A program made the position numbers and the translations under genes. The notes under the pieces were generated by a model. That model did no database searches. It saw only the letters and a list, made by a program, of their open reading frames with translations, and had not been told where the DNA came from. This document shows, piece by piece, positions 1-64,000 of a stretch of 64,000 bases of DNA (the first letter of the stretch is position 1; every line of letters begins with the position of its first letter). This DNA comes from Rhodocaloribacter litoris (lineage in GTDB: Bacteria > Bacteroidota > Rhodothermia > Rhodothermales > ISCAR-4553), in contig NZ_CP076718.1 in assembly GCF_011682235.2 (NCBI RefSeq), forward strand, positions 3,458,400 through 3,522,399. Reading direction: 5' to 3'.

Positions 1-14
1 CGGTGTGGTCGCGC

Positions 15-1976
15 TCAGGCCGTCACGGCCGGCTGCATCGCCGTGTCGATCTCCTTCAGGATATGCGCCGTGAAGTCGGCCAGCGACATGCTGCCCCGGT
101 CCCCCTCGCCGTGGCGGCGGACGGAGACGGTGCCCTGTTCTTCCTCGCGCGCGCCGACGATGAGCATGTACGGGATCTTCTGCACCTCGGCGCTGCGGAT
201 CTTGTAGCCCACCTTCTCGTTGCGCCGGTCCACCTCGACGCGGAGGCCGGCCTGGCGCAGCGCCTCGCCCACCTTTTCGGCGTAGGCTTCGAAGTCCTGG
301 CCGACGGGCAGCACGGCCACCTGCACCGGGGCCAGCCACGTCGGGAAGTTGCCGCCGGTGTGCTCGATCAGCACGCCGATGAAGCGTTCGAGCGAGCCGA
401 AGGGTGCGCGGTGGATCATCACCGGGCGGTGTTTCTGGTTGTCCTCGCCCACGTACCAGAGGTCGAACCGCTCGGGGAGGTTGTAGTCGAGCTGGACGGT
501 GCCGAGCTGCCATTCGCGGCCCAGGGCGTCCTTCACCATGAAATCGAGCTTGGGGCCGTAGAAGGCGGCCTCGCCGGGCACCTCCACGGCGTCGAGGCCC
601 ATCTCGGCCGCCGCCTCGCGGATGGCCTGCTCGGCGCGGTCCCAGGCGGCCGGGTCGCCGATGTACTTTTCTTGGTTGGCGGGATCGCGCAGGGAGATCT
701 GCGCCTTGAAGTCGTCGAACCCCAGGGCGCCGAAGACGAACAGCGTCAGGTCGATGACGTTCTTGAACTCGTCCTTGACCTGTTCGGGGGTGCAGAAGAT
801 GTGGGCGTCGTCCTGCGTGAAGCCGCGCACGCGGGTCAGCCCACCCAGCTCGCCGGACTGTTCGTAGCGGTAGACCGTGCCGAACTCGGCGTACCGGATG
901 GGCAGCTCGCGGTACGAATGCGGCCGGTCCGCATAGATCATGACGTGGTGCGGGCAGTTCATCGGCTTGAGGAGGTAGCCCTCTTCCCGCTCCGCATCCT
1001 CGAGCATGGGGGGGAACTGGCTCTCCTTGTAGTACGGGTAGTGCCCGCTGGTGCGATACAGCTCCAGGCGACCGATGTGCGGGGTCACGACCGGCTCGTA
1101 GCCGCGCCGGAGCTGTTCGCGCTTGAGGAACTCGGCCAGCGTATCGCGCAGCGTGGCGCCGCGCGGGAGCCACAGCGGCAGGCCCGGCCCCACCTTCGGG
1201 TTGAAGGTGAACAGCTCCAGCTCCCGGCCCAGCTTTCGATGGTCGCGTTGCCGGGCCAGCTCGAGCCGCTCCAGGTACTCGTCCAGTTCCTTCTTCTTCG
1301 GGAAGCTGATGCCGTAGATGCGTGTCAGCTGCGGGCGTTTCTCGTCCCCGCGCCAGTACGCCCCGGCGATGTTGAGCAGCTTGGGGTACTTGATGACGCC
1401 GGTCGAGGGGACGTGCGGGCCCCGGCAGAGGTCGGTGAAGTTGCCCTGGGTGTAGAAGGTGATGGTGCCGTCCTCCAGCTCCTCGATCAGCTCGAGCTTG
1501 TACTCGTCTCCCTTTTTCCGGTAGTAGGCCAGGGCTTCTGCTTTCGAGACGGGTCGCCGTTCGTAGGGCACGTCGCGCCGGGCCAGCTCCACCATCTTTT
1601 CCTCGATGCGTTCGAGGTCCTCCGGGCCGATCTTGCGCCCGCCGAGGTCGACGTCGTAGTAGAAGCCGTGTTCGATGGGCGGGCCGATGCCGAACTTGAC
1701 GCCGGGATAGAGGGCTTCGAGGGCCTCGGCCATCAGGTGGGCCGTCGAGTGCCAGTAGGTGGCTTTGCCCTCGGGGTCGTTCCAGGTGTAGATCCGGACG
1801 TGTGCGTCCTCCTCGATGGGACGGCTCAGGTCGCGCACCTCCCCGTCGACGCCGATGGACAGGGCGGCGCGGGCCAGTCCCGGCGAAATGCTCTCGGCCA
1901 CCTCGCGGCCGGTGACGCCCCGGGGGTATTCACGGGTGGATCCGTCGGGAAACGTGAGTCGGATGGTGTCGGGCAT
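15..1976 (-). CDS. thrS: Threonyl-tRNA synthetase
   Basis: Charges tRNA-Thr with threonine in the cytoplasm. The 653-residue product has the family's usual length and layout: a TGS domain (about 1-62), an editing domain with the HxxxH pair H76/H80, a class II core with zinc-ligand context MNCPHH, and motif 3 ([11 protein letters not shown]) before the C-terminal anticodon-binding domain. I chose the ATG at 1976 (MPDTIRLTF), which begins the TGS domain. An in-frame extension to 2147 would read through a transcription terminator and adds 57 residues of no family similarity. The leader upstream carries a Thr-rich peptide and a terminator, so expression is probably attenuated by charged tRNA-Thr. 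Family identity is certain; the regulation is inferred. Confidence 0.98.
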
Positions 1977-2010
1977 GTTCGGGGTGGGCTTGCGGTTGGT
2001 GACGACGCAC

Positions 2011-2044
2011 AAAAAAACGCCCCATCGTGCCGGCGACGGGGCGT
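2011..2044 (-). terminator. Intrinsic terminator in the thrS leader (probable attenuator)
   Basis: Read on the minus strand, a 6-bp G+C stem (CGCCCC with GGGGCG, positions 2043-2038 and 2023-2018) continues after one mismatch into three more pairs, has a short loop, and is followed directly by seven T. It ends 35 nt before the thrS start codon. No minus-strand gene lies upstream that it could terminate, because the neighbouring gene at 2303 is on the plus strand. It therefore acts, if at all, on the thrS leader transcript. Confidence 0.8.
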
Positions 2045-2065
2045 TCTTTCGCCTCCGCACGCGGC

Positions 2066-2104
2066 TCAGCGGGGCTGTGTCGTCGTGTCGGTCGTCCGGT
2101 TCAT
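2066..2104 (-). CDS. Threonine-rich leader peptide (12 aa)
   Basis: A minus-strand ATG at 2104 opens a 12-codon frame, [12 protein letters not shown], then TGA. Five of the twelve codons are Thr, arranged TT-D-TTT. It ends 22 nt before the terminator stem in the thrS leader. This is the textbook arrangement of ribosome-mediated attenuation (compare thrL of Escherichia coli, or pheM ahead of pheST). No good ribosome-binding site is visible; translation may instead be coupled to the small frame that ends at 2101, whose TGA overlaps this ATG as ATGA. Translation has not been shown. Confidence 0.65.
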
Positions 2105-2160
2105 GGTCGTTGTCGGAGGGCGGCAGCGGATGACACGCAGGGTTCACGGGCGGGTTTCAT
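2101..2160 (-). CDS. Possible small upstream ORF in the thrS leader (19 aa)
   Basis: A minus-strand ATG at 2160 gives [19 protein letters not shown] and stops at TGA 2103-2101. The stop overlaps the ATG of the Thr-rich leader peptide by four bases (ATGA). It has no threonine enrichment. It may only be chance, but the overlap would let ribosomes reinitiate on the leader peptide. No family is recognisable. Confidence 0.3.
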
Positions 2161-2181
2161 CCGGGCGCACACCGTCACCGG

Positions 2182-2219
2182 CAATTTACACCCGTCCTGA
2201 AGGTGAAACTGCAAAAAAA
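2182..2219 (-). promoter_or_regulatory. Candidate thrS promoter
   Basis: On the minus strand TTTTTTTG (2219-2212) is followed 23 nt later by TAAATTG (2188-2182). This resembles the Bacteroidota pair TTTG / TAnnTTTG, with the -7 box one base short. Initiation about 7 nt downstream would give a leader near 195 nt containing both small frames and the terminator. The sequence match is only approximate. Confidence 0.35.
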
Positions 2220-2302
2220 CGAGGTATTCCCGGGTTCGCTTAAACGAAACGCCGCGACGGACGATCACAACGAAAAGGCCATTCAACCCGAGCAAGATCC
2301 GC

Positions 2303-2824
2303 GTGGAGACAACCGGAAGCCTGCGTTCGCTGCACCTGCGCTATGCCCCGCACCTCAAGCCGTGGGTAGGCACCCTCTTTCTGGCACCGTGGTGCCTCTA
2401 TTTCGTCCTCTCCTACGGCACCTACACATTCATGGACACTGTGGCCCTCATCTTCCACGAGGCCGGTCACGTGTTCTTTGCCCCCTTCGGCCCGTTTCTC
2501 CGCATCGCCGGGGGGACGCTGATGCAGGTGCTGCTGCCGCTCTTCCTGGTGTGGAACTTCCGGCGCCAGGCATACCGGTTCGGGGTGCAGGCCATGCTGG
2601 TCTGGCTGGGGCACAACCTGCTCAACGTCAGTGTCTATGCGGCCGACGCGCAGGTGCGGCAACTCCCCCTGCTCGGTGGCGACCGCGCCGTGCACGACTG
2701 GGCCTACCTGTTGGGTGAACTGGGCCTGCTTCCCTATGCCCAGGCCGTCGGCAGCCTCTTTTTCGCGCTGGCTCTGCTCGTCTTCAGCCTGGCGCTCGTG
2801 CTGCCCCGCTTCTCGGTGGATTGA
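2303..2824 (+). CDS. Membrane protein with HExxH motif
   Basis: A 173-residue membrane protein, with about four hydrophobic segments. It contains FHEAGHVFFAPFG near residues 51-63, an HExxH zinc-binding motif at the edge of a hydrophobic segment, as in site-2 protease-like (M50) enzymes. A second GHNLLN motif follows near residue 107. The canonical M50 NPDG motif is not visible, so calling it a protease is tentative. The first codon of the open frame is GTG at 2303, and no better ATG precedes the first membrane segment. It stands alone, divergent from thrS. It could equally be a non-peptidase membrane protein of an uncharacterised family. Confidence 0.75.
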   Translation: METTGSLRSLHLRYAPHLKPWVGTLFLAPWCLYFVLSYGTYTFMDTVALIFHEAGHVFFAPFGPFLRIAGGTLMQVLLPLFLVWNFRRQAYRFGVQAMLVWLGHNLLNVSVYAADAQVRQLPLLGGDRAVHDWAYLLGELGLLPYAQAVGSLFFALALLVFSLALVLPRFSVD

Positions 2825-2841
2825 GCCGGGGCTGGTGGCGC

Positions 2842-2880
2842 AAAAAAAGAGCGTGCCGTCCGCTCGGGCGGGCAGCACGC
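2842..2880 (-). terminator. Rho-independent terminator, minus strand
   Basis: Inverted repeat with a perfect outer stem GCGTGC/GCACGC (2880-2875 and 2856-2851) and a G+C-rich interior. On the minus strand it is followed by CT and then seven T (2848-2842). It lies about 90 nt beyond the stop codon of the small minus-strand gene at 2970 and faces the end of the plus-strand gene ending at 2824. Confidence 0.7.
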
Positions 2881-2969
2881 TTCGTTGTGGAAGCCGGGGT
2901 CGTGGTGGCATGGCACATCGGGGGTGATGACTCCAAGGCGAGTGCACCCCGGCAAAGTACCGCACCGCT

Positions 2970-3179
2970 TCAATCACAGCGGACGATCTCGACCGTCTCC
3001 AGGTCGTTGCTCAGAGCCACCGACCCGCGGTCGCGCAACTCTTCGAGCAGGGTGCGGCGCGAGCGCATGTCGGTGCGCTTGTCGAGCTTGAGCCGGCAGA
3101 GCGCGGCACTCAGAGCCACCCAGGGATTCGTGATCGGGAGCACCAGTTGTTTCTGCGGTATGTGAACTTCGTACAGCAT
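2970..3179 (-). CDS. Small hypothetical protein (69 aa)
   Basis: An open frame from ATG 3179 with no recognised family. The product is mixed-charge, with a basic middle (KLDKRTDMRSRRTLLEEL) and no signal peptide or membrane segment. Support for a real gene is positional: it fills an otherwise empty gap, has the same orientation as the dehydrogenase upstream (96 bp away), and is followed by a good terminator. The first third is hydrophobic and could pack as a small domain. Function unknown. Confidence 0.5.
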   Translation of the reverse strand: MLYEVHIPQKQLVLPITNPWVALSAALCRLKLDKRTDMRSRRTLLEELRDRGSVALSNDLETVEIVRCD

Positions 3180-3275
3180 GGCAGGCGTGAAGGAGAGGTT
3201 CGTCGAAATGGTGTAAGGAGGTTCGGACGGACGCCCACCCTGCTTTCAGCTTGCCGGTCGAAAAGCGCCTGCGGC

Positions 3276-4043
3276 TCATCGGGGGGCCATGCGGATGGCG
3301 CCGTCGAGGCGGATGACCTCGCCGTTGAGCATCACGTTCTCGATGATGTGCCGGACGAGGAAAGCATACTCGGCCGGGCGGCCCAGGCGCGGCGGAAAGG
3401 GGACCTGCTGGCTGAGGGAAGCCTTGACCTCTTCCGGCATGCCGGCCACCATCGGGGTTTCGAAGACGCCCGGCGCGATGGTCATGACCCGGATTCCGTG
3501 CCGGGCCAGGTCGCGGGCCAGCGGCAACGTCATCCCGACGACGCCCCCCTTCGAGGCCGCGTAGGCCACCTGCCCGATCTGACCGTCGAAGGCGGCCACC
3601 GAGGCCGTGTTGACGACCACGCCCCGCTCGCCCTCTTCGCTCGGGGTGTTCTCGGCCATGACGACGGCGGCCAGCCGGATCACATTGAACGTGCCGAGGA
3701 GGTTGATCCGGACGACGCGGGCGAAGCTTTCGAGGTCGTGTGGGCCGTCTTTGCCCAGGGTTCGCCGGGCGAGGACGATGCCGGCGCAGTTGACCACGCC
3801 GTGAAGGGCGCCGAAACGTTCGCGGGCGGCGTCGAGGGCCGCCCGGACGCTGTCCTCTTCGGTCACGTCCGTTTCGACGAAGTGGGCGCGTTCGCCCAGC
3901 GCGGTGGCGCGTTCCGTCCCCGCCGCCGCGTTCACCTCGGCGATGACGACGTTGGCCCCGGCTTCGATGAGCTGTTCCGCGGTGGCGGCCCCGAGGCCGG
4001 AGCCGCCGCCGGTCACGAGGAAGGTATGCCCGGGTATCTGCAT
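3276..4043 (-). CDS. SDR family dehydrogenase, 3-hydroxyacyl-CoA dehydrogenase type II-like
   Basis: A 255-residue classical short-chain dehydrogenase. The cofactor motif TGGGSGLG spans residues 11-18, NCAG follows, the catalytic Ser is in NTASVAA, and the YxxxK pair is in VAYAASKGG. Several features match the 17-beta-hydroxysteroid dehydrogenase type 10 / 3-hydroxy-2-methylbutyryl-CoA dehydrogenase branch: the N-terminal VTGGGSGLG, the long segment before NTASVAAF, and the ending [12 protein letters not shown]. It is likely NAD-dependent in beta-oxidation or isoleucine degradation. It is followed 96 bp on by a small ORF and preceded 130 bp upstream by an alcohol dehydrogenase. The substrate is inferred from the family. 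Confidence 0.9.
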
Positions 4044-4172
4044 GACAGGCCCTCACGTTGGGTTCGAAAGGGAAAAAGCGCTTTTCCGCGCGTGCCGGTG
4101 AAGGTACGACGCCCCGGTGTGAAGGCGCGGCGAAAACGGCTTTTGCCACCGGGCCCGGCGCGTGCCGTCCCC

Positions 4173-5201
4173 TCAGGAGACGACCAGCACCTTGGCACCG
4201 CGGATCTTCTGCGTCTTCAACTCGAGCAGGGCCCGGTTGGCTGCTTCGAGCGGGTAGGTTTGCACGTCCGGCCGGAGGGGCACGCCAGCGGCCAGGGCCA
4301 GGAACTCGCGCACGTCGCGGCGGGTGACGTTGGCCACGCTCTTGATCTCGCGCTCCATCCACAGGTGTTTCGCATAGTCGAGGCGCAGGAGCTCCTTGCG
4401 GTCTGTGTCTTCCTTGCGGATGGCGTTGACGACCAGGCGCCCGCCCGGCTTGAGGTTCTTCAGGGCTTCGACGACGGGCTTCCAGGCCGGGGTGGTGTCG
4501 ATGACGGCGTCGAGCGGTTCGGGGGCTTCGTCGGCCGTATCTCCGGCCCAGACGGCGCCGAGCTCGCGGGCGAAAGCGCGTTCGGTGGGGCTGCGGGCGA
4601 AGACGTGGACACGGGTGTTCGGGAAGCGGTGTCGCACCATCTTCAGCACCAGATGGCCCGATCCGCCGAAGCCGGTCAGGCCGAGCGCCTGCCCGTCCTG
4701 CACCCCGGTGAGGCGGAGCGAACGGTAGCCGATGGCGCCGGCGCACAGGTGCGGCGCGGCCTCGGCGTCGGTGAAGGCATCCGGGATCGGATGGACGAAC
4801 GCCGCCGGCGCTTTCATGTACTCGGCATAGCCGCCGTGCACGTCGCGGCCGGTGGCGCGGAAAGCCGGGCACAGGTTTTCCTGGCCGGACCGGCAGAAGG
4901 GACAGGTGCCGCAGGCCGCGTAGATCCAGGCCACTCCCACCCGGTCACCTTCGTGCACGTCGCTTACGCCCGGACCGCACGCCACCACGCGGCCGACGAC
5001 CTGATGCCCCGGCACGACCGGCAGTTTCGGCGGGGGCGTCCGTCCTTCGATCTCGTCGAGTTCGGTGTGGCAGACCCCGCACGCCGAGACGCGGATCAGT
5101 ACCTCGCCCTCGCCGGGATCGGGAACGGGCAGTTCGGCCGGTCGGAGCGGCTCCGGATCGTCCGGCAGCCGCGTGATCCGGTCGAGTAGCATCGCTTTCA
5201 T
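4173..5201 (-). CDS. Zinc-dependent alcohol dehydrogenase
   Basis: A 342-residue medium-chain dehydrogenase. Catalytic zinc ligands are C44 (GVCHTE) and H66 (PGHQ). The structural zinc site is C97, C100, C103, C111 (CGTCPFC...C). A Rossmann region with GFGGSGHLVLK lies near 195-205. It resembles the bacterial AdhA group with PVVPGHQVVGRV. It probably oxidises primary or allylic alcohols or reduces aldehydes with NAD(P). The gene reads in the same direction as the SDR gene 130 bp downstream; between them is an AT-flanked palindrome (about 4069-4085). Natural substrate unknown. Confidence 0.93.
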   Translation of the reverse strand: MKAMLLDRITRLPDDPEPLRPAELPVPDPGEGEVLIRVSACGVCHTELDEIEGRTPPPKLPVVPGHQVVGRVVACGPGVSDVHEGDRVGVAWIYAACGTCPFCRSGQENLCPAFRATGRDVHGGYAEYMKAPAAFVHPIPDAFTDAEAAPHLCAGAIGYRSLRLTGVQDGQALGLTGFGGSGHLVLKMVRHRFPNTRVHVFARSPTERAFARELGAVWAGDTADEAPEPLDAVIDTTPAWKPVVEALKNLKPGGRLVVNAIRKEDTDRKELLRLDYAKHLWMEREIKSVANVTRRDVREFLALAAGVPLRPDVQTYPLEAANRALLELKTQKIRGAKVLVVS

Positions 5202-5264
5202 AGGTCCACATTACTGGGCTTACAGGTTGTACGACGGGTCGGGTCAGGGGGCTTCGCCGCTCCG

Positions 5265-5732
5265 CTACGCCCCTCCGGCCTGGTCGGCCGCGCGTTTCCA
5301 CATGAGCAGGACGAGCCAGAGGACGAAAACGCGGAAGGCCAGGGGCAGCGTCTCCGGCAGGTCGGCCAGGGCGCGGCGCGAGAAGGGACGGGCCGGGCGG
5401 ATGGATCCCACGGGCCGGTCGTTTTGGCAGAGCACATACCGCCGGCTTGCCCATGAAGCGGGCCGGAGCACGTACCGCTCGCCCGCAAAGTCGATCTCGA
5501 AACGGCGGCGGAAAGCGCTGGGCTTCTCGGCGGAAGCCACCACCCTGTCGTCACACGCGAGGAGGAAACGCCCGCCGAGGAGTTTTTCCCGGGTCACCGT
5601 GTAGGCGGCTTCTTCGAGGAGGAGGTGCCCGGCTTCGCGGAACCAGGAGCGCTCGGTGACGGCTACGGGCGTCTCGTCGTCGAAGATCCGGTAGTTCCAC
5701 GAGAACGGGCCGAGGGGGCGGGCATGGAGCAT
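5265..5732 (-). CDS. Hypothetical protein with C-terminal membrane segment
   Basis: A 155-residue protein that I cannot assign to a named family with confidence. The first 110 residues are beta-rich with repeated aromatic/basic stretches, loosely like LURP-one/Tubby C-terminal folds. They are followed by one hydrophobic segment (LAFRVFVLWLVLLMWK, about 129-145) and a short polar tail. It is divergent from queE, with about 45 bp between start codons, and 63 bp upstream of the alcohol dehydrogenase on the same strand. Probably a tail-anchored membrane protein; function unknown. Confidence 0.7.
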   Translation of the reverse strand: MLHARPLGPFSWNYRIFDDETPVAVTERSWFREAGHLLLEEAAYTVTREKLLGGRFLLACDDRVVASAEKPSAFRRRFEIDFAGERYVLRPASWASRRYVLCQNDRPVGSIRPARPFSRRALADLPETLPLAFRVFVLWLVLLMWKRAADQAGGA

Positions 5733-5776
5733 AGACGGAGGATGTGGCGTTTATGCCGGGCAGGAGGCATGGCGGG

Positions 5777-6418
5777 ATGAGCTACTCGGTCAAGGAAATA
5801 TACTACACGCTGCAGGGAGAAGGGGCGCAGACGGGGCGTCCGGCCGTCTTTCTCCGCTTTGCGGGGTGCAACCTGTGGACGGGGCGGGAGGCGGACCGCG
5901 CCACGGCCGTCTGCCGGTTCTGTGACACGGACTTCGTGGGCACCGACGGGCCGGGGGGCGGCAAGTACCGGACGCCGCAGGCGCTGGCCCGCGCCGTGGC
6001 GGCGTGCTGGCCCGGTCCTCGCGACGGGCACGACCGCCCCTACGTCGTCTGCACCGGTGGCGAGCCCCTGCTCCAGCTCGACGCGCCGCTCGTGGCGGCT
6101 CTCCACGCCGAGGGCTTCGAAGTGGCCGTCGAGACGAACGGAACGCGCCCCGCCCCGCCCGGCCTCGACTGGATCTGCGTCAGTCCCAAAGCCGGCGCCG
6201 ACCTGGTCCTCACCCGCGGCGACGAGCTGAAACTGGTTTATCCCCAGCCCGGCGCTCCGCCCGAGCGCTTTCGTCACCTCGCCTTCAAGCACTTCTTCCT
6301 CCAGCCCATGGATGGGCCGGACGTGGCGGAGAACACCCGCCGCGCCCTGCAGTATTGCCTCGAACACCCGCCCTGGCGGCTCAGCCTGCAGACACACAAG
6401 CTGCTGGCCATCCCCTGA
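5777..6418 (+). CDS. queE: 7-carboxy-7-deazaguanine synthase
   Basis: A radical SAM enzyme making 7-carboxy-7-deazaguanine for queuosine or other 7-deazapurines. The product is 213 residues. The iron-sulfur cysteines are C31, C46 and C49, an expanded CX14CX2C motif as seen in some QueE branches instead of CX3CX2C. The opening [14 protein letters not shown] and the motif CTGGEPLLQ are diagnostic. I chose the ATG at 5777 because an AGGAG-like site lies 10-14 nt upstream; the open frame extends to a GTG at 5744 with no family similarity. No other queuosine gene is adjacent. Confidence 0.95.
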
Positions 6419-6539
6419 CGTGCCGCGAAACCGGCCGCCGGGCTTGCTCCTGCCCCTCTTTTGCCCCTACTTTGCCCGGGGCGTCAAACGTGGCTACGTC
6501 CGACGCCTCGATCCGCAATGGGCAATCCGAGCGATCCGT

Positions 6540-8486
6540 ATGGGCTGGTTCACGCAGGACGACTTCGACCGCTGGCTCGCCGGCGAGCACTTCGACAGCT
6601 ATCACCGTCTGGGGGCGCACCCGGACGAGCACGGCGTGTGGTTTGCCGTCTGGGCGCCACACGCGGACTACGTCGCCGTCATCGGCGACTTCAACGGGTG
6701 GAACCCCGGGGCCAACCCGTTGCACAAGGTCGGCGGGTGGGCCGGCCTCTGGGAGGGCTACGTCGAAGGGGCACGCCCGGGCCACCACTACAAGTACCGC
6801 ATCCAGCGCGGGTATTATCACGCCGACAAGACCGATCCCTATGCCTTTCGCATCGAGGCGCCGGTGCCCGAGGGCAATCCCGTGGCCGGCCTCTCGGCCA
6901 TCGTCACCGATCTGCATTACCCGTGGGGTGACGACGACTGGATGCACCGCCGGAGAGGCCCTGCTTCCCTCGAACAGCCCGTGGCGGCCTACGAAGTCCA
7001 CCTGGGCTCGTGGCGCAAACGGGCGGACGGCTACTCGCTCTCCTACCGTGAGATCGCCGAACCGCTGGCCGACCACGTCGAGCGGCTCGGCTTCACGCAC
7101 GTCGAGCTGCTGCCGGTGATGGAGCATCCTTACTACGCCTCGTGGGGGTACCAGGTCGTGGGCTACTATGCGCCCACCTACCGCTACGGCACGCCCCAGG
7201 ACCTGATGTACCTGATCGACTACCTGCACCAGCGCGGCATCGGCGTCCTCATCGACTGGGTGCCGGCCCACTTCGCCACCGATCCCCAGGGTCTCGTCTT
7301 CTTCGACGGCTCCACCCTCTATGAGTACGACGACCCCCTCATGCGCTATCACCCGGACTGGGGCACCTACGTCTTCGACTACAACAAACCCGGCGTCCGC
7401 AACTTCCTCGTCTCCAACGCCCTCTTCTGGCTCGACCGCTACCACGCCGACGGCCTCCGCTTCGACGCCGTGGCCTCGATGCTCTACCGCGACTACTCGC
7501 GCAGCGAATGGCGACCCAACCGGTACGGTGGGCGTGAGAACCTGGAGGCCATCAGCCTGCTCAAGACCGTCAACGAGGCCGCCTATGCCCGCTTCCCCGA
7601 AGTGATGATGGTCGCCGAGGAATCGACGGCCTGGCCGAAGGTGTCCCATCCTACCTGGGAGGGCGGGCTCGGCTTTCTCTACAAGTGGAATATGGGGTGG
7701 ATGCACGACGTGCTCGAGTACATGCGCCGGGATCCGATCCACCGCAAGTACCACCACCACCAGTTCACCTTCTCGATGGTCTACGCCTATTCGGAGCACT
7801 ACATCCTGCCGCTCTCGCATGACGAGGTGGTGCACGGCAAGGGGTCGCTCTGGGGCAAGATGCCGGGCGATGCCTGGCAGAAGGCGGCCGGCCTGCGGCT
7901 GCTCTACGCGCACATGGTGGGCCATCCCGGCAAGAAGCTACTGTTCATGGGCGGGGAGTTCGGGCAGGAACGGGAGTGGAACCACGACGCCGAGCTCGAC
8001 TGGCACCTGCTCGACGACCCGCTGCATGCCGGCGTCTTCCGCTGGGTGACGGATCTCTTTCACCTCTATCGCAACCACCCGGCCCTGTGGAACGACCAGC
8101 CCGGCGGCTTCGAGTGGGCCGTGCTGGACGATTACCAGCAGAGCGTCTTTGCCTATGAACGCCGGGGCGGCGACCAGACGCTGCTGTTCGTGCTCAACTT
8201 CACGCCGGTGCCCCGGGAGCACTATCGTATCGGCCTCTCCCGGGCCGGCACCTGGCGGCAACTGCTCAACAGCGACGCCACCCCCTACGGCGGCAGCGGG
8301 GTTGGCCTCGTCGAGCGCGTGGCGACCGAGCCCGAGCCGATGCACGGGCGCGAGCAGTCCGCCGCCTTCACCCTGCCCCCGCTGGGGGCGATGGTCTTTG
8401 CTTTCGAAGCGCCGCCGGAGAAGGCGAGACGATCCCGGCGTTCGGCTGCAAAGAAACCTGCCGGCGCCCGGAAGCCGGGCACGTGA
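6540..8486 (+). CDS. glgB: 1,4-alpha-glucan branching enzyme
   Basis: Introduces alpha-1,6 branches into glycogen. The 648-residue product starts at MGWFTQDDF. It has a CBM48 domain (about 28-120, with [18 protein letters not shown]), then a GH13 barrel with nucleophile D309 ([10 protein letters not shown]), the acid/base Glu in VAEEST (360/361) and the third carboxylate in [13 protein letters not shown], and a C-terminal beta domain. It lacks the extra N1 domain of the longest GlgB forms. The open frame runs further upstream into queE, but that part has no homology. malQ lies elsewhere in the window; glgA and glgC are not present. Confidence 0.97.
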
Positions 8487-8496
8487 GGGCCGGTGT

Positions 8497-10326
8497 TCAG
8501 CGTCGCCGGTAGTAGATCAGCCCGCCGCCCGCCCCGCCGGAGACGAAGTCCGCATCGCCGTCCCCGTCGAGGTCGACGAAGGCAGGGGTTGCCAGGAAGG
8601 GCACCTCGAACGGAAACGGCGTCTCGTCCCGGACGAAGGCCGGCGCATGTGGCGAGCCGTCGTTGCGATAGACGACGAGCCCCTCGGCCTCGGAACCGAT
8701 GATCAGGTCGAGGTCGCCGTCGCCGTCGAGGTCGTGGAGGACGGGGAAGCTTCGCTGGCCCACGTCGATGCCCAGGTATTCGTCGGAGACGAGGACGAAG
8801 TCGGGTTGCTGCGGGGTGCCGTCGTTGCGGTAGAAGTTGATCGTCCCCGAGAACTCGCCGACGAGGAGGTCGAGGTCGCCGTCGGCGTCGAGGTCGGCGA
8901 GGGCGGGGGTGGCGTTGCTGCCGCGCGTGAGGCGCAGGTATTCGTCGGAGACGAGGACGAAGTCGGGTTGCTGCGGGGTGCCGTCGTTGCGGTAGAAGGC
9001 GACTTTTCCGCGGGTCCAGGTGCCGACGAGGAGGTCGAGGTCGCCGTCGCCGTCGAGGTCGCCCAGGGCCGGGGCGTAGTGGTAGGCGGTGTGCAGCGGG
9101 AGCGTGCCGCGTTGCCGGAAGGCCGGTGCCTGCGGGGTCCCCGTGTTTTCGAAGAAATACATTTCGGCGGAGTCGAAGCCTCCCGGAGCGATCTTGTTTG
9201 CGAGCAGCAGGTCGAGGTCGCCGTCGGCGTCGAGGTCGGCGAAGGCGGGGATGCTTTCGCTGCCGGCGTCGAGGGTGTAGAGGAAGCGCTCCGTTTGCAG
9301 GGTGAAGTGGCCGTTGCCCCGGTTTTCGAAGAAGTAGAGGTTGGCGGCCGCGGTTCGGATGGGGTTGAAGGCGCCGCCGAGCACGCCGACGAGGAGGTCG
9401 AGGTCGCCGTCGGCGTCGAGGTCGGCGAAGGCGGGGGCGTTGTAGCCGCTCGACGAGAAGGGGTCATTGGGGGGGAAGGGTACCGGTTGGCCCCGGAGCG
9501 AGGGCCGGGCGCACGTGCCGGTGTTCTGGATGAAGAGCAGCCCCGGCTCGAAGAAGTCGCCCCAGAAGAAGTCCTGGTCGCCGTCGTCGTCGATGTCGAC
9601 CAGGGCGAGGGTGTTGGCCCCGTGGAGGCTGCCCTGGAGCTGGGCCACGATCTCGATGTCCTCGAACCGGTCGGTGACGAGGGCGAAGCGGGGGATGCCG
9701 CCTTCGTCGGTGTGGGTGGCTTCGTAGCGCATCACCGTTCCGTCGAGCTTGCCGATGAACAGGTCGAGCCGGCCGTTGCAGTCGATGTCGGTGAGGTTCG
9801 GGATGTTCTGCCGGTCTGAGAAGATGGGTCGCCCGGCGGCATCGCGGAGCGAGTCTTCGGCGGGGACGAAGGCGGGCCGCTGCGGGGTGCCGTCGTTGCG
9901 GAAGTAGCGGATGTAACTGAAGCGCTGTTCGGCGAGCAGGTCGAGGTCGCCGTCGCCGTCGAGATCGAAGAAGCGGTACCATTCGCCCACGTCCAGGTTC
10001 TGGTAGCGGTCGGTGCGCCAGACGAAGCGGGGTTGTGCGGGGGTGCCGGTGTTTTCGAAGAACATCACCTTGCCGGTCACCTCCTGCACGAAGAGGTCGA
10101 AGTCGCCGTCGGCGTCGATGTCGACGAGCTGGGGCCGGGGCACGTTGAAGCCGCCGAGGAAGGGGTGGTCGTACGGCACCCCGTCGGCGTCGAGGACCTC
10201 GAACGGATAGACGGCTCGCTCGTAGGCCGGCGCTTCCGTGTCGGGGGCGGGCGGCCGGGCGGCCCGGGGGGCACAGCCCGCGCCCAGCAAAAGCACCGGC
10301 AGGATCGGCAGGAGACGCTTGGTCAT
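8497..10326 (-). CDS. Secreted lipoprotein with VCBS/FG-GAP repeats
   Basis: A 609-residue protein with a lipoprotein signal (LLLGAGC, lipid Cys 18). It then has a chain of FG-GAP/VCBS repeats, each centred on a calcium-binding DxDxDGDxDL loop followed by a turn such as FYRNDGTPQQPDF. The repeats should build one or more beta-propellers, probably on the cell surface or in the periplasm. There is no catalytic motif. There is also no type IX C-terminal domain; the protein ends in a beta strand and RRR. Two repeats are identical at DNA level over 64 bp. It follows the propeller gene at 10396 in the same orientation with 69 bp between, so the two may be co-transcribed. Ligand unknown. Confidence 0.9.
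   Translation of the reverse strand: MTKRLLPILPVLLLGAGCAPRAARPPAPDTEAPAYERAVYPFEVLDADGVPYDHPFLGGFNVPRPQLVDIDADGDFDLFVQEVTGKVMFFENTGTPAQPRFVWRTDRYQNLDVGEWYRFFDLDGDGDLDLLAEQRFSYIRYFRNDGTPQRPAFVPAEDSLRDAAGRPIFSDRQNIPNLTDIDCNGRLDLFIGKLDGTVMRYEATHTDEGGIPRFALVTDRFEDIEIVAQLQGSLHGANTLALVDIDDDGDQDFFWGDFFEPGLLFIQNTGTCARPSLRGQPVPFPPNDPFSSSGYNAPAFADLDADGDLDLLVGVLGGAFNPIRTAAANLYFFENRGNGHFTLQTERFLYTLDAGSESIPAFADLDADGDLDLLLANKIAPGGFDSAEMYFFENTGTPQAPAFRQRGTLPLHTAYHYAPALGDLDGDGDLDLLVGTWTRGKVAFYRNDGTPQQPDFVLVSDEYLRLTRGSNATPALADLDADGDLDLLVGEFSGTINFYRNDGTPQQPDFVLVSDEYLGIDVGQRSFPVLHDLDGDGDLDLIIGSEAEGLVVYRNDGSPHAPAFVRDETPFPFEVPFLATPAFVDLDGDGDADFVSGGAGGGLIYYRRR
8773..8998. repeat. 64-bp identical direct repeat within the VCBS gene
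   Basis: Positions 8773-8836 and 8935-8998 are identical and 162 bp (54 codons) apart, one VCBS repeat unit. Identity at every third position points to recent duplication or gene conversion rather than protein selection alone. Confidence 0.85.
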
Positions 10327-10334
10327 GCTTGCGG

Positions 10335-10390
10335 GCGTTGCGCGTTACGCGTTGAACGTTGCGCGTTGAACGTTGCGCGTTGGACGTCGG
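10335..10390. repeat. Four 14-bp tandem repeats
   Basis: Four head-to-tail 14-bp units fill the gap between the two lipoprotein genes. Units 2 and 3 are identical (GCGTTGAACGTTGC); units 1 and 4 differ at a few positions. The array ends 8 bp before the start codon at 10326, so it lies in the leader of the VCBS lipoprotein. Confidence 0.85.
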
Positions 10391-10395
10391 GGGAT

Positions 10396-11796
10396 TTAAC
10401 GTGCGGCCGTGCCCATGCCGGAACCGTAGGGGCCGATCTCCATGACTTTCACGATCTCGTGGGTGGCCGTGTCGATGACGACGACGGTGCCGGGTGGCGG
10501 GGTGTCCACGAACGGGTAGCGGGGCGTGTAGGCTCCCTTCAGGTTGTTGTTCGAGACGAAGAGGTAGCGGCCGTCGGGCGAGAGAGCGGCGCCGTGCGGT
10601 TCCGAGAGGCCGGTGCCCTCGATGACGGTGACCACCTCGCGCGCGGGGACGTCGACCACGGTGACGCTGTTGTGCATCTTGTTGCCGAAGTAGGCGAAGC
10701 GGCCGTCCGGCGAGAAGACGGGATGCCAGGGGCCGTGGGGCACGTCGAGGGTGGCCAGAAGCGGCAGTTCCGGCGGGTTCGAGGCGTCGAAGAGCAGCAG
10801 CTTGCCTGTCATCTCGCCCCCCACGACGAGCGTGTTGCCGTCGGGCGAGAGGGCGAACTGCACGAGCGTGTGCACCGGGCCGTCGAGGCGGTGCAGCTCC
10901 ACGTCGCCCGTCGTCATGTCGACGACGGCGATGCTGTTCTCGGCCAGGCTGGCGCTGTAGACGACGTTGCGACGGCTGTCGACGACGAGGGCATGCGGTC
11001 GCGGGAAGAAGACGCCGACCTCCTCGAGCTCCATCGTGCTACGCGTGATGATGCCGATGCGCTGCGGCGGGTTGACGGCCGCCATGGAGCGGCCCACGTA
11101 GAGCGAATCCCGGTTCGGGTCCAGCGCCAGCATACCGGGCCGCTCGAAGTCCACCTGGCCGACGAGCCGGTTGTCCCGGTCGAACTTGAGCACCTTGTTG
11201 TCGGAGATGAGGGAGACATACCAGTGGCTGCCGTCCGGCTCGACGGCCACGTGGTGGGGCTTGGCCGTGGCGGAGAAGCCCAGGGCCTGGAGGTCGACCG
11301 TGCGGATGACCACCTGGTGGTCCATGTCGAGGATCCAGACGCGGGCGCCGTCCTGGCTGGCGACGTAGAGCCGGTGGGTGGCGTCGGCAAAGGGGATGGC
11401 GCCGTCGTCGTTGCGGGCGCCGTCGGCGATCCAGCGGCGCATCGTCTCCAGCTCCCCGGCGGTGATGGCATCGGCGTAGGGACGGAGCGGGTGGCCGGCC
11501 GGGAGCCGTGTCGCCAGCCGGATGAGCAGGCTGTTCTCCGGATCGAAGGGGATGACGACGGCGCCGTGGTCCGAGCCGGCGAGGAGGCTTTCCCAGGAGT
11601 CGAGCCGCAGGCCGGTCTCGTGCCGGAGCAGGGGGGCGAACTTTTGCTGGAGCAGGGGCAGGATGCGTTCGGAGAAGACGCCGCGGGTCGTGTCATCGAC
11701 GGGAGGAGGCATCGAGGCCTGCGAGCGGGTGGCGGTGCAGCCGGCCGTCAGGGTGAGGAGCAACAGCAGGATGCCGGAAGCAAGGGCGGTACGCAT
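10396..11796 (-). CDS. Lipoprotein with YVTN beta-propeller and heme-less cytochrome-like domain
   Basis: A 466-residue lipoprotein (LTAGC, Cys 20). Residues 40-130 match the pattern of planctomycete-type cytochrome c domains (PSCyt1): ILPLLQQK, GLRLDSWESLLAGSDHGAVV, then PENSLLIRL and ETMRRWIADGA. The CxxCH heme site expected after ILPLLQQK is absent, replaced by FAPLLRHETG. Residues about 140-460 form a seven-bladed YVTN/NHL-type propeller with repeated HHVAVEPDG, FALSPDG, VFSPDGRFAYFG and AALSPDGRYLFVS motifs. No catalytic residues are identifiable. Probably a periplasmic or surface binding protein. It is the upstream gene of a two-lipoprotein run. Confidence 0.88.
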   Translation of the reverse strand: MRTALASGILLLLLTLTAGCTATRSQASMPPPVDDTTRGVFSERILPLLQQKFAPLLRHETGLRLDSWESLLAGSDHGAVVIPFDPENSLLIRLATRLPAGHPLRPYADAITAGELETMRRWIADGARNDDGAIPFADATHRLYVASQDGARVWILDMDHQVVIRTVDLQALGFSATAKPHHVAVEPDGSHWYVSLISDNKVLKFDRDNRLVGQVDFERPGMLALDPNRDSLYVGRSMAAVNPPQRIGIITRSTMELEEVGVFFPRPHALVVDSRRNVVYSASLAENSIAVVDMTTGDVELHRLDGPVHTLVQFALSPDGNTLVVGGEMTGKLLLFDASNPPELPLLATLDVPHGPWHPVFSPDGRFAYFGNKMHNSVTVVDVPAREVVTVIEGTGLSEPHGAALSPDGRYLFVSNNNLKGAYTPRYPFVDTPPPGTVVVIDTATHEIVKVMEIGPYGSGMGTAAR

Positions 11797-12120
11797 GGCA
11801 TGTTCAGGGATGAGACGGTTGGGATTCGCCGGTCAGGGAGCCCGGAAGCGGGCCGCCGGAGGCGACCAGTACGCCCGGTTCGCAAGGTAACGGGGCCGGC
11901 GGGAAGTCGCCGTGAATGTGCCGCCGGGGTTGATGAACTCTTGCTTAAAACGGCCTGCCCGGGCGTTTCCGGTCAACGACGTACATCGTCCGAAGTTGCA
12001 TGGCACCGGCCGGCAAACTAGATTGGGCGGGCATGCGACGGCCCTCCCGGCCGATCTCCGGATCCGGGTTGCTCCGGGTACCCCGGCCGGTGCTCCTTAC
12101 CCTCCGATCAGGTATCCGCG
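11797..12120. other. Divergent intergenic region upstream of nuoH
   Basis: 324 bp with no convincing gene. It must hold the promoters of the minus-strand lipoprotein and of nuoH. The A+T-richest part is around 11930-11955 (CTCTTGCTTAAAACGG). I see no clear consensus promoter, terminator or RNA. Confidence 0.5.
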
Positions 12121-13146
12121 ATGGATTTGCCGCTGTACTGGATTGCGCTGATTGCGTTCGGCATCATCAACTTCTTTCTGGTTTCCGCCTCGGTGCTGGT
12201 CTATGCCGAGCGGAAGGTGTCCGGGTACATCCAGAACCGTCCGGGTCCGAACCGGGTCGGTCCGGCCGGCTTCCTGCAGCCCTTCGCCGACGTGGTGAAG
12301 CTCGTCTTCAAGGAGAACATCGTTCCGCGTTCGGCGAGCCCGTTCGTGCACACGCTGGCGCCCTGGTTGATGGTGCTCATCGCCATGACGGTGCCGGCTG
12401 TGATTCCGTTCGCGCGCGGGGTGGTCATCGCCGACGTGGATGTGGGCGTGCTGGTGGTGCTGGCGCTGACCTCGATCAGCGTCTATGGCGTGACGCTGGC
12501 CGGCTGGAGCTCCAACAGCAAGTACTCGCTGCTGGGAGGGCTGCGCTCCTCGGCCCAGATGATCTCCTACGAGCTGTCGATGGGGCTGGCCGTCGTCTCG
12601 GTGGTGCTGATTGCGGGCTCGCTCAACCTGACGGCCATCGTCGAGGATCAGAGCGGCGGCTGGGCCATCCTGGGATGGAACGTCTTCCGCAACCCGGTCG
12701 GTGCGCTGCTGTTCATCATCACGGCTTTTGCCGAAACCAACCGGGCACCGTTCGACCTGCCCGAAGCCGAGCAGGAGCTCGTCGGCGGTTATCACACCGA
12801 GTACAGCGGCATCAAGTTCGGCATGTTCTTCCTGGCCGAGTACGTCAACCTGTTCCTGGCCTCGTTTCTGATCGCGACGCTCTTCTTCGGTGGCTACCTG
12901 GTGCCGTTCGAGCCGCTGTTGCTGAAGGCGTTTCCGTCGCTCGAAGGCAGCGTGTTGCTCGGCCTGCTCCAGTTCGGTTCGCTGCTGCTGAAGGCCGGCT
13001 TCTTTGCCTTCGTCTTCATCTGGGTACGCTGGACGCTACCGCGCTTCAAGTACAACCAGCTCATGACGCTCGGGTGGAAGTACCTGCTGCCCATCGCGCT
13101 GGTGAACACCATCGTCGTCGCACTCGGTGTCGCCCTGCTGCGCTGA
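12121..13146 (+). CDS. nuoH: NADH-quinone oxidoreductase subunit H
   Basis: Membrane subunit of complex I that sits at the quinone site next to NuoB/NuoD. The 341-residue product has about eight membrane helices and the family signatures YAERKVSGYIQNRPGPNRVGP (near 29-49) and the ETNRAPFDLPEAEQELVGGYHTEYSG loop (near 206-231), whose acidic residues are implicated in coupling. No other complex I gene is in the window: it is followed 40 bp on by rpe and preceded by unrelated genes. Complex I genes are typically in one or a few operons, so the rest are elsewhere. Confidence 0.98.
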   Translation: MDLPLYWIALIAFGIINFFLVSASVLVYAERKVSGYIQNRPGPNRVGPAGFLQPFADVVKLVFKENIVPRSASPFVHTLAPWLMVLIAMTVPAVIPFARGVVIADVDVGVLVVLALTSISVYGVTLAGWSSNSKYSLLGGLRSSAQMISYELSMGLAVVSVVLIAGSLNLTAIVEDQSGGWAILGWNVFRNPVGALLFIITAFAETNRAPFDLPEAEQELVGGYHTEYSGIKFGMFFLAEYVNLFLASFLIATLFFGGYLVPFEPLLLKAFPSLEGSVLLGLLQFGSLLLKAGFFAFVFIWVRWTLPRFKYNQLMTLGWKYLLPIALVNTIVVALGVALLR

Positions 13147-13186
13147 AGGTTCCGGCACGGCGACGGCCGGCCCGAACCGCCGCCCC

Positions 13187-13852
13187 ATGATCCTCGCCCC
13201 CTCGATCCTTTCGGCCGACTTTGCCCGGCTCGAGGCCCATTGCCGTGAGGCCCTCGAAGCCGGCGCCGACTGGCTGCACGTGGATGTGATGGATGGGCAT
13301 TTCGTGCCCAACATCACCGTCGGGCCGCTCGTGGTCCGTGCCCTGCGCCCGCTGGCCGACGAGACCGGCGCCCTGCTGGACGTTCATCTGATGATCGAAC
13401 GGCCCGACCGGTACGTCGAGGCCTTCGCCCGGGCCGGGGCCGACCTGCTGACCGTCCACGTCGAGGCCTGCACGCACCTCCACCGCACCGTGCAGCGGAT
13501 CAAAGAGCACGGCATGAAGGCCGGCGTGACGCTCAATCCGGCCACCCCGCTCGGGATGCTCGAAGAGATCCTGCCCGAGGTGGACCTGGTGCTCGTCATG
13601 TCCGTCAATCCCGGCTTCGGCGGGCAGGACTACATCCCCGCCAGCACGGACAAAATCCGTCGCCTGCGACGGATGCTCCGTGCGATCGGCTCGGACGCCC
13701 ACCTCGAAGTGGACGGCGGGATCAAGCCGGACAACGTGCGCGAGGTCGTCGAAGCCGGGGCCGGCGTAATCGTCGCCGGCAGCGCCGTCTTCCGCGGCGA
13801 TGTGGCCGGCAACGTCGCCGCCTTTCGCCGGGCTCTGTCCCTGCGTGCCTGA
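13187..13852 (+). CDS. rpe: Ribulose-phosphate 3-epimerase
   Basis: Interconverts ribulose 5-phosphate and xylulose 5-phosphate in the pentose phosphate pathway. The 221-residue TIM barrel has all signature strands: APSILSADFARL at the start, HVDVMDGHFVPN (metal-binding His and Asp), VHLMIERP, MSVNPGFGGQ, and EVDGGIKPDN with the catalytic Asp. I chose the ATG at 13187 because it begins MILAPSILSAD; an upstream extension overlaps the nuoH stop and is not conserved. It is 40 bp downstream of nuoH and may be co-transcribed. Confidence 0.98.
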   Translation: MILAPSILSADFARLEAHCREALEAGADWLHVDVMDGHFVPNITVGPLVVRALRPLADETGALLDVHLMIERPDRYVEAFARAGADLLTVHVEACTHLHRTVQRIKEHGMKAGVTLNPATPLGMLEEILPEVDLVLVMSVNPGFGGQDYIPASTDKIRRLRRMLRAIGSDAHLEVDGGIKPDNVREVVEAGAGVIVAGSAVFRGDVAGNVAAFRRALSLRA

Positions 13853-14114
13853 ATCCGGCTCCGGGCGTAGCCGGGCGGTAGCACCTCGGACGCGCCACGC
13901 GTTCCAGCCCTGCCGGTCGGCGTTACGGTCGGGTCCGCGGAGCAGGCACAACCTTTTCGCCGTAACGGTATCTAAGGGTGCCGGTCCGCGCTGTATCCTA
14001 AGAGCAACGAAAAACCTTCGCAACAAATGGGATGTCGGATGATTTCATACGCTGCGAGGGTCCGTTCCGGATCGGCAGCGCGCGATTGATCTAGCGGGGA
14101 TTTCGTCGATAGCC

Positions 14115-14957
14115 ATGAAGTGGATGAGCGGCGTGCGGGCGATGGGGGTCGTGCTCGTGCTGATGCCGGCCGTGCCCGCCGGGGTGATGGCGCAGAAGGA
14201 TTGTTACGAAGGGGTGTTCTGCGTCTTCGCGGAGCGCCACGAGCGCTATGTGGACATCTTCGTCGAGAACCGGCAGCCGGGCGAGGTGACGGTCCGGTTC
14301 GCGATGACCCTGGAAAACCTGCGGCCGGAGATCGCCCTGCCGTACACGGCCACCTATCCGGGCGAGGCCACCACACGCGTGATGCGGCTGTGGCTGGAGG
14401 ACGAGACGGCCGGGTGGAGCTACCGGTTCGACATGGACTGGATCCACGGCAGCCTCGAGGCCCGGCACGACGACGCCTACGTCTATGCACTCCCGTATCC
14501 GCCCGGCCATGCCTTCACGGTGGGACAGGGGTACGACGGCGCCTTCAGCCACCGGGGGCATTTTGCGCTGGACTGGATCATGCCCGTCGGCACGCCCGTG
14601 CTCGCGGCCCGCGAGGGAGTCGTCGTGGAGGTGCGGGACACCTTCCGGGAAGGCGGCGCCGACGAAGCGCTCCGCGACCGGGCCAACCGCATCAAGATCC
14701 GCCACGACGACGGCACCATCGGTGCCTACGTCCACCTGATGCGCGGGGGGGCGCGCGTCCGTGTCGGCCAGCGTGTGCGACGCGGCCAGGTGATCGGCCT
14801 CTCCGGCAACACCGGCTACTCGACGGGGCCCCACCTGCACTTCGAGGTGTACAAGATCGAACCGAACTTCCGCCGCCGTACCTTCCCCGTGCGTTTCCGG
14901 GTGGACGGTCACCCCGAGGGCGTCTATCTTGCCGAGGGACAGGCGTACCGGCATTAA
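14115..14957 (+). CDS. M23 family metallopeptidase
   Basis: A 280-residue secreted protein with an N-terminal signal peptide ending near GVMAQ (residue 27). A beta-rich N-terminal domain (about 28-125) is followed by a LytM/M23 domain. Zinc ligands are the His and Asp in SHRGHFALDWIMPVG and the last His in GPHLHFEVY, with YVHL also present. M23 enzymes cut peptidoglycan cross-links or short peptides outside the cytoplasm. The gene is preceded by a 262-bp gap and followed 173 bp later by priA. Confidence 0.92.
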   Translation: MKWMSGVRAMGVVLVLMPAVPAGVMAQKDCYEGVFCVFAERHERYVDIFVENRQPGEVTVRFAMTLENLRPEIALPYTATYPGEATTRVMRLWLEDETAGWSYRFDMDWIHGSLEARHDDAYVYALPYPPGHAFTVGQGYDGAFSHRGHFALDWIMPVGTPVLAAREGVVVEVRDTFREGGADEALRDRANRIKIRHDDGTIGAYVHLMRGGARVRVGQRVRRGQVIGLSGNTGYSTGPHLHFEVYKIEPNFRRRTFPVRFRVDGHPEGVYLAEGQAYRH

Positions 14958-15130
14958 ACGCCGCCGGGGTCTTCGGCCGTGTGACCGTCGCCAGGGGGGC
15001 GCCTCACCGGTCGTCGTGCTTCCGTCCCCGGGCCGTCCCACGGGCGACCAGGACCTCCGCCCGGTCGTGCGGGCGAAAAGACAGACAGGTAGGACAAAAG
15101 CTTCCGATCTTCAACCCGAACCGGTTCCGT

Positions 15131-17614
15131 ATGCCTGCTGCCGTCCGTGTCGTCGTTCCGCTGCCCGTCGATCAGACGTACACCTATCTGGTGCCGGACG
15201 ATCTGCAGGAGGAGGCGCGGGTCGGGTGCCGGGTGCTGGTACCGTTCGGGCCGCGCCGGCTCACGGGGATGATCGTCGGGGCGGCGGAGCCCGCGGTGGA
15301 GGGGGTCACCCTCCGGCCGATCCTGGACGTGCTCGACGAGACGCCGTCCTTCACCGGGGAGATGCTCCGGCTCACCCGCTGGATCGCCGACTACTACGTC
15401 TGCGGGTGGGGTGAGGTGATCAAGGCGGCGTTGCCCTCGGGCATCGAGGTCGAGAGCCGGTGGGTGCTGGTGCGCACGGCGGCGTCCTGCGACGGGTGGA
15501 CGGGACCCCCGGCGGCCCGGGCCGTGCTGCGTTATCTCGAGGTGCACGGCGGCGAGGCCTCGCTCGATGCACTCCGGCAGGCAGGTCTGGATGCCAGGCT
15601 GGCCCTGGCCCGCCGGCTCGAGCGCGACGGCCTGGTGCGGGTCGAGGCCCGGCTGGCCCGGCCGAAGGTGCGGGTTCGCCGGGAAAAACATGTGCGCTTT
15701 GCTCCGGCCTTCCGCACACCGGCGGCCCGGGCGGATCTCGGAGCGTTGCTCCGGGGGGCGAAGCAGGTGGCTGTCGTGGAGGCGCTGGAGGCGCTGGTGC
15801 GGGCGGGGAAGCGGGAGCCGCGCAGGGCCGAGGTGCTTGCCCGGGCGGGGGCTTCGGCCGCCACCCTCAACGGGCTCGTCAAGAAAGGTATCCTGGAGGT
15901 CGTCGAGCGGGAGGTCATCCGCTCGCCCCTCGACGCGCCTGCGCCGGAGGAGGTGCCGCCGCCCGCCTACACACTGCACCCGTCTCAGCAGACGGCCCTC
16001 GACCGGATCCACGAGGCCGTCGCGGCCGGGCGTTTCGAGACGTTCCTGCTGCACGGCGTCACCGGCAGCGGCAAGACCGAGGTGTACATCGCCGCCCTGA
16101 AGGCGGTGGTGGCCCGTGGCAAGACCGGCATCATCCTCGTGCCCGAGATCGCCCTCACGCCGCAGACCGTCCGGCGCTTTCGCGCCCACTTCGGGGATCG
16201 CATCGCCGTCCTGCATTCGCGCATGAGCCCGGGGGAGCGCTACGATGCCTGGCGGCACCTGCGCTCGGGACGGTTCTCCATCGTCATCGGGCCCCGCTCG
16301 GCGGTGCTGGCGCCCGTCTCCAACCTGGGGCTCATCGTCGTCGATGAGGAGCACGAGCCCTCCTACAAGCAGTTCGATCCCGCCCCGCGTTACCACGCCC
16401 GCGACGTGGCGGTGATGCGGGCGTACATGAACGACGCCGTGTGTGTGCTTGGCTCGGCCACCCCCGCTGTCGAGAGCTACATGAACGCACGCTGGGGCAA
16501 GTACACGCTGCTCTCGATGCCGGAGCGGGTGCCGGTGCCCGGCCACGCCGCCGCCCCGCTGCCCGTCGTCCACATCGTGGACCTGGCGCTCGAGCACAAG
16601 AAGCACCGGCTCGACGGCGTGCTCTCCGAGCCGCTGCGCCGGGCCATCCGCACCCGCCTCGACCGCAACGAGCAGGTCATCCTCCTGCAGAACCGCCGCG
16701 GCTATGCCCCGGTCATCGCGTGCCGGTCGTGCGGGTGGGCGCCGATGTGCCCGGACTGCTCCGTCTCGATGACGTACCACAAGGACAAGCGGCTCCTCCG
16801 CTGTCACTATTGCGGCCGCACGCGGCGGCTCCCGCCGCGGTGTCCCAAGTGCGAGGCGGAGGACCTGGCCCGTCTCGGCGCCGGGACGCAACGCGTCGAA
16901 GAGGAGCTGGCCGCCTGCTTCCCGGAGGCCCGCATCCTGCGGATGGACCTCGACACCACCGGCCGCAAGAACGCCCACCACGAACTGCTCGAACGTTTCC
17001 GCAAAGGCAAGGCAGAGGTCCTCCTCGGCACCCAGATGGTCGCCAAAGGGCTCGACTTCCCCCGGGTCACCCTCGTCGGGGTCGTCGATGCCGACGTCGG
17101 CATGCTGCTGCCGGATTTCCGGGCCGAGGAGCGCACGTTTCAGCTGCTGACGCAGGTGGCCGGCCGGGCCGGCCGGGCCGGCCTCCGGGGGGAGGTCATC
17201 CTCCAGACCCGCAATCCGGACCGGCCCGTGCTGCGCTACGCCGTCGCACACGACTACGAGGGGTTCGTCGCCGCGATCCTGCCCGAGCGGGAATTGCTCG
17301 GCTATCCCCCGTTCGGCCGCATCGTCGGCGTCGAGTTTCGCGGGCCGCAGGAGGCGGAGGTGAGGCAGTATGCCGGGCGGTGGACGGCCGCGCTGCGCGG
17401 CCAGGTCGGCGAGGCGCTCGACGTGCTCGGTCCCGAGGCGGCCTTCATCGGGCGCGTCAAACGGCAGTATCGCTTCCACACCATCATCAAGGTGCCGCGC
17501 GGCTTCAAGACGGAGACGCTGCAGCGGGTCCTGCGCCACACCGGCATACGGGCCGGCGCGCCGCCCGGGGGCAGCCGCGTCGCCATCGACGTCGATGCCG
17601 TCGGGTTGTTCTGA
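15131..17614 (+). CDS. priA: Primosomal replication restart helicase
   Basis: PriA reloads the replisome at stalled forks. The 827-residue protein has an N-terminal DNA-binding domain (VVPLPVDQTYTYLVP), a superfamily 2 helicase core with Walker A GVTGSGKTEVY (about 308) and Walker B DEEHEPSYKQ (about 405), and eight cysteines for two zincs inserted between the helicase lobes (CRSCGWAPMCPDC, then CHYCG and CPKC, about 530-575). The C-terminal lobe has the LGTQMVAKGLDFPRVTLVGV motif. Start chosen at ATG 15131; the open frame continues upstream through the M23 gene in another phase without homology. Confidence 0.97.
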   Translation: MPAAVRVVVPLPVDQTYTYLVPDDLQEEARVGCRVLVPFGPRRLTGMIVGAAEPAVEGVTLRPILDVLDETPSFTGEMLRLTRWIADYYVCGWGEVIKAALPSGIEVESRWVLVRTAASCDGWTGPPAARAVLRYLEVHGGEASLDALRQAGLDARLALARRLERDGLVRVEARLARPKVRVRREKHVRFAPAFRTPAARADLGALLRGAKQVAVVEALEALVRAGKREPRRAEVLARAGASAATLNGLVKKGILEVVEREVIRSPLDAPAPEEVPPPAYTLHPSQQTALDRIHEAVAAGRFETFLLHGVTGSGKTEVYIAALKAVVARGKTGIILVPEIALTPQTVRRFRAHFGDRIAVLHSRMSPGERYDAWRHLRSGRFSIVIGPRSAVLAPVSNLGLIVVDEEHEPSYKQFDPAPRYHARDVAVMRAYMNDAVCVLGSATPAVESYMNARWGKYTLLSMPERVPVPGHAAAPLPVVHIVDLALEHKKHRLDGVLSEPLRRAIRTRLDRNEQVILLQNRRGYAPVIACRSCGWAPMCPDCSVSMTYHKDKRLLRCHYCGRTRRLPPRCPKCEAEDLARLGAGTQRVEEELAACFPEARILRMDLDTTGRKNAHHELLERFRKGKAEVLLGTQMVAKGLDFPRVTLVGVVDADVGMLLPDFRAEERTFQLLTQVAGRAGRAGLRGEVILQTRNPDRPVLRYAVAHDYEGFVAAILPERELLGYPPFGRIVGVEFRGPQEAEVRQYAGRWTAALRGQVGEALDVLGPEAAFIGRVKRQYRFHTIIKVPRGFKTETLQRVLRHTGIRAGAPPGGSRVAIDVDAVGLF

Positions 17615-17696
17615 CCGCTTCCGGCGCACGCCGGTTCGCACGATTTTTAAAAGGCCGGACGGAACCTCCCCCGGCGCGTTCCGTTGAGCAGCCCGG

Positions 17697-17797
17697 AAGG
17701 GCAAGTCCCGTACGGCCAGCTCCCTCTGAACCCCGTCAGGACCGGAAGGTAGCAGCGGTAGGAGGTCGCAGCGGCGCGATACGGATCGCTTGCCCTT
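17697..17797 (+). ncRNA. ffs: Signal recognition particle RNA (4.5S, small bacterial type)
   Basis: The conserved SRP domain IV is at 17735-17757: GTCAGG, then ACC-GGAA-GGT forming the tetraloop hairpin, then AGCAGC. The molecule is closed by a long-range stem, AAGGGCAAG (17697-17705) pairing with CTTGCCCTT (17789-17797), followed by a run of seven T. About 100 nt, with no Alu domain. It binds Ffh to target membrane and secreted proteins. It sits between priA and yajC, another export gene. Confidence 0.93.
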
Positions 17798-17805
17798 CTT
17801 TTTTT
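17789..17805 (+). terminator. Terminator of the SRP RNA
   Basis: The 3' arm of the closing stem of the SRP RNA runs into C and seven T (17799-17805). The closing stem itself serves as the terminator hairpin. Confidence 0.7.
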
Positions 17806-17842
17806 GTCTTCAACCGTGGTCCGAAACGATAGGGCGTCGGTC

Positions 17843-18039
17843 ATGATATAGCGAAGGTCATGATGATTGAGGGCATGGCTGCTCTGGGCAAACGGCCCAC
17901 GTGTAGCCGCGGATCTGGACGCGTTGCGCGTCCCGTTAGCCCGGGCGCTTCGGTGACCCAGGGGGCGCACCCGTGAAGGGTGCGGCTACATCGCGCTGCA
18001 CCATGACGCCCTCAATAGCATTGACCAACGCTATATGGC
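17843..18039. mobile_element. MITE-like element with imperfect terminal inverted repeats
   Basis: About 195 bp bounded by inverted repeats of roughly 30 bp: 17846-17874 matches the reverse complement of 18008-18036 at about three quarters of positions, including ATATAGCG, GGTCA and ATTGAGGGC. Inside is a second perfect 9-bp inverted repeat, TGTAGCCGC (17902-17910) and GCGGCTACA (17982-17990). It has no coding capacity. The structure fits a non-autonomous palindromic element; no transposase is in the window. Confidence 0.55.
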
Positions 18040-18110
18040 TGTCGTTGGGGAGGGGGATGGCGGCCCATCAGCCGGGGCCCCCCACAAACAGCGGGGCGCA
18101 CCGTCAAGCA

Positions 18111-18224
18111 TATAGCCGCAGGCTTCAGCCTGTGCCGTCCCGGCGGTGCACGCCCGTGAAGTGCCGGCCCCGCGCGAAGTCGAAGACCCCGTACCGCAGG
18201 CCGGTGGCCGAGGGGGCGGCTACA
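18111..18224. repeat. Palindromic intergenic repeat related to the neighbouring element
   Basis: Bounded by TATAGCCGC (18111-18119) and GCGGCTACA (18216-18224), nearly the same inner inverted repeat as the element 70 bp upstream. It holds a perfect palindrome CAGGCT-TC-AGCCTG (18119-18132). It resembles the REP-like intergenic repeats, with a GCCGCAGGCTTCAGCCTG core, that I recall from many high-GC genomes. It ends about 110 bp before yajC. Confidence 0.55.
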
Positions 18225-18333
18225 GGTTTTTTCCTGACGGCCGGCTCAACGCTTTCGACCGCTGCAATATTTCTCGTGGAGCGTCGTATCTTGGGCCGCG
18301 AAACCGTATTCAGAGACCAAGCCGGTATCGTCC

Positions 18334-18651
18334 ATGTTCTTTTACGATACATTCCTGATGGGGGCCCCTGCCGACGGGCAGGCCAACCCGCTGGCGATGT
18401 TCCTGCCGCTCATTCTCATCTTTATCGTCTTCTACTTCTTCATCATCCGCCCGCAGAAGAAGAAGGAGGACCAGCGCAAGAAGATGATCGAGGCCGTCAA
18501 GAAGGGGGACCGCATCGTGACCATCGGCGGGGTGCACGGCACCGTCACGCAGGTGGACGAGACGAGTGTGCTCGCCCAGGTGGACTCGAACACCAAGCTG
18601 CGCATCGAGAAGAACGCCATCGCCACCGTCATCGGTAAGGACAAGGAATGA
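18334..18651 (+). CDS. yajC: Preprotein translocase subunit YajC
   Basis: Small accessory subunit of the Sec translocase that associates with SecDF. The 105-residue product has one membrane helix (LAMFLPLILIFIVFYFFII, about 20-38) followed by the diagnostic RPQKKKEDQRKK and the cytoplasmic domain with GDRIVTIGGVHGTV. secD and secF do not follow; the next gene is on the opposite strand, so yajC stands alone here. Confidence 0.97.
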   Translation: MFFYDTFLMGAPADGQANPLAMFLPLILIFIVFYFFIIRPQKKKEDQRKKMIEAVKKGDRIVTIGGVHGTVTQVDETSVLAQVDSNTKLRIEKNAIATVIGKDKE

Positions 18652-18712
18652 GCCGTGCCGGGCGTGTGCCGGTACGCAGGGGCCTGCCGCACTTTGTGGT
18701 TGCCGGGTGGGT

Positions 18713-20995
<2,283 letters not shown>

Positions 20996-21424
20996 TACGC
21001 CGGGGGACAGGAGGTATGCGCGAAGGGGTTGCGGGCTTCAGATTTCTGATTGGATCTTCAACTTCCCAATCTTCCGGGTCGATTATGGCACGTGGGTCGA
21101 GGACAGATCTTTTTGCCACGCGGGTATACGGGGCATCGGACGACCTTGCCGCAACCCTCATGTTCCCGGCTTGCAATGCAAACCCGGTTACACCGGCCAG
21201 GGTGTTTCGAACCGTCGCGACGCTCGGGATAGACCGGGGGCTCGAGGCGAGTTTTCTGCAGGGTCAGGGATCCTCGCGGGCGTTTGTTTCAATGGGCGCA
21301 CACCTGCTATGTCAAAAATACGACCTGATAGGAAATAGTTTATCGTACGGGTGTCCAAAATGCTCCCCGGCGCGGGGTTGCCGGCGGCTTTCCGGCTTGA
21401 GGGAACGGGCGCATCGAGCCCGGT
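20996..21424. other. Intergenic region, no gene seen
   Basis: 429 bp between two minus-strand genes. Open frames here have no family resemblance or ribosome-binding site. The stretch 21308-21345 is A+T-rich. On the minus strand it contains TATTTTTG (about 21317-21310), a match to the Bacteroidota -7 element TAnnTTTG, which could drive the kinase gene with a leader of about 310 nt. No RNA structure is recognised. Confidence 0.4.
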
Positions 21425-22600
21425 TTAAAAGGATGGCTCCTGCGTCCCGGCAGCCTGCCCTCGTGCGGCCGCCGTCGCGCGCGCGGCGTCGAGGCTCGCC
21501 AGGCCGGCTTCCAGGGGAGCGGTGAGTTCATGGGACGGGTCGGTGATCTTGTGGAGCACGTCTTGCAGCGAAGCCCGTACGCAGCCGGCGTACACGTCCT
21601 GCTTCGAACGCCCGAGCCGGAAGGTGCCGGTTACGTGTTCATGCACCAGGTAGGCGATCCCGCCGGAGCGAATCCGGTGCCGGTCGGCGGGGCCGGCGGC
21701 TTCGGAAGGACCCCATCCGGCAGGCCGGGAGGCATCGGTCATCGCCTCCACCGGCACCGTGTCGAGGGTGTCGAAGGGCAGTTCGGCCAGCAGGGCCGGC
21801 TTCGTCCGGGTGTTTACGAGGGCGCGGACCTCGCCCTGGAGCGGGATCCAGCCCTGCAGCACCACGTCGGCCAGGTCGTAGGCGAGCCGGATACGGGTCG
21901 TCTCGAAGAAGCCGGGGCGAGCGAAGGCATGGTAATGGGTGGCGAAGAGCCCGCCTTCGTAGAGCATCCCGGCCAGCACCTGGTCCTCCTGTCCGGGGCG
22001 GCGGTCGTGCTTGAGGCCCTGCACGGCCAGGAGGGGAGCCGGATGGAGGAAATGAACCAGGTCGATGAAGTGGACGCCGTGCTCGACCAGGATGCCGCCG
22101 GAACGCGCGACGTTCCAGAACCAGTGCGACGGCGGCAACTGCTCGTCCTGGGCGTAGTTCTCGACGGCTACCCGGCGGAGCCGGCCGAAGGCGCCCTGCC
22201 GGGTGAGGCGACGGAACGCCTGCACCAGCGGGTTGAACCGCATGACGTAGTCGACGGCGGCGACGACGCCCGTCTCGTCGCGAACCCGGATGAGCGCCCG
22301 GGCCTCGGAGGGCGTGAGGGCAAGCGGCTTTTCGATGAGGACGTGTTTGCCCGCGCGCATGCAGGCTTCCGCGATGGGCGCGTGCGTGTCCGGGGGCGTG
22401 GCGACGGCCAGCACGTCGATCTCCGGCCGGTCGAGGAGGTGTCGCCAGTCGGTGTAGACCGGCACCGGACCCTCCGGTGAGCCGGGCGCGGCCGCGTCCG
22501 CGACGGCCACGATGCGTACGTTGTCGAGTTCCCGCCAGGCATGATGCAGGAACCGGCCAAACCCACCGTATCCGATCAGGCCTGTGTTGAAGATGCGCAT
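21425..22600 (-). CDS. Gfo/Idh/MocA family oxidoreductase
   Basis: A 391-residue NAD(P)-dependent oxidoreductase of sugars or related polyols. The N-terminal Rossmann fold has GLIGYGGFG (about 7-15) and the motif EKPLALTP, in which the Lys is catalytic. The C-terminal alpha/beta domain contains GGILVEHGVHFIDLVHFL, with the conserved active-site His. I chose the ATG at 22600 (MRIFNTGLIGYGG), which begins the fold directly; a longer frame to 22717 adds 39 unlikely residues. It stands alone, so the substrate cannot be inferred. Confidence 0.92.
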   Translation of the reverse strand: MRIFNTGLIGYGGFGRFLHHAWRELDNVRIVAVADAAAPGSPEGPVPVYTDWRHLLDRPEIDVLAVATPPDTHAPIAEACMRAGKHVLIEKPLALTPSEARALIRVRDETGVVAAVDYVMRFNPLVQAFRRLTRQGAFGRLRRVAVENYAQDEQLPPSHWFWNVARSGGILVEHGVHFIDLVHFLHPAPLLAVQGLKHDRRPGQEDQVLAGMLYEGGLFATHYHAFARPGFFETTRIRLAYDLADVVLQGWIPLQGEVRALVNTRTKPALLAELPFDTLDTVPVEAMTDASRPAGWGPSEAAGPADRHRIRSGGIAYLVHEHVTGTFRLGRSKQDVYAGCVRASLQDVLHKITDPSHELTAPLEAGLASLDAARATAAARGQAAGTQEPSF

Positions 22601-22874
22601 GATGCCCGGGTTCTGTTGTACCGTGCGTGTCGGGCCAGGAAACGACACCGGCGGGAAAGACGCAATACGGCAAAAATTGGTACCGCCGGGATCAATGTTT
22701 TCCGCACCGTCGTTCACGCCCCGCTTTTCGCTGCGATTCGGGTTTTCGAGAAACTTCTTTCAAACGGACACGCGATCGACGTACCTTGCTACGAACGTTT
22801 CTGGTTTGATCTCACCGGTGGTGTCGTCCGGCGGAAGCTAGCCGGTACGTTGCCGGGTTTTTCCGTTCGTACGT

Positions 22875-23696
22875 ATGCGTGATTTTTCCGTCCGGATCGC
22901 GGCGGGTGCCTGCCTGTTCGGGTTACTCCTTGCGGGGTGTGATTCGGTGCCGGGGCCGCCGGCCGACACCCGGCCCCCGTTGCTGAGTGGCTTTTCTTTC
23001 TCGCCGCAGCGCATCGTGCTCGAAGAGCTTCCGCCCGGACAGATCGAGGGGGATCTGGTGCGGGTTCCGCTGGAGCTTGGCGTGACGGCCCGTGACGAGG
23101 ACGGCGACCTGGAGACGGTGCGTTTCCTGGTGCGGCCGCCGCTTTCGAGCACGGAGGTGGTGGCGCAGGGAGAGATGACGGCGGCCGGGGATGGGCGGTA
23201 TGTGGCCGGTCCCGTTCTGGAGTTTTCGCGGGGTGAGGTGGGGGTCTATACGGTGCTCGTCTTTGCCGTCGATGCGGCCGGGCAGTTCAGCAACCAGGCC
23301 CGGGGCGAGCTCGTCTTCGAGGCCGCCGGCCGCCCTCCGGTCATCGAGGACGTCGAGATGCCGGAGCGGGTGACGCGGCCCGCACCGGGAGAGAACCCGC
23401 TGGCGATCCCGATCGTCGCCGTCGTCTCGGACCCGGACGGGCTGGAGAACATCGCACGGGTGGAGATGCAGGTGGTGCCCGGCGGCGCCGTGTTCCGGCT
23501 GTGCGACGACGGAGGCGACGGGGCCTGTAACCCCGGCGCATCGAGCGGCGACGCCGTGGCCGGCGACGGGCGGTTCACCATCACCGTCCAGCTCACCAGC
23601 GACAATGCGCCCGGCCAGACCACCTTCCGGTTCCGCGCCGTCGACCGGGCCGGGCTCGAAAGCGAGCCGGTCGAGCGCACCATCACCGTCGAGTAA
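22875..23696 (+). CDS. Lipoprotein with Ig-like repeats
   Basis: A 273-residue lipoprotein (LLLAGC, Cys 22) with two similar beta-sandwich domains of about 110 residues. Each has the pattern ARDEDGDLETVRF / VSDPDGLENIARVEM and ends FAVDAAGQFSN / FRAVDRAGLESE. This duplicated DxDG layout is typical of cadherin- or Ig-like extracellular domains. It opens a run of four plus-strand genes that ends with two PorV/PorQ-like barrels, and its stop is 17 bp from the next start. It probably works with that surface system. Function otherwise unknown. Confidence 0.85.
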   Translation: MRDFSVRIAAGACLFGLLLAGCDSVPGPPADTRPPLLSGFSFSPQRIVLEELPPGQIEGDLVRVPLELGVTARDEDGDLETVRFLVRPPLSSTEVVAQGEMTAAGDGRYVAGPVLEFSRGEVGVYTVLVFAVDAAGQFSNQARGELVFEAAGRPPVIEDVEMPERVTRPAPGENPLAIPIVAVVSDPDGLENIARVEMQVVPGGAVFRLCDDGGDGACNPGASSGDAVAGDGRFTITVQLTSDNAPGQTTFRFRAVDRAGLESEPVERTITVE

Positions 23697-23713
23697 CCGT
23701 GTTACGGGAGGCC

Positions 23714-25318
23714 ATGCAGCGACTCTTTCGTGCTTTGATGCGTTGCCTGCGTGCCGCAGGGCATTCGGCGCCGGGCCGGTGGGCCGTTGTGGCGGCGCTG
23801 CTCGTGGGAGCGGCCGGTCCGGAGGCCCGGGGGCAGGCCACCGAGGCGGCCCGCGTGGCCGAGATGATCCCCACCATCCTCAGCAACAGCATCTCCAACC
23901 TGCACGCCGCGGGGGACACGCTCTGGGTCGGTCCTTTTCTCAACTACACGTTCGACGGCGGCCAGACCTGGCTCGACGCCCCGGCGGACTCGCTCTTCGG
24001 CACGCGCAACCGCGTCTTTTCCCTGGATATCGAGGGCTCCGTGATCTGGGTGGGGCTTGGCTTCAACGACAACACGTCGGGCGAGACCGTGCAGTCGGCC
24101 GGCGGCTTCCTCGTCTCCACCGACGGCGGGCGCTCCTTCACCTACCGCTTTGCCCAGCTCGACAGCCCGGTCGACACGGCCGTCGTCTACGGCGTCTCGA
24201 CGCTGCGGGCGCTGGCCGTCGTCGTGCCCCAGCAGAGCCCGCCCTTCGACATCGACTACGACCCGGTGCGCGACGTGGTGTGGGTGGCCGGATGGGCCAG
24301 CGGCCTCCGCCGCTCCGACGACGGCGGCCGTACCTGGCAGCGCGTCGTCCTGCCGCCCGACGACCTCGACGCCATCCACCCGGACAGCACGTACGACTTC
24401 TTCGTAGCGCCCCAGCGCGGGGCGGAAGGGCACCTCAACCACATGGGTTTCGCCGTGCTCGTCGACGAGACGGGCACCGTCTGGGCCGGCACGCCGCGGG
24501 GCGTCAACCGCTCGACCGACGGCGGGGTGAGCTGGCGCCGCTTCGGCGCCGACGGCACGAAGAACACCCTGCCCGGCAGCTGGGTCGTCTCCATCGAAGA
24601 ACAACCCCTGGCGGGGCGAAACCCCGTCTGGATGGCGACCTGGAACGCGGGCGAGGGCGGGGAGAACCAGGCCTTCGGTGTGGCCGTCACCCGCGACGGC
24701 GGCCAGACCTTCGAGCAGAAACTCATCGGCGTGCAGGCCATCGACTTCGCCTTCCGCGGCGACACCGTCTATGTGGCCGGGCGGACGAGCGGCCTTTTCA
24801 TCTCCGAAGACGGCGGCACCACCTGGCACAGTGTCGTCGACTTCCGCGACCACAGCAACCCCGACCGGCTGATCCGGCCCGGCGCGGACGTGCTCTCGGT
24901 GGCCACCACCCCGGAAGCCCTCTGGGTGGGCACCGACGACGGCCTGCTCAAGAGCACCGACGGCGGCAACACCTGGTCCGTCTTCCGCGTCGAGGTGCCG
25001 CTCGACCCGCCGACCCCCACGGCCCGCGTGCCCCGTGTCGAGACGTTCGCCTACCCGAACCCGTTCTCCCCTCCGGCCGACCGTTTCGTCCGCATCCGGT
25101 ACGACGTGGACCGCCCCGCCGACGCCCACCTGCGCATCTTCGACTTCGAGATGAACCTCGTCCGGGAACTCCGAAAAGAAGCGACGACCGCCGGCGCGCA
25201 GGAGATCCGCTGGGACGGCACCGATCGCGACGGCCTCCGGGTGGCCAACGGCGTCTATTTCTACGCCGTCGAGGCCGACGGCCGGACGCGCCGGGGCAAG
25301 ATCCTGGTGATCCACTGA
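23714..25318 (+). CDS. Secreted BNR/sialidase-like repeat protein with FlgD-like (type IX-type) C-terminal domain
   Basis: About 534 residues. A signal peptide with hydrophobic core AVVAALLVGAAG is followed by a propeller with repeated Asp-box motifs (FDGGQTW, STDGGRSFTY, SDDGGRTWQ, STDGGVSWR, SEDGGTTWH, STDGGNTW). The last 90 residues are a FlgD-like Ig fold: YPNPFSP, LRIFDFEMNLVREL, then WDGTDRDG and VYFYAVEADGRTRRGKILVIH-type ending, as in type IX secretion cargo. An alternative GTG start at 23699 exists; the ATG at 23714 has a GGGAGG close upstream. It sits 17 bp after the lipoprotein gene and directly before two PorV-like genes. Confidence 0.88.
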   Translation: MQRLFRALMRCLRAAGHSAPGRWAVVAALLVGAAGPEARGQATEAARVAEMIPTILSNSISNLHAAGDTLWVGPFLNYTFDGGQTWLDAPADSLFGTRNRVFSLDIEGSVIWVGLGFNDNTSGETVQSAGGFLVSTDGGRSFTYRFAQLDSPVDTAVVYGVSTLRALAVVVPQQSPPFDIDYDPVRDVVWVAGWASGLRRSDDGGRTWQRVVLPPDDLDAIHPDSTYDFFVAPQRGAEGHLNHMGFAVLVDETGTVWAGTPRGVNRSTDGGVSWRRFGADGTKNTLPGSWVVSIEEQPLAGRNPVWMATWNAGEGGENQAFGVAVTRDGGQTFEQKLIGVQAIDFAFRGDTVYVAGRTSGLFISEDGGTTWHSVVDFRDHSNPDRLIRPGADVLSVATTPEALWVGTDDGLLKSTDGGNTWSVFRVEVPLDPPTPTARVPRVETFAYPNPFSPPADRFVRIRYDVDRPADAHLRIFDFEMNLVRELRKEATTAGAQEIRWDGTDRDGLRVANGVYFYAVEADGRTRRGKILVIH

Positions 25319-25379
25319 ACGGCGCGGGGGCGCCTCCGGGACCTCAACGCAGAACGTGCCAACGCTTAACGCTTATCGC

Positions 25380-26405
25380 ATGCGGTGTTTTTGCATTTTC
25401 CTCGTGCTCGTGATGGGGCTTGCTCCGGGCGGAACGGTCTACGGGCAGGCGGCGGGGGCGTTTGCCCGCATCGGTTTCGGCGCGCGCGGCGTCGCCCTGG
25501 GCAATGCCCTCGTGGCCGACGGCTTCGGGGAGGCCAGCCCCTACTATAACCCGGCCCTCGCCCCCTTCACGGCACGCCAGAACATCGAGCTTTCCGCCGC
25601 CCTGCTGCGCTTCGACCGCGAGCTCCAGCACGTGCAGTTTGCCGCCCCGCTGCGGCCGCGGGCGGGCATCGCCCTCGGGCTGATCCATGCCGGCGTATCG
25701 AACATCGACGGGCGCGACGGCAGCGGCTTCCACACCGGAACCCTGTCGGTCGACGAGTTCGCCCTCTTCATGGCGTTCGGCCTGCGGGTGACGGAGCGGA
25801 TCACCGCCGGCGCCGGCCTGCAATTCTTTCGTACCGACCTGTTCGACGGGCTCCAGCCGGTCAACAGCATCGGCCTCGACCTCGGCCTGACGGTGCAGGT
25901 GAGCGAGGCGCTCCACCTGGGCTTCGTGGTGGACGACCTGCTGGCCCGCTATTCGTTCAACACGTCGAGCGCGCTGGGCAGCCAGGGCGGCACGACCTCG
26001 GACCGCTTCCCCCTGCGCCTCCGCCTGGGCGGGGCCTACCGCCTCCTCGACGGGCGCATGACGCTCCTGGCCGAATATGAGAGCCGCATCACCTCGATGG
26101 AGCGACGCACGCCGCGCGTGGAGCTCTCCGACGGCATCCCCCGGGCGGTGACGGAGCGCGAGCGGCTGGACATCCACGAGAACCGGCTCCGTTTCGGCGG
26201 GGAGTACCGGCCGGCGCCGGCCTTCGCCGTGCGCGGCGGGGTGGAACGCCTGGGAACCGGTGCGCTGGAGGGGGCCCGCCCGACGGCCGGCTTCATGGTC
26301 GAACAGCCGGTGGGTGAGCTCGTGGCCCGTGCCGAATACACGGTGGGGCTCGAACCCTTCGCCGAGGGCACCCTGCACCTGCTGACGCTGCGCGTCTTTT
26401 TCTGA
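25380..26405 (+). CDS. PorV/PorQ-like outer-membrane protein
   Basis: A 341-residue beta-barrel protein with a signal peptide ending near VYGQ. The N-terminal segment ARIGFGARGVALGNALVADGFGEASPYYNPA is the PorV/PorQ (UPF0164) signature. Alternating hydrophobic strands and a C-terminal aromatic end (LLTLRVFF) follow, as in barrels inserted by BamA. PorV carries type IX cargo to the attachment complex in Bacteroidota. The open frame begins at a GTG at 25356, but ATG 25380 gives a better signal peptide. Its TGA overlaps the next ATG by one base, so the two barrel genes are translationally coupled. Confidence 0.88.
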   Translation: MRCFCIFLVLVMGLAPGGTVYGQAAGAFARIGFGARGVALGNALVADGFGEASPYYNPALAPFTARQNIELSAALLRFDRELQHVQFAAPLRPRAGIALGLIHAGVSNIDGRDGSGFHTGTLSVDEFALFMAFGLRVTERITAGAGLQFFRTDLFDGLQPVNSIGLDLGLTVQVSEALHLGFVVDDLLARYSFNTSSALGSQGGTTSDRFPLRLRLGGAYRLLDGRMTLLAEYESRITSMERRTPRVELSDGIPRAVTERERLDIHENRLRFGGEYRPAPAFAVRGGVERLGTGALEGARPTAGFMVEQPVGELVARAEYTVGLEPFAEGTLHLLTLRVFF

Positions 26406-27322
26406 TGAAGCACCTCTTCTCCCTGGCAACGCTGGCGCTGGCGCTCGCCCTGCCGCTCCGGGCGCAGGAAGGGGGACTTTTCTTCCTGCGCATCGGGGCG
26501 AACGCGGCGTCCCAGGCCCTGGGCGATGCCGGGGTGGCCCATAGCCGCGATGCCTTCTCGACGTACTGGAATCCGGCCGGGCTGGCGGTCGCGCCGAAAA
26601 ACATGGCGGCCCTGACCCTCCACCGCTGGGCCGGCGACGTGCAGACGTACGGGCTGGCGGCCCGCCTTCAGGCCGGCGCAGCGGGCGGGCTGGGCCTGTT
26701 CGTGACGGCCACCGGCAGCGGCGACCGGGCCGCCTTTCAGGACGCCGGGGCGTCCGACGGCCTCTTCGACGCCCAGTTCATCAGTGCCGGGGCTTCCTAC
26801 GGGCGGGCCTTCGGGCCGGTGCGCGCCGGGGCCACGGTCAAGTTCCTCTCCGAGCGGCTCACGACCCGGCAGGCCGACGGCATCGCGTTCGACTTCGGCG
26901 TGCAGGCCGATCTGCCGGGCCGTACCCTCCGCGTCGGCGCGGCCTATCAGAACCTGGGCAAGATGAGCCGGCCGGATGCCGGGCGCAGCGAGTTGCCGCG
27001 CCTGCTGCGCGCCGGGGTGGCCTTCTTCCCCTTTCGCGTGCTCGCCCGCCTCGACGATGCCCCCATCCTCAACACCTTTCTCGTCTTCGAACTCTCCCAC
27101 AACTTCGCCGGCAAACGCACCCAGTATCACCTGGGCATGGCCGCCGAGGTGATGGAACTCGTCACCGTCCGTGCCGGCTATATCACGAACGACGCACTGC
27201 GGGATTTCTCCTTCGGCGGCGGGCTGGAATACGGGGCCTTCGTCGTCGATTACACCCTGCTTCCTTTCGAAGAGGGTTTCGGCACCGCCGGGCACATCCT
27301 GACGCTCTCCTACGGCTGGTAG
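26405..27322 (+). CDS. PorV/PorQ-like outer-membrane protein
   Basis: A 305-residue barrel protein related to its upstream neighbour. The signal peptide ends at LPLRAQ. The signature FLRIGANAASQALGDAGVAHSRDAFSTYWNPAG follows (about 28-60), with amphipathic strands and a C-terminal LTLSYGW. The start codon overlaps the previous stop (TGATG). Two adjacent PorV/PorQ-like genes directly downstream of a protein with a FlgD-like C-terminal domain suggest a dedicated surface-presentation cassette. It could alternatively be an uncharacterised porin of the same fold. Confidence 0.88.
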   Translation: MKHLFSLATLALALALPLRAQEGGLFFLRIGANAASQALGDAGVAHSRDAFSTYWNPAGLAVAPKNMAALTLHRWAGDVQTYGLAARLQAGAAGGLGLFVTATGSGDRAAFQDAGASDGLFDAQFISAGASYGRAFGPVRAGATVKFLSERLTTRQADGIAFDFGVQADLPGRTLRVGAAYQNLGKMSRPDAGRSELPRLLRAGVAFFPFRVLARLDDAPILNTFLVFELSHNFAGKRTQYHLGMAAEVMELVTVRAGYITNDALRDFSFGGGLEYGAFVVDYTLLPFEEGFGTAGHILTLSYGW

Positions 27323-27555
27323 AAGCGCCGGGGGTGGCATGAAGGCGGTCTGCGTCGTACCTTCCCAGCCGGTTCCGCCGTCGCCGGGCAGGCGGCCTGC
27401 CCCGTCGTATGGCGCGCATCGCCCGCAGGGGACGCCGTGCGAGACGGGACGACCGGGGCCCCGGCCGGTGGGACGCCCTCCGCAACCCTGCACGCCCTGC
27501 GGCATGGTTGCAGGGGGGCCAGCGAAGAGAACCGGAAACCTGAGCCCTGATTCCC

Positions 27556-28305
27556 ATGAAAACCCTGTTGTTTGCGTTCGTCGCCGTCGTCCTGGTTGGA
27601 TGCGGGGACGGAGAAGCGCCCGAGACCGCCGGTGAGCATACCGCGCACGGCGCTGCCGACACCACCGGTGAGCATGCCGCGCACGCCACCGCCGACACCG
27701 CGTGGATCGCCCTCTTCGACGGTACGAGTACGGATCACTGGCGCGGTTACCGCAAAGATTATCTCCCGGATGCCTGGCAAATCGAGGACGGTACGCTTGC
27801 CTTCGTTCCCGGCAGCGGCGAAGGCGGGGACATCATCACGAAGGAGCAGTTCGAGGATTTCGAGCTGGAGCTGGAATGGAAGGTCGCGGAGGGCGGCAAC
27901 AGCGGCATCATGTACCTCGTGGTCGAGTCGGAGGAGTACGACTATCCCTGGCAGACCGGTCCCGAGATGCAGATCCTCGACAACGCGGCACACGCAGATG
28001 CGCAGATCGAGAAGCACCGGGCAGGTGATCTCTACGATCTGATCGCCGGCAGCGAAGACGCCTCGAAGCCCGCCGGTGCGTGGAACCACGTGCGGATCGT
28101 CCTGCACGACGGCCACCTGGAGCACTGGCTCAACGGCAAGAAGGTGGTGGAGACCCGGCTCTGGACGCCCGCGTGGGACAGCCTCGTAGCCGCAAGCAAG
28201 TTCAGGGACATGGAAGGCTTCGGCCAGGCCCGCCGGGGCCACATCGCCCTGCAGGATCACGGGGACCGCGTCTGGTTCCGCAACATCCGCATCCGGCGGC
28301 TCTGA
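27556..28305 (+). CDS. DUF1080 (3-keto-disaccharide hydrolase-like) lipoprotein
   Basis: A 249-residue lipoprotein (VVLVGC, Cys 16). A linker with two copies of a 12-residue His-containing repeat (TAGEHTAHGAAD, TTGEHAAHATAD; residues 24-47) is followed by a DUF1080 concanavalin-like domain (about 50-249). That domain has ALFDGTSTDHWRGY, then TKEQFEDFELELEWKVAEGGNSGI, YPWQTGPEMQILDN and NHVRIVLHDGHLEHWLNG, all standard for the family. Some DUF1080 proteins hydrolyse 3-keto-glycosides after Gfo/Idh-type oxidation. The window's Gfo/Idh gene is 5 kb away, so a direct link is only possible. Confidence 0.9.
   Translation: MKTLLFAFVAVVLVGCGDGEAPETAGEHTAHGAADTTGEHAAHATADTAWIALFDGTSTDHWRGYRKDYLPDAWQIEDGTLAFVPGSGEGGDIITKEQFEDFELELEWKVAEGGNSGIMYLVVESEEYDYPWQTGPEMQILDNAAHADAQIEKHRAGDLYDLIAGSEDASKPAGAWNHVRIVLHDGHLEHWLNGKKVVETRLWTPAWDSLVAASKFRDMEGFGQARRGHIALQDHGDRVWFRNIRIRRL
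27625..27696 (+). repeat. Two 36-bp tandem repeats in the DUF1080 gene
   Basis: Two adjacent in-frame 36-bp units (27625-27660, 27661-27696) encode the linker repeats with EHxAH. They differ at only a few bases. Confidence 0.85.
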
Positions 28306-28361
28306 CGCTGCCTGACGGGGGGCACCGCATCGGTCGGCGGGAAAAGGTCCGGAGGCTTGCC

Positions 28362-30731
28362 ATGAGACGGCTCGTACCGCTGGTTCTGGTGTGCTTGTTG
28401 ACGGTGCCGTCCCTGGCACAGCAGTTCGGCGGGACGCTGGCCCTCGGGGACGGCGAGGTCTTCGCCGGGGAGACGCGCAACGAAGCGTGGCCGGGACGGG
28501 TGTATGTTTTCCGTCCCGATGCCGGTGGCGCATGGGAGGAGGCCGCGGTGCTGCAACCCTCCGACGCCGGCGACGCGGCCGACGGCTTCGGGCGGGCGCT
28601 GGCGCTCGATGCGTCTGGTGGCGGTCGCGGCGCGCGGCTGCTCGTGGGTGCCAACCTGCGCGACGGGCAGACCGGGGCGGCGTATGTGTTCGAGCGCAGC
28701 CGCGATGGGCACTGGGTGGAAACGGCTCGGCTGGGGGCCGGGGCTCCCGGTGGCCGCTTCGGCACGTCGGTGGCGCTCGCCGGCGACGTGGCGCTCGTGG
28801 CGGCGACCGAGGAGGACAGCACCGGCGTGGTGCACGTCTTCGAACGCGATGCCGCGGGACGCTGGACCCGCACCGCCCGCCTCGCCCCGGCCGGTCTGGA
28901 AGCCGATGCTCGCTTCGGCACCGGCCTGGCCTTCGACGGCACGGTGGCGCTGGCCGGTGCGCCCGGGCACGACGGGGGAGCCGGTGCCGTCTATGCCTTC
29001 CGCCGGGCGGAAGACGGCACGTGGACCGAGACCGGTCGGCTCGAGGCCGGAACCCTCGAGGCGGGCAGTAGCTTCGGCGTGCGCATCGTGCTCGCCGGCG
29101 CCCGGGCCTTTGTGGCCGCGCCCGGCTTCGGAGGTGGCCTGGGCACCGTCTTCGCCTTCACGTGGGACGCCGGGGCCGGTACGTGGCGGTTGTCCGGGCG
29201 GGTCGTACCCTTCGATGCCGATCCCGGTCGTTTCGGCACCGCGCTGGCCTATGACGGGCAGGCGCTCTGGGTCGGTGCGCCCCGGGCCGGCGGCTTCCGG
29301 GGCGCCGTCTACCGCTTCATACACGGGGCGGACGGCACGGGCTGGGCCGGGGTGGAGAAGGTGCAGGAAGGCGGGCTGCTCCGCGGGGCGGCCTACGGTG
29401 CCGCCCTCGCCGCACAGGGCGGCCGCGCGCTGATCGGCGTCACCGGTGCGGACTACGGGGCCGGCGCCGTGCAGGTCCTCGAACGGGTGGACGGCACGTG
29501 GACCGCCCGGGCGCGTCTCGTTCACCGCCTCCGCAACTTCGAGGCCGTCACCGGCGGCAGGGTGACGTGCGAGGAAGGCCGGGCCGCCGCCTTCGACTGC
29601 CAACACGTCGATCTGCTCTCGTTCCTGCCCGTTCAGGACATCGGCGGCGGGCGCGGCGTCCGCACCAACGACCTCTGGGGCTGGACCGACCCCGAGACGG
29701 GCCGCGAGTATGCCCTCGTCGGCCTCACCGATGCCACTTCGTTCATCGACGTCACCGATCCCTACCGGCCCGTCCTGCTCGGCACACTGCCCCTGCACGA
29801 AGGCGCCAACGGCAGCGTGTGGCGGGACATCAAGGTCTACCGGAACCACGCCTTCATCGTGGCCGACGGCGCCGGGCCGCACGGCATGCAGGTCTTCGAC
29901 CTGACCCGCCTCCGCCGCGTCGAGAACCCGCCCGTCACCTTCACCGAGGACGCCCACTACGACCGCATCAACAGCGCGCACAACATCGTCATCAACGAGG
30001 AGACGGGCTTCGGTTTCATTGTGGGAGCGAGTATGGGCGGCGAGACGTGCGGCGGCGGCCTGCACATGATCGACCTCCGCGAGCCGAAGAACCCGCAGTT
30101 CGCCGGCTGCTTCAGCCACACGGGCACGGGCCGGCAGGGCACCGGGTACACGCACGACGCGCAGTGCGTCGTCTACCGGGGGCCGGATGCCGAGCATCGC
30201 GGCAAGGAGATCTGCTTCGGGGCGAACGAGACGGCCCTCTCCATCGCCGACGTGACGGACAAGGCCAACCCGAAGGCCATCGCCCGCGCCACGTATCCCC
30301 GGGTGGCCTATACGCACCAGGGCTGGCTGACCGAGGACCAGCACTACTTCTACGTCAACGACGAGGGCGACGAGGCGCAGGGGCTCGTCGCGGGCACGCG
30401 CACGCTCATCTGGGACGTCTCCGATCTGGACGACCCGCAACTCGTGGGCGAATACATCGCGACCAACCGTGCCATCGACCACAACCTGTACATCCGGGGC
30501 AACCTGATGTACCAGTCGAACTACGTCGCCGGCCTGCGCATCCTGGACATCACCAACCCCGAGCGGCCCGTCGAGGTCGGCTACTTCGACACGGTGCCCT
30601 ACGGCGAGGATGCACCCACCACCGGCGGCGGTTCCTGGAGCAACTACCCCTTCTTCAAAAGCGGCATCATCGTGGTCACGAGCGGGCGCGAAGGCGTCTT
30701 CATCCTGAAGCGAAGCGACGTGGACCTTTGA
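28362..30731 (+). CDS. Choice-of-anchor B family secreted protein
   Basis: A 789-residue protein with a signal peptide (VCLLTVPSLAQ). Residues about 20-385 hold FG-GAP-like repeats (VYVFRPDAGGAWEEAAVL, AYVFERSRDGHWVETA, VHVFERDAAGRWTRTA), forming an integrin-type propeller. Residues about 400-785 contain LVIVD-type repeats (FIDVTDPYRPVLLGTL, SIADVTDKANPKAIA, ILDITNPERPVEVGYF) and the family motifs SAHNIVINEETGF and NDEGDE. This matches the choice-of-anchor B family of large extracellular proteins. The ATG at 28362 follows a GGAGG at 8-nt spacing; a longer open frame upstream overlaps the DUF1080 gene. No type IX sorting domain is present. Function unknown. Confidence 0.9.
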   Translation: MRRLVPLVLVCLLTVPSLAQQFGGTLALGDGEVFAGETRNEAWPGRVYVFRPDAGGAWEEAAVLQPSDAGDAADGFGRALALDASGGGRGARLLVGANLRDGQTGAAYVFERSRDGHWVETARLGAGAPGGRFGTSVALAGDVALVAATEEDSTGVVHVFERDAAGRWTRTARLAPAGLEADARFGTGLAFDGTVALAGAPGHDGGAGAVYAFRRAEDGTWTETGRLEAGTLEAGSSFGVRIVLAGARAFVAAPGFGGGLGTVFAFTWDAGAGTWRLSGRVVPFDADPGRFGTALAYDGQALWVGAPRAGGFRGAVYRFIHGADGTGWAGVEKVQEGGLLRGAAYGAALAAQGGRALIGVTGADYGAGAVQVLERVDGTWTARARLVHRLRNFEAVTGGRVTCEEGRAAAFDCQHVDLLSFLPVQDIGGGRGVRTNDLWGWTDPETGREYALVGLTDATSFIDVTDPYRPVLLGTLPLHEGANGSVWRDIKVYRNHAFIVADGAGPHGMQVFDLTRLRRVENPPVTFTEDAHYDRINSAHNIVINEETGFGFIVGASMGGETCGGGLHMIDLREPKNPQFAGCFSHTGTGRQGTGYTHDAQCVVYRGPDAEHRGKEICFGANETALSIADVTDKANPKAIARATYPRVAYTHQGWLTEDQHYFYVNDEGDEAQGLVAGTRTLIWDVSDLDDPQLVGEYIATNRAIDHNLYIRGNLMYQSNYVAGLRILDITNPERPVEVGYFDTVPYGEDAPTTGGGSWSNYPFFKSGIIVVTSGREGVFILKRSDVDL

Positions 30732-30840
30732 GCGCGTGGCAAGGAGGTGGTTCCGGGCGGCCGTGCTCTGCGGCGTTGAACGTTTGACGGCGCGCGTCGT
30801 ATAGAACGTTCGCAATGGTACCACCACGATCCGCAAGACG

Positions 30841-33063
30841 GTGTTATCGGATACGACGCAACGGGATATTCGTACCTCTTCATCCACTTCATCCGGCGGG
30901 CACTACCTGGTCCTTGTCAGCGTGCACGGGCTGATCCGCGGGCGGGATCCCGAGCTGGGGCGCGACGCCGACACCGGCGGGCAGGTCAAATACGTGCTCG
31001 AACTGGCCCGGGCGCTGGCGGCCGACCCGGCCATCGGACGGGTGGATCTGCTCACCCGGCGCATCGAAGACCCGAAGGTGAGCCCGGATTACGCGGTGCC
31101 GGAAGAACAGATCGCCCCCGGCGCCTACATCGTCCGGATTCCCTGCGGCCCCCGGCGCTATTTTCGGAAAGAAGTGCTCTGGCGCTATCTGGACAGCTTC
31201 GTGGACGAAGCGCTGCTGCACATTCGCCGGGTGGGACGGCTTCCACTCGTCGTGCACGGGCATTACGCCGACGGTGGCTACGTCGGGTCCCGGCTGGCCG
31301 GGCTGCTGGGGGTGCCCTTTGTCTTCACCGGGCATTCCCTGGGGCGGGTGAAACGGGCGTACCTGCGCGAGCGCGGTGTGAGTGAGAAACGGCTCGAGTC
31401 GTATTATCACATCAGCACACGCATCGAGGCCGAGGAGGAGGCGCTCGATGCGGCGGCCCGGGTCATTGCCAGCACCCGGCACGAGATCGAAGAACAGTAC
31501 GCCCGTTACGACCATTTCCATCCCGATCGGAAGCTGGTCATACCGCCCGGCACCGATCTGGAGCGGTTCAAGCCCCCGGCGCCGGGCATGGAACCGCCCC
31601 CCATCCGGGCCGAACTGGCGCGCTTTCTCCGCGAACCGGATCGCCCCCTCGTGCTGGCCATCGCCCGCCCGGACGAGCGGAAGAACCTGGCCACGCTGGT
31701 CGAAGCCTTCGGCCGGCATCCTCGTCTCCGCGATCGGGCCAACCTGGTCCTCATCGCCGGCAACCGCGACGACATCCGCGAGATGGATCGCCGCCCGCGC
31801 CGTGTGCTGAACGAGCTGCTGCTGCTCATCGACGCGCACGACCTCTATGGCCACGTGGCCTTTCCCAAACACCACACCCCCGAAGACATCCCGGACCTCT
31901 ACCGGCTGGCGGCCCACAGCCGCGGCGTGTTCGTCCTGCCGACCATCCACGAACTCTTCGGGCTGACCCTGATCGAGGCCGCGGCCTCGGGGCTGCCGCT
32001 CGTGGCCGCCCACAACGGCGGGCCGCCGGAGATCGTCGACTACTGTGAGAACGGCCTGCTGGTGGACCCGCAGGATGCCGACGCCATGGGCCGTGCCATC
32101 GAGGAAGTGCTCGACGACCCCGAACGGTGGGAGACCTGGTCGCGGCGCGGCATCCGGCGCGCACGCGAGCGCTATTCCTGGAAGGCGCACGTCCGCACCT
32201 ATCTGGAAGCCGTCCGGGCGATGATGCAGGAAGACGAATACCGGCCCTCTCCCGTCTTCTTCAAGAGCCGCCTTCCCCGGATCGACCGGATGCTCGTCAG
32301 TGACATCGACAACACCATGACCGGCGATGACGAGGGACTCCGGCTCCTCGTCGAGCGGCTGGCGGCGGCCCAGGGGACGGTCGGCTTCGGGGTAGCCACC
32401 GGCCGGACCGTCGAAGGGGCCGTCTCGGTCCTGCGCCGGTATGAGGTCCCACTGCCCGACGTGATGATCACCTCGGTCGGGACGGAGATCTACTACGGCC
32501 CGTACCGGGTCTCGGACGCCGTCGACTGGCCGCACGACCGCAACTGGGCCAAGCACATCAGCTATCGCTGGGAACGGGAGGCCCTGCAGGAGGCGCTGGC
32601 GGGCGTGCCGGGGCTCACCCTGCAACCCGGTGAGGCGCAGCGCCCCTTCAAGCTGAGCTACTTCGTCGACGAAGAAGCGGCGCCCTCCATCGAAGCGTTG
32701 CGGAGCCTGCTGCGCCAGCAGGGTCTCTCGGCCAACCTGATCTACTCACACGGCCAGTTTCTCGACGTCATCCCGATCCGCGCCTCGAAAGGCCGGGCCA
32801 TTCGCTACGTCGCGATGCGCTGGGGCGTGCCGATCGAGCGGTTCCTCGTGGCCGGCGACTCGGGCAACGACGAGGAGATGCTCCGCGGCAACACACTGGC
32901 CGTGGTGGTGGGTAACCACAGCCCGGAGCTGGAACACCTCCGCGACGATCCCCGGATCTACTTCGCGACGGCGCACCACGCCCGCGGCATTCTCGAAGGG
33001 ATCGACCACTACGACTTCTTCGGCGAGATCCGCTACCCGGTTCACCAGGCTGCCGGGGCGTGA
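30841..33063 (+). CDS. Bifunctional sucrose-phosphate synthase/phosphatase (SPS-SPP)
   Basis: A 740-residue fusion. Residues about 20-465 are a GT-B glycosyltransferase of the sucrose-phosphate synthase group: VSVHGLIRG, DTGGQVKYVLELARAL, HGHYADGG, FTGHSLGR, ARPDERKN and the E-x7-E region PTIHELFGLTLIEAAASG. Residues about 480-735 are a HAD phosphatase with SDIDNTMTG (about 487), the cap domain, and GDSGNDEEML. Together they convert UDP- or ADP-glucose and fructose 6-phosphate to sucrose, probably a compatible solute here. Translation starts at a GTG (30841); no in-frame ATG fits before the first strand. The Met in DNTMT replaces the more usual Trp or Leu. Confidence 0.93.
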   Translation: MLSDTTQRDIRTSSSTSSGGHYLVLVSVHGLIRGRDPELGRDADTGGQVKYVLELARALAADPAIGRVDLLTRRIEDPKVSPDYAVPEEQIAPGAYIVRIPCGPRRYFRKEVLWRYLDSFVDEALLHIRRVGRLPLVVHGHYADGGYVGSRLAGLLGVPFVFTGHSLGRVKRAYLRERGVSEKRLESYYHISTRIEAEEEALDAAARVIASTRHEIEEQYARYDHFHPDRKLVIPPGTDLERFKPPAPGMEPPPIRAELARFLREPDRPLVLAIARPDERKNLATLVEAFGRHPRLRDRANLVLIAGNRDDIREMDRRPRRVLNELLLLIDAHDLYGHVAFPKHHTPEDIPDLYRLAAHSRGVFVLPTIHELFGLTLIEAAASGLPLVAAHNGGPPEIVDYCENGLLVDPQDADAMGRAIEEVLDDPERWETWSRRGIRRARERYSWKAHVRTYLEAVRAMMQEDEYRPSPVFFKSRLPRIDRMLVSDIDNTMTGDDEGLRLLVERLAAAQGTVGFGVATGRTVEGAVSVLRRYEVPLPDVMITSVGTEIYYGPYRVSDAVDWPHDRNWAKHISYRWEREALQEALAGVPGLTLQPGEAQRPFKLSYFVDEEAAPSIEALRSLLRQQGLSANLIYSHGQFLDVIPIRASKGRAIRYVAMRWGVPIERFLVAGDSGNDEEMLRGNTLAVVVGNHSPELEHLRDDPRIYFATAHHARGILEGIDHYDFFGEIRYPVHQAAGA

Positions 33064-33067
33064 GGGG

Positions 33068-33859
33068 TCAGCGCCCGAGCCAGGCGCCCAGCAGCTCGAT
33101 CAGGGCGCCGGGCGCGACGCCGGAGACCCCGGTGCGGATGCGCAGCGTGCACCAGAAGTCCAGCGCGAGCATCTGGAAGGCGTGGATGGGCACGGCGATC
33201 CAGAACGAGCGGCACCGCCAGACGAGCGCGCCGAGGACCACCCCGCCCAGGATGGAGAGCAACGCCTCCGGGAGAGGCTTGTTGTAGTGGAGGATGGCAA
33301 AAGGCATCGCCTGCACGAAGATGGCGTAGTAGCCCAGCGTGTGGGCGGTGCCGAAGAGGACGAAACCGCGCCAGAGGTATTCCCAGCCGATCCAGTAGAA
33401 AAGGAAAAGGGCCTCGTAGACGAAGAAGACACGCCAGTCCAGGGCGGCGGGCTGGTAGTGCGGGTACTTCGCCTGGAAGGCCGCGCCGTCCGAGAGCACC
33501 CACGTGCCGAGCAGGACGAGGGGCAGGTAGAGCAGGGCGAGCGTGAGCGCCAGGCGGACGTCGCCCGCGCCGAGGCCGATCTCGTGCGGGCGGCGCCGGA
33601 AGAGCACCCGCAGGCAGAGCACGGGAAGGACGAACCCGAAGACGCCCTGCGCGGCGAACCACCAGCCCCAGGCCAGCAACTCACGCCAGGCTTCGGGGAA
33701 GAGCGGCGCCAGTTCCGACCGGAACAGCCGGCGGCTGCCGAACTGCATCTGCAGGATGACGAACAGGGCCGCCGCCGCCAGCACGAACGCCGTCTGCCGG
33801 TCGACGGTCCTGGCCGCGTTCACCAGCCGCTGCCACTCGCTCCGGAGCCTCGCTTTCAT
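33068..33859 (-). CDS. CPBP family intramembrane metalloprotease-like protein
   Basis: A 263-residue membrane protein with about seven helices. CPBP (CAAX prenyl protease/bacteriocin-processing) motifs are GWEYLWRGF (about 168), FAILHYNKP (about 197) and PIHAFQML (about 232). In the first motif the usual Glu-Glu pair is Trp-Glu, so one catalytic carboxylate is missing; the two His are present. I chose ATG 33859 (MKARLRSEW); the frame runs on to 34078 without homology. It ends 4 bp from the convergent sucrose-phosphate synthase stop. Possible roles are peptide processing or an inactive homologue. Confidence 0.85.
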   Translation of the reverse strand: MKARLRSEWQRLVNAARTVDRQTAFVLAAAALFVILQMQFGSRRLFRSELAPLFPEAWRELLAWGWWFAAQGVFGFVLPVLCLRVLFRRRPHEIGLGAGDVRLALTLALLYLPLVLLGTWVLSDGAAFQAKYPHYQPAALDWRVFFVYEALFLFYWIGWEYLWRGFVLFGTAHTLGYYAIFVQAMPFAILHYNKPLPEALLSILGGVVLGALVWRCRSFWIAVPIHAFQMLALDFWCTLRIRTGVSGVAPGALIELLGAWLGR

Positions 33860-33944
33860 GCCGTGCGTACGGGTTTGCTCTGGCGGGACGACCCCATGAT
33901 ACGGCGGGCGGGGAAAAGATCCGACCGCATGTCCGGGGCGGGTG

Positions 33945-34760
33945 TCAGCGGTCCAGCGAGGCCAGGAAGGCCCGCACGCCTTCGGTGTAGCGTGGGGCCG
34001 AGACGGCGAAGCCGTCGTTGTGCCGCCCGGCAATCTCGAGAAACGTCTTGGGGCCGGCGGCCGCGTCGAAGAGGGCACGTCCGTGGGCGTACGGTACGAT
34101 CTCGTCTTCCGGGCTGTGGATGACGAGCACCGGCACCCGGATGCGGCGTATCCGGTCCAGGTTGTCGAACCGGTGGCGGGCCAGCCAGCGTACCGGCAGG
34201 AAGGGGTAGTGCCGGGCCGCCACGTCCGGCACCGACGTGAAGGTGGATTCCAGGATGAGCGCCCCCGGCCCGGCGCGTTCGGCGAGCCAGGTGGCCGGCC
34301 CGCCGCCGAGCGATCGGCCCAGCAGCAGCACCTCTTCCGGCGCCAGGCCGCGTGTGGCCGTCAGGTAGTGCCATGCGGCGGCGGCGTCCCGGTAGAGCCC
34401 TTCCTCGGAGGGCGTCCCCGTGCTTCGCCCGTACCCCCGGTAGTCGAACACGAAGACGTTCAGGCCCAGGCCGTGCCAGACCGAGATGAGCGGCAGCCGG
34501 CCCGAGATGTTGCCGGCGTTGCCGTGGAAGAGAAGCAGGGTGGCCCGCGGGTGCTCGGCCGGGATCCACCAGCCGTGGAGTCGTTCGCCGTCCTCGGTTT
34601 CGAGCGTCACGTCTTCGTAGGCAAGCCCGTGCGCCGCCGGCGTCGGCCCGAGGTCCGGAGAGGGCAGGAAAAGGAGGCGGTGCTGGAACGTGAAGACGAC
34701 GAGCACCAGGAGCGCGTAGCCGCCGAGCAGGGTCAGGAGCATGAGGAAGCGGGGTCGCAC
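33945..34760 (-). CDS. Alpha/beta hydrolase (BEM46/ABHD13-like)
   Basis: A 271-residue hydrolase with an N-terminal membrane anchor (LLTLLGGYALLVLVVFTF). The oxyanion motif FHGNAGN, VFDYRGYGRSTG, the nucleophile elbow GRSLGG (Ser), the acid in IHSPEDEIVP and the catalytic His in GRHNDGF are all present. This is the pattern of membrane-anchored serine hydrolases such as ABHD13/YfhR. The first codon is GTG at 34760; an ATG six codons later is also possible. It precedes the CPBP gene on the same strand with 85 bp between. Substrate unknown. Confidence 0.93.
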   Translation of the reverse strand: MRPRFLMLLTLLGGYALLVLVVFTFQHRLLFLPSPDLGPTPAAHGLAYEDVTLETEDGERLHGWWIPAEHPRATLLLFHGNAGNISGRLPLISVWHGLGLNVFVFDYRGYGRSTGTPSEEGLYRDAAAAWHYLTATRGLAPEEVLLLGRSLGGGPATWLAERAGPGALILESTFTSVPDVAARHYPFLPVRWLARHRFDNLDRIRRIRVPVLVIHSPEDEIVPYAHGRALFDAAAGPKTFLEIAGRHNDGFAVSAPRYTEGVRAFLASLDR

Positions 34761-34848
34761 GAGAGAGCATCACCGCGCATCCGGCCGGGCGCGGGGTCTT
34801 TATGCTGAAAAGCCGGTGTCCGACGGCGTAAGGTAACAGCAGCGGGAC

Positions 34849-35937
34849 TCAGTCGCCGTCGGATGCGTCCGGGGGCACGGGGCGGGAAGCCGGCTCCCCG
34901 TTCCGGTTGAAGAGCGGGAACTCGCGTAGTCCCTTGGCTTCGTCCAGGAAAAGCTGGCGGTGCGGGAAGGGGATCTCGATGTCGGCTGCCCGGAGGGCCT
35001 CGCGCACCTTCTCCACGTATTCATACTTGATCTGCATTTCCTGGAGGGGATTTTTCAGGTAGAGCCGGAGCGACATGTCGACGCTGGAATCGCCGAGGCC
35101 CGTGACGACGCATTCCGGCGGGTAGTTCGGGTGGAGCCGGTCGTCCCCCTCGGTCAGCCGGAGGACCACCTTGCGGGCCTCCTCCGGATACTCCTTGTAG
35201 GCGATGCCGAAGGGAATCTCGACGCGCAGGATGCCCAGCATCGTGTGGTTGATCAGCTTCTGGTTGATCATCTGGATGTTGGGCATGACCAGGATCTCGT
35301 TGTTGAGCGTGCGCACACGCGTCGAGCGCAGGGTGATCTCCTCGACCGTGCCATAGATGCCTTCGATGACAATGCGATCGCCGACGCGGAAGGGGCGGTC
35401 CAGCAGGATCGTCACGCCCGAGATGAAATTTTCCAGGGTGTCCTTGGCGGCGAAGCCGACGGCGATGCCGACGATGCTGAAGCCGGCCAGCAGCGCGGTG
35501 ATGTTGATGTCGAAGTTGGCCAGCACCATCAGCGTGATGAACGAGAGGGCGACGACGCGGTAGGACTTGAGGAGCAGGCTCTGCAGGCCGGGTTCCACCT
35601 TCCGGCTGCGCTCGAGCATCCGGTGCAGGATCGAGCCGAAGATGCGGTAGAGGATGTAGAAAAAGATGAAGACGAAGAGGGCGCTGAGCAGCTTCGGGAT
35701 GAAGGCTACCGCCAGCCCGCCCAGGCCGTCGTAGAGGCGGTTGAGCACCAGTTCCCATTTGCCCTCGATCAGCAGCCGGCCGGTCTCCCCGACCTCCCGG
35801 CTGAGGGTACTGATCGCGCCGACGGTGTCGACGGCCGACGTGTCGGCGGCCAGCGTGTCGGGCGCGACCTGACCGGTGTCCGGTGCCGCCTGCTGCGGCA
35901 GGACGACCGTGGAGTGGAACGAAAAGGAGGGTTTCAT
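34849..35937 (-). CDS. mscS: Small-conductance mechanosensitive channel
   Basis: Releases solutes on hypo-osmotic shock. The 362-residue protein has N-terminal membrane segments and the pore-lining helix (NITALLAGFSIVGIAVGFAAKDTLENFISG, about 160-190). The MscS beta domain has FRVGDRIVIEGIYGTVEEITLRSTRVRTLNNE and the following MPNIQMINQKLINHT. The C-terminal alpha/beta cage domain is present and there is a short acidic tail. Its start is 9 bp from the malQ stop, so it is the distal gene of a malQ-mscS unit. A channel of this kind fits with synthesis of sucrose as an osmolyte nearby. Confidence 0.95.
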   Translation of the reverse strand: MKPSFSFHSTVVLPQQAAPDTGQVAPDTLAADTSAVDTVGAISTLSREVGETGRLLIEGKWELVLNRLYDGLGGLAVAFIPKLLSALFVFIFFYILYRIFGSILHRMLERSRKVEPGLQSLLLKSYRVVALSFITLMVLANFDINITALLAGFSIVGIAVGFAAKDTLENFISGVTILLDRPFRVGDRIVIEGIYGTVEEITLRSTRVRTLNNEILVMPNIQMINQKLINHTMLGILRVEIPFGIAYKEYPEEARKVVLRLTEGDDRLHPNYPPECVVTGLGDSSVDMSLRLYLKNPLQEMQIKYEYVEKVREALRAADIEIPFPHRQLFLDEAKGLREFPLFNRNGEPASRPVPPDASDGD

Positions 35938-35946
35938 CGGGCCCTG

Positions 35947-37506
35947 CTATGCGGCGACTTCGTCGAGGACAGGGGTTTTATTCACGGAGCGGCCGTAGAG
36001 TTCGGTCAGAAGCCGGAGGCGGTCTGCGATGGGGCGGGTGAGCTGCTCCGGCGTGAAGCGCCAGGTCCAGTTGCCCTGTTCCTGGCCCGGCGTGTTCATG
36101 CGGGCCTCGGAGCCGAGGCCGAGCACGTCCTGCAGCGGGACGATGGCGAAGCCGGCCACCGAGGCGAAGAGGGCGCGGATGAAGGCCCAGTGGATCTCGC
36201 GCTCGCGGCGGGCGTCGAGGTCGAGGTAAAGGCGGCAGTAGCGGTGGGCCCGCTCGACGGCGGCGGCGTCCTGGGTGCTTTTCGTTTCGTGCCACCACCC
36301 GACGACCGTGTCGTTGTCGTGGGTGCCGGTGTAGGCGACGAGGTGGTGCCGGTAGTTGTGCGGGAGGAAGTCGGCATCGGCATCGCCGTCGAAGCCAAAC
36401 TGGAGGATGGCCATGCCGGGAAACCCGAAGCGGTCCATCAGGGCCGTGACCTCGTCGGTGATGACGCCCAGGTTTTCGGCCACGACGGGCAGCTCGCCCA
36501 GTTCGTGCCGGAGCGTTTCGAACAGGTCGGCCCCCGGCCCTTTCACCCATCGCCCGTTGACGGCGGTTTCCTCGGAGGCCGGAACCTCCCAGTAGGCTTC
36601 GAAGCCCCGGAAGTGGTCGAGCCGGACGAGGTCGACTTCCGAGAGGATCTTATGCATGCGCCGGGTCCACCAGGCATAGCCGTTTTCGGCCATGACGTCC
36701 CACCGGTAAAGGGGGTTGCCCCAGCGTTGCCCGGTTTTGCTGAAGTAGTCCGGCGGAACCCCGGCCACGACGGTGGGGTTGCCGTGGGCGTCGAGGGCGA
36801 ACAGGTGGGGGTTGGCCCACACGTCGGCGCTGTCGTGGGCGACGTAGATGGGCAGGTCGCCCATGATGCGGATGCCGCGTTCGTTGCAGTAGGCTTTGAG
36901 GGCCTGCCATTGTTCGTGGGCGAGGAACTGCCAGAACCGGTGCATGCGGATCTCGGTGGCGTAGGCCTGCCGGGCCCGGGCCAGGGCCTCGGGCCGGCGA
37001 TGGGCCAGCGCGGGATCCCAGGCCGTCCACACCTGTTCTCCGTGGACCTCCTTCAGGGTCATGAACAGGGCGAAGTCGTCGAGCCAGGCGGCGTGCCGGG
37101 CACAGAAGGCCTCGAAGTGGGCGGGGTCGAGGAGGCCGGCCCCGGCCTCGAAGCGGCCGAAGGCCCGGCGCAGCAGGGCCGTCTTGACCGGGATGACGCG
37201 GTCGAAGTCCACCCGGCCGGCAGGAAAGGCGGGCAGGCCGGTGAGGTCGTCCGTGTTCAACAGGCCCTGTTCGCGTAGCCGTTCCGGGCTGATGAGCAGC
37301 GGGTTGAGGGCAAACGTGGACAGGCCCGCGTAGGGCGAGAAACCATAGCCCACCGGGACGAGCGGCAACACCTGCCAGATCCGCTGGCCGGTCTGTACGA
37401 GAAAGTCCGCGAACTGATAGGCGGCGGGGCCGAAGTCGCCGATGCCGTAGGGGCCCGGCAGGGAAGTGATGTGAAGCAGCAGACCGCTGGAACGTGTCAG
37501 TTGCAT
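35947..37506 (-). CDS. malQ: 4-alpha-glucanotransferase (amylomaltase)
   Basis: Transfers alpha-1,4-glucan segments between chains (GH77). 519 residues. The start RSSGLLLHITSLPGPYGIGDFG is diagnostic. VDLVRLDHFRGFEAYWEVP carries the nucleophile Asp, VAENLG the acid/base Glu, and YTGTHDNDT the third Asp. I chose ATG 37506 (MQLTRSSG); five more in-frame codons precede it. A free-standing malQ with mscS downstream. It can act with glgB elsewhere in the window in glycogen or maltodextrin turnover. Confidence 0.97.
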   Translation of the reverse strand: MQLTRSSGLLLHITSLPGPYGIGDFGPAAYQFADFLVQTGQRIWQVLPLVPVGYGFSPYAGLSTFALNPLLISPERLREQGLLNTDDLTGLPAFPAGRVDFDRVIPVKTALLRRAFGRFEAGAGLLDPAHFEAFCARHAAWLDDFALFMTLKEVHGEQVWTAWDPALAHRRPEALARARQAYATEIRMHRFWQFLAHEQWQALKAYCNERGIRIMGDLPIYVAHDSADVWANPHLFALDAHGNPTVVAGVPPDYFSKTGQRWGNPLYRWDVMAENGYAWWTRRMHKILSEVDLVRLDHFRGFEAYWEVPASEETAVNGRWVKGPGADLFETLRHELGELPVVAENLGVITDEVTALMDRFGFPGMAILQFGFDGDADADFLPHNYRHHLVAYTGTHDNDTVVGWWHETKSTQDAAAVERAHRYCRLYLDLDARREREIHWAFIRALFASVAGFAIVPLQDVLGLGSEARMNTPGQEQGNWTWRFTPEQLTRPIADRLRLLTELYGRSVNKTPVLDEVAA

Positions 37507-37755
37507 GTAAGAAACGATCAATAGGCCGTAACGGCCCGTGGAAAATTAGCCGTGGAGGTGCAAGGATAAGGAAATTTAGCCCGACCCGGGCTGTGATGAG
37601 AGGTTTCCTCCGGGGATCGTCCCGTTTTTCGGCGCTATTCGCCAAGATTTAAACGTGATAACGGGGTCGGTTACCTGCCCGCGGTTGCGTAACCCGCTGC
37701 CGTCCGGGGCGTAACAACAGGCCCGCAAGCCCACCGACCGTCTTACGACTGCCCT

Positions 37756-38538
37756 ATGCAAGACCTGCTCGCGATCCTGACGCCGGCCGACTGTGCGTAT
37801 CTGATCGGCCTTATCGACAGCAACGTGAACCTGACCGACGCGGGCAGGCTGCGTCGCCTGCTGGCCGAGGTGGAGGCGCACGACACGCCGGCGACGCGTG
37901 CCGCCCTGAACCGGCAGCTCGAGCGGGAGATCCGCTACCTCGGAAGTTCCGAACTGCTCTACTGGGCCCGTTATGCGACGGGCCGGGAGCCGGGTGCTCC
38001 GTTCCAGCACGTCGTGCGGGACGTGGCGAAGGCACTCAAGGTGGACCCGCCGCGTCCCGGTACGGCCCGCGAACAGGTCGAGGCGGTCGTATCGCAGTAT
38101 GTCACGCAGCAGTTTGCCGGCCTCTCCCCCGGGGAGCAACAACGCCTGCTCGAAGAACTGGGCGTCGAGCGGGAGAAGGCGGCCGCGTTCCTCAAACGCT
38201 CGGCGGGGGTCTTTGCCCTGCCGCTGCTCATTCAGGCCTTCAACACGATCGTCGTCGAAGGGCTTATCAAGCGGATCATCTTTGGCACCATCGCCCGGAT
38301 CATCGGGGCCCGGCTCGCCCGGCAACTCTTCCAGCTCATCGCCGGGCGCTTCCCGTGGTGGGTAGGCTGGATCGGTCCTGCCGCCTGGACGATCTCCATC
38401 GGCTGGACGGCGCTCGACCTGCAGGGGCCGGCCCTGCGCCAGACCGTCCCCATCGTGCTTTACCTGGGGCTCTGCTCACTCCGCGAGCGGATGGCCTCGA
38501 CGCCGGCCTCCGCCCCCGGCGGTTCCGCCCCGGCGTAG
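37756..38538 (+). CDS. YaaW-like (UPF0174) protein
   Basis: A 260-residue protein. It is helical, with a hydrophilic N-terminal half (DLLAILTPADCAYLIGLIDSN; GSSELLYWAR) and a C-terminal half with probable membrane helices (ALPLLIQAFNTIVVEGLIKRIIFG, WVGWIGPAAWTISIGWTALDLQGPALRQTVPIVLYLGLC). I match it from memory to the YaaW/UPF0174 family; this is moderate rather than certain. Its last 79 bases overlap the 3' end of the convergent gene at 38460, an unusually long overlap. Function of the family is not established. Confidence 0.72.
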   Translation: MQDLLAILTPADCAYLIGLIDSNVNLTDAGRLRRLLAEVEAHDTPATRAALNRQLEREIRYLGSSELLYWARYATGREPGAPFQHVVRDVAKALKVDPPRPGTAREQVEAVVSQYVTQQFAGLSPGEQQRLLEELGVEREKAAAFLKRSAGVFALPLLIQAFNTIVVEGLIKRIIFGTIARIIGARLARQLFQLIAGRFPWWVGWIGPAAWTISIGWTALDLQGPALRQTVPIVLYLGLCSLRERMASTPASAPGGSAPA

Positions 38539-40076
38539 TGTGCCTGGAACCGGGCGTAGAGGGTCTCCAGCAGCGCTTCGGCCTCACCGGCCGGCAGGTC
38601 GTGGATCACGGGGGCGGCGAAGCCAGCGACCCCGGCCGTGTCCACATAGACGGAGCACAGCCCCAGCCGTCGCTGGAACAGCGAGGCCGTCAGATAAAAG
38701 ACTTGAAACTTCTCGACGGGCAGGACCCAGACGTGGTGCCGGAGGACGCCGCGCCGGACGAAGAGCCGTTCGCCCGTGAAGACGTACCCGTGGCGCCGGA
38801 AGGCCAGCCAGGCATAGAGACCGACGAGCGGCAGGGCCGTCAGGCTCCACCAGGCCGGCGTCCAGAAGAGGGCCGTGCCGGCTGAGAGCAGCAGCAGCGC
38901 CAGGGTCCAGCGCACGAAGACGCGGCGGGCATGCAGCGGCGAGACGGAACGAAACGTCTCGGGCAGGTGAAAGGGCAGCATGGGCCGGGCCACCGCCTCG
39001 ATCTCGTCGAGACGTGCGAAGGGAGCGGCCACCTGATAGCCCTGCTCCCGCGGGTCGAATCCCATCGTTTGCAGCTTCAACTCCCACCATCCGAAGCGCT
39101 GCATCAGCGGGTTGGTACGCAGGATGAGGGCCTGAACCTTGCGAAAAGGGATGGTGTTCTCCGAGACGGTCAGCAGGCCGTGCCGCTTGTGCAGTTTGCC
39201 CGGCTCGTACCAGAGCCGGAAGCCGTAGTACTTGCCCAGGTTGACGGCGATGCCGGTGAGCCAGGACAGGAGCGCAGCCAGGAGGGCAAACAGGAAGGCC
39301 GTCAGCCAGGGCGCGTCGGCGGCGCGGGTTATCAGCGGCCGGAGCGCCCCCCGCGAGAGCCAGAGCGCAATGGCCTCCGGATCCGGGTCGAAGTACTGGA
39401 GCAGGGAGAAAGCGACGGCGATGTAGAGCAGGGAAAACCGGAAGGCGCCCGAGAGCAACACCCGGCGCAGCGACAGGCTAAGCCCTGTCGTCTCCGGCGT
39501 GGCCTCGCCCGTCTCCGGCGTCGTGGCCGGTGGACCGGCGGCCGCCTCCGGTGCGTCCGTGCGGTGTTGCTGGTAGACCCGGACGATCCGCCGGATGGCG
39601 TGGGCCTCGGGCACCGACACGTATTCGAGGACGCCCTCGGTGGCTGCGCTGCCGGCCGTCTGTACCTTCACCTTGGCCAGGCCCAGCAACCGGGCCAGCA
39701 GCCGCTGCTCGATCTCGATGCTCTGGATGCGCTCGATCGGGATGTTGCGGTGCTTGCGTGTGAGCACCCCGCTCTCGATGATCAACTCGCGGGGGGTGAT
39801 GCGATACCGAAAACGGTGGTAGTAGAGGACGATCCAGGGCAGGGCGATCACGCCGTAGATGATGGCAATGACCAGGTTGATCCAGGCATCCCGGTCCGGG
39901 TGGCGAAGGAACGGCAGCAACAGGAAGAAAAGGGCCGGCAGGCTCACGACCAGACGCTGCACGAGCGTGAGCGGGTGCAGCCGCCGGGCTTCCCGGTAGG
40001 AGGCCGGATCCACGGGCGAAGACCCCTGCCCGTCACTCCGGGACAACACGGGGACCGGCGGCACGTCAGACGACAT
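38460..40076 (-). CDS. Membrane protein with bacterial PH domains (YdbT-like)
   Basis: A 538-residue protein with three bPH_2 (PH-like) repeats, each after a pair of membrane helices. Motifs are RYRITPRELIIESGVLTRKHRNIPIERIQSIEIEQ (first), HGLLTVSENTIPFRKVQALILRTN (second) and GYVFTGERLFVRRGVLRHHVWVLPVEKFQVFYL (third). This three-repeat layout matches YdbT of Bacillus. Its start overlaps the YdbS-like gene by 11 bp, the usual pairing. The last 79 bp overlap the convergent YaaW-like gene. The YdbS/YdbT pair is linked to resistance to membrane-active peptides in Bacillus; here the role is inferred. Confidence 0.9.
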   Translation of the reverse strand: MSSDVPPVPVLSRSDGQGSSPVDPASYREARRLHPLTLVQRLVVSLPALFFLLLPFLRHPDRDAWINLVIAIIYGVIALPWIVLYYHRFRYRITPRELIIESGVLTRKHRNIPIERIQSIEIEQRLLARLLGLAKVKVQTAGSAATEGVLEYVSVPEAHAIRRIVRVYQQHRTDAPEAAAGPPATTPETGEATPETTGLSLSLRRVLLSGAFRFSLLYIAVAFSLLQYFDPDPEAIALWLSRGALRPLITRAADAPWLTAFLFALLAALLSWLTGIAVNLGKYYGFRLWYEPGKLHKRHGLLTVSENTIPFRKVQALILRTNPLMQRFGWWELKLQTMGFDPREQGYQVAAPFARLDEIEAVARPMLPFHLPETFRSVSPLHARRVFVRWTLALLLLSAGTALFWTPAWWSLTALPLVGLYAWLAFRRHGYVFTGERLFVRRGVLRHHVWVLPVEKFQVFYLTASLFQRRLGLCSVYVDTAGVAGFAAPVIHDLPAGEAEALLETLYARFQAHYAGAEPPGAEAGVEAIRSRSEQSPR

Positions 40077-40536
40077 CTTCCTCCAGGATATAGCGTTTCA
40101 TGGCGTCGCGCAGCTTTTCGGCTTCCTCGTACCGCAGCCCGGGCAGCACGATTTCACTGCTGCGGGCGCCCGCCGTGTGCACGACGAGCCTTCCGAGGCC
40201 GAATTCACGCTCGATGACGTCCTGAGAGACGTCCAGGTGCTGGATGCGGCGCAGGGGCACGATGGTGCGGACCCGGTTGAAGAGGCCACGCTCGAGGTAG
40301 AGCTCCTCCGGGCGGAGCGCGTAGCGCCAGAAACGGTAGCGCAGCGGGGGCACGATCAGGCACAACGCCAGCCCGGCCGCAAGCACCAGGGCGGTCGTGA
40401 GGCCGAAGGGCAGGGGAAGGTCTCCGTCGAACAGGTTGAGCACCTCATAGGCCAGCGTGCCGAGTGTGGCAACCCCGGCCACCATTCCCAGCTTGAGGCG
40501 CCAGACGTTCAAAACGGCTCGGTCGAGAGGGTGCAT
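40066..40536 (-). CDS. Bacterial PH domain membrane protein (YdbS-like)
   Basis: A 156-residue protein with two membrane helices (about 15-65) and one bPH_2 domain: YALRPEELYLERGLFNRVRTIVPLRRIQHLDVSQ, then LGRLVVHTAGA. It overlaps the larger YdbT-like gene by 11 bp, so the two proteins are probably made together. Ten bases separate it from the TPR gene upstream. Confidence 0.9.
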   Translation of the reverse strand: MHPLDRAVLNVWRLKLGMVAGVATLGTLAYEVLNLFDGDLPLPFGLTTALVLAAGLALCLIVPPLRYRFWRYALRPEELYLERGLFNRVRTIVPLRRIQHLDVSQDVIEREFGLGRLVVHTAGARSSEIVLPGLRYEEAEKLRDAMKRYILEEDVV

Positions 40537-40546
40537 CGCGTGGTGT

Positions 40547-41368
40547 TCATGAACCTCCAGTCAGTTCGGCCAGCAGCTGGCGGGCCTTTTCCCGGTTCCG
40601 GCGGTCCTGGCTGGTAAACGGCGGCAGGGCGAGGACCCGCCGCAGATGCGGAATCGCCAGCGATGCCCGGTCCATGGCAAGATAGGTCATGGCCAGTTCG
40701 TAATGGGCGATCACCAGCGTGGAGTCGAGGGCGAGGGCCCGCTGCAGCATGGCGACGGCATCCTCCTTCGAGCCGGAGGGAACGTCGCCGAAGAGCACCT
40801 TCGCAAACGTGCGCTGGACCCAGCTCAGTTCGGACACCTCCCGGTAGAAGATACCCAGGGCCACGTAGGGCAGCGCATACGTCGAGTCCAGCTCGATGGC
40901 TTTTCGGGCATAGGTTTCCACCGCCCGCCCGATGCGCACCTTCTCCTTACCGCCCCTGAAGCGTGCCAGGTTGCCGTTCGTGGCAGCCAGGAAGAAGTAC
41001 GTCTCGGGGCGTTCCGGGTGGTGCTCGCGAAGCTGCTCGGCGAACGCGACGGCCTGCACGAAGTGTTCCTCGGCCGCCTGTTTCGAGCCGGCGGCCAGCA
41101 GGTCCTGCGCCAGGTCGTTGTGGGTGCGTGCCAGCCGCAGGAGGACGTCAAAGCTTTCGGGTGCCCGGGCATAGGCGCTCCGGTAGGCGTCGAGCGCGGC
41201 CGCATGGTCGAAGCGCCGGTAGAGGGCGTCGCCGCGTGAGAGCAGGGCCGCCACCGTGGTGTCGCCACCCACCGGTGCAGCGGGTACCTGACCCCGCAGC
41301 GGGACGGCCGGGACGAGCATCAGGCCGGCGGAGGCCCAGAGCCAAAGCGCCTTCAGAGAAGAGAGCAT
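40547..41368 (-). CDS. Secreted TPR protein (RMDN-like)
   Basis: A 273-residue protein with a signal peptide (LMLVPAVPLRGQ). The remainder is tetratricopeptide repeats: GDALYRRFDHAAALDAYRSAYARAPES, YARKAIELDSTYALPYVALGIFYRE, AVAMLQRALALDSTLVIAHYELAMTYL. The spacing resembles regulator-of-microtubule-dynamics (RMDN)-type TPRs found in Bacteroidota. It probably scaffolds a protein complex in the periplasm. It leads a compact minus-strand run with the YdbS/YdbT-like pair and is divergent from egtB. Confidence 0.85.
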   Translation of the reverse strand: MLSSLKALWLWASAGLMLVPAVPLRGQVPAAPVGGDTTVAALLSRGDALYRRFDHAAALDAYRSAYARAPESFDVLLRLARTHNDLAQDLLAAGSKQAAEEHFVQAVAFAEQLREHHPERPETYFFLAATNGNLARFRGGKEKVRIGRAVETYARKAIELDSTYALPYVALGIFYREVSELSWVQRTFAKVLFGDVPSGSKEDAVAMLQRALALDSTLVIAHYELAMTYLAMDRASLAIPHLRRVLALPPFTSQDRRNREKARQLLAELTGGS

Positions 41369-41446
41369 GTCGGAAAAGAAAAGGACGTTGCCGGCCCATC
41401 AGAACGAATCAGCGGCGGGCAGGTTCGCCCGGCCGGGGGGACTCCG

Positions 41447-41490
41447 GGCCGGTTCCGGCCTGAGATGGTGCGGGAGGCCGTTCTTTTTTT
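41447..41490 (+). terminator. Terminator with a competing hairpin in the egtB leader
   Basis: On the plus strand CGGCCT (41456-41461) pairs with AGGCCG (41475-41480) and is followed by TTC and seven T. The 5' arm also pairs with the segment just upstream: GGCCGG (41447-41452) with CCGGCC (41455-41460). The two structures exclude each other. No plus-strand gene ends upstream, and the array lies 109 nt before the egtB start. Confidence 0.5.
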
Positions 41491-41598
41491 CGTACTCCCG
41501 TAACGGAAACAAACCCGGAAGAAACCCATCTCAACCTCGTCGCCTATGTGCTGTTTATGTGCAGGCATGCCGTTCGTCTCACCCGACCCCGTTTACCC

Positions 41599-42897
41599 AT
41601 GATCGACCTGAAAGCCCCCGTCTCGACCGACGCCGACCGCTCCCCGGAGGCCGCCGCCCTCGCCACCCGGTACCGGGACGTGCGCGCGTTTTCCGAAACC
41701 CTCTGCCGGCCGCTCGTCACGGAGGACTACGTGATCCAGTCCATGCCCGACGTCAGCCCGACGAAGTGGCACCTGGCGCACACGACCTGGTTCTTCGAAA
41801 CCTTCGTCCTGAAGGAGCACGACCCCGCGTACGAACCCTTTCACCCGGCCTATGCCTACCTGTTCAACTCGTACTACGTGCAGGCCGGGGAGCGCTTCTA
41901 TCGCCCGCACCGGGGCCTGCTCTCGCGCCCGACCGTCGAGGAGGTCTACCGCTATCGCGCCCACGTCGACCGGCACGTGACGGCGCTGATCGAAGGGGCC
42001 GGCCCGGCACGGCTCGAGACCATCGCTCCCCTCGTCGAGATCGGACTGCACCACGAGCAGCAGCATCAAGAGCTGATCCTGACCGACCTCAAACATGTCT
42101 TTTCGATGAACCCGCTGTATCCCGTCTACGCCGAGCGCCGGGCCGTGGAGGACGCGGCAGCGCCCGGGGACGGCATGGACTGGGTCGTCTTCGAGGAAGG
42201 GCTCTACGAGATCGGGCACGACGGGCGCGGCTTCGCCTACGACAACGAGGGCCCACGCCACCGCCGCTTCCTGCAGGCCTTTGCCCTGGCCGACCGGCTC
42301 GTGACGAATGCCGAGTACCTGGCCTTCATGGAGGACGGCGGGTATGAGCGGCCCGAACTGTGGCTCTCGCTGGGCTGGGCCACCGTGGAGGAACGCGGCT
42401 GGAAGGCCCCGCTGTACTGGGAGCGGCGTGACGGGACGTGGTACCACTACACCCTCGGCGGCTTCCGGCTCGTCGACCCGGCCGAGCCGGTGTGCCACAT
42501 CAGCTATTTCGAGGCGGATGCCTATGCCCGGTGGGCCGGTGCCCGCCTGCCCGAAGAGCAGGAGTGGGAGGTCGCGGCCTGCGGCCTGCCCGTCGAGGGC
42601 AACTTCGTGGAGCAGGGGCATTACCATCCCGTGCCGGCCCCGGCGCCGGGCGGCCTGCGCCAGATGTACGGCGACGCCTGGGAGTGGACGCGCAGCGCCT
42701 ACAGTCCCTATCCCGGCTACACACCCCCGCCCGGTGCCCTGGGCGAGTACAACGGCAAGTTCATGTGCAACCAGTACGTCCTCCGGGGCGGCTCCTGCGC
42801 CACGTCGCAGACGCACATCCGCCCCACCTACCGCAACTTCTTCCCGCCCGACGCCCGCTGGCAGTTCTCCGGCATCCGCCTGGCGAAAGACGTCTGA
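41599..42897 (+). CDS. egtB: Ergothioneine biosynthesis sulfoxide synthase EgtB
   Basis: Non-heme iron enzyme joining hercynine to a cysteine-type thiol with O2. 432 residues. The N-terminal DinB-like domain supplies the iron ligands: H58 or H61 (KWHLAHTTW) and H152/H156 (LHHEQQHQEL). The C-terminal formylglycine-generating-like domain has NAEYLAFMEDGGY, RLPEEQEWEVAA, GDAWEWTRSAYSPYPGY and LRGGSCATS. Start at ATG 41599 (MIDLKAP). egtD follows 33 bp later; no egtA, egtC or egtE is nearby, so the sulfur donor may be free cysteine as in the Chloracidobacterium enzyme (inference). Confidence 0.95.
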   Translation: MIDLKAPVSTDADRSPEAAALATRYRDVRAFSETLCRPLVTEDYVIQSMPDVSPTKWHLAHTTWFFETFVLKEHDPAYEPFHPAYAYLFNSYYVQAGERFYRPHRGLLSRPTVEEVYRYRAHVDRHVTALIEGAGPARLETIAPLVEIGLHHEQQHQELILTDLKHVFSMNPLYPVYAERRAVEDAAAPGDGMDWVVFEEGLYEIGHDGRGFAYDNEGPRHRRFLQAFALADRLVTNAEYLAFMEDGGYERPELWLSLGWATVEERGWKAPLYWERRDGTWYHYTLGGFRLVDPAEPVCHISYFEADAYARWAGARLPEEQEWEVAACGLPVEGNFVEQGHYHPVPAPAPGGLRQMYGDAWEWTRSAYSPYPGYTPPPGALGEYNGKFMCNQYVLRGGSCATSQTHIRPTYRNFFPPDARWQFSGIRLAKDV

Positions 42898-42930
42898 ACC
42901 GGCACGGTGCTTTCCGGAAATCTTTCTTCT

Positions 42931-43902
42931 ATGCCTGAACAGAATCACGGCGTGGCCGTCCTGGACACCCGCCCCCGGCCCGCCGACACGCGGGCCGAGG
43001 TGCTCGACGGGTTGCGGCGGCCGCAGAAAACGCTGCCTTCGAAGTATTTCTACGACGAACGCGGTTCCCGCCTCTTCGACGAGATCACCCGGTTGCCGGA
43101 GTACTACCTGACCCGTACCGAACTCGACATCATGACGCGGTACGTGGCGGAGATGGCGGCCTGCCTGGGACCGCGCTGCCTGCTCGTCGAGTACGGCAGC
43201 GGCAGCAGCCTGAAGACGCGTATCCTCTTGGATCACCTGCCGGACGTGGCCGCCTACGTGCCCGTGGACATCTCGCGGGCGCACCTGGAGGCCGCCGCCG
43301 CCCGGCTCGCGGAGGAGTATCCCGGCCTGCGCATCCTGCCCGTCTGCGCCGACTACACGGCTTCGTTCGAGCTCCCGGACCCCGGCGTCCCCTTCCGCCG
43401 CGTGGCCGTCTACTTTCCGGGCTCCACCATCGGCAACTTCACGCCGGAGGAAGCCCGCGCCTTCCTCGAGCGCATTGCCGGCGTGGCCGGACCGGGCGGC
43501 GGCCTGCTCATCGGCGTGGACCTGCGCAAAGACCCGGCCGTCATCGAACCCGCCTACAACGATGCTCGGGGCGTCACGGCCGCCTTCAACCGGAACATCC
43601 TCGTGCACCTCAACCGGCTGCTCGGGGCCGGCTTCGACCCGGAGGCCTTCGCCCACCACGCCTTCTTCAACGAGGCCGAAAGCCGCGTCGAGATGCACCT
43701 GGTGAGCCTGAAAGACCAGTGCGTCCGCCTCGACGGCGAGGCCATCCCGATCCGGCGCGGCGAGACGATCCTGACCGAATACTCGTACAAGTATACGCCG
43801 GAGGCCTTCGCCACCCTGGCCGAAAGCGCCGGTTTTCGCGTCGAGCGGGTGTGGACCGACGAGGCTCGCTATTTCAGCGTGCAATACCTGTGCGTTCGCT
43901 GA
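42931..43902 (+). CDS. egtD: L-histidine N-alpha-methyltransferase EgtD
   Basis: Trimethylates histidine to hercynine with S-adenosylmethionine, the first step of ergothioneine synthesis. 323 residues. Family signatures are [30 protein letters not shown], the SAM-binding [14 protein letters not shown] (about 84-97), [15 protein letters not shown] and [10 protein letters not shown]-like [16 protein letters not shown]. The ATG at 42931 begins MPEQNHG; an upstream in-frame ATG at 42907 adds eight unlikely residues. It follows egtB by 33 bp and is surely co-transcribed. Confidence 0.97.
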
Positions 43903-43993
43903 CGAGGCCCTGCGCCGGTCGTGGCGCGTTCGTATCTTCGGGTCCGATGCCGGTCCCCTCGGCGGGCACCGGGCTTTCTCACGGGAGGACGAC

Positions 43994-44560
43994 ATGGCGC
44001 ATCCCTGGCACGACATCCCCATCGGTCCCGAGGCCCCGGAGCTTTTTCAGGCGGTCATCGAGATCCCGCAGGGGGGCAAGGTCAAGTACGAACTCGACAA
44101 GGAGTCGGGGCTGCTTCGCGTCGACCGGGTACTCTATTCGTCGGTCATCTATCCGGCCAACTACGGTTTCATTCCGCGGACGCTGGGCGACGACAACGAC
44201 CCGCTCGACGTGCTGGTGCTGATGCAGGAGCCCGTGGCCCCGCTGAGCATCCTGCGCGCCCGCCCCATCGGCCTGATGAACATGCTGGATCAGGGGCAGA
44301 ACGATGAGAAGATCATCTGCGTGCACCTGGACGATCCGGCCTTCAACGGCTATTACCACATCTGGGAGCTGCCCGAACACCGGCTCCGCGAGCTGAAACG
44401 CTTCTTCCTCGACTACAAGAAGCTGGAGGAAAAGGAGGTGCTCGTGCAGGACTTCCTCGGCCCCGACAAAGCCCGCGCCGTGGTGGCCCAGGGGATGAAA
44501 CGCTACCGGGAGATTTTTCTCAGGCCGGCGCAGGAGGAAGAAGCCGGGGGCGGGACCTGA
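43994..44560 (+). CDS. ppa: Inorganic pyrophosphatase (family I)
   Basis: Hydrolyses pyrophosphate in the cytoplasm. 188 residues with the complete soluble family I pattern: [37 protein letters not shown] (the DxDPxD metal site), and KFFxxYK-like [21 protein letters not shown] site lies about 6 nt upstream of the ATG. It is 91 bp after egtD on the same strand. Confidence 0.98.
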
Positions 44561-44602
44561 AGGCGGCGGGACGGGGTGCTCAAAAAAAACGACCAGCCTA
44601 TC

Positions 44603-45370
44603 ATGGCAGACGTGATCGACTACCGGATTCTCGGCGACGACATGCAGGTGGTGGTGATCGAGCTCGATCCCGGCGAAGGCGTGCGGGCCGAGGCAGGAGC
44701 CATGCTCTTCATGAGCGACGGCGTTCGGATGCAGACCGGCACGGAAGGGGGCCTGTTCAAAGGATTCAAACGGGTGCTCACCGGCGAGAGCTTCTTCATC
44801 ACCACCTTCATGCAGGCAGGCTCGAACCGGGGGACGGTGGCCTTCGGAGCACCCTATCCCGGCAAGATCATCCCGATCGATCTGGCCGAGCACGGAGGGG
44901 CTTTTCTCTGCCAGAAGGATGCCTTTCTGTGTGCGGCCCGGGGTGTCGAGATCGAGGTGGCCTTCACGAAACGGCTCGGGGCCGGGCTCTTCGGAGGGGA
45001 AGGCTTCATCCTGCAGCAGCTCTCCGGAGACGGGATGGCTTTCGTGCATGCAGGCGGCACGATCATCCGGCACGACCTGGCCCCCGGCCAGACGCTCCGC
45101 GTCGATACGGGCTGCCTGGCTACCTTTTCGACGACCATCGACTATGACATCCGGTTCGTCGGTGGCTTCAAGAATGCGCTCTTTGGCGGCGAGGGGCTGT
45201 TTCTGGCCCACCTGACCGGTCCCGGCGTCGTGTACCTGCAGAGCCTGCCCTTCTCGCGCCTGGCCGACCGCATCTACGCCGTGGCGCGTGCCGGCCAGGA
45301 TCGGGAAGAACGGAAAGGGGTGGGGGGCAGCGGCCTGTTCGGCGGGCTCATCAGCGGAGACAAGTGGTGA
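44603..45370 (+). CDS. TIGR00266/AIM24 family protein
   Basis: A 255-residue beta-helix-like protein with the family's glycine-rich hallmarks: GEGVRAEAGAMLFMSDGV, GGLFKGFKRVLTGESFFITTF, GEGFILQQLSGDGMAFVHAGGT, and GGLISGD near the end. Members form trimeric assemblies of unknown role; the mitochondrial homologue AIM24 affects inner-membrane organisation. I chose ATG 44603 (MADVIDYRILG); the open frame begins nine codons earlier after an A-rich run. It is 42 bp after ppa. Confidence 0.9.
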   Translation: MADVIDYRILGDDMQVVVIELDPGEGVRAEAGAMLFMSDGVRMQTGTEGGLFKGFKRVLTGESFFITTFMQAGSNRGTVAFGAPYPGKIIPIDLAEHGGAFLCQKDAFLCAARGVEIEVAFTKRLGAGLFGGEGFILQQLSGDGMAFVHAGGTIIRHDLAPGQTLRVDTGCLATFSTTIDYDIRFVGGFKNALFGGEGLFLAHLTGPGVVYLQSLPFSRLADRIYAVARAGQDREERKGVGGSGLFGGLISGDKW

Positions 45371-45440
45371 CCCGATCGTGGGTGGGCGGGTGCGGAAGGC
45401 CCGTCCCCGGACTTTTTCTCACCTTCAACCTGACTGGCAT

Positions 45441-46823
45441 ATGCGCATCGTTCTGACGGCTTTTCTGTTGTTTCTGCTCTCGGCCCCCGCCCTTCGTGCC
45501 CAGGAGGCGGGATGGGTGGAGGCCTACCGCGGCGTCGCTGACCGCATCATCGACGCGGCTCTGGATGACAGCGCGGCCTTCGACCGGCTGGCCTACCTGG
45601 TCGACACGTTCGGCCCCCGCTTCAGCGGGACGCAAAACTTGGAAGACGCCATCGACTGGGTCCTGGCGGAGATGGCGGCCGACGGGCTGGAGAACGTCCG
45701 GGGCGAGCCGGTGATGGTGCCCCGCTGGGTGCGCGGCCGCGAGTCGCTCACGCTGCTGGCGCCCCACGAACGGGAGCTGCAGATGCTGGGGCTCGGCGGC
45801 AGCGTCGCCACGCCGCCCGAAGGCATCGAGGCGGAGGTGCTGGTGGTGGGCTCGTTCGACGAGCTCCGGGCGCGGGCCGCCGAAGCGGCGGGCAAGATCG
45901 TGCTCTACAACGTGCCCTTCACGACGTATGGCGAGACGGTGCGCTACCGCACCACGGGGGCGGTGGAGGCCGCCCGTGCCGGCGCTGTGGCCAGCCTCGT
46001 GCGGTCGGTGGGGCCGTTCTCGCTCTACACGCCGCACACGGGCAACTCGCGCTACGAAGAAGGGGTGCCGGAGATCCCCCACGCCGCCGTGACGGTCGAG
46101 GATGCGATGATGATGCAGCGGATGCAGGACCGGGGGCAGGCCATCCGCGTGCGGCTCTACATGGAGGCCCGGACGCTCGACGACGTGCCCTCCCGTAACG
46201 TCGTGGCCGAGCTCGTCGGGCGCGAGCGGCCCGAAGAGATCGTCGTGCTCGGCGGGCACATCGACTCGTGGGACGTGGGGCAGGGGGCCATGGACGATGC
46301 CGGCGGCTGCGTGGCCGCCTGGGAGGCCGTCCGCCTCCTCAAAGCGCTGGGCCTGCGCCCCCGCCGGACCCTCCGCGTGGTGCTCTGGACCAACGAGGAG
46401 AACGGCCTGCGTGGCGCGCTGGCCTACCGCGACGCCCACCTCGAGGAGATCGAGAACCACGTGCTCGCCATCGAGTCGGACGCCGGCGTCTTCAAGCCGA
46501 CGGGTTTCGGCTTCGGGGGGAGCGATGCAGCCTACGAGGTCGTCCGCGCCATCGGTCGCCTGCTCGAACGCATCGAGGCCGGAGCCGTCACGCGGGGCGG
46601 CGGCGGCGCCGACATCGGCCCGCTCATGCGCCTGGGCGTGCCCGGCATGGGCCTCTCCGTGGACGGCTCGAAGTACTTCTGGTATCACCACACGAACGCC
46701 GACACGCTCGACAAGCTCGACCCCCACGAGTTCAACTTGGCCGTGGCCACGCTGGCCGTGATGGCCTACGTCGTCGCCGAGATGCCCGAACGCCTGCCCC
46801 GCGAGGTACCCCCCGGCGGATAA
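45441..46823 (+). CDS. Secreted M28 peptidase, carboxypeptidase Q-like
   Basis: A 460-residue zinc aminopeptidase/carboxypeptidase. A signal peptide (FLLFLLSAPALRAQ) is followed by a PA domain (about 110-250) and the M28 catalytic domain. Zinc ligands and catalytic residues are in LGGHIDSWDVGQGAMDDAGGC (His, Asp), WTNEENGLRG (Glu-Glu), AIESDAG (Asp) and YHHTNADT (His). The order matches plasma glutamate carboxypeptidase/carboxypeptidase Q. ATG 45441 starts the signal peptide; upstream codons overlap the preceding gene and are ignored. Likely periplasmic peptide scavenging. Confidence 0.94.
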   Translation: MRIVLTAFLLFLLSAPALRAQEAGWVEAYRGVADRIIDAALDDSAAFDRLAYLVDTFGPRFSGTQNLEDAIDWVLAEMAADGLENVRGEPVMVPRWVRGRESLTLLAPHERELQMLGLGGSVATPPEGIEAEVLVVGSFDELRARAAEAAGKIVLYNVPFTTYGETVRYRTTGAVEAARAGAVASLVRSVGPFSLYTPHTGNSRYEEGVPEIPHAAVTVEDAMMMQRMQDRGQAIRVRLYMEARTLDDVPSRNVVAELVGRERPEEIVVLGGHIDSWDVGQGAMDDAGGCVAAWEAVRLLKALGLRPRRTLRVVLWTNEENGLRGALAYRDAHLEEIENHVLAIESDAGVFKPTGFGFGGSDAAYEVVRAIGRLLERIEAGAVTRGGGGADIGPLMRLGVPGMGLSVDGSKYFWYHHTNADTLDKLDPHEFNLAVATLAVMAYVVAEMPERLPREVPPGG

Positions 46824-47046
46824 GGCCGCGTTGCGCGCCTGAGCGCAAAAGAAAACACCGGCAGACCCACCTGGGATTGGTTGCTGATCTCCTCAAAGAG
46901 ACCCGTAACGGGAGGAAGGGGGTGTGCCGGTGCTACTGTCGATTTCTACCCGGCCGGTAGAGGGGGGTTTCCACGTGCTTCGTCGTTGCGTGGTTCGCAA
47001 ACGAACCGGGCCATACGCAGACCGGCGAGATCATACCGGGGGCGGC

Positions 47047-47610
47047 TCAAGCGGCTTTGGCAAGGACTTCGAGGGCCGTGCGGTAGGTTTCGTAGTCGGC
47101 TTCGGAGAAGAGGACGAAGCGGACCTCGGCGAAGGCGCCGGGCCGGGCCTGGACCTCGTCGCGGACGGTGCGCAGGGCGATGGGGGCGGCCAGCGTGATC
47201 GGGAAGCCGTAGGCTCCGGTGCTGATCGAGGGGAAGGCAACCGTCCGCAGGCCGTGCTGGTGGGCCAGGGCCAGGCTGTTTCGGTAGGCGGCGGCCAGGA
47301 TTTTCTCCTCGCCGTTTCCACCGCCTGTCCAGATCGGGCCGACGGTGTGAATCACCCACCGGGCAGGTAACTCACCGGCAGTCGTGATGACGGCCTCACC
47401 GGCGGGCAGGCCGTCCGGATACTGTTCGGTGCGAATCTGCCTGCAGGCTGCCAGGATGCGCGGGCCGCCGCGCCGGTGGATCGCGCCGTCCACGCCGCCG
47501 CCGCCCATCAGGCTCGAGTTGGCCGCATTGACCACGGCCTCCACGTCCTGTTCCGTGATGTCGCCCTGAACGAGGCGCAACGTCGTGTTACCGATCTGCA
47601 GCGTATCCAT
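47047..47610 (-). CDS. Macrodomain protein (O-acetyl-ADP-ribose deacetylase-like)
   Basis: A 187-residue MacroD/YmdB-type macrodomain that binds and hydrolyses ADP-ribose adducts. Motifs are LVQGDITEQDVEAVVNAANSSLMGGGGVDGAIHRRGG (about 13-49), with the catalytic Asn and Asp, and FPSISTGAYGFP. The size and motif spacing match YmdB. No partner ADP-ribosyltransferase (for example DarT) is adjacent, so it is more likely housekeeping than an antitoxin. It is divergent from the lipoprotein gene at 48085. Confidence 0.95.
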   Translation of the reverse strand: MDTLQIGNTTLRLVQGDITEQDVEAVVNAANSSLMGGGGVDGAIHRRGGPRILAACRQIRTEQYPDGLPAGEAVITTAGELPARWVIHTVGPIWTGGGNGEEKILAAAYRNSLALAHQHGLRTVAFPSISTGAYGFPITLAAPIALRTVRDEVQARPGAFAEVRFVLFSEADYETYRTALEVLAKAA

Positions 47611-48084
47611 GGTGCGTTTTCACGGTTTGCTCCGGGGGACGGCATCGTCCGAAGAGAAGATTTGCGGGTTGCATGCGATGACGAGATGCCGGTCGCGTAT
47701 ATTACGGGCCGTGGAGGCTTCGGTTCGCTCACTGGAACGGGCGGAAAGGTTGACGGATTGCTGAAAAAAGTGCACATTGGAGCCGGTTCAAAAAAACCCT
47801 CCGTGGGGGGCTTTGAACTTATAAAAGGGTCTCGAAATGCCGAAACAAGAGACAGCTCGCACGCACCCTTGGGCGTAGATTCAGGTTTTTTTCTGTAGCG
47901 AGCCTGTATGGAGCCCCGAACGGGCCGTAGGGAGAAGTTCGTCGGGCCAGTTGCATGAACGGTAGGGGAAGTGCGCGTATTGCGGCGGCGGGTCTGTTCC
48001 CGGGGGTACCCCCAGCGCGGATCATCCCTGCCCTCCTCTTTCGCTACCGGTGTTTGATAACTTTGAAAACTACGGGCCGGCTTT
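47611..48084. other. Divergent intergenic region with a nested hairpin
   Basis: 474 bp without a convincing gene. A striking inverted repeat, GTTCAAA (47786-47792) with TTTGAAC (47812-47818), encloses a G+C hairpin CCCTCC/GGGGGG. On the minus strand the inner hairpin is followed by seven T, so it can act as a terminator in the leader of the macrodomain gene. A+T-rich spots at 47694-47704 (CGCGTATATTA) and at 47886-47892 (seven T) may be promoter elements. No RNA family recognised. Confidence 0.45.
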
Positions 48085-49308
48085 ATGAGAAACGCATGCT
48101 GTTTGTGTCTTGCCGCGCTGGGATGGTTCTCCGGTTGTGCCATGTCGCCGGAGCCGGAGATTCCTCTTGCTGCCGTTGAGCCGCTTGCGCTGGAGGCGGC
48201 GCCCGGCAGCAGTTCACCTCACCTGACCGTCGGGCCGGACGGGACGGTCTACGCCGTGTGGATCGATCCGGTGGAAGAGGACCGGCATGCGCTCCGCCTG
48301 GCCACCTATGCACCCGGGGATACGGCCTGGAGCATCCCGCGGACCATTGCTTCGGGAGCGCGCTGGTTCGTCAACTGGGCGGATGTGCCGTCGCTGGCGG
48401 TGGGGGCGGACGGTGTGCTGGTGGCGCACTGGCTGGTCTATAACGGAACCGAACGGTATGCCTACGGCGTCAGGGTGAGCCGCTCGGCTGACGGCGGCGC
48501 CACGTGGAGCGCTCCGGTATGGCTCCACGAAGACGACAGTCCCACCGAGCACGGCTTCGTCTCGATGGTGCCCGTGGCGGGGGGGGCCATGCGGGTCGTC
48601 TGGCTGGACGGCCGCCTGTTTGCCCGGGGCGATCGCACCATGACCCTGCGCGGGCGCCTGCTGCATGCCGACGGGTCGTTCGGCCCCGAAGCCCTGCTCG
48701 ACGAGCGCGTCTGTGAGTGCTGTCCCACGGCGGCCGTGTCGCTGGACGACGGCGCCGTGCTGGTCGTCTACCGGAACCGCACCGGGGAAGAGGTGCGGGA
48801 CATCTGGCGCGTCCGTTTCGACGGCACGGCCTGGGGTTCCCCGGCACCGGTGCACGAAGACGGCTGGGAGATCACCGGATGCCCGGTCAACGGCCCGGCG
48901 GTGGCTGCCCGCGGCAAGCAGGTCGTTGTGGCGTGGTTCACCGCCGCCGGTGAGGTGCCGCATGTGAAGGCGGCCTTCTCCGAGGACGGCGGCGAGACCT
49001 TCGGGCCGCCGGTCCTGCTCGACCAGGGCCAGCCCACCGGGCGGGTGGATGCCGTCTTGCTGGACGACGGCACGGCCTTCGTGAGCTGGATCGAGGGGAA
49101 AAGCGCCGGCGAGGAAGCCGGCCTCTATGCACGCCGGGTGACGCCCGACGGCCGGACGAGCGAGGCCGTGCTGCTGATGCCGTCGACGACGTCGCGGGCC
49201 GGCGGCTACCCCCGCATGGTTCACGCCGGGCAGGAACTCGTCTTTGCCTGGACCGAGCCCGGCACACCCGGCCGCGTCCGCTCCGCCCGGGCCCGGCTGG
49301 GGAACTGA
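48085..49308 (+). CDS. Sialidase-like lipoprotein with CxCC motif
   Basis: A 407-residue lipoprotein (WFSGC, Cys 18) predicted to be a six- or seven-bladed propeller. Asp-box motifs are SADGGATWS and SEDGGETFG. A three-cysteine motif ERVCECCPTA lies near residue 212, and a further Cys occurs in EITGCPVN. The Arg triad and Tyr of true sialidases are not evident, so it probably binds rather than cleaves. It stands alone between divergent and convergent neighbours. The CxCC could bind metal or form disulfides. Confidence 0.85.
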   Translation: MRNACCLCLAALGWFSGCAMSPEPEIPLAAVEPLALEAAPGSSSPHLTVGPDGTVYAVWIDPVEEDRHALRLATYAPGDTAWSIPRTIASGARWFVNWADVPSLAVGADGVLVAHWLVYNGTERYAYGVRVSRSADGGATWSAPVWLHEDDSPTEHGFVSMVPVAGGAMRVVWLDGRLFARGDRTMTLRGRLLHADGSFGPEALLDERVCECCPTAAVSLDDGAVLVVYRNRTGEEVRDIWRVRFDGTAWGSPAPVHEDGWEITGCPVNGPAVAARGKQVVVAWFTAAGEVPHVKAAFSEDGGETFGPPVLLDQGQPTGRVDAVLLDDGTAFVSWIEGKSAGEEAGLYARRVTPDGRTSEAVLLMPSTTSRAGGYPRMVHAGQELVFAWTEPGTPGRVRSARARLGN

Positions 49309-49400
49309 TCCCCTTTCCGCCCGGGGACGCCCGCAGGTCGTGGTGGGGTTGCAGATCGGAGGTGGCTTCGTGTTCCGGGGTGAACCGGTCGTTGGGGGCC

Positions 49401-51797
49401 TCAGAACGGGATCTCGTCTTCGACCTCGTCCGGGACGCGCTCGTGGGTGAGCGGGCGGATGCCCCGGGGGGAGAAGCCAAACAGGTCTTCCGGGGAGAAG
49501 ATGAGGCGGAAGTCGTGCTCGGTGAAGAAGGGTTCGAACTTGCGGGCGAACTCGTCGAGGCGTTTGAGGTAGTAGGCGGTGTTCTCATCGGGCCGGGCGG
49601 GGTCCCATTCCCCGGCGAGGCGGGCGTTTTCGAAGCCGGTGACGTGGGCGCCGGTTCCGGCGATGTAGTACGTGACGCGGTCGCCCTTGCGCACGGGCTG
49701 GCCGGTCGTCTCGGCCCGGCGGCGGGCCAGTTCGTACGCGGCGGCCCGGGGGCGCTTGCCGGCGGCCACGTCGGCCTCGTACTGCTCGAGTGTGTCTTTG
49801 AGCGTCTCGGTGCGGGCAAAGTCCTCCACGCCGTCCCAGGCGTGGGCGGTGATGCGGTCCCGGTAGGCCAGGTAGAGATCGTGCAGGCCCTGGATGTCTT
49901 CGTCGAGCAGGAGGCGGACGGCCTCGCGGACGAAGCGCCGGCCGAAGCGCTCCGTCGAGCGGGAAACGAGCGAGGAGCCCTTGAAGCGGAGCCGGTCGTC
50001 GTAGGTGAGCAGGGCGTAGTTCTTTTTCTTGTACGAGAGCATCTTCTTGAAGCGCCCGTCGAAGCCGATCCGGATGCCGGGAGGCATGGCTTCGTTCAGT
50101 TGCCGGACGAAAGCCCGTTCGGCGGCTTCTCCCGCAACGCCCGGCGGGGGGACGAAGAGCACGCCGTCGGTGTCCACTTCCACCACCCGTCCGCCGGCTT
50201 TGCGGATCAGTCCGATGATCCGGCGCAGGAGCTGCTGGCCGGTCGTCGCCACGCGGTCGGCTTCGGCGAAGTCGTTGAAAAGGGCCAGGCTGAACCCGAG
50301 GTGGCCGTAGAAGCTATTGATGATGTTCTTGTACGAGGTCTGGCGGGCGTCGAGTTCGCTGCGCAGTTCTTCGGACGGGGCCGTCTTCATCCGGTGTTTG
50401 GCTTCGAGGCGCAGTTCGGTCAGGCGGCGGAGGAGTTCGGGAAAGAGGCCGAGGGCGTCGCTCCGGGGGCGGACGTCGTACTGGAGCATGATCGACGGAT
50501 AGAGGCTTTCGACGTCGGCGTAGACGATCGGGCCGGTGACGCCGGTGATGAAGACGTCGGTGTAGCCGCCGGCCGTCTGGCTGCCCCACTGGCTTTTCGG
50601 CAGGCTGTGTCGCCGGCGCAGGTATTCGCGCACGAAGAGGGCCTCGATCTTGGCGGCCGGGCCGGTGCGGGCCACCTGGCCGTAGGGCATCGGGAGCATC
50701 TGCGTCAGGTAGAACGTGGAGCCGGAGAGGTGGCGGGCCAGGCGCTCGGTTTCGGTCACGTCGTCGAGGGCATAGGCCAGCAGCCGGGCCGGGTCTTCCC
50801 GCCAGGCGCGGGCCAGTTCGGGGCCTTCGACGTAGGTGCGCTCCTTGGCGGCGAAGCCGAAGTAGCGGGCGGCGGCCTTCAGCCCGTAGCCGGGCAGGTC
50901 GCGCTTGAAGACGTCGTAGCTCATCACCTGGAAGTAGGTGTCGACGATGTGCCGGCCGGGGATCTCGAAGGCGGGGAAGTCGACGGTGCGTTCGGCGAAA
51001 CGCATGCTGGAGGGGAAGACGCGGGGGGTGCTGCCATCGCGGCCCAGGGTGAGGGCCAGGCCGTGCCGCTGGCAGCGGGCCTGCAGGTAGGCCAGGTCGA
51101 AGGCGTAGACGTTGTGGCCCTCGATCACATCCGGGTCGCGCTCGCGCACGAGTTCGATGAGGCGGCCGAGCAGCGCGGCTTCCGTCTCGAAGGCCTCTCC
51201 GTGGGCCACCGTCACGCCGGGCGCCCGGTGGAGTAGCCGTCGCCAGCCCCGGTTGTCCGAGAGGGCGACGATGACGACGGCGTCCCCGGGGCGTTCCGCC
51301 AGCGGGAAACCGTGCTCGGTGTAGACCTCGATGTCGAGCTGGAGCCGGTGCAGGTCGTCGAACGTCATCTCCTTGAAGCACGTCCGGCCGGTCTGCATCA
51401 GGTACTGCTGTGCCGGGTTGCCGACGAGGTAGAGCGCCTCCGGCCGGCTTTCGCGGCGCTCGGTGCGGCGCTCTACGTGGCGCACGGCGTCCCAGTAGGC
51501 TGTCCACGAGGAGAAGACGACCAGGAAGCGGAAGAAGTTGTCCCCGGCGAGTCGCTGGAAGCGGAAACGCTCGCGGGGAAACCCGTTCAGCAGGGTGATG
51601 TCGCTGAGGAAGAAGAAGGGGAAGAAGGGGGCCGTCTCCGTTTCGATGTGGCGGCCGTCGGGGCTGCGCCGGTAGACGCGCACCCGGGCCGCGTCGCCGT
51701 CGAGCAGGGGCTGGACGTCCACGATGCGGGGCGTCGCATCCTTACCGAAGAGGGCGATGTCCGTCGGGGAGCCGGAGGCAGGGAGCGGGTGGGACAC
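49401..51797 (-). CDS. Family B DNA polymerase, archaeal-like
   Basis: A 798-residue polymerase with 3'-5' exonuclease. Exo I is LDIEVYTE (about 155), Exo II EGHNVYAFDL (about 229) and Exo III YALDDVTET. Polymerase motif A is YADVESLYPSIM (about 428), motif B YKNIINSFYG (about 490), and motif C DTDG (about 541). DTDG is the form seen in hyperthermophilic archaeal PolB, whereas most others have DTDS. The first codon is GTG (51797). All catalytic Asp residues are present, so it should be active, perhaps in repair or damage tolerance. It is the first gene of the minus-strand arm between 49.4 and 51.8 kb. Confidence 0.93.
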   Translation of the reverse strand: MSHPLPASGSPTDIALFGKDATPRIVDVQPLLDGDAARVRVYRRSPDGRHIETETAPFFPFFFLSDITLLNGFPRERFRFQRLAGDNFFRFLVVFSSWTAYWDAVRHVERRTERRESRPEALYLVGNPAQQYLMQTGRTCFKEMTFDDLHRLQLDIEVYTEHGFPLAERPGDAVVIVALSDNRGWRRLLHRAPGVTVAHGEAFETEAALLGRLIELVRERDPDVIEGHNVYAFDLAYLQARCQRHGLALTLGRDGSTPRVFPSSMRFAERTVDFPAFEIPGRHIVDTYFQVMSYDVFKRDLPGYGLKAAARYFGFAAKERTYVEGPELARAWREDPARLLAYALDDVTETERLARHLSGSTFYLTQMLPMPYGQVARTGPAAKIEALFVREYLRRRHSLPKSQWGSQTAGGYTDVFITGVTGPIVYADVESLYPSIMLQYDVRPRSDALGLFPELLRRLTELRLEAKHRMKTAPSEELRSELDARQTSYKNIINSFYGHLGFSLALFNDFAEADRVATTGQQLLRRIIGLIRKAGGRVVEVDTDGVLFVPPPGVAGEAAERAFVRQLNEAMPPGIRIGFDGRFKKMLSYKKKNYALLTYDDRLRFKGSSLVSRSTERFGRRFVREAVRLLLDEDIQGLHDLYLAYRDRITAHAWDGVEDFARTETLKDTLEQYEADVAAGKRPRAAAYELARRRAETTGQPVRKGDRVTYYIAGTGAHVTGFENARLAGEWDPARPDENTAYYLKRLDEFARKFEPFFTEHDFRLIFSPEDLFGFSPRGIRPLTHERVPDEVEDEIPF

Positions 51798-51891
51798 ACG
51801 CAGGGGATCCGGTTGGCAGATACGGGAGAAGAACGCGCCAGGCGCCGGTTCGTTCGGGGCGTGTGGGCCGGCGCCGGCGGCGGCCGTGCTC

Positions 51892-54372
51892 TCAGAAGTC
51901 GACGCGGAGGCGCACGTTGACGGTGCGGGGAGTCAGGCGGGTCGGGATGCGGGTCCAGATGCCGGCGGCGTCGGGCACCCAGGTGTATTCGACCGTGTTG
52001 ACCATGTTGAAGACGTTGAGGATCTCGCCCGTGAGTTCGAGCCGCACCGGCCCGCTGATGCCGTGTTCGAAGACGGCGATGTGTTTCGTCAGCCCCATGT
52101 CGAACCGGAAATAGCGCGGATAGCGGGCCGAGAAACGCTCGCCGGGAACCTGCGTGACGAGGTTCCCCACCTTCGGTCCGGGGCGGGGCGGGGTGTAGGG
52201 CAGGCCGCTGCCGAAGAGCGTGCGGAGGTGGATCTTCCAGGTCGTGTCCCCGGGGATGTAGTCCTGGACGAAGAGCGAGACCGTGTGGCGCTGGTCCGTC
52301 GGGCGGGGGATGGAGCCGTCACGATATTCGTCGACGAACGCTTCCTTGAAGCGCTCGCGGGCGACGAGGAAGCTGTAGTTGACCCAGCTCTCGAGGCCCG
52401 GCACGAACTCGCCCCGGAGTTGCAGGTCGAAGCCGTAGGCGTAGCCGTCGGCGTCGTTTTCGCCGGAGTAGAGCACCCGGACGTTCTCGATGTCATACGT
52501 GATCAGGTCGTGCAGGTCTTTGTAGTAGGCCTCGCCGCGCAGGTAGAAGCGTTGTTTCGGCAGGAAGTGTTCGACGCCGGCGACGAACTGCATCGACCGC
52601 TGGGATTTGAGGTTGCGGTTGAGCGCGCCCAGGATCGTTTCGCCGGGCTCCGGCTGGCCCCGCAACTCGCGGTAGGTCGGTGTCTGGTAATAGATCCCCC
52701 AGGCGCCGAGCAGCGTGGTGCGCTCGTCGAGGCGGAAGCGGGTGGAGAAGCGGGGTGAGAGGGTGAGTTCGTCGTTGAAGGAGAAATAGTCGGCGCGGAG
52801 ACCGCCGGTGAACGTGAAGCGGCCGGGACGGCCGGGCAGGACGTCGAAGCTGTCTTGCAGGTAGAAGCCGGCCTGCCGGGCGCTGAGCGAGGCGCTGTCC
52901 TGGAGTTCGTTGGCGACGATACGGATGACGTCGCCGTCGGTGGAGCGGCCGGTGACGGAGGTGGCCTCGTCGAGGCGATCGTTGAAGGTGAGGTGGCGGA
53001 AGAAGAGGCCGGCCTCGGCGACGTGCCGCCCGAGCAGCAGTTGCCAGCGGCTCTGGCCGGTCCAGGTCGTCACGCGGACGCGGTTGTTGGCATGCTCTTC
53101 CTGCCGGGAGTTGCCGATGGGAAAGAGGCCCTCCCCTCCCTGGGGGTTTTCGCTGCCGGGGTCCACCTGAAACAGCACGGACGATCCGCTGAGCTGGAAC
53201 ACCTCGTCCTCGACAGTATGGAAGTAGGATACGTCGTGTTCGAGGCGGAGCGCCGGGGTGAGCCGGTTCGAGAGGCGCAGCCCGGCGAAGCGGGTGGCGT
53301 AGCCGTCGCGTTCCTCGCTGCCGGCATCGTAGCTGATCCAGATCGACTTGAGGTTGGAGGGGGCGCGGCGGCTGTCCTGGCTGAGGGTGCCGAAGAAGGT
53401 TTTGCGGGCGCTGGGGTCGAGCGTGAAGGTGTGTTCGGCCCACATCCCGAGGGCTTCGAGTTCATGCCCGGGCGCCAGGGTGAAGGTGAGCAGGGCCTGG
53501 AGGTCGGTAAAGTCCGGGTTATAGTCGCCCTGGAGTTCCTGGGTGGCGAAGAACCGCCGGGGGCGGGACTTGCGGAAACCGACGAGCCATCCGAGCCGCC
53601 CGTCGAGGGCCGAGGCGCCGCCGCTGAGGCCGGCGTCCAGGAGCGAGGCGTAGGCCGAGCCGCTGAGCGGGGCCCCGGTGCGGTTCGGGCGCCGGTATTG
53701 CACGTCGAGGGCCGAGGAGAGCTTGCCGCCGTAGCGGGCCGGAAAACCGCCCGTATAGAACGTCATCCGTTCGGCCAGGTCGATGTTGAGCAGGCTCAGG
53801 CCCTCTTGCTCGCCCTGGCGCGGGCGGAAGGGAAGGAAGATTTCGAAGCCGTTGATGAAGATGAGGTTTTCGTTGAAGCCGCCGCCACGGACCGAGTACT
53901 GGTTGGAGAGCTCGTTGTTGGTCGCCACGCCGGGCATGGTCTTGAGCGCACGGAGGCCGTCGTTGACGGGCATCGGTATGTCCTGCACGGTGCGCGGGTC
54001 GACCTCATAGACGCCGGCTTCTTCCTGGACCGCGCGTCCTTCCACCGTCACCCCCTCCAGTTCGATCGTCTCCGGCGTGAGGACCACGTCCAGGAAGAAG
54101 GTTCGATCCCGGCGCACGTGTGCCGAATCCAGGCGGGCGGCAAAGCCGACGGCGGAGAAGCGCAGGAGGTAACGGCCTTCGGGCAACCGGAGGCTGTAAC
54201 GTCCCTGTTCGTCCGAGGCGGTGCCGAAATTGGTGCCGTTCACCAGCACCGTTACACCGGGCAGGGGCGCACCGGAATCTTTCTCGGTGACGCGGCCGGC
54301 TACCTCGCCCCAGTTCTGGGCCAGGGCGCCCTGTGCCAGCGAAAACAGCACAAGCGCAGCAAAAAAACGCAT
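51892..54372 (-). CDS. TonB-dependent receptor with carboxypeptidase-regulatory-like domain
   Basis: An 826-residue outer-membrane receptor. A signal peptide (FSLAQGALAQ) is followed by a CarboxypepD_reg-like domain (about 18-100, GRVTEKDSGAPLPGVTVLVNGTNFGT). Then comes the plug (GVTVEGRAV; NQYSVRGGGFNENLIFINGFEI; ERMTFYTGGFPARYGGKLSSALD) and a beta-barrel ending VNVRLRVDF. It is not a full SusC, as it is short and has no SusD partner nearby. I chose ATG 54372 (MRFFAALVLF); the frame extends to 54513 without homology. Substrate unknown. Confidence 0.95.
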   Translation of the reverse strand: MRFFAALVLFSLAQGALAQNWGEVAGRVTEKDSGAPLPGVTVLVNGTNFGTASDEQGRYSLRLPEGRYLLRFSAVGFAARLDSAHVRRDRTFFLDVVLTPETIELEGVTVEGRAVQEEAGVYEVDPRTVQDIPMPVNDGLRALKTMPGVATNNELSNQYSVRGGGFNENLIFINGFEIFLPFRPRQGEQEGLSLLNIDLAERMTFYTGGFPARYGGKLSSALDVQYRRPNRTGAPLSGSAYASLLDAGLSGGASALDGRLGWLVGFRKSRPRRFFATQELQGDYNPDFTDLQALLTFTLAPGHELEALGMWAEHTFTLDPSARKTFFGTLSQDSRRAPSNLKSIWISYDAGSEERDGYATRFAGLRLSNRLTPALRLEHDVSYFHTVEDEVFQLSGSSVLFQVDPGSENPQGGEGLFPIGNSRQEEHANNRVRVTTWTGQSRWQLLLGRHVAEAGLFFRHLTFNDRLDEATSVTGRSTDGDVIRIVANELQDSASLSARQAGFYLQDSFDVLPGRPGRFTFTGGLRADYFSFNDELTLSPRFSTRFRLDERTTLLGAWGIYYQTPTYRELRGQPEPGETILGALNRNLKSQRSMQFVAGVEHFLPKQRFYLRGEAYYKDLHDLITYDIENVRVLYSGENDADGYAYGFDLQLRGEFVPGLESWVNYSFLVARERFKEAFVDEYRDGSIPRPTDQRHTVSLFVQDYIPGDTTWKIHLRTLFGSGLPYTPPRPGPKVGNLVTQVPGERFSARYPRYFRFDMGLTKHIAVFEHGISGPVRLELTGEILNVFNMVNTVEYTWVPDAAGIWTRIPTRLTPRTVNVRLRVDF

Positions 54373-54612
54373 GATCCGATGACGGCGGTTCGAACAGAAG
54401 GGGGATGACAGGATCGTAGTATCGGTGCGTCGATATGCGTTCTTTCGCTGGGGGAAAAGAATCTTCGAAGAGGAAGGAGCCGCCGGGGTGCGCCCGAAGC
54501 CCTCAAACGGCACGTCGTCGTCAATCGTTCCGGGAACGCGTCCCGCGTGCCTGCCTGGAAGGTAAGCTGCCGGCTCGAGGCCGGCAAGGAAGAAAACGGG
54601 CCCCGTGCCGGT

Positions 54613-56398
<1,786 letters not shown>

Positions 56399-57604
56399 AT
56401 GAGGAGGGTTCCGAAAACGATCGCGCGTTTCCTGGCCGGGTCCGTCCTGCTGCTGGCCGGGCTGGCATTGACCGGCTGCTATACCCAGCTCGCCGTGACC
56501 GAGACCTACGACGAGCGGTACCGCGATCCGGACTACGTCGAGGAAGAAGTGTATGAGGAGGACGGGGAGGTGGTCGTCCACAAACATTACTACTACGACG
56601 ACTGGCATCGGCCCTACCGGTTCCGGCGGTACTTCTACCGGTTCTACGATCCGTTCTACTACGGATTCTACGATCCTTTCTTCTATGACCCCTTCTTCTA
56701 CGATCCCTTCTATTACCACTCCGGATTTCACATCAGCATCGGTTTCGGCTTCGGATATCCTTACTGGCGTTACCACAGCCCCTGGTATTATCGCCATCAC
56801 TACGCGTTTTACCCCTACGGGGGCTATTACTGGGATCCGTTCTATTACGGTGGGTCGCGTCTGGTTGTCGTGAAGCCGCCGCGAACGTTCCAGCCGCGGG
56901 GCGGCACGCTGGGCCGCAGTATGCTCGCCGACGACCGGGACGGGCGCCGCGGCACGCGGGGCTACGATCGCGGAGAGGCGGGGCTCAACGACCGTCAGGC
57001 CGGGCGCAGCGTCGTGCGAACCACCGCCCCGGGCACTTCGGCCGGCAAGGATGAGGCGCCGGCCCGCAGCACGCGCGGCGTCATCCGGTCGACGGATGCA
57101 CGTGCGGGGCGCAGCACCGACGGGCGGGGCATGTCGTTGCGCGAGCGCTATACGTCCCGCTCCGGCAGCCGGGGGGTCGTCCGGGGCACCCCGCGCGACG
57201 AGGCGGACGAGGCGGCGGCCCGCACCTTCTACCGGAATCGCTCGACCTGGATCTCGTCCCGCGGCGAGACGCGGCCGGAGGAGCGCGGCGGCAGCGCCGT
57301 ACGCAGCCGCACGACCACACGGGGCACCACCGGCAGCTACGTCTTGCCCCCGCGCTCGTCGGAAGGGACGGTGCGCTATGTGCCGCCCCCGTCGTCGGAA
57401 CAGGTGCGCTCCCGGTCCGAAAACCCTGCGCCTCGCTCGAGCGGGTCGGTGGAGCGTTCGGCCCCGAGCAGCCGTTCGAGCGGGTCGGTGGAGCGTTCGG
57501 CCCCGAGCAGCCGTTCGAGCGGGTCGGTGAGCCGCTCCTCCGGCGGTTCGAGCCGTTCCGCCGGGCGGAGTAGCAGCAGCCGCGGCGGGCGCCGGAACAA
57601 CTGA
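56399..57604 (+). CDS. Tyr/Phe-rich lipoprotein with Ser/Arg-rich tail
   Basis: A 401-residue lipoprotein (ALTGC, Cys 27). Three parts: an acidic segment (DPDYVEEEVYEEDGE), a region very rich in Tyr, Phe and Asp (about 64-160; FYDPFFYDPFFYDPFYY), and a long disordered basic tail rich in Ser, Arg and Gly. The tail has two 13-residue repeats SSGSVERSAPSSR and ends SSSSRGGRRNN. Hydrophobic aromatic repeats of this kind occur in adhesive or structural surface proteins. ATG 56399 is followed directly by a lipoprotein signal. It has a terminator downstream and stands alone. No named family recognised. Confidence 0.75.
   Translation: MRRVPKTIARFLAGSVLLLAGLALTGCYTQLAVTETYDERYRDPDYVEEEVYEEDGEVVVHKHYYYDDWHRPYRFRRYFYRFYDPFYYGFYDPFFYDPFFYDPFYYHSGFHISIGFGFGYPYWRYHSPWYYRHHYAFYPYGGYYWDPFYYGGSRLVVVKPPRTFQPRGGTLGRSMLADDRDGRRGTRGYDRGEAGLNDRQAGRSVVRTTAPGTSAGKDEAPARSTRGVIRSTDARAGRSTDGRGMSLRERYTSRSGSRGVVRGTPRDEADEAAARTFYRNRSTWISSRGETRPEERGGSAVRSRTTTRGTTGSYVLPPRSSEGTVRYVPPPSSEQVRSRSENPAPRSSGSVERSAPSSRSSGSVERSAPSSRSSGSVSRSSGGSSRSAGRSSSSRGGRRNN
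57437..57531 (+). repeat. 39-bp tandem repeats in the Tyr-rich lipoprotein gene
   Basis: Two adjacent identical 39-bp units (57437-57475 and 57476-57514) and a partial third, in frame. They encode the SSGSVERSAPSSR repeats. Confidence 0.9.
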
Positions 57605-57647
57605 GCCCGGCGGTACCTGAGAATCTTGCTCAAACGATGAGCCGGGA

Positions 57648-57680
57648 AAGAGGCCCGTGCGTCCGTGCGGGCCTTTCCTG
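57648..57680 (+). terminator. Terminator after the Tyr-rich lipoprotein gene
   Basis: AAAG then a 7-bp stem AGGCCCG (57651-57657) with CGGGCCT (57668-57674), a 10-nt loop, then TTCCTG. A short T run makes it a moderate terminator, 44 nt after the stop codon. Confidence 0.55.
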
Positions 57681-57724
57681 TGCGCCCCCGTTACAGAATT
57701 CCACGCGAGCAATGGAGGGTTGAA

Positions 57725-59269
57725 ATGCGTAACGCGATGTTTTCGAAAGGGTGGTGGTTGCCGGTGCTGGCGCTGGCAACGGCCGGGATGCTGGCGACCA
57801 CCGCGCATGCCCAGACCGGTGAGGATATCCTGCGGTTCACCGCGCGTTTTCCGGGCGTCGGGCCGGTGATGACGGGGATGGGCGGGGCCGGGGTGGCCGG
57901 CGTGGACGACTTTTCCGCCCTCTTCCTGAACCCGGCCGGTCTGGCCTATTTCCGGACCTCGGCCGTCTCCGGGTCGCTTGCCTCGCTCTCGACCGAAGAA
58001 GAAGGCGTTTTTCGGGTGCCGGGCACCCGCAATGCCCTGAGCAACGACATCAGCGATACGCAGATGGGGCACCTCGCTTACGTCTATCGTTTCCCGACGC
58101 GGCGCGGCAGCCTGGCCTTCGGGGTGGCCCTCGGCCAGGTCAACACCTTCGAACGCGACCTGCTCTTCGAGGGGCGGAACCCCAGCAACTCCATCACCGA
58201 TTTCTTCATGCCCCTGCCGGGCGAATTCACCCTCGAAGAGGACGAGCAGGGCCTCTTTCCCGTCTTTACCCGGGATCTCTCCTTCATCGCCTTCGAGACG
58301 TTCGCCATCGACCTCGATCCAGACCTGGTGCAGGCGGGCGACCCGGTGCCTTTCGTGCCGGCCGTCACGCGGGGGACCGTGGCGCAGGTGGGCAGTGTCA
58401 CCGAAACCGGGAGCATGCGTGAGCTCAACTTCGGCGGGGCGTTCGAGGCTGCCCGGGACGTGATGGTCGGTCTCTCGGTCAACATCCCCTTCGGCACGTA
58501 CCACTTCCTCCGGGTCTTCGAAGAAGAGGACATCGACAACGCCAACGACGGCACCGGCGGCACGACCGACTTCGACTTTCTTCGCTTCGAGGAGCGTTTC
58601 CGCTCCGAGCTCGTCGGCGTCAACGTGCGGGCGGGGGTGACGGCCCGCCTGGCACCCCAGGTACGGGTCGGCTTCACCGTCGAGACGCCTACCCGCTACG
58701 ACGTCGACGAGGAGTTCGACACGCTGCTCGAAACCTTCTTCGACAACGGGGACGTGTTCGTCTACGGAGACGAGGCCCGGGAGGACGCCGGCTCGGGTGT
58801 CTTCGAGTACGACATCGTCACGCCTTGGCGCCTGGGAGCGGGCCTGACCGTCGAGAACGCCGGCTTTACCCTCTCGGCCGATGCCGAGTTCGTGGACTGG
58901 TCGCAGATGGAACTCGAGGCCGATGGTTTCTCTTTCGCCGACGAGAACCGCCGGATCCGCCGGGCCTACGACGCCGTCGTCAACGCCCGCCTCGGGGTTG
59001 CCTATACGCTGGGGGCGTTCGTCCTGCGGGGTGGTTTTGCCTACCAGCCCGATCCCCGCACGGCAGACGACGAGGTCGACCGCGACCGCCTGTTCTACGC
59101 TGCCGGCTTCGGTTACCGCGTCAACGAGCAGTTCCAGCTCGACTTCGGCTGGATGCAGGAACGCTTCGACGACCAGTACCGCCCCTACGTGGAGGTGACC
59201 GACGCCCCGGTGGTGGACGAGCAGGTCGTGCGCAACCGTTTCGTCCTCGGCGTGAAGGTGTCTTTCTAG
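57725..59269 (+). CDS. OmpP1/FadL family outer-membrane protein
   Basis: A 514-residue barrel protein with a signal peptide ending TTAHAQ. The N-terminal region (about 28-75) has FPGVGPVMTGMGGAGVAGVDDFSALFLNPAGLAY, similar to FadL/TodX and PorV. Strands follow throughout, with late motifs QPDPRTADDEVDRDRLFYAAGFGY and a C-terminal FVLGVKVSF, typical for barrel insertion. It probably transports hydrophobic compounds. ATG 57725 follows a GGAGGG at about 6 nt; the open frame to 57665 overlaps a terminator and is unlikely to be translated. Confidence 0.88.
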   Translation: MRNAMFSKGWWLPVLALATAGMLATTAHAQTGEDILRFTARFPGVGPVMTGMGGAGVAGVDDFSALFLNPAGLAYFRTSAVSGSLASLSTEEEGVFRVPGTRNALSNDISDTQMGHLAYVYRFPTRRGSLAFGVALGQVNTFERDLLFEGRNPSNSITDFFMPLPGEFTLEEDEQGLFPVFTRDLSFIAFETFAIDLDPDLVQAGDPVPFVPAVTRGTVAQVGSVTETGSMRELNFGGAFEAARDVMVGLSVNIPFGTYHFLRVFEEEDIDNANDGTGGTTDFDFLRFEERFRSELVGVNVRAGVTARLAPQVRVGFTVETPTRYDVDEEFDTLLETFFDNGDVFVYGDEAREDAGSGVFEYDIVTPWRLGAGLTVENAGFTLSADAEFVDWSQMELEADGFSFADENRRIRRAYDAVVNARLGVAYTLGAFVLRGGFAYQPDPRTADDEVDRDRLFYAAGFGYRVNEQFQLDFGWMQERFDDQYRPYVEVTDAPVVDEQVVRNRFVLGVKVSF

Positions 59270-59383
59270 ACGGGTGGCCGGGACGGTGCCGCCGCACCAG
59301 ACGGGATCGTCGTCGTTCGGGAACGGGTATCGTCGTACCGGTTTGATTATCTTGGCCCTGCAGGACGACCTGGAGCTCCGGCC

Positions 59384-61189
59384 TTGAACATCCTCGGCAT
59401 CTCATGCTGGTACCATGACGCGGCCGCCTGCCTGGTGCAGGACGGGCGGATCGTGGCGGCCGCCCAGGAGGAGCGCTTCACCCGGCGCAAACACGATCCC
59501 TCCTTTCCGCGCCATGCCATCGCCTATTGCCTGCGCGAGGCCGGTCTGGCCGCCCGGGACCTCGACCTCGTCGCCTTCTATGACAAGCCGTTCCTCAAAT
59601 TCGAGCGGCTGCTGGAGACGTACGTCGCCACGGCGCCGAAGGGGCTGCGTTCCTTCATCCGGGCGATGCCGCTCTGGCTCAAGCAGAAACTCTGGATCCC
59701 CGACCTGATTGCCCGGGAGCTGGACTACGACGGGACCATTGTTTTCCCCGAACACCACGAAAGCCACGCCGCGAGTGCCTTCTATCCTTCCCCGTTCGAG
59801 CGGGCCGCCTTCCTGACGGCCGACGGCGTCGGCGAATGGGCCACGACGTCCTACGGCTTCGGGGAGGGAAACCGGCTGCGCATCCTGGCCGAGATCCACT
59901 TTCCCCACTCGCTGGGGTTGCTCTACAGCGCTTTCACCTACTTCTGCGGCTTCAAGGTCAACTCGGGCGAATACAAGCTGATGGGGCTGGCACCCTACGG
60001 CGAGCCGCGCTACGTCGACGTGATCCTCTCCGAGCTGATCGACCTGAAGGAGGACGGGTCGTTCCGGCTGAACATGGACTATTTCACGTATGCGCACGGG
60101 CTGCGGATGACGGGGCGGCGGTTCGCCCGGCTCTTCGGTGGCCCGCGGCGCGTGCCCGAAGGGCCGCTGACCCGTCGCGAGATGGACCTGGCCCGCTCCA
60201 TCCAGGTGGTGACGGAAGAGGTGATGTTGCGCCTGGCGCGTCACGTGCACCGGGCCACGGGAATGAAGCACCTGTGCCTGGCCGGTGGCGTGGCACTCAA
60301 CTGTGTGGCCAACGGCCGGCTTCTGCGCGAGACCCCGTTCGAGCAGCTCTGGATCCAGCCGGCCGCCGGGGATGCCGGCGGCGCGCTCGGGGCGGCCCTG
60401 ATGGCCTGGCACGACTACCTGGGCCGTACCCGCATCCCCGCCGTGCCGGATGCCATGCAGGGTGCCTGCCTGGGGCCCGCTTTCTCCGATGCCGACATCG
60501 CCGCCTTCCTCGAACGCGAGGGCGTTCCTTACGAGCACCTGGCCAGCGAAGACGACCTCGTCCGCCGTGTGGCCGCCCTGCTGGCCGCGCAGAAGGTCGT
60601 CGGGTGGTTTCAGGGAAGGATGGAGTTCGGTCCCCGTGCCCTGGGCAACCGCTCGATCCTGGCCGACCCGCGCGGGCGTGACATGCAACGCCGGGTCAAC
60701 CTGAAGATCAAGTTTCGCGAGAGCTTCCGGCCCTTCGCCCCGAGTGTCCTCGCCGGGCGGGCAGGCACCTTCTTCGACCTCGACGTCGAGAGTCCCTACA
60801 TGCTGCTCGTGGCGCCGGTGCGCGGGGCCCGCATCGAAGGAGAAGGGCTCGAACGGCTGCGCCACATCGACGCCCCCCTTCCCGCCGTCACCCACGTCGA
60901 CGGCTCGGCCCGCATCCAGACGGTCGATGCGGCCACGAACCCCCGGTTCTATCGCCTGCTCGAAGCGTTCGCCGCCGAGACGGGCTGCCCGGTGCTGGTC
61001 AACACCAGCTTCAACGTCCGGGGCGAGCCCATCGTCTGTACGCCCGAAGACGCCTACCGGTGCTTCCGCCGCACCCACATGGACGCGCTGGTGCTGGGTT
61101 CCTACCTCGTCACCAAAGAGATGCTGCCCGGGGCCGAGGCGACCGTCCTCACCCCCGAAGCCGTGGCGGCGGCATTCGAACCGGACTAG
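59384..61189 (+). CDS. Carbamoyltransferase of the NodU/CmcH/TobZ family
   Basis: A 601-residue enzyme that transfers a carbamoyl group from carbamoyl phosphate (via ATP) to a hydroxyl. The N-terminal YrdC/Kae1-like domain has ILGISCWYHDAAACLVQDG, VFPEHHESHAASAFY and CLAGGVALNCVANG; the C-terminal NodU domain has MEFGPRALGNRSILADPR and VNTSFNVRGEPIV. The start is a TTG at 59384; no in-frame ATG fits before the first strand. Its stop overlaps the convergent gene's stop in CTAG. No natural-product or glycan cluster surrounds it, so the acceptor is unknown. Confidence 0.94.
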   Translation: MNILGISCWYHDAAACLVQDGRIVAAAQEERFTRRKHDPSFPRHAIAYCLREAGLAARDLDLVAFYDKPFLKFERLLETYVATAPKGLRSFIRAMPLWLKQKLWIPDLIARELDYDGTIVFPEHHESHAASAFYPSPFERAAFLTADGVGEWATTSYGFGEGNRLRILAEIHFPHSLGLLYSAFTYFCGFKVNSGEYKLMGLAPYGEPRYVDVILSELIDLKEDGSFRLNMDYFTYAHGLRMTGRRFARLFGGPRRVPEGPLTRREMDLARSIQVVTEEVMLRLARHVHRATGMKHLCLAGGVALNCVANGRLLRETPFEQLWIQPAAGDAGGALGAALMAWHDYLGRTRIPAVPDAMQGACLGPAFSDADIAAFLEREGVPYEHLASEDDLVRRVAALLAAQKVVGWFQGRMEFGPRALGNRSILADPRGRDMQRRVNLKIKFRESFRPFAPSVLAGRAGTFFDLDVESPYMLLVAPVRGARIEGEGLERLRHIDAPLPAVTHVDGSARIQTVDAATNPRFYRLLEAFAAETGCPVLVNTSFNVRGEPIVCTPEDAYRCFRRTHMDALVLGSYLVTKEMLPGAEATVLTPEAVAAAFEPD

Positions 61190-63600
61190 GCGGGTTCGTG
61201 GGCTGCACCGTCCCCTCCCGTTGCCTCGAGGGGCGTTGTCAGCTCGGCCGGGACGGCGTAAAGCACCTCGGCTTCCGGCTCGCCGTCGGCCACCGTGACG
61301 CGCAGCGCATGCAGGCCGTAGACCCCCTGCAGGTCTTCCAGTTCGAGGTGCTCTACCGGGTCCTTCAGGTAGCCCGAAGCCTGCAGGTATTCGATGTAGC
61401 GAAGGTATTCTTCGGCTTCGCGCGGCTGGGAATAGACGATGGCGATCTTGCCCGGCTGCGTCAGGCGTTCGTCGCGTCCCCGGATGCGGGCCTTGTCGAT
61501 GCGTTTCTTGACGATCTCGTAGCGGATGTTGTAGGCGCCGTCCACGTCGAAGCGTTTTTCGTCCTGCCGGAAGCGGATCGAGAGCGGCACGTCCTGGACC
61601 AGGATCAGGTGGGCGGTCTCCAGGGGGATCGGCAGCTTCGGATGGAGCCGGTTCAGCTCCCAGACGACGCCGCACATCGTCATGAGCTGCCACAGCCGGA
61701 GGTTGCGCAGGTAGAGCCGGTCGAACGGCTGTTGCTCGACGAGCGAGGCACCAACGTAGATGTTGTAGTCGACCCCGTCCGTTTTGTACTTCTCGAAGTA
61801 GTGCGGGAACATCTGCTGGGCCTGTTCCTCGCGCCGATCGAGGTAGGCCGAGATGGTTTCGTTGATGAGGGTGACGCTTTCTTCGAAGTCCTTACGCTGG
61901 CGGTAGAGGATGCCGAGGCCGGGGTCGAGGGCTGTGCGGTAGGCTTCGATCCGCTCGCGTACGCGCTCGTGCATGGTGGCGAGCTGGTCGAAGAGGGATT
62001 CGACGTCGTCGCGGAGGAAGTTGAAGATGAGCGTCTCGTCGCCGGAGTGCAGGCCCGAAACCAGCTCGTCGATGTATTTACCCAGGCGGTAGCCCAGCTC
62101 GTCGAGGACCGGAAGGGGGCGGTGGGTGCTGGCTTCGATGATGATGCCCAGCGCCATGCCGAGTTGCTCGATCAGATCCGCCTGGATGGCGGCATTCCGG
62201 ATCGTCGACGAGTCGCGGATGTCCGAGAGGCCGTAGAGCGGGTAGACGTTGTGGAAGACGATGGGCTCCAGCTCGGCGTGCTCGCCCGTCTCTTGCCGCT
62301 GCATGTAGGTGAGGGCCGCCTTTCGGAAGCGCCACTCGACCGTGGGGTGGATGGCCGTGTAATGCTTCTTGATGAGGGCCTGTATCCGGTCTTCCTGCTC
62401 TTCGAGACTACGCTTCATGGCGGTGGCGAGCAGGGTGATCACCTCGTCGAGCACCACGGCGTTGGCGGCGTTGACCGCCCCGGGGCGGGGCGAGGCCAGT
62501 TCGAGCAGGCCCAGCAACTGGTCCTCGTACCAGAGCGGGGCGATGACCAGGTTGCGCAGGTGCTGCTGGCGCAGGTGTTGTTCAAACCCTGTGCAGACCT
62601 CGCAGGTTTGCAGGTCGGTGACGATGAGTGGCTGCCGCATCTTCAGGGCCTGCACGTAATAGGAATGGCACTGGTCCTCGCAGGCCGGCAAGGTGTCCTC
62701 GCTCATGAGCAGGCTGCGCCCGACGGCGCGGGCGCCGGTGATGGCCTCGCCGTTGTCGCGCAGGAAGCCGATCAGGCCGACCTGGAGCTGCGGGGCCCGC
62801 AGGAGCATCCGCAGCCGCGTCTGCAGCGTGTCGATCCGGTCGACCGACGTGAGGGCCTCGCGCTGGAGCAGGTCGTCTTTGAGCAATGACAGGATCTGCT
62901 GCACGGTCACGTCCACGGCCGTCAGGATGGTGAAGCCGTGGAAGACGAACTGCTCGGGCGGGAGCCACTCCTGCCAGAGGTTCTGGTTCATCGGGTCGGC
63001 CAGCAGGCGCTGGATCTGTTCCTCGGAGAGCGGCTTGAACGGCGCGCGCGTCTCGATGTCGATGAACCGGGTGTCGGTGCTGATCTTGAAGTGCCGCTTG
63101 AGCCCCGTCTGCTCGTCCGTCGTGGTGACGATGAGCGGAAAGTCGATGCAGCTGTCGATCCCGTAGAACCGGTTCAGGATGTGGTGATAAGCCAGCATCG
63201 TCTTCATGTGGTTCATCTCCCCGGGATCGAAGGGTTGCCCGTTGATGAGCAGGTCGTCCTGCAGGTGTTCCAGGAGCTTGAGGCGGGCGAAGGCGGGGGT
63301 GGCGTAGAAGCTGACCAGGTCGAACGGGACGAAGGCGGCGGCGTGGGTCTGTTCCCACAGGGCCATCGGGAAGACGGCCGTCATCATCAGGTCCAGCAGT
63401 TCGATGTGTCGTTCGAGCGGGGCCAGGTCGGTGATGGGCTCGCGCAGGTCGGGCGCCTCGTCCAGCATGGCGAGGATGGTACGGCCCAGCGCCGCGCGCG
63501 GCGACGAGGCATCCGCGGCCACCTCCTGCCAGAAGTCGATCAGCGGCCTGAGGCTGAGCACCCGCTCGAAGGGAAAGGTGTCGTTTCGGTCGTTCGTCAT
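61186..63600 (-). CDS. Large GAF-domain protein with cysteine pairs
   Basis: An 804-residue cytoplasmic protein with no membrane segment. A GAF domain lies around residues 240-400 (VGLIGFLRDNGEAI, LRNLVIAPLWYEDQLLGLLELASP). It contains CEDQC and, about 35 residues later, CEVC, four cysteines that could bind a metal or Fe-S cluster or switch by disulfide. The C-terminal half is helical with conserved-looking charged segments (YRQRKDFEESVTLINETI; GVDYNIYVGASLVE). There is no kinase, cyclase or phosphodiesterase domain. Function unknown; perhaps a redox or ligand sensor acting by protein contacts. Confidence 0.85.
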   Translation of the reverse strand: MTNDRNDTFPFERVLSLRPLIDFWQEVAADASSPRAALGRTILAMLDEAPDLREPITDLAPLERHIELLDLMMTAVFPMALWEQTHAAAFVPFDLVSFYATPAFARLKLLEHLQDDLLINGQPFDPGEMNHMKTMLAYHHILNRFYGIDSCIDFPLIVTTTDEQTGLKRHFKISTDTRFIDIETRAPFKPLSEEQIQRLLADPMNQNLWQEWLPPEQFVFHGFTILTAVDVTVQQILSLLKDDLLQREALTSVDRIDTLQTRLRMLLRAPQLQVGLIGFLRDNGEAITGARAVGRSLLMSEDTLPACEDQCHSYYVQALKMRQPLIVTDLQTCEVCTGFEQHLRQQHLRNLVIAPLWYEDQLLGLLELASPRPGAVNAANAVVLDEVITLLATAMKRSLEEQEDRIQALIKKHYTAIHPTVEWRFRKAALTYMQRQETGEHAELEPIVFHNVYPLYGLSDIRDSSTIRNAAIQADLIEQLGMALGIIIEASTHRPLPVLDELGYRLGKYIDELVSGLHSGDETLIFNFLRDDVESLFDQLATMHERVRERIEAYRTALDPGLGILYRQRKDFEESVTLINETISAYLDRREEQAQQMFPHYFEKYKTDGVDYNIYVGASLVEQQPFDRLYLRNLRLWQLMTMCGVVWELNRLHPKLPIPLETAHLILVQDVPLSIRFRQDEKRFDVDGAYNIRYEIVKKRIDKARIRGRDERLTQPGKIAIVYSQPREAEEYLRYIEYLQASGYLKDPVEHLELEDLQGVYGLHALRVTVADGEPEAEVLYAVPAELTTPLEATGGDGAAHEPA

Positions 63601-63846
63601 GGATCCGGGAGAGGCTGCATCACACGCGCGGCGACGGGCAGGGTTTAAACGTAGCCCGGGTCCGGCGGTTGCACCCGCCGACCCCGGCTGCCCCGCATAC
63701 GGCCATGCCTTGATCGCCGGCGCGGCGCGTGTTTTTTTTGTGAGACGAAGGAGGGGGTCGTTCGTTACGCATAGCGTTCGGGGTATGAAGTTGAAAAACA
63801 GTCGTTTGTCCGGGTGTTTCGGTCGGAGGCGGGCGGAGGGGGGGCG

Positions 63847-64000
63847 ATGAGGTGGACCCTGTTCCGGAAGGGCCCGGAGGCGGTGCCGGGACGCCTGAAG
63901 ACCGCCGGTGCCGTTGCCGGGCCGGTGCTCTTTGCGCTGATGTTGCTGGCGGGCGTTCCGGAGGAGCTCGGCACGGCGGCCTGGCGGACGGCCGCCGTAG
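63847..64000 (+). CDS. Start of a probable SLC13/DASS family transporter (partial)
   Basis: An open frame from ATG 63847 runs to the window end (51 codons visible). It begins MRWTLFRKGPEAVPGRLK, then a hydrophobic helix (VAGPVLFALMLLAG) and GTAAWRTAAV. This order, with a Trp-Arg-Thr-Ala step after a first helix, resembles the N-terminus of divalent anion:sodium symporters. The call rests on little sequence. The upstream 246 bp (63601-63846) contain an eight-T run at about 63732 and no gene. Confidence 0.45.
   Translation, partial: MRWTLFRKGPEAVPGRLKTAGAVAGPVLFALMLLAGVPEELGTAAWRTAAV

Follow-up and report, generated by a model that had tools for sequence, protein, structure and literature searches.

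The window analysed here is a 64,000-nt stretch of the Rhodocaloribacter litoris genome (NZ_CP076718.1, assembly GCF_011682235.2, positions 3,458,400–3,522,399; genome label G000, family f1). The threonyl-tRNA synthetase (ThrRS) gene thrS, which encodes 653 amino acids and for which full-length homologues were found, is located on the minus strand at 15–1976. Ahead of it on the same strand lies a short open reading frame at 2066–2104, the proposed thrL, whose codons read from 2104 to 2066 are ATG AAC CGG ACG ACC GAC ACG ACG ACA CAG CCC CGC TGA. Direct reading confirms the 12-codon frame with five threonine codons described in the initial annotation; these are arranged as a pair at codons 4–5 (ACG ACC, 2090–2095) and a triplet at codons 7–9 (ACG ACG ACA, 2078–2086). 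Among the 327 ATG frames of 8–30 codons on both strands of the window, the leader alone contains at least five threonines within six consecutive codons.

An intrinsic terminator separates the leader from thrS (2011–2047, minus strand). It consists of AACGCCCCGTCG-CCGGCA-CGATGGGGCGTT followed by T, with the hairpin at 2047–2014 and seven T residues at 2017–2011, and the hairpin core folds with a calculated energy of -23.6 kcal/mol. The GC-rich hairpin begins 18–20 nt after the leader stop codon, the stem AACG starting at 20 nt, and the thrS ATG at 1976 is 34 nt past the T run; the strong hairpin with its seven T had been annotated at this place, and the spacings given for it (22 nt from the frame and 35 nt to thrS) were right to within 1–2 nt. 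Because the neighbouring gene (2303–2824, plus strand) is divergent and no tRNA genes were found within the 64-kb window, the terminator can serve only the leader, in agreement with the earlier claim that it is available to no other minus-strand gene. The divergent gene encodes a product of 173 residues whose HEAGH motif hints at a membrane zinc peptidase-like protein.

No Shine-Dalgarno sequence was found ahead of the leader ATG, a consensus promoter scan of the thrS leader region returned none, and plasmid blastn gave no match. An N-terminal extension of thrS reading across the terminator (a frame of 710 residues) was considered and ruled out: in G001, the only other f1 genome compared, a stop codon interrupts the corresponding frame, and the G001 ThrRS starts from the same methionine.

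Mutually exclusive folds and ribosome position

The initial annotation had not resolved an antiterminator and had proposed folding the leader for alternative structures; a structure that competes with the terminator was found in both f1 genomes. An antiterminator search limited to the region from the stop codon to segment 3 gave a partial answer; when the last leader codons were added, a composite hairpin was obtained. Its 5' arm (segment 2, 2050–2075, minus strand) comprises GCCCCG from the last codons, the stop codon and CCGCGTGCGGAGGCG, and its 3' arm (2019–2043, minus strand) covers segments 3 and 4, the two arms of the terminator. Within this hairpin, GCCCCG at the end of the leader is matched to the terminator 3' arm, and the sequence beyond the stop codon to the 5' arm and the loop. 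The pairing of 2075–2050 with 2043–2019, which G001 has in common with R. litoris, is mutually exclusive with the terminator.

In the modelled folds of the f1 pair, the preferred structure varies with where the ribosome is placed. The ribosome was represented by a 13-nt footprint counted from the start of the A-site codon. Placed at codon 4 or 5, it leaves the antiterminator as the minimum-energy fold, and terminator pairing is back from codon 7 on; in both f1 genomes a ribosome at the first threonine pair yields one long imperfect hairpin as the fold of lowest energy. Terminator pairing in R. litoris is 0.20 with the ribosome at the first pair versus 0.89 at the stop codon, values that are sensitive to the chosen 3' end, and in G001 it is 0.02 versus 0.99. 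When no ribosome is present, terminator pairing is 0.85 and 0.96, respectively. Shuffled upstream stretches were equally low in terminator pairing in 5 of 600 cases for R. litoris and 34 of 600 for G001. The margin in R. litoris is narrow, as pairing of an AAAG run with three more T brings the terminator back (0.90 at equilibrium); antitermination there would therefore rest on the antiterminator forming first, which is a kinetic argument.

Codons 7–9 are further possible stall sites. With the ribosome stalled there, nascent segment 3 is sequestered at about 0.7, but the full antiterminator is lost and the full-length fold prefers the terminator. The modelled folds point to the first threonine pair (codons 4–5), rather than the whole TT-D-TTT run, as the best-placed sensor. 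Folded without constraint, the leader reaches a z-score of only -1.9, with the terminator visible and the switch absent.

Conservation of the leader among Rhodothermales

ThrRS matches were obtained in 116 of 119 related genomes (the order comprises 114 genomes in all), and the stretch before thrS was read in 90 of these genomes and in further regions. G001, whose ThrRS is 84% identical to that of R. litoris, has MRRRTTDPQTTMPR with its stop codon, a terminator and thrS in that order; its leader at the matching place is also given as M(LM)RRRTTDPQTTMPR plus stop, of the RTTD..TT type that contains the conserved R-T-T-D pair. In f6, f7 and five f13 genera the order is tRNA-Val(GAC), a short ORF with a T-R-T core, a terminator and thrS. 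The leader peptides are MNLRSYFFTRTCTTHGVPCYHR in f7, MLFPSDSAVATRTWTPGGVRIVGSAPGRG in f6, and MFRLPVYIQRFTRTPNGAGDACA, MFHLPTYIRSLTRTPDTAGQRCR, MFYLPPYIRSLMRTPNVAGA, MGVLLTVQATTRTPVFGPAYPCP (twice), MLALPTLFATTRTPIFGGACM and MRCSWTRTPNAAGARGG in f13; the leader of one genome, G090, has a single threonine codon left. Of the 11 real leaders, 10 have TRT or RTT in an ATG frame, which dinucleotide shuffling of a leader spacer produces in at most 3.5% of cases, the value for R. litoris being 3.5% (160 nt before the terminator). The combined shuffle probability of 1e-21 is not to be taken at face value, since the motif was picked after the peptides had been seen. Two sister species (G060 and G099) share an identical 23-residue leader whose codons differ at four synonymous and zero non-synonymous places, which speaks for the leader being coding.

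Between the two f1 genomes the antiterminator differs by two compensatory pair changes, and paired cells make up 93% versus 37–57% for slid partners. The covariation is weak: 116 of 500 column shuffles reach the same value, which is not significant with two sequences. In 7 of the 11 leaders the post-stop segment is more complementary to the terminator 5' arm than shuffles are (p below 0.06), and over all 11 the Fisher p is 1.8e-5, a value that overstates independence because the leaders are kin. In f6, f7 and f13 the full-length equilibrium folds prefer the terminator at every ribosome position. Of the features that the initial annotation had proposed to examine for co-variation in an alignment of related leaders, the threonine codons and the terminator are kept in both members of f1, in f6, in f7 and in five f13 genera, and co-variation of the competing structure is weak in the f1 pair.

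Most Rhodothermales families gave no threonine leader before thrS (f2–f5, f9–f12, f14 and the Salinibacter-like f13). In f2, f4 and the Salinibacter-like f13 the tRNA is present, mostly together with a terminator, without such an ORF; in f3, f5, f9, f10, f12 and others neither the tRNA nor a leader ORF precedes thrS. The ThrRS tree did not decide between an ancestral leader with losses and more than one gain. Two further observations were made during the comparison. Several f5 genomes (L023, L028, L031, L032, L036 and L037) have no leader or terminator and share a near-palindrome before thrS, of the type AATACCNNGTATTTTCGA with TTATATATT after it, which may represent an operator and promoter. 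The ThrRS matches of G012, G032, G046, G053 and G067 (f12) and of G107 and G113 (f13) are split in two near query residue 328, with about 60–110 nt in open frame between the pieces, as if a short protein insertion were present.

The tRNA-Val(GAC) gene lies directly before thrS in seven families (f2, f4, f6, f7, f8, f13 and f14), and most of the loci L012, L014, L015, L029, L035, L042–L048 and L054–L083 carry it upstream of thrS. In f4 and the Salinibacter-like f13 the terminator comes immediately after the tRNA, and in R. litoris the matching tRNA-Val lies far from thrS, at C1:231580. This arrangement would suit a history in which the R. litoris terminator is a relic of a tRNA-Val terminator left behind when the tRNA moved away, with thrS expressed by constitutive read-through and the threonine-rich frame incidental. 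We regard this, the main alternative, as unlikely, since it leaves unexplained the conserved threonine frame, the synonymous-only differences between the sister species and the antiterminator common to both f1 genomes; in the leader-bearing relatives that have the tRNA, moreover, the leader sits between the tRNA and the terminator. The tRNA-Val terminator may nevertheless be the evolutionary origin of the thrS terminator.

The T-R-T-P core common to several leaders with few threonine codons, and the single threonine of the G090 leader, could also point to a nascent-chain arrest peptide that senses, for example, translation inhibitors rather than the charging of tRNA-Thr. Such a function is highly improbable, as the f1 leaders are rich in threonine and have no T-R-T-P, and the regulated gene would be thrS itself, for which sensing through threonine codons is the simplest reading.

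Proposed attenuation of thrS and related systems

The arrangement of these elements, together with the modelled folds, makes it very probable that the thrS leader is a classical ribosome-mediated transcription attenuator that senses charged tRNA-Thr. As RNA polymerase transcribes the leader, a ribosome would follow closely and translate the short ORF. Under a shortage of charged tRNA-Thr, the ribosome would stall at the threonine codons, above all at the first pair, leaving segment 2 (the last leader codons, the stop codon and about 17 nt beyond) free to pair with the terminator arms as the long imperfect hairpin, and transcription would continue into thrS. With ample charged tRNA-Thr, the ribosome would reach the stop codon and cover segment 2, and the terminator would form; it would be expected to form too when the leader is not translated. 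From these features we infer that the leader is translated, that ribosomes stall on it and that thrS transcription changes in response. The initial annotation had likewise supposed that low charged tRNA-Thr stalls the ribosome and permits read-through into thrS. The leaders of relatives and the antiterminator support that attenuation reading, and the folding narrows its proposed sensor, the TT-D-TTT codons, to the first pair. Of the outcomes that the annotation had named as refuting, neither missing conservation among relatives nor the want of a competing structure was borne out.

A more specific proposal can be put forward tentatively, and we consider it somewhat less probable than its opposite: that this is a thrS attenuator specific to Rhodothermales, in which the last leader codons and the stop codon engage both terminator arms, only the first threonine pair is the true sensor, and several families carry tRNA-Val, leader peptide and synthetase on one transcript.

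The R. litoris genome also contains a textbook trp attenuator at L198:1204–1355 (C1, before trpE at 520589), with the leader peptide MQRTPVHTSPDARLWWWSPAQAVGRTGRYVP and its stop codon, including WWW, followed by a terminator. Soon after the Trp codons, the trpE leader repeats the sequence of the terminator 3' arm as an antiterminator (GCAGTGGGTC). Folding varies with ribosome position as expected: sequestration of the nascent terminator 5' arm is 1.00 when the ribosome sits at WWW, 0.11 when it is at the stop codon and 0.28 with no ribosome. This leader makes translation-coupled attenuation plausible in R. litoris independently of thrS. No leader of such kind was found in the 600 nt examined for the hisG, ilvB and aspartokinase genes of the same genome.

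For Rhodothermota, the leader described here would add a concrete case of translation-coupled attenuation with thrS as its target and trpE as a second in the same genome. If the proposal is true, transcription and translation are coupled closely enough in Rhodothermota for attenuation to operate. The relatives provide a comparative series in which one attenuator has been retained, relocated or lost within a single order and may have started from the tRNA-Val terminator.

Control of thrS by its own product is a further mechanism to be weighed, as happens in E. coli, where thrS is autoregulated through operator mimicry. Repression of the thrS mRNA by ThrRS through an anticodon-like leader hairpin in this fashion, with the terminator secondary, has that precedent in its favour and is very unlikely here, because no likeness to a pair of tRNA-Thr anticodon-like arms was noticed when the leader was folded and because a terminator with a conserved threonine frame is better matched by attenuation. 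Self-regulation of thrS in E. coli is mentioned in PMC2965389.

Like the proposed attenuator, the T-box found before thrS in Firmicutes links the charging of tRNA-Thr to thrS transcription, but it binds the tRNA directly and has no leader peptide; an Rfam cmscan of window positions 1–6000 (E up to 10) gave no T-box match. The gammaproteobacterial thrL of thrABC (Rfam RF00506, Thr_leader) resembles the R. litoris element in its threonine-rich short ORF, followed by an intrinsic terminator and a structure that competes with it. Gammaproteobacterial thrL differs in controlling biosynthesis genes and in sensing isoleucine as well. The R. litoris leader is not a member of RF00506 by sequence, its score of 20.9 bits with the covariance model (E 1.8), the sole Rfam match, being below the gathering threshold of 55.

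Attenuation by leader peptides has been described in the wider group: it has been suggested for amino acid biosynthesis operons in Flavobacterium psychrophilum (PMC9723704), and short leader ORFs are reported in B. thetaiotaomicron (PMC7366714). These Bacteroidetes cases differ in that they involve biosynthesis operons or unnamed leaders, and thrS is mentioned in neither paper. The initial annotation knew of no described threonine leader on thrS in Rhodothermota; no paper on Rhodothermus or Salinibacter attenuators was found in the open-access literature, but a thrS leader as such has a precedent in Streptomyces lividans TK24, where the thrL leader peptide MKRVRPFLETTPGFVPAR lies directly before thrS (PMC8079986). 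The S. lividans thrL resembles the R. litoris leader in having threonine codons directly upstream of thrS, and differs in having two of them, in being leaderless and, according to the paper, in having no clear intrinsic terminator (PMC8079986). Leader-peptide attenuators are known for other synthetase genes, namely trpS and leuS of Streptomyces and gammaproteobacterial pheST (PMC1262725). Like the proposed thrL, pheM of pheST is a leader-peptide attenuator of an aminoacyl-tRNA synthetase operating through the enzyme's own amino acid; pheM has phenylalanine codons and belongs to another phylum, and the likeness claimed is one of principle and not of sequence. The mechanism proposed for R. litoris is ordinary ribosome-mediated attenuation, following the textbook principle at a rarely reported target, thrS.
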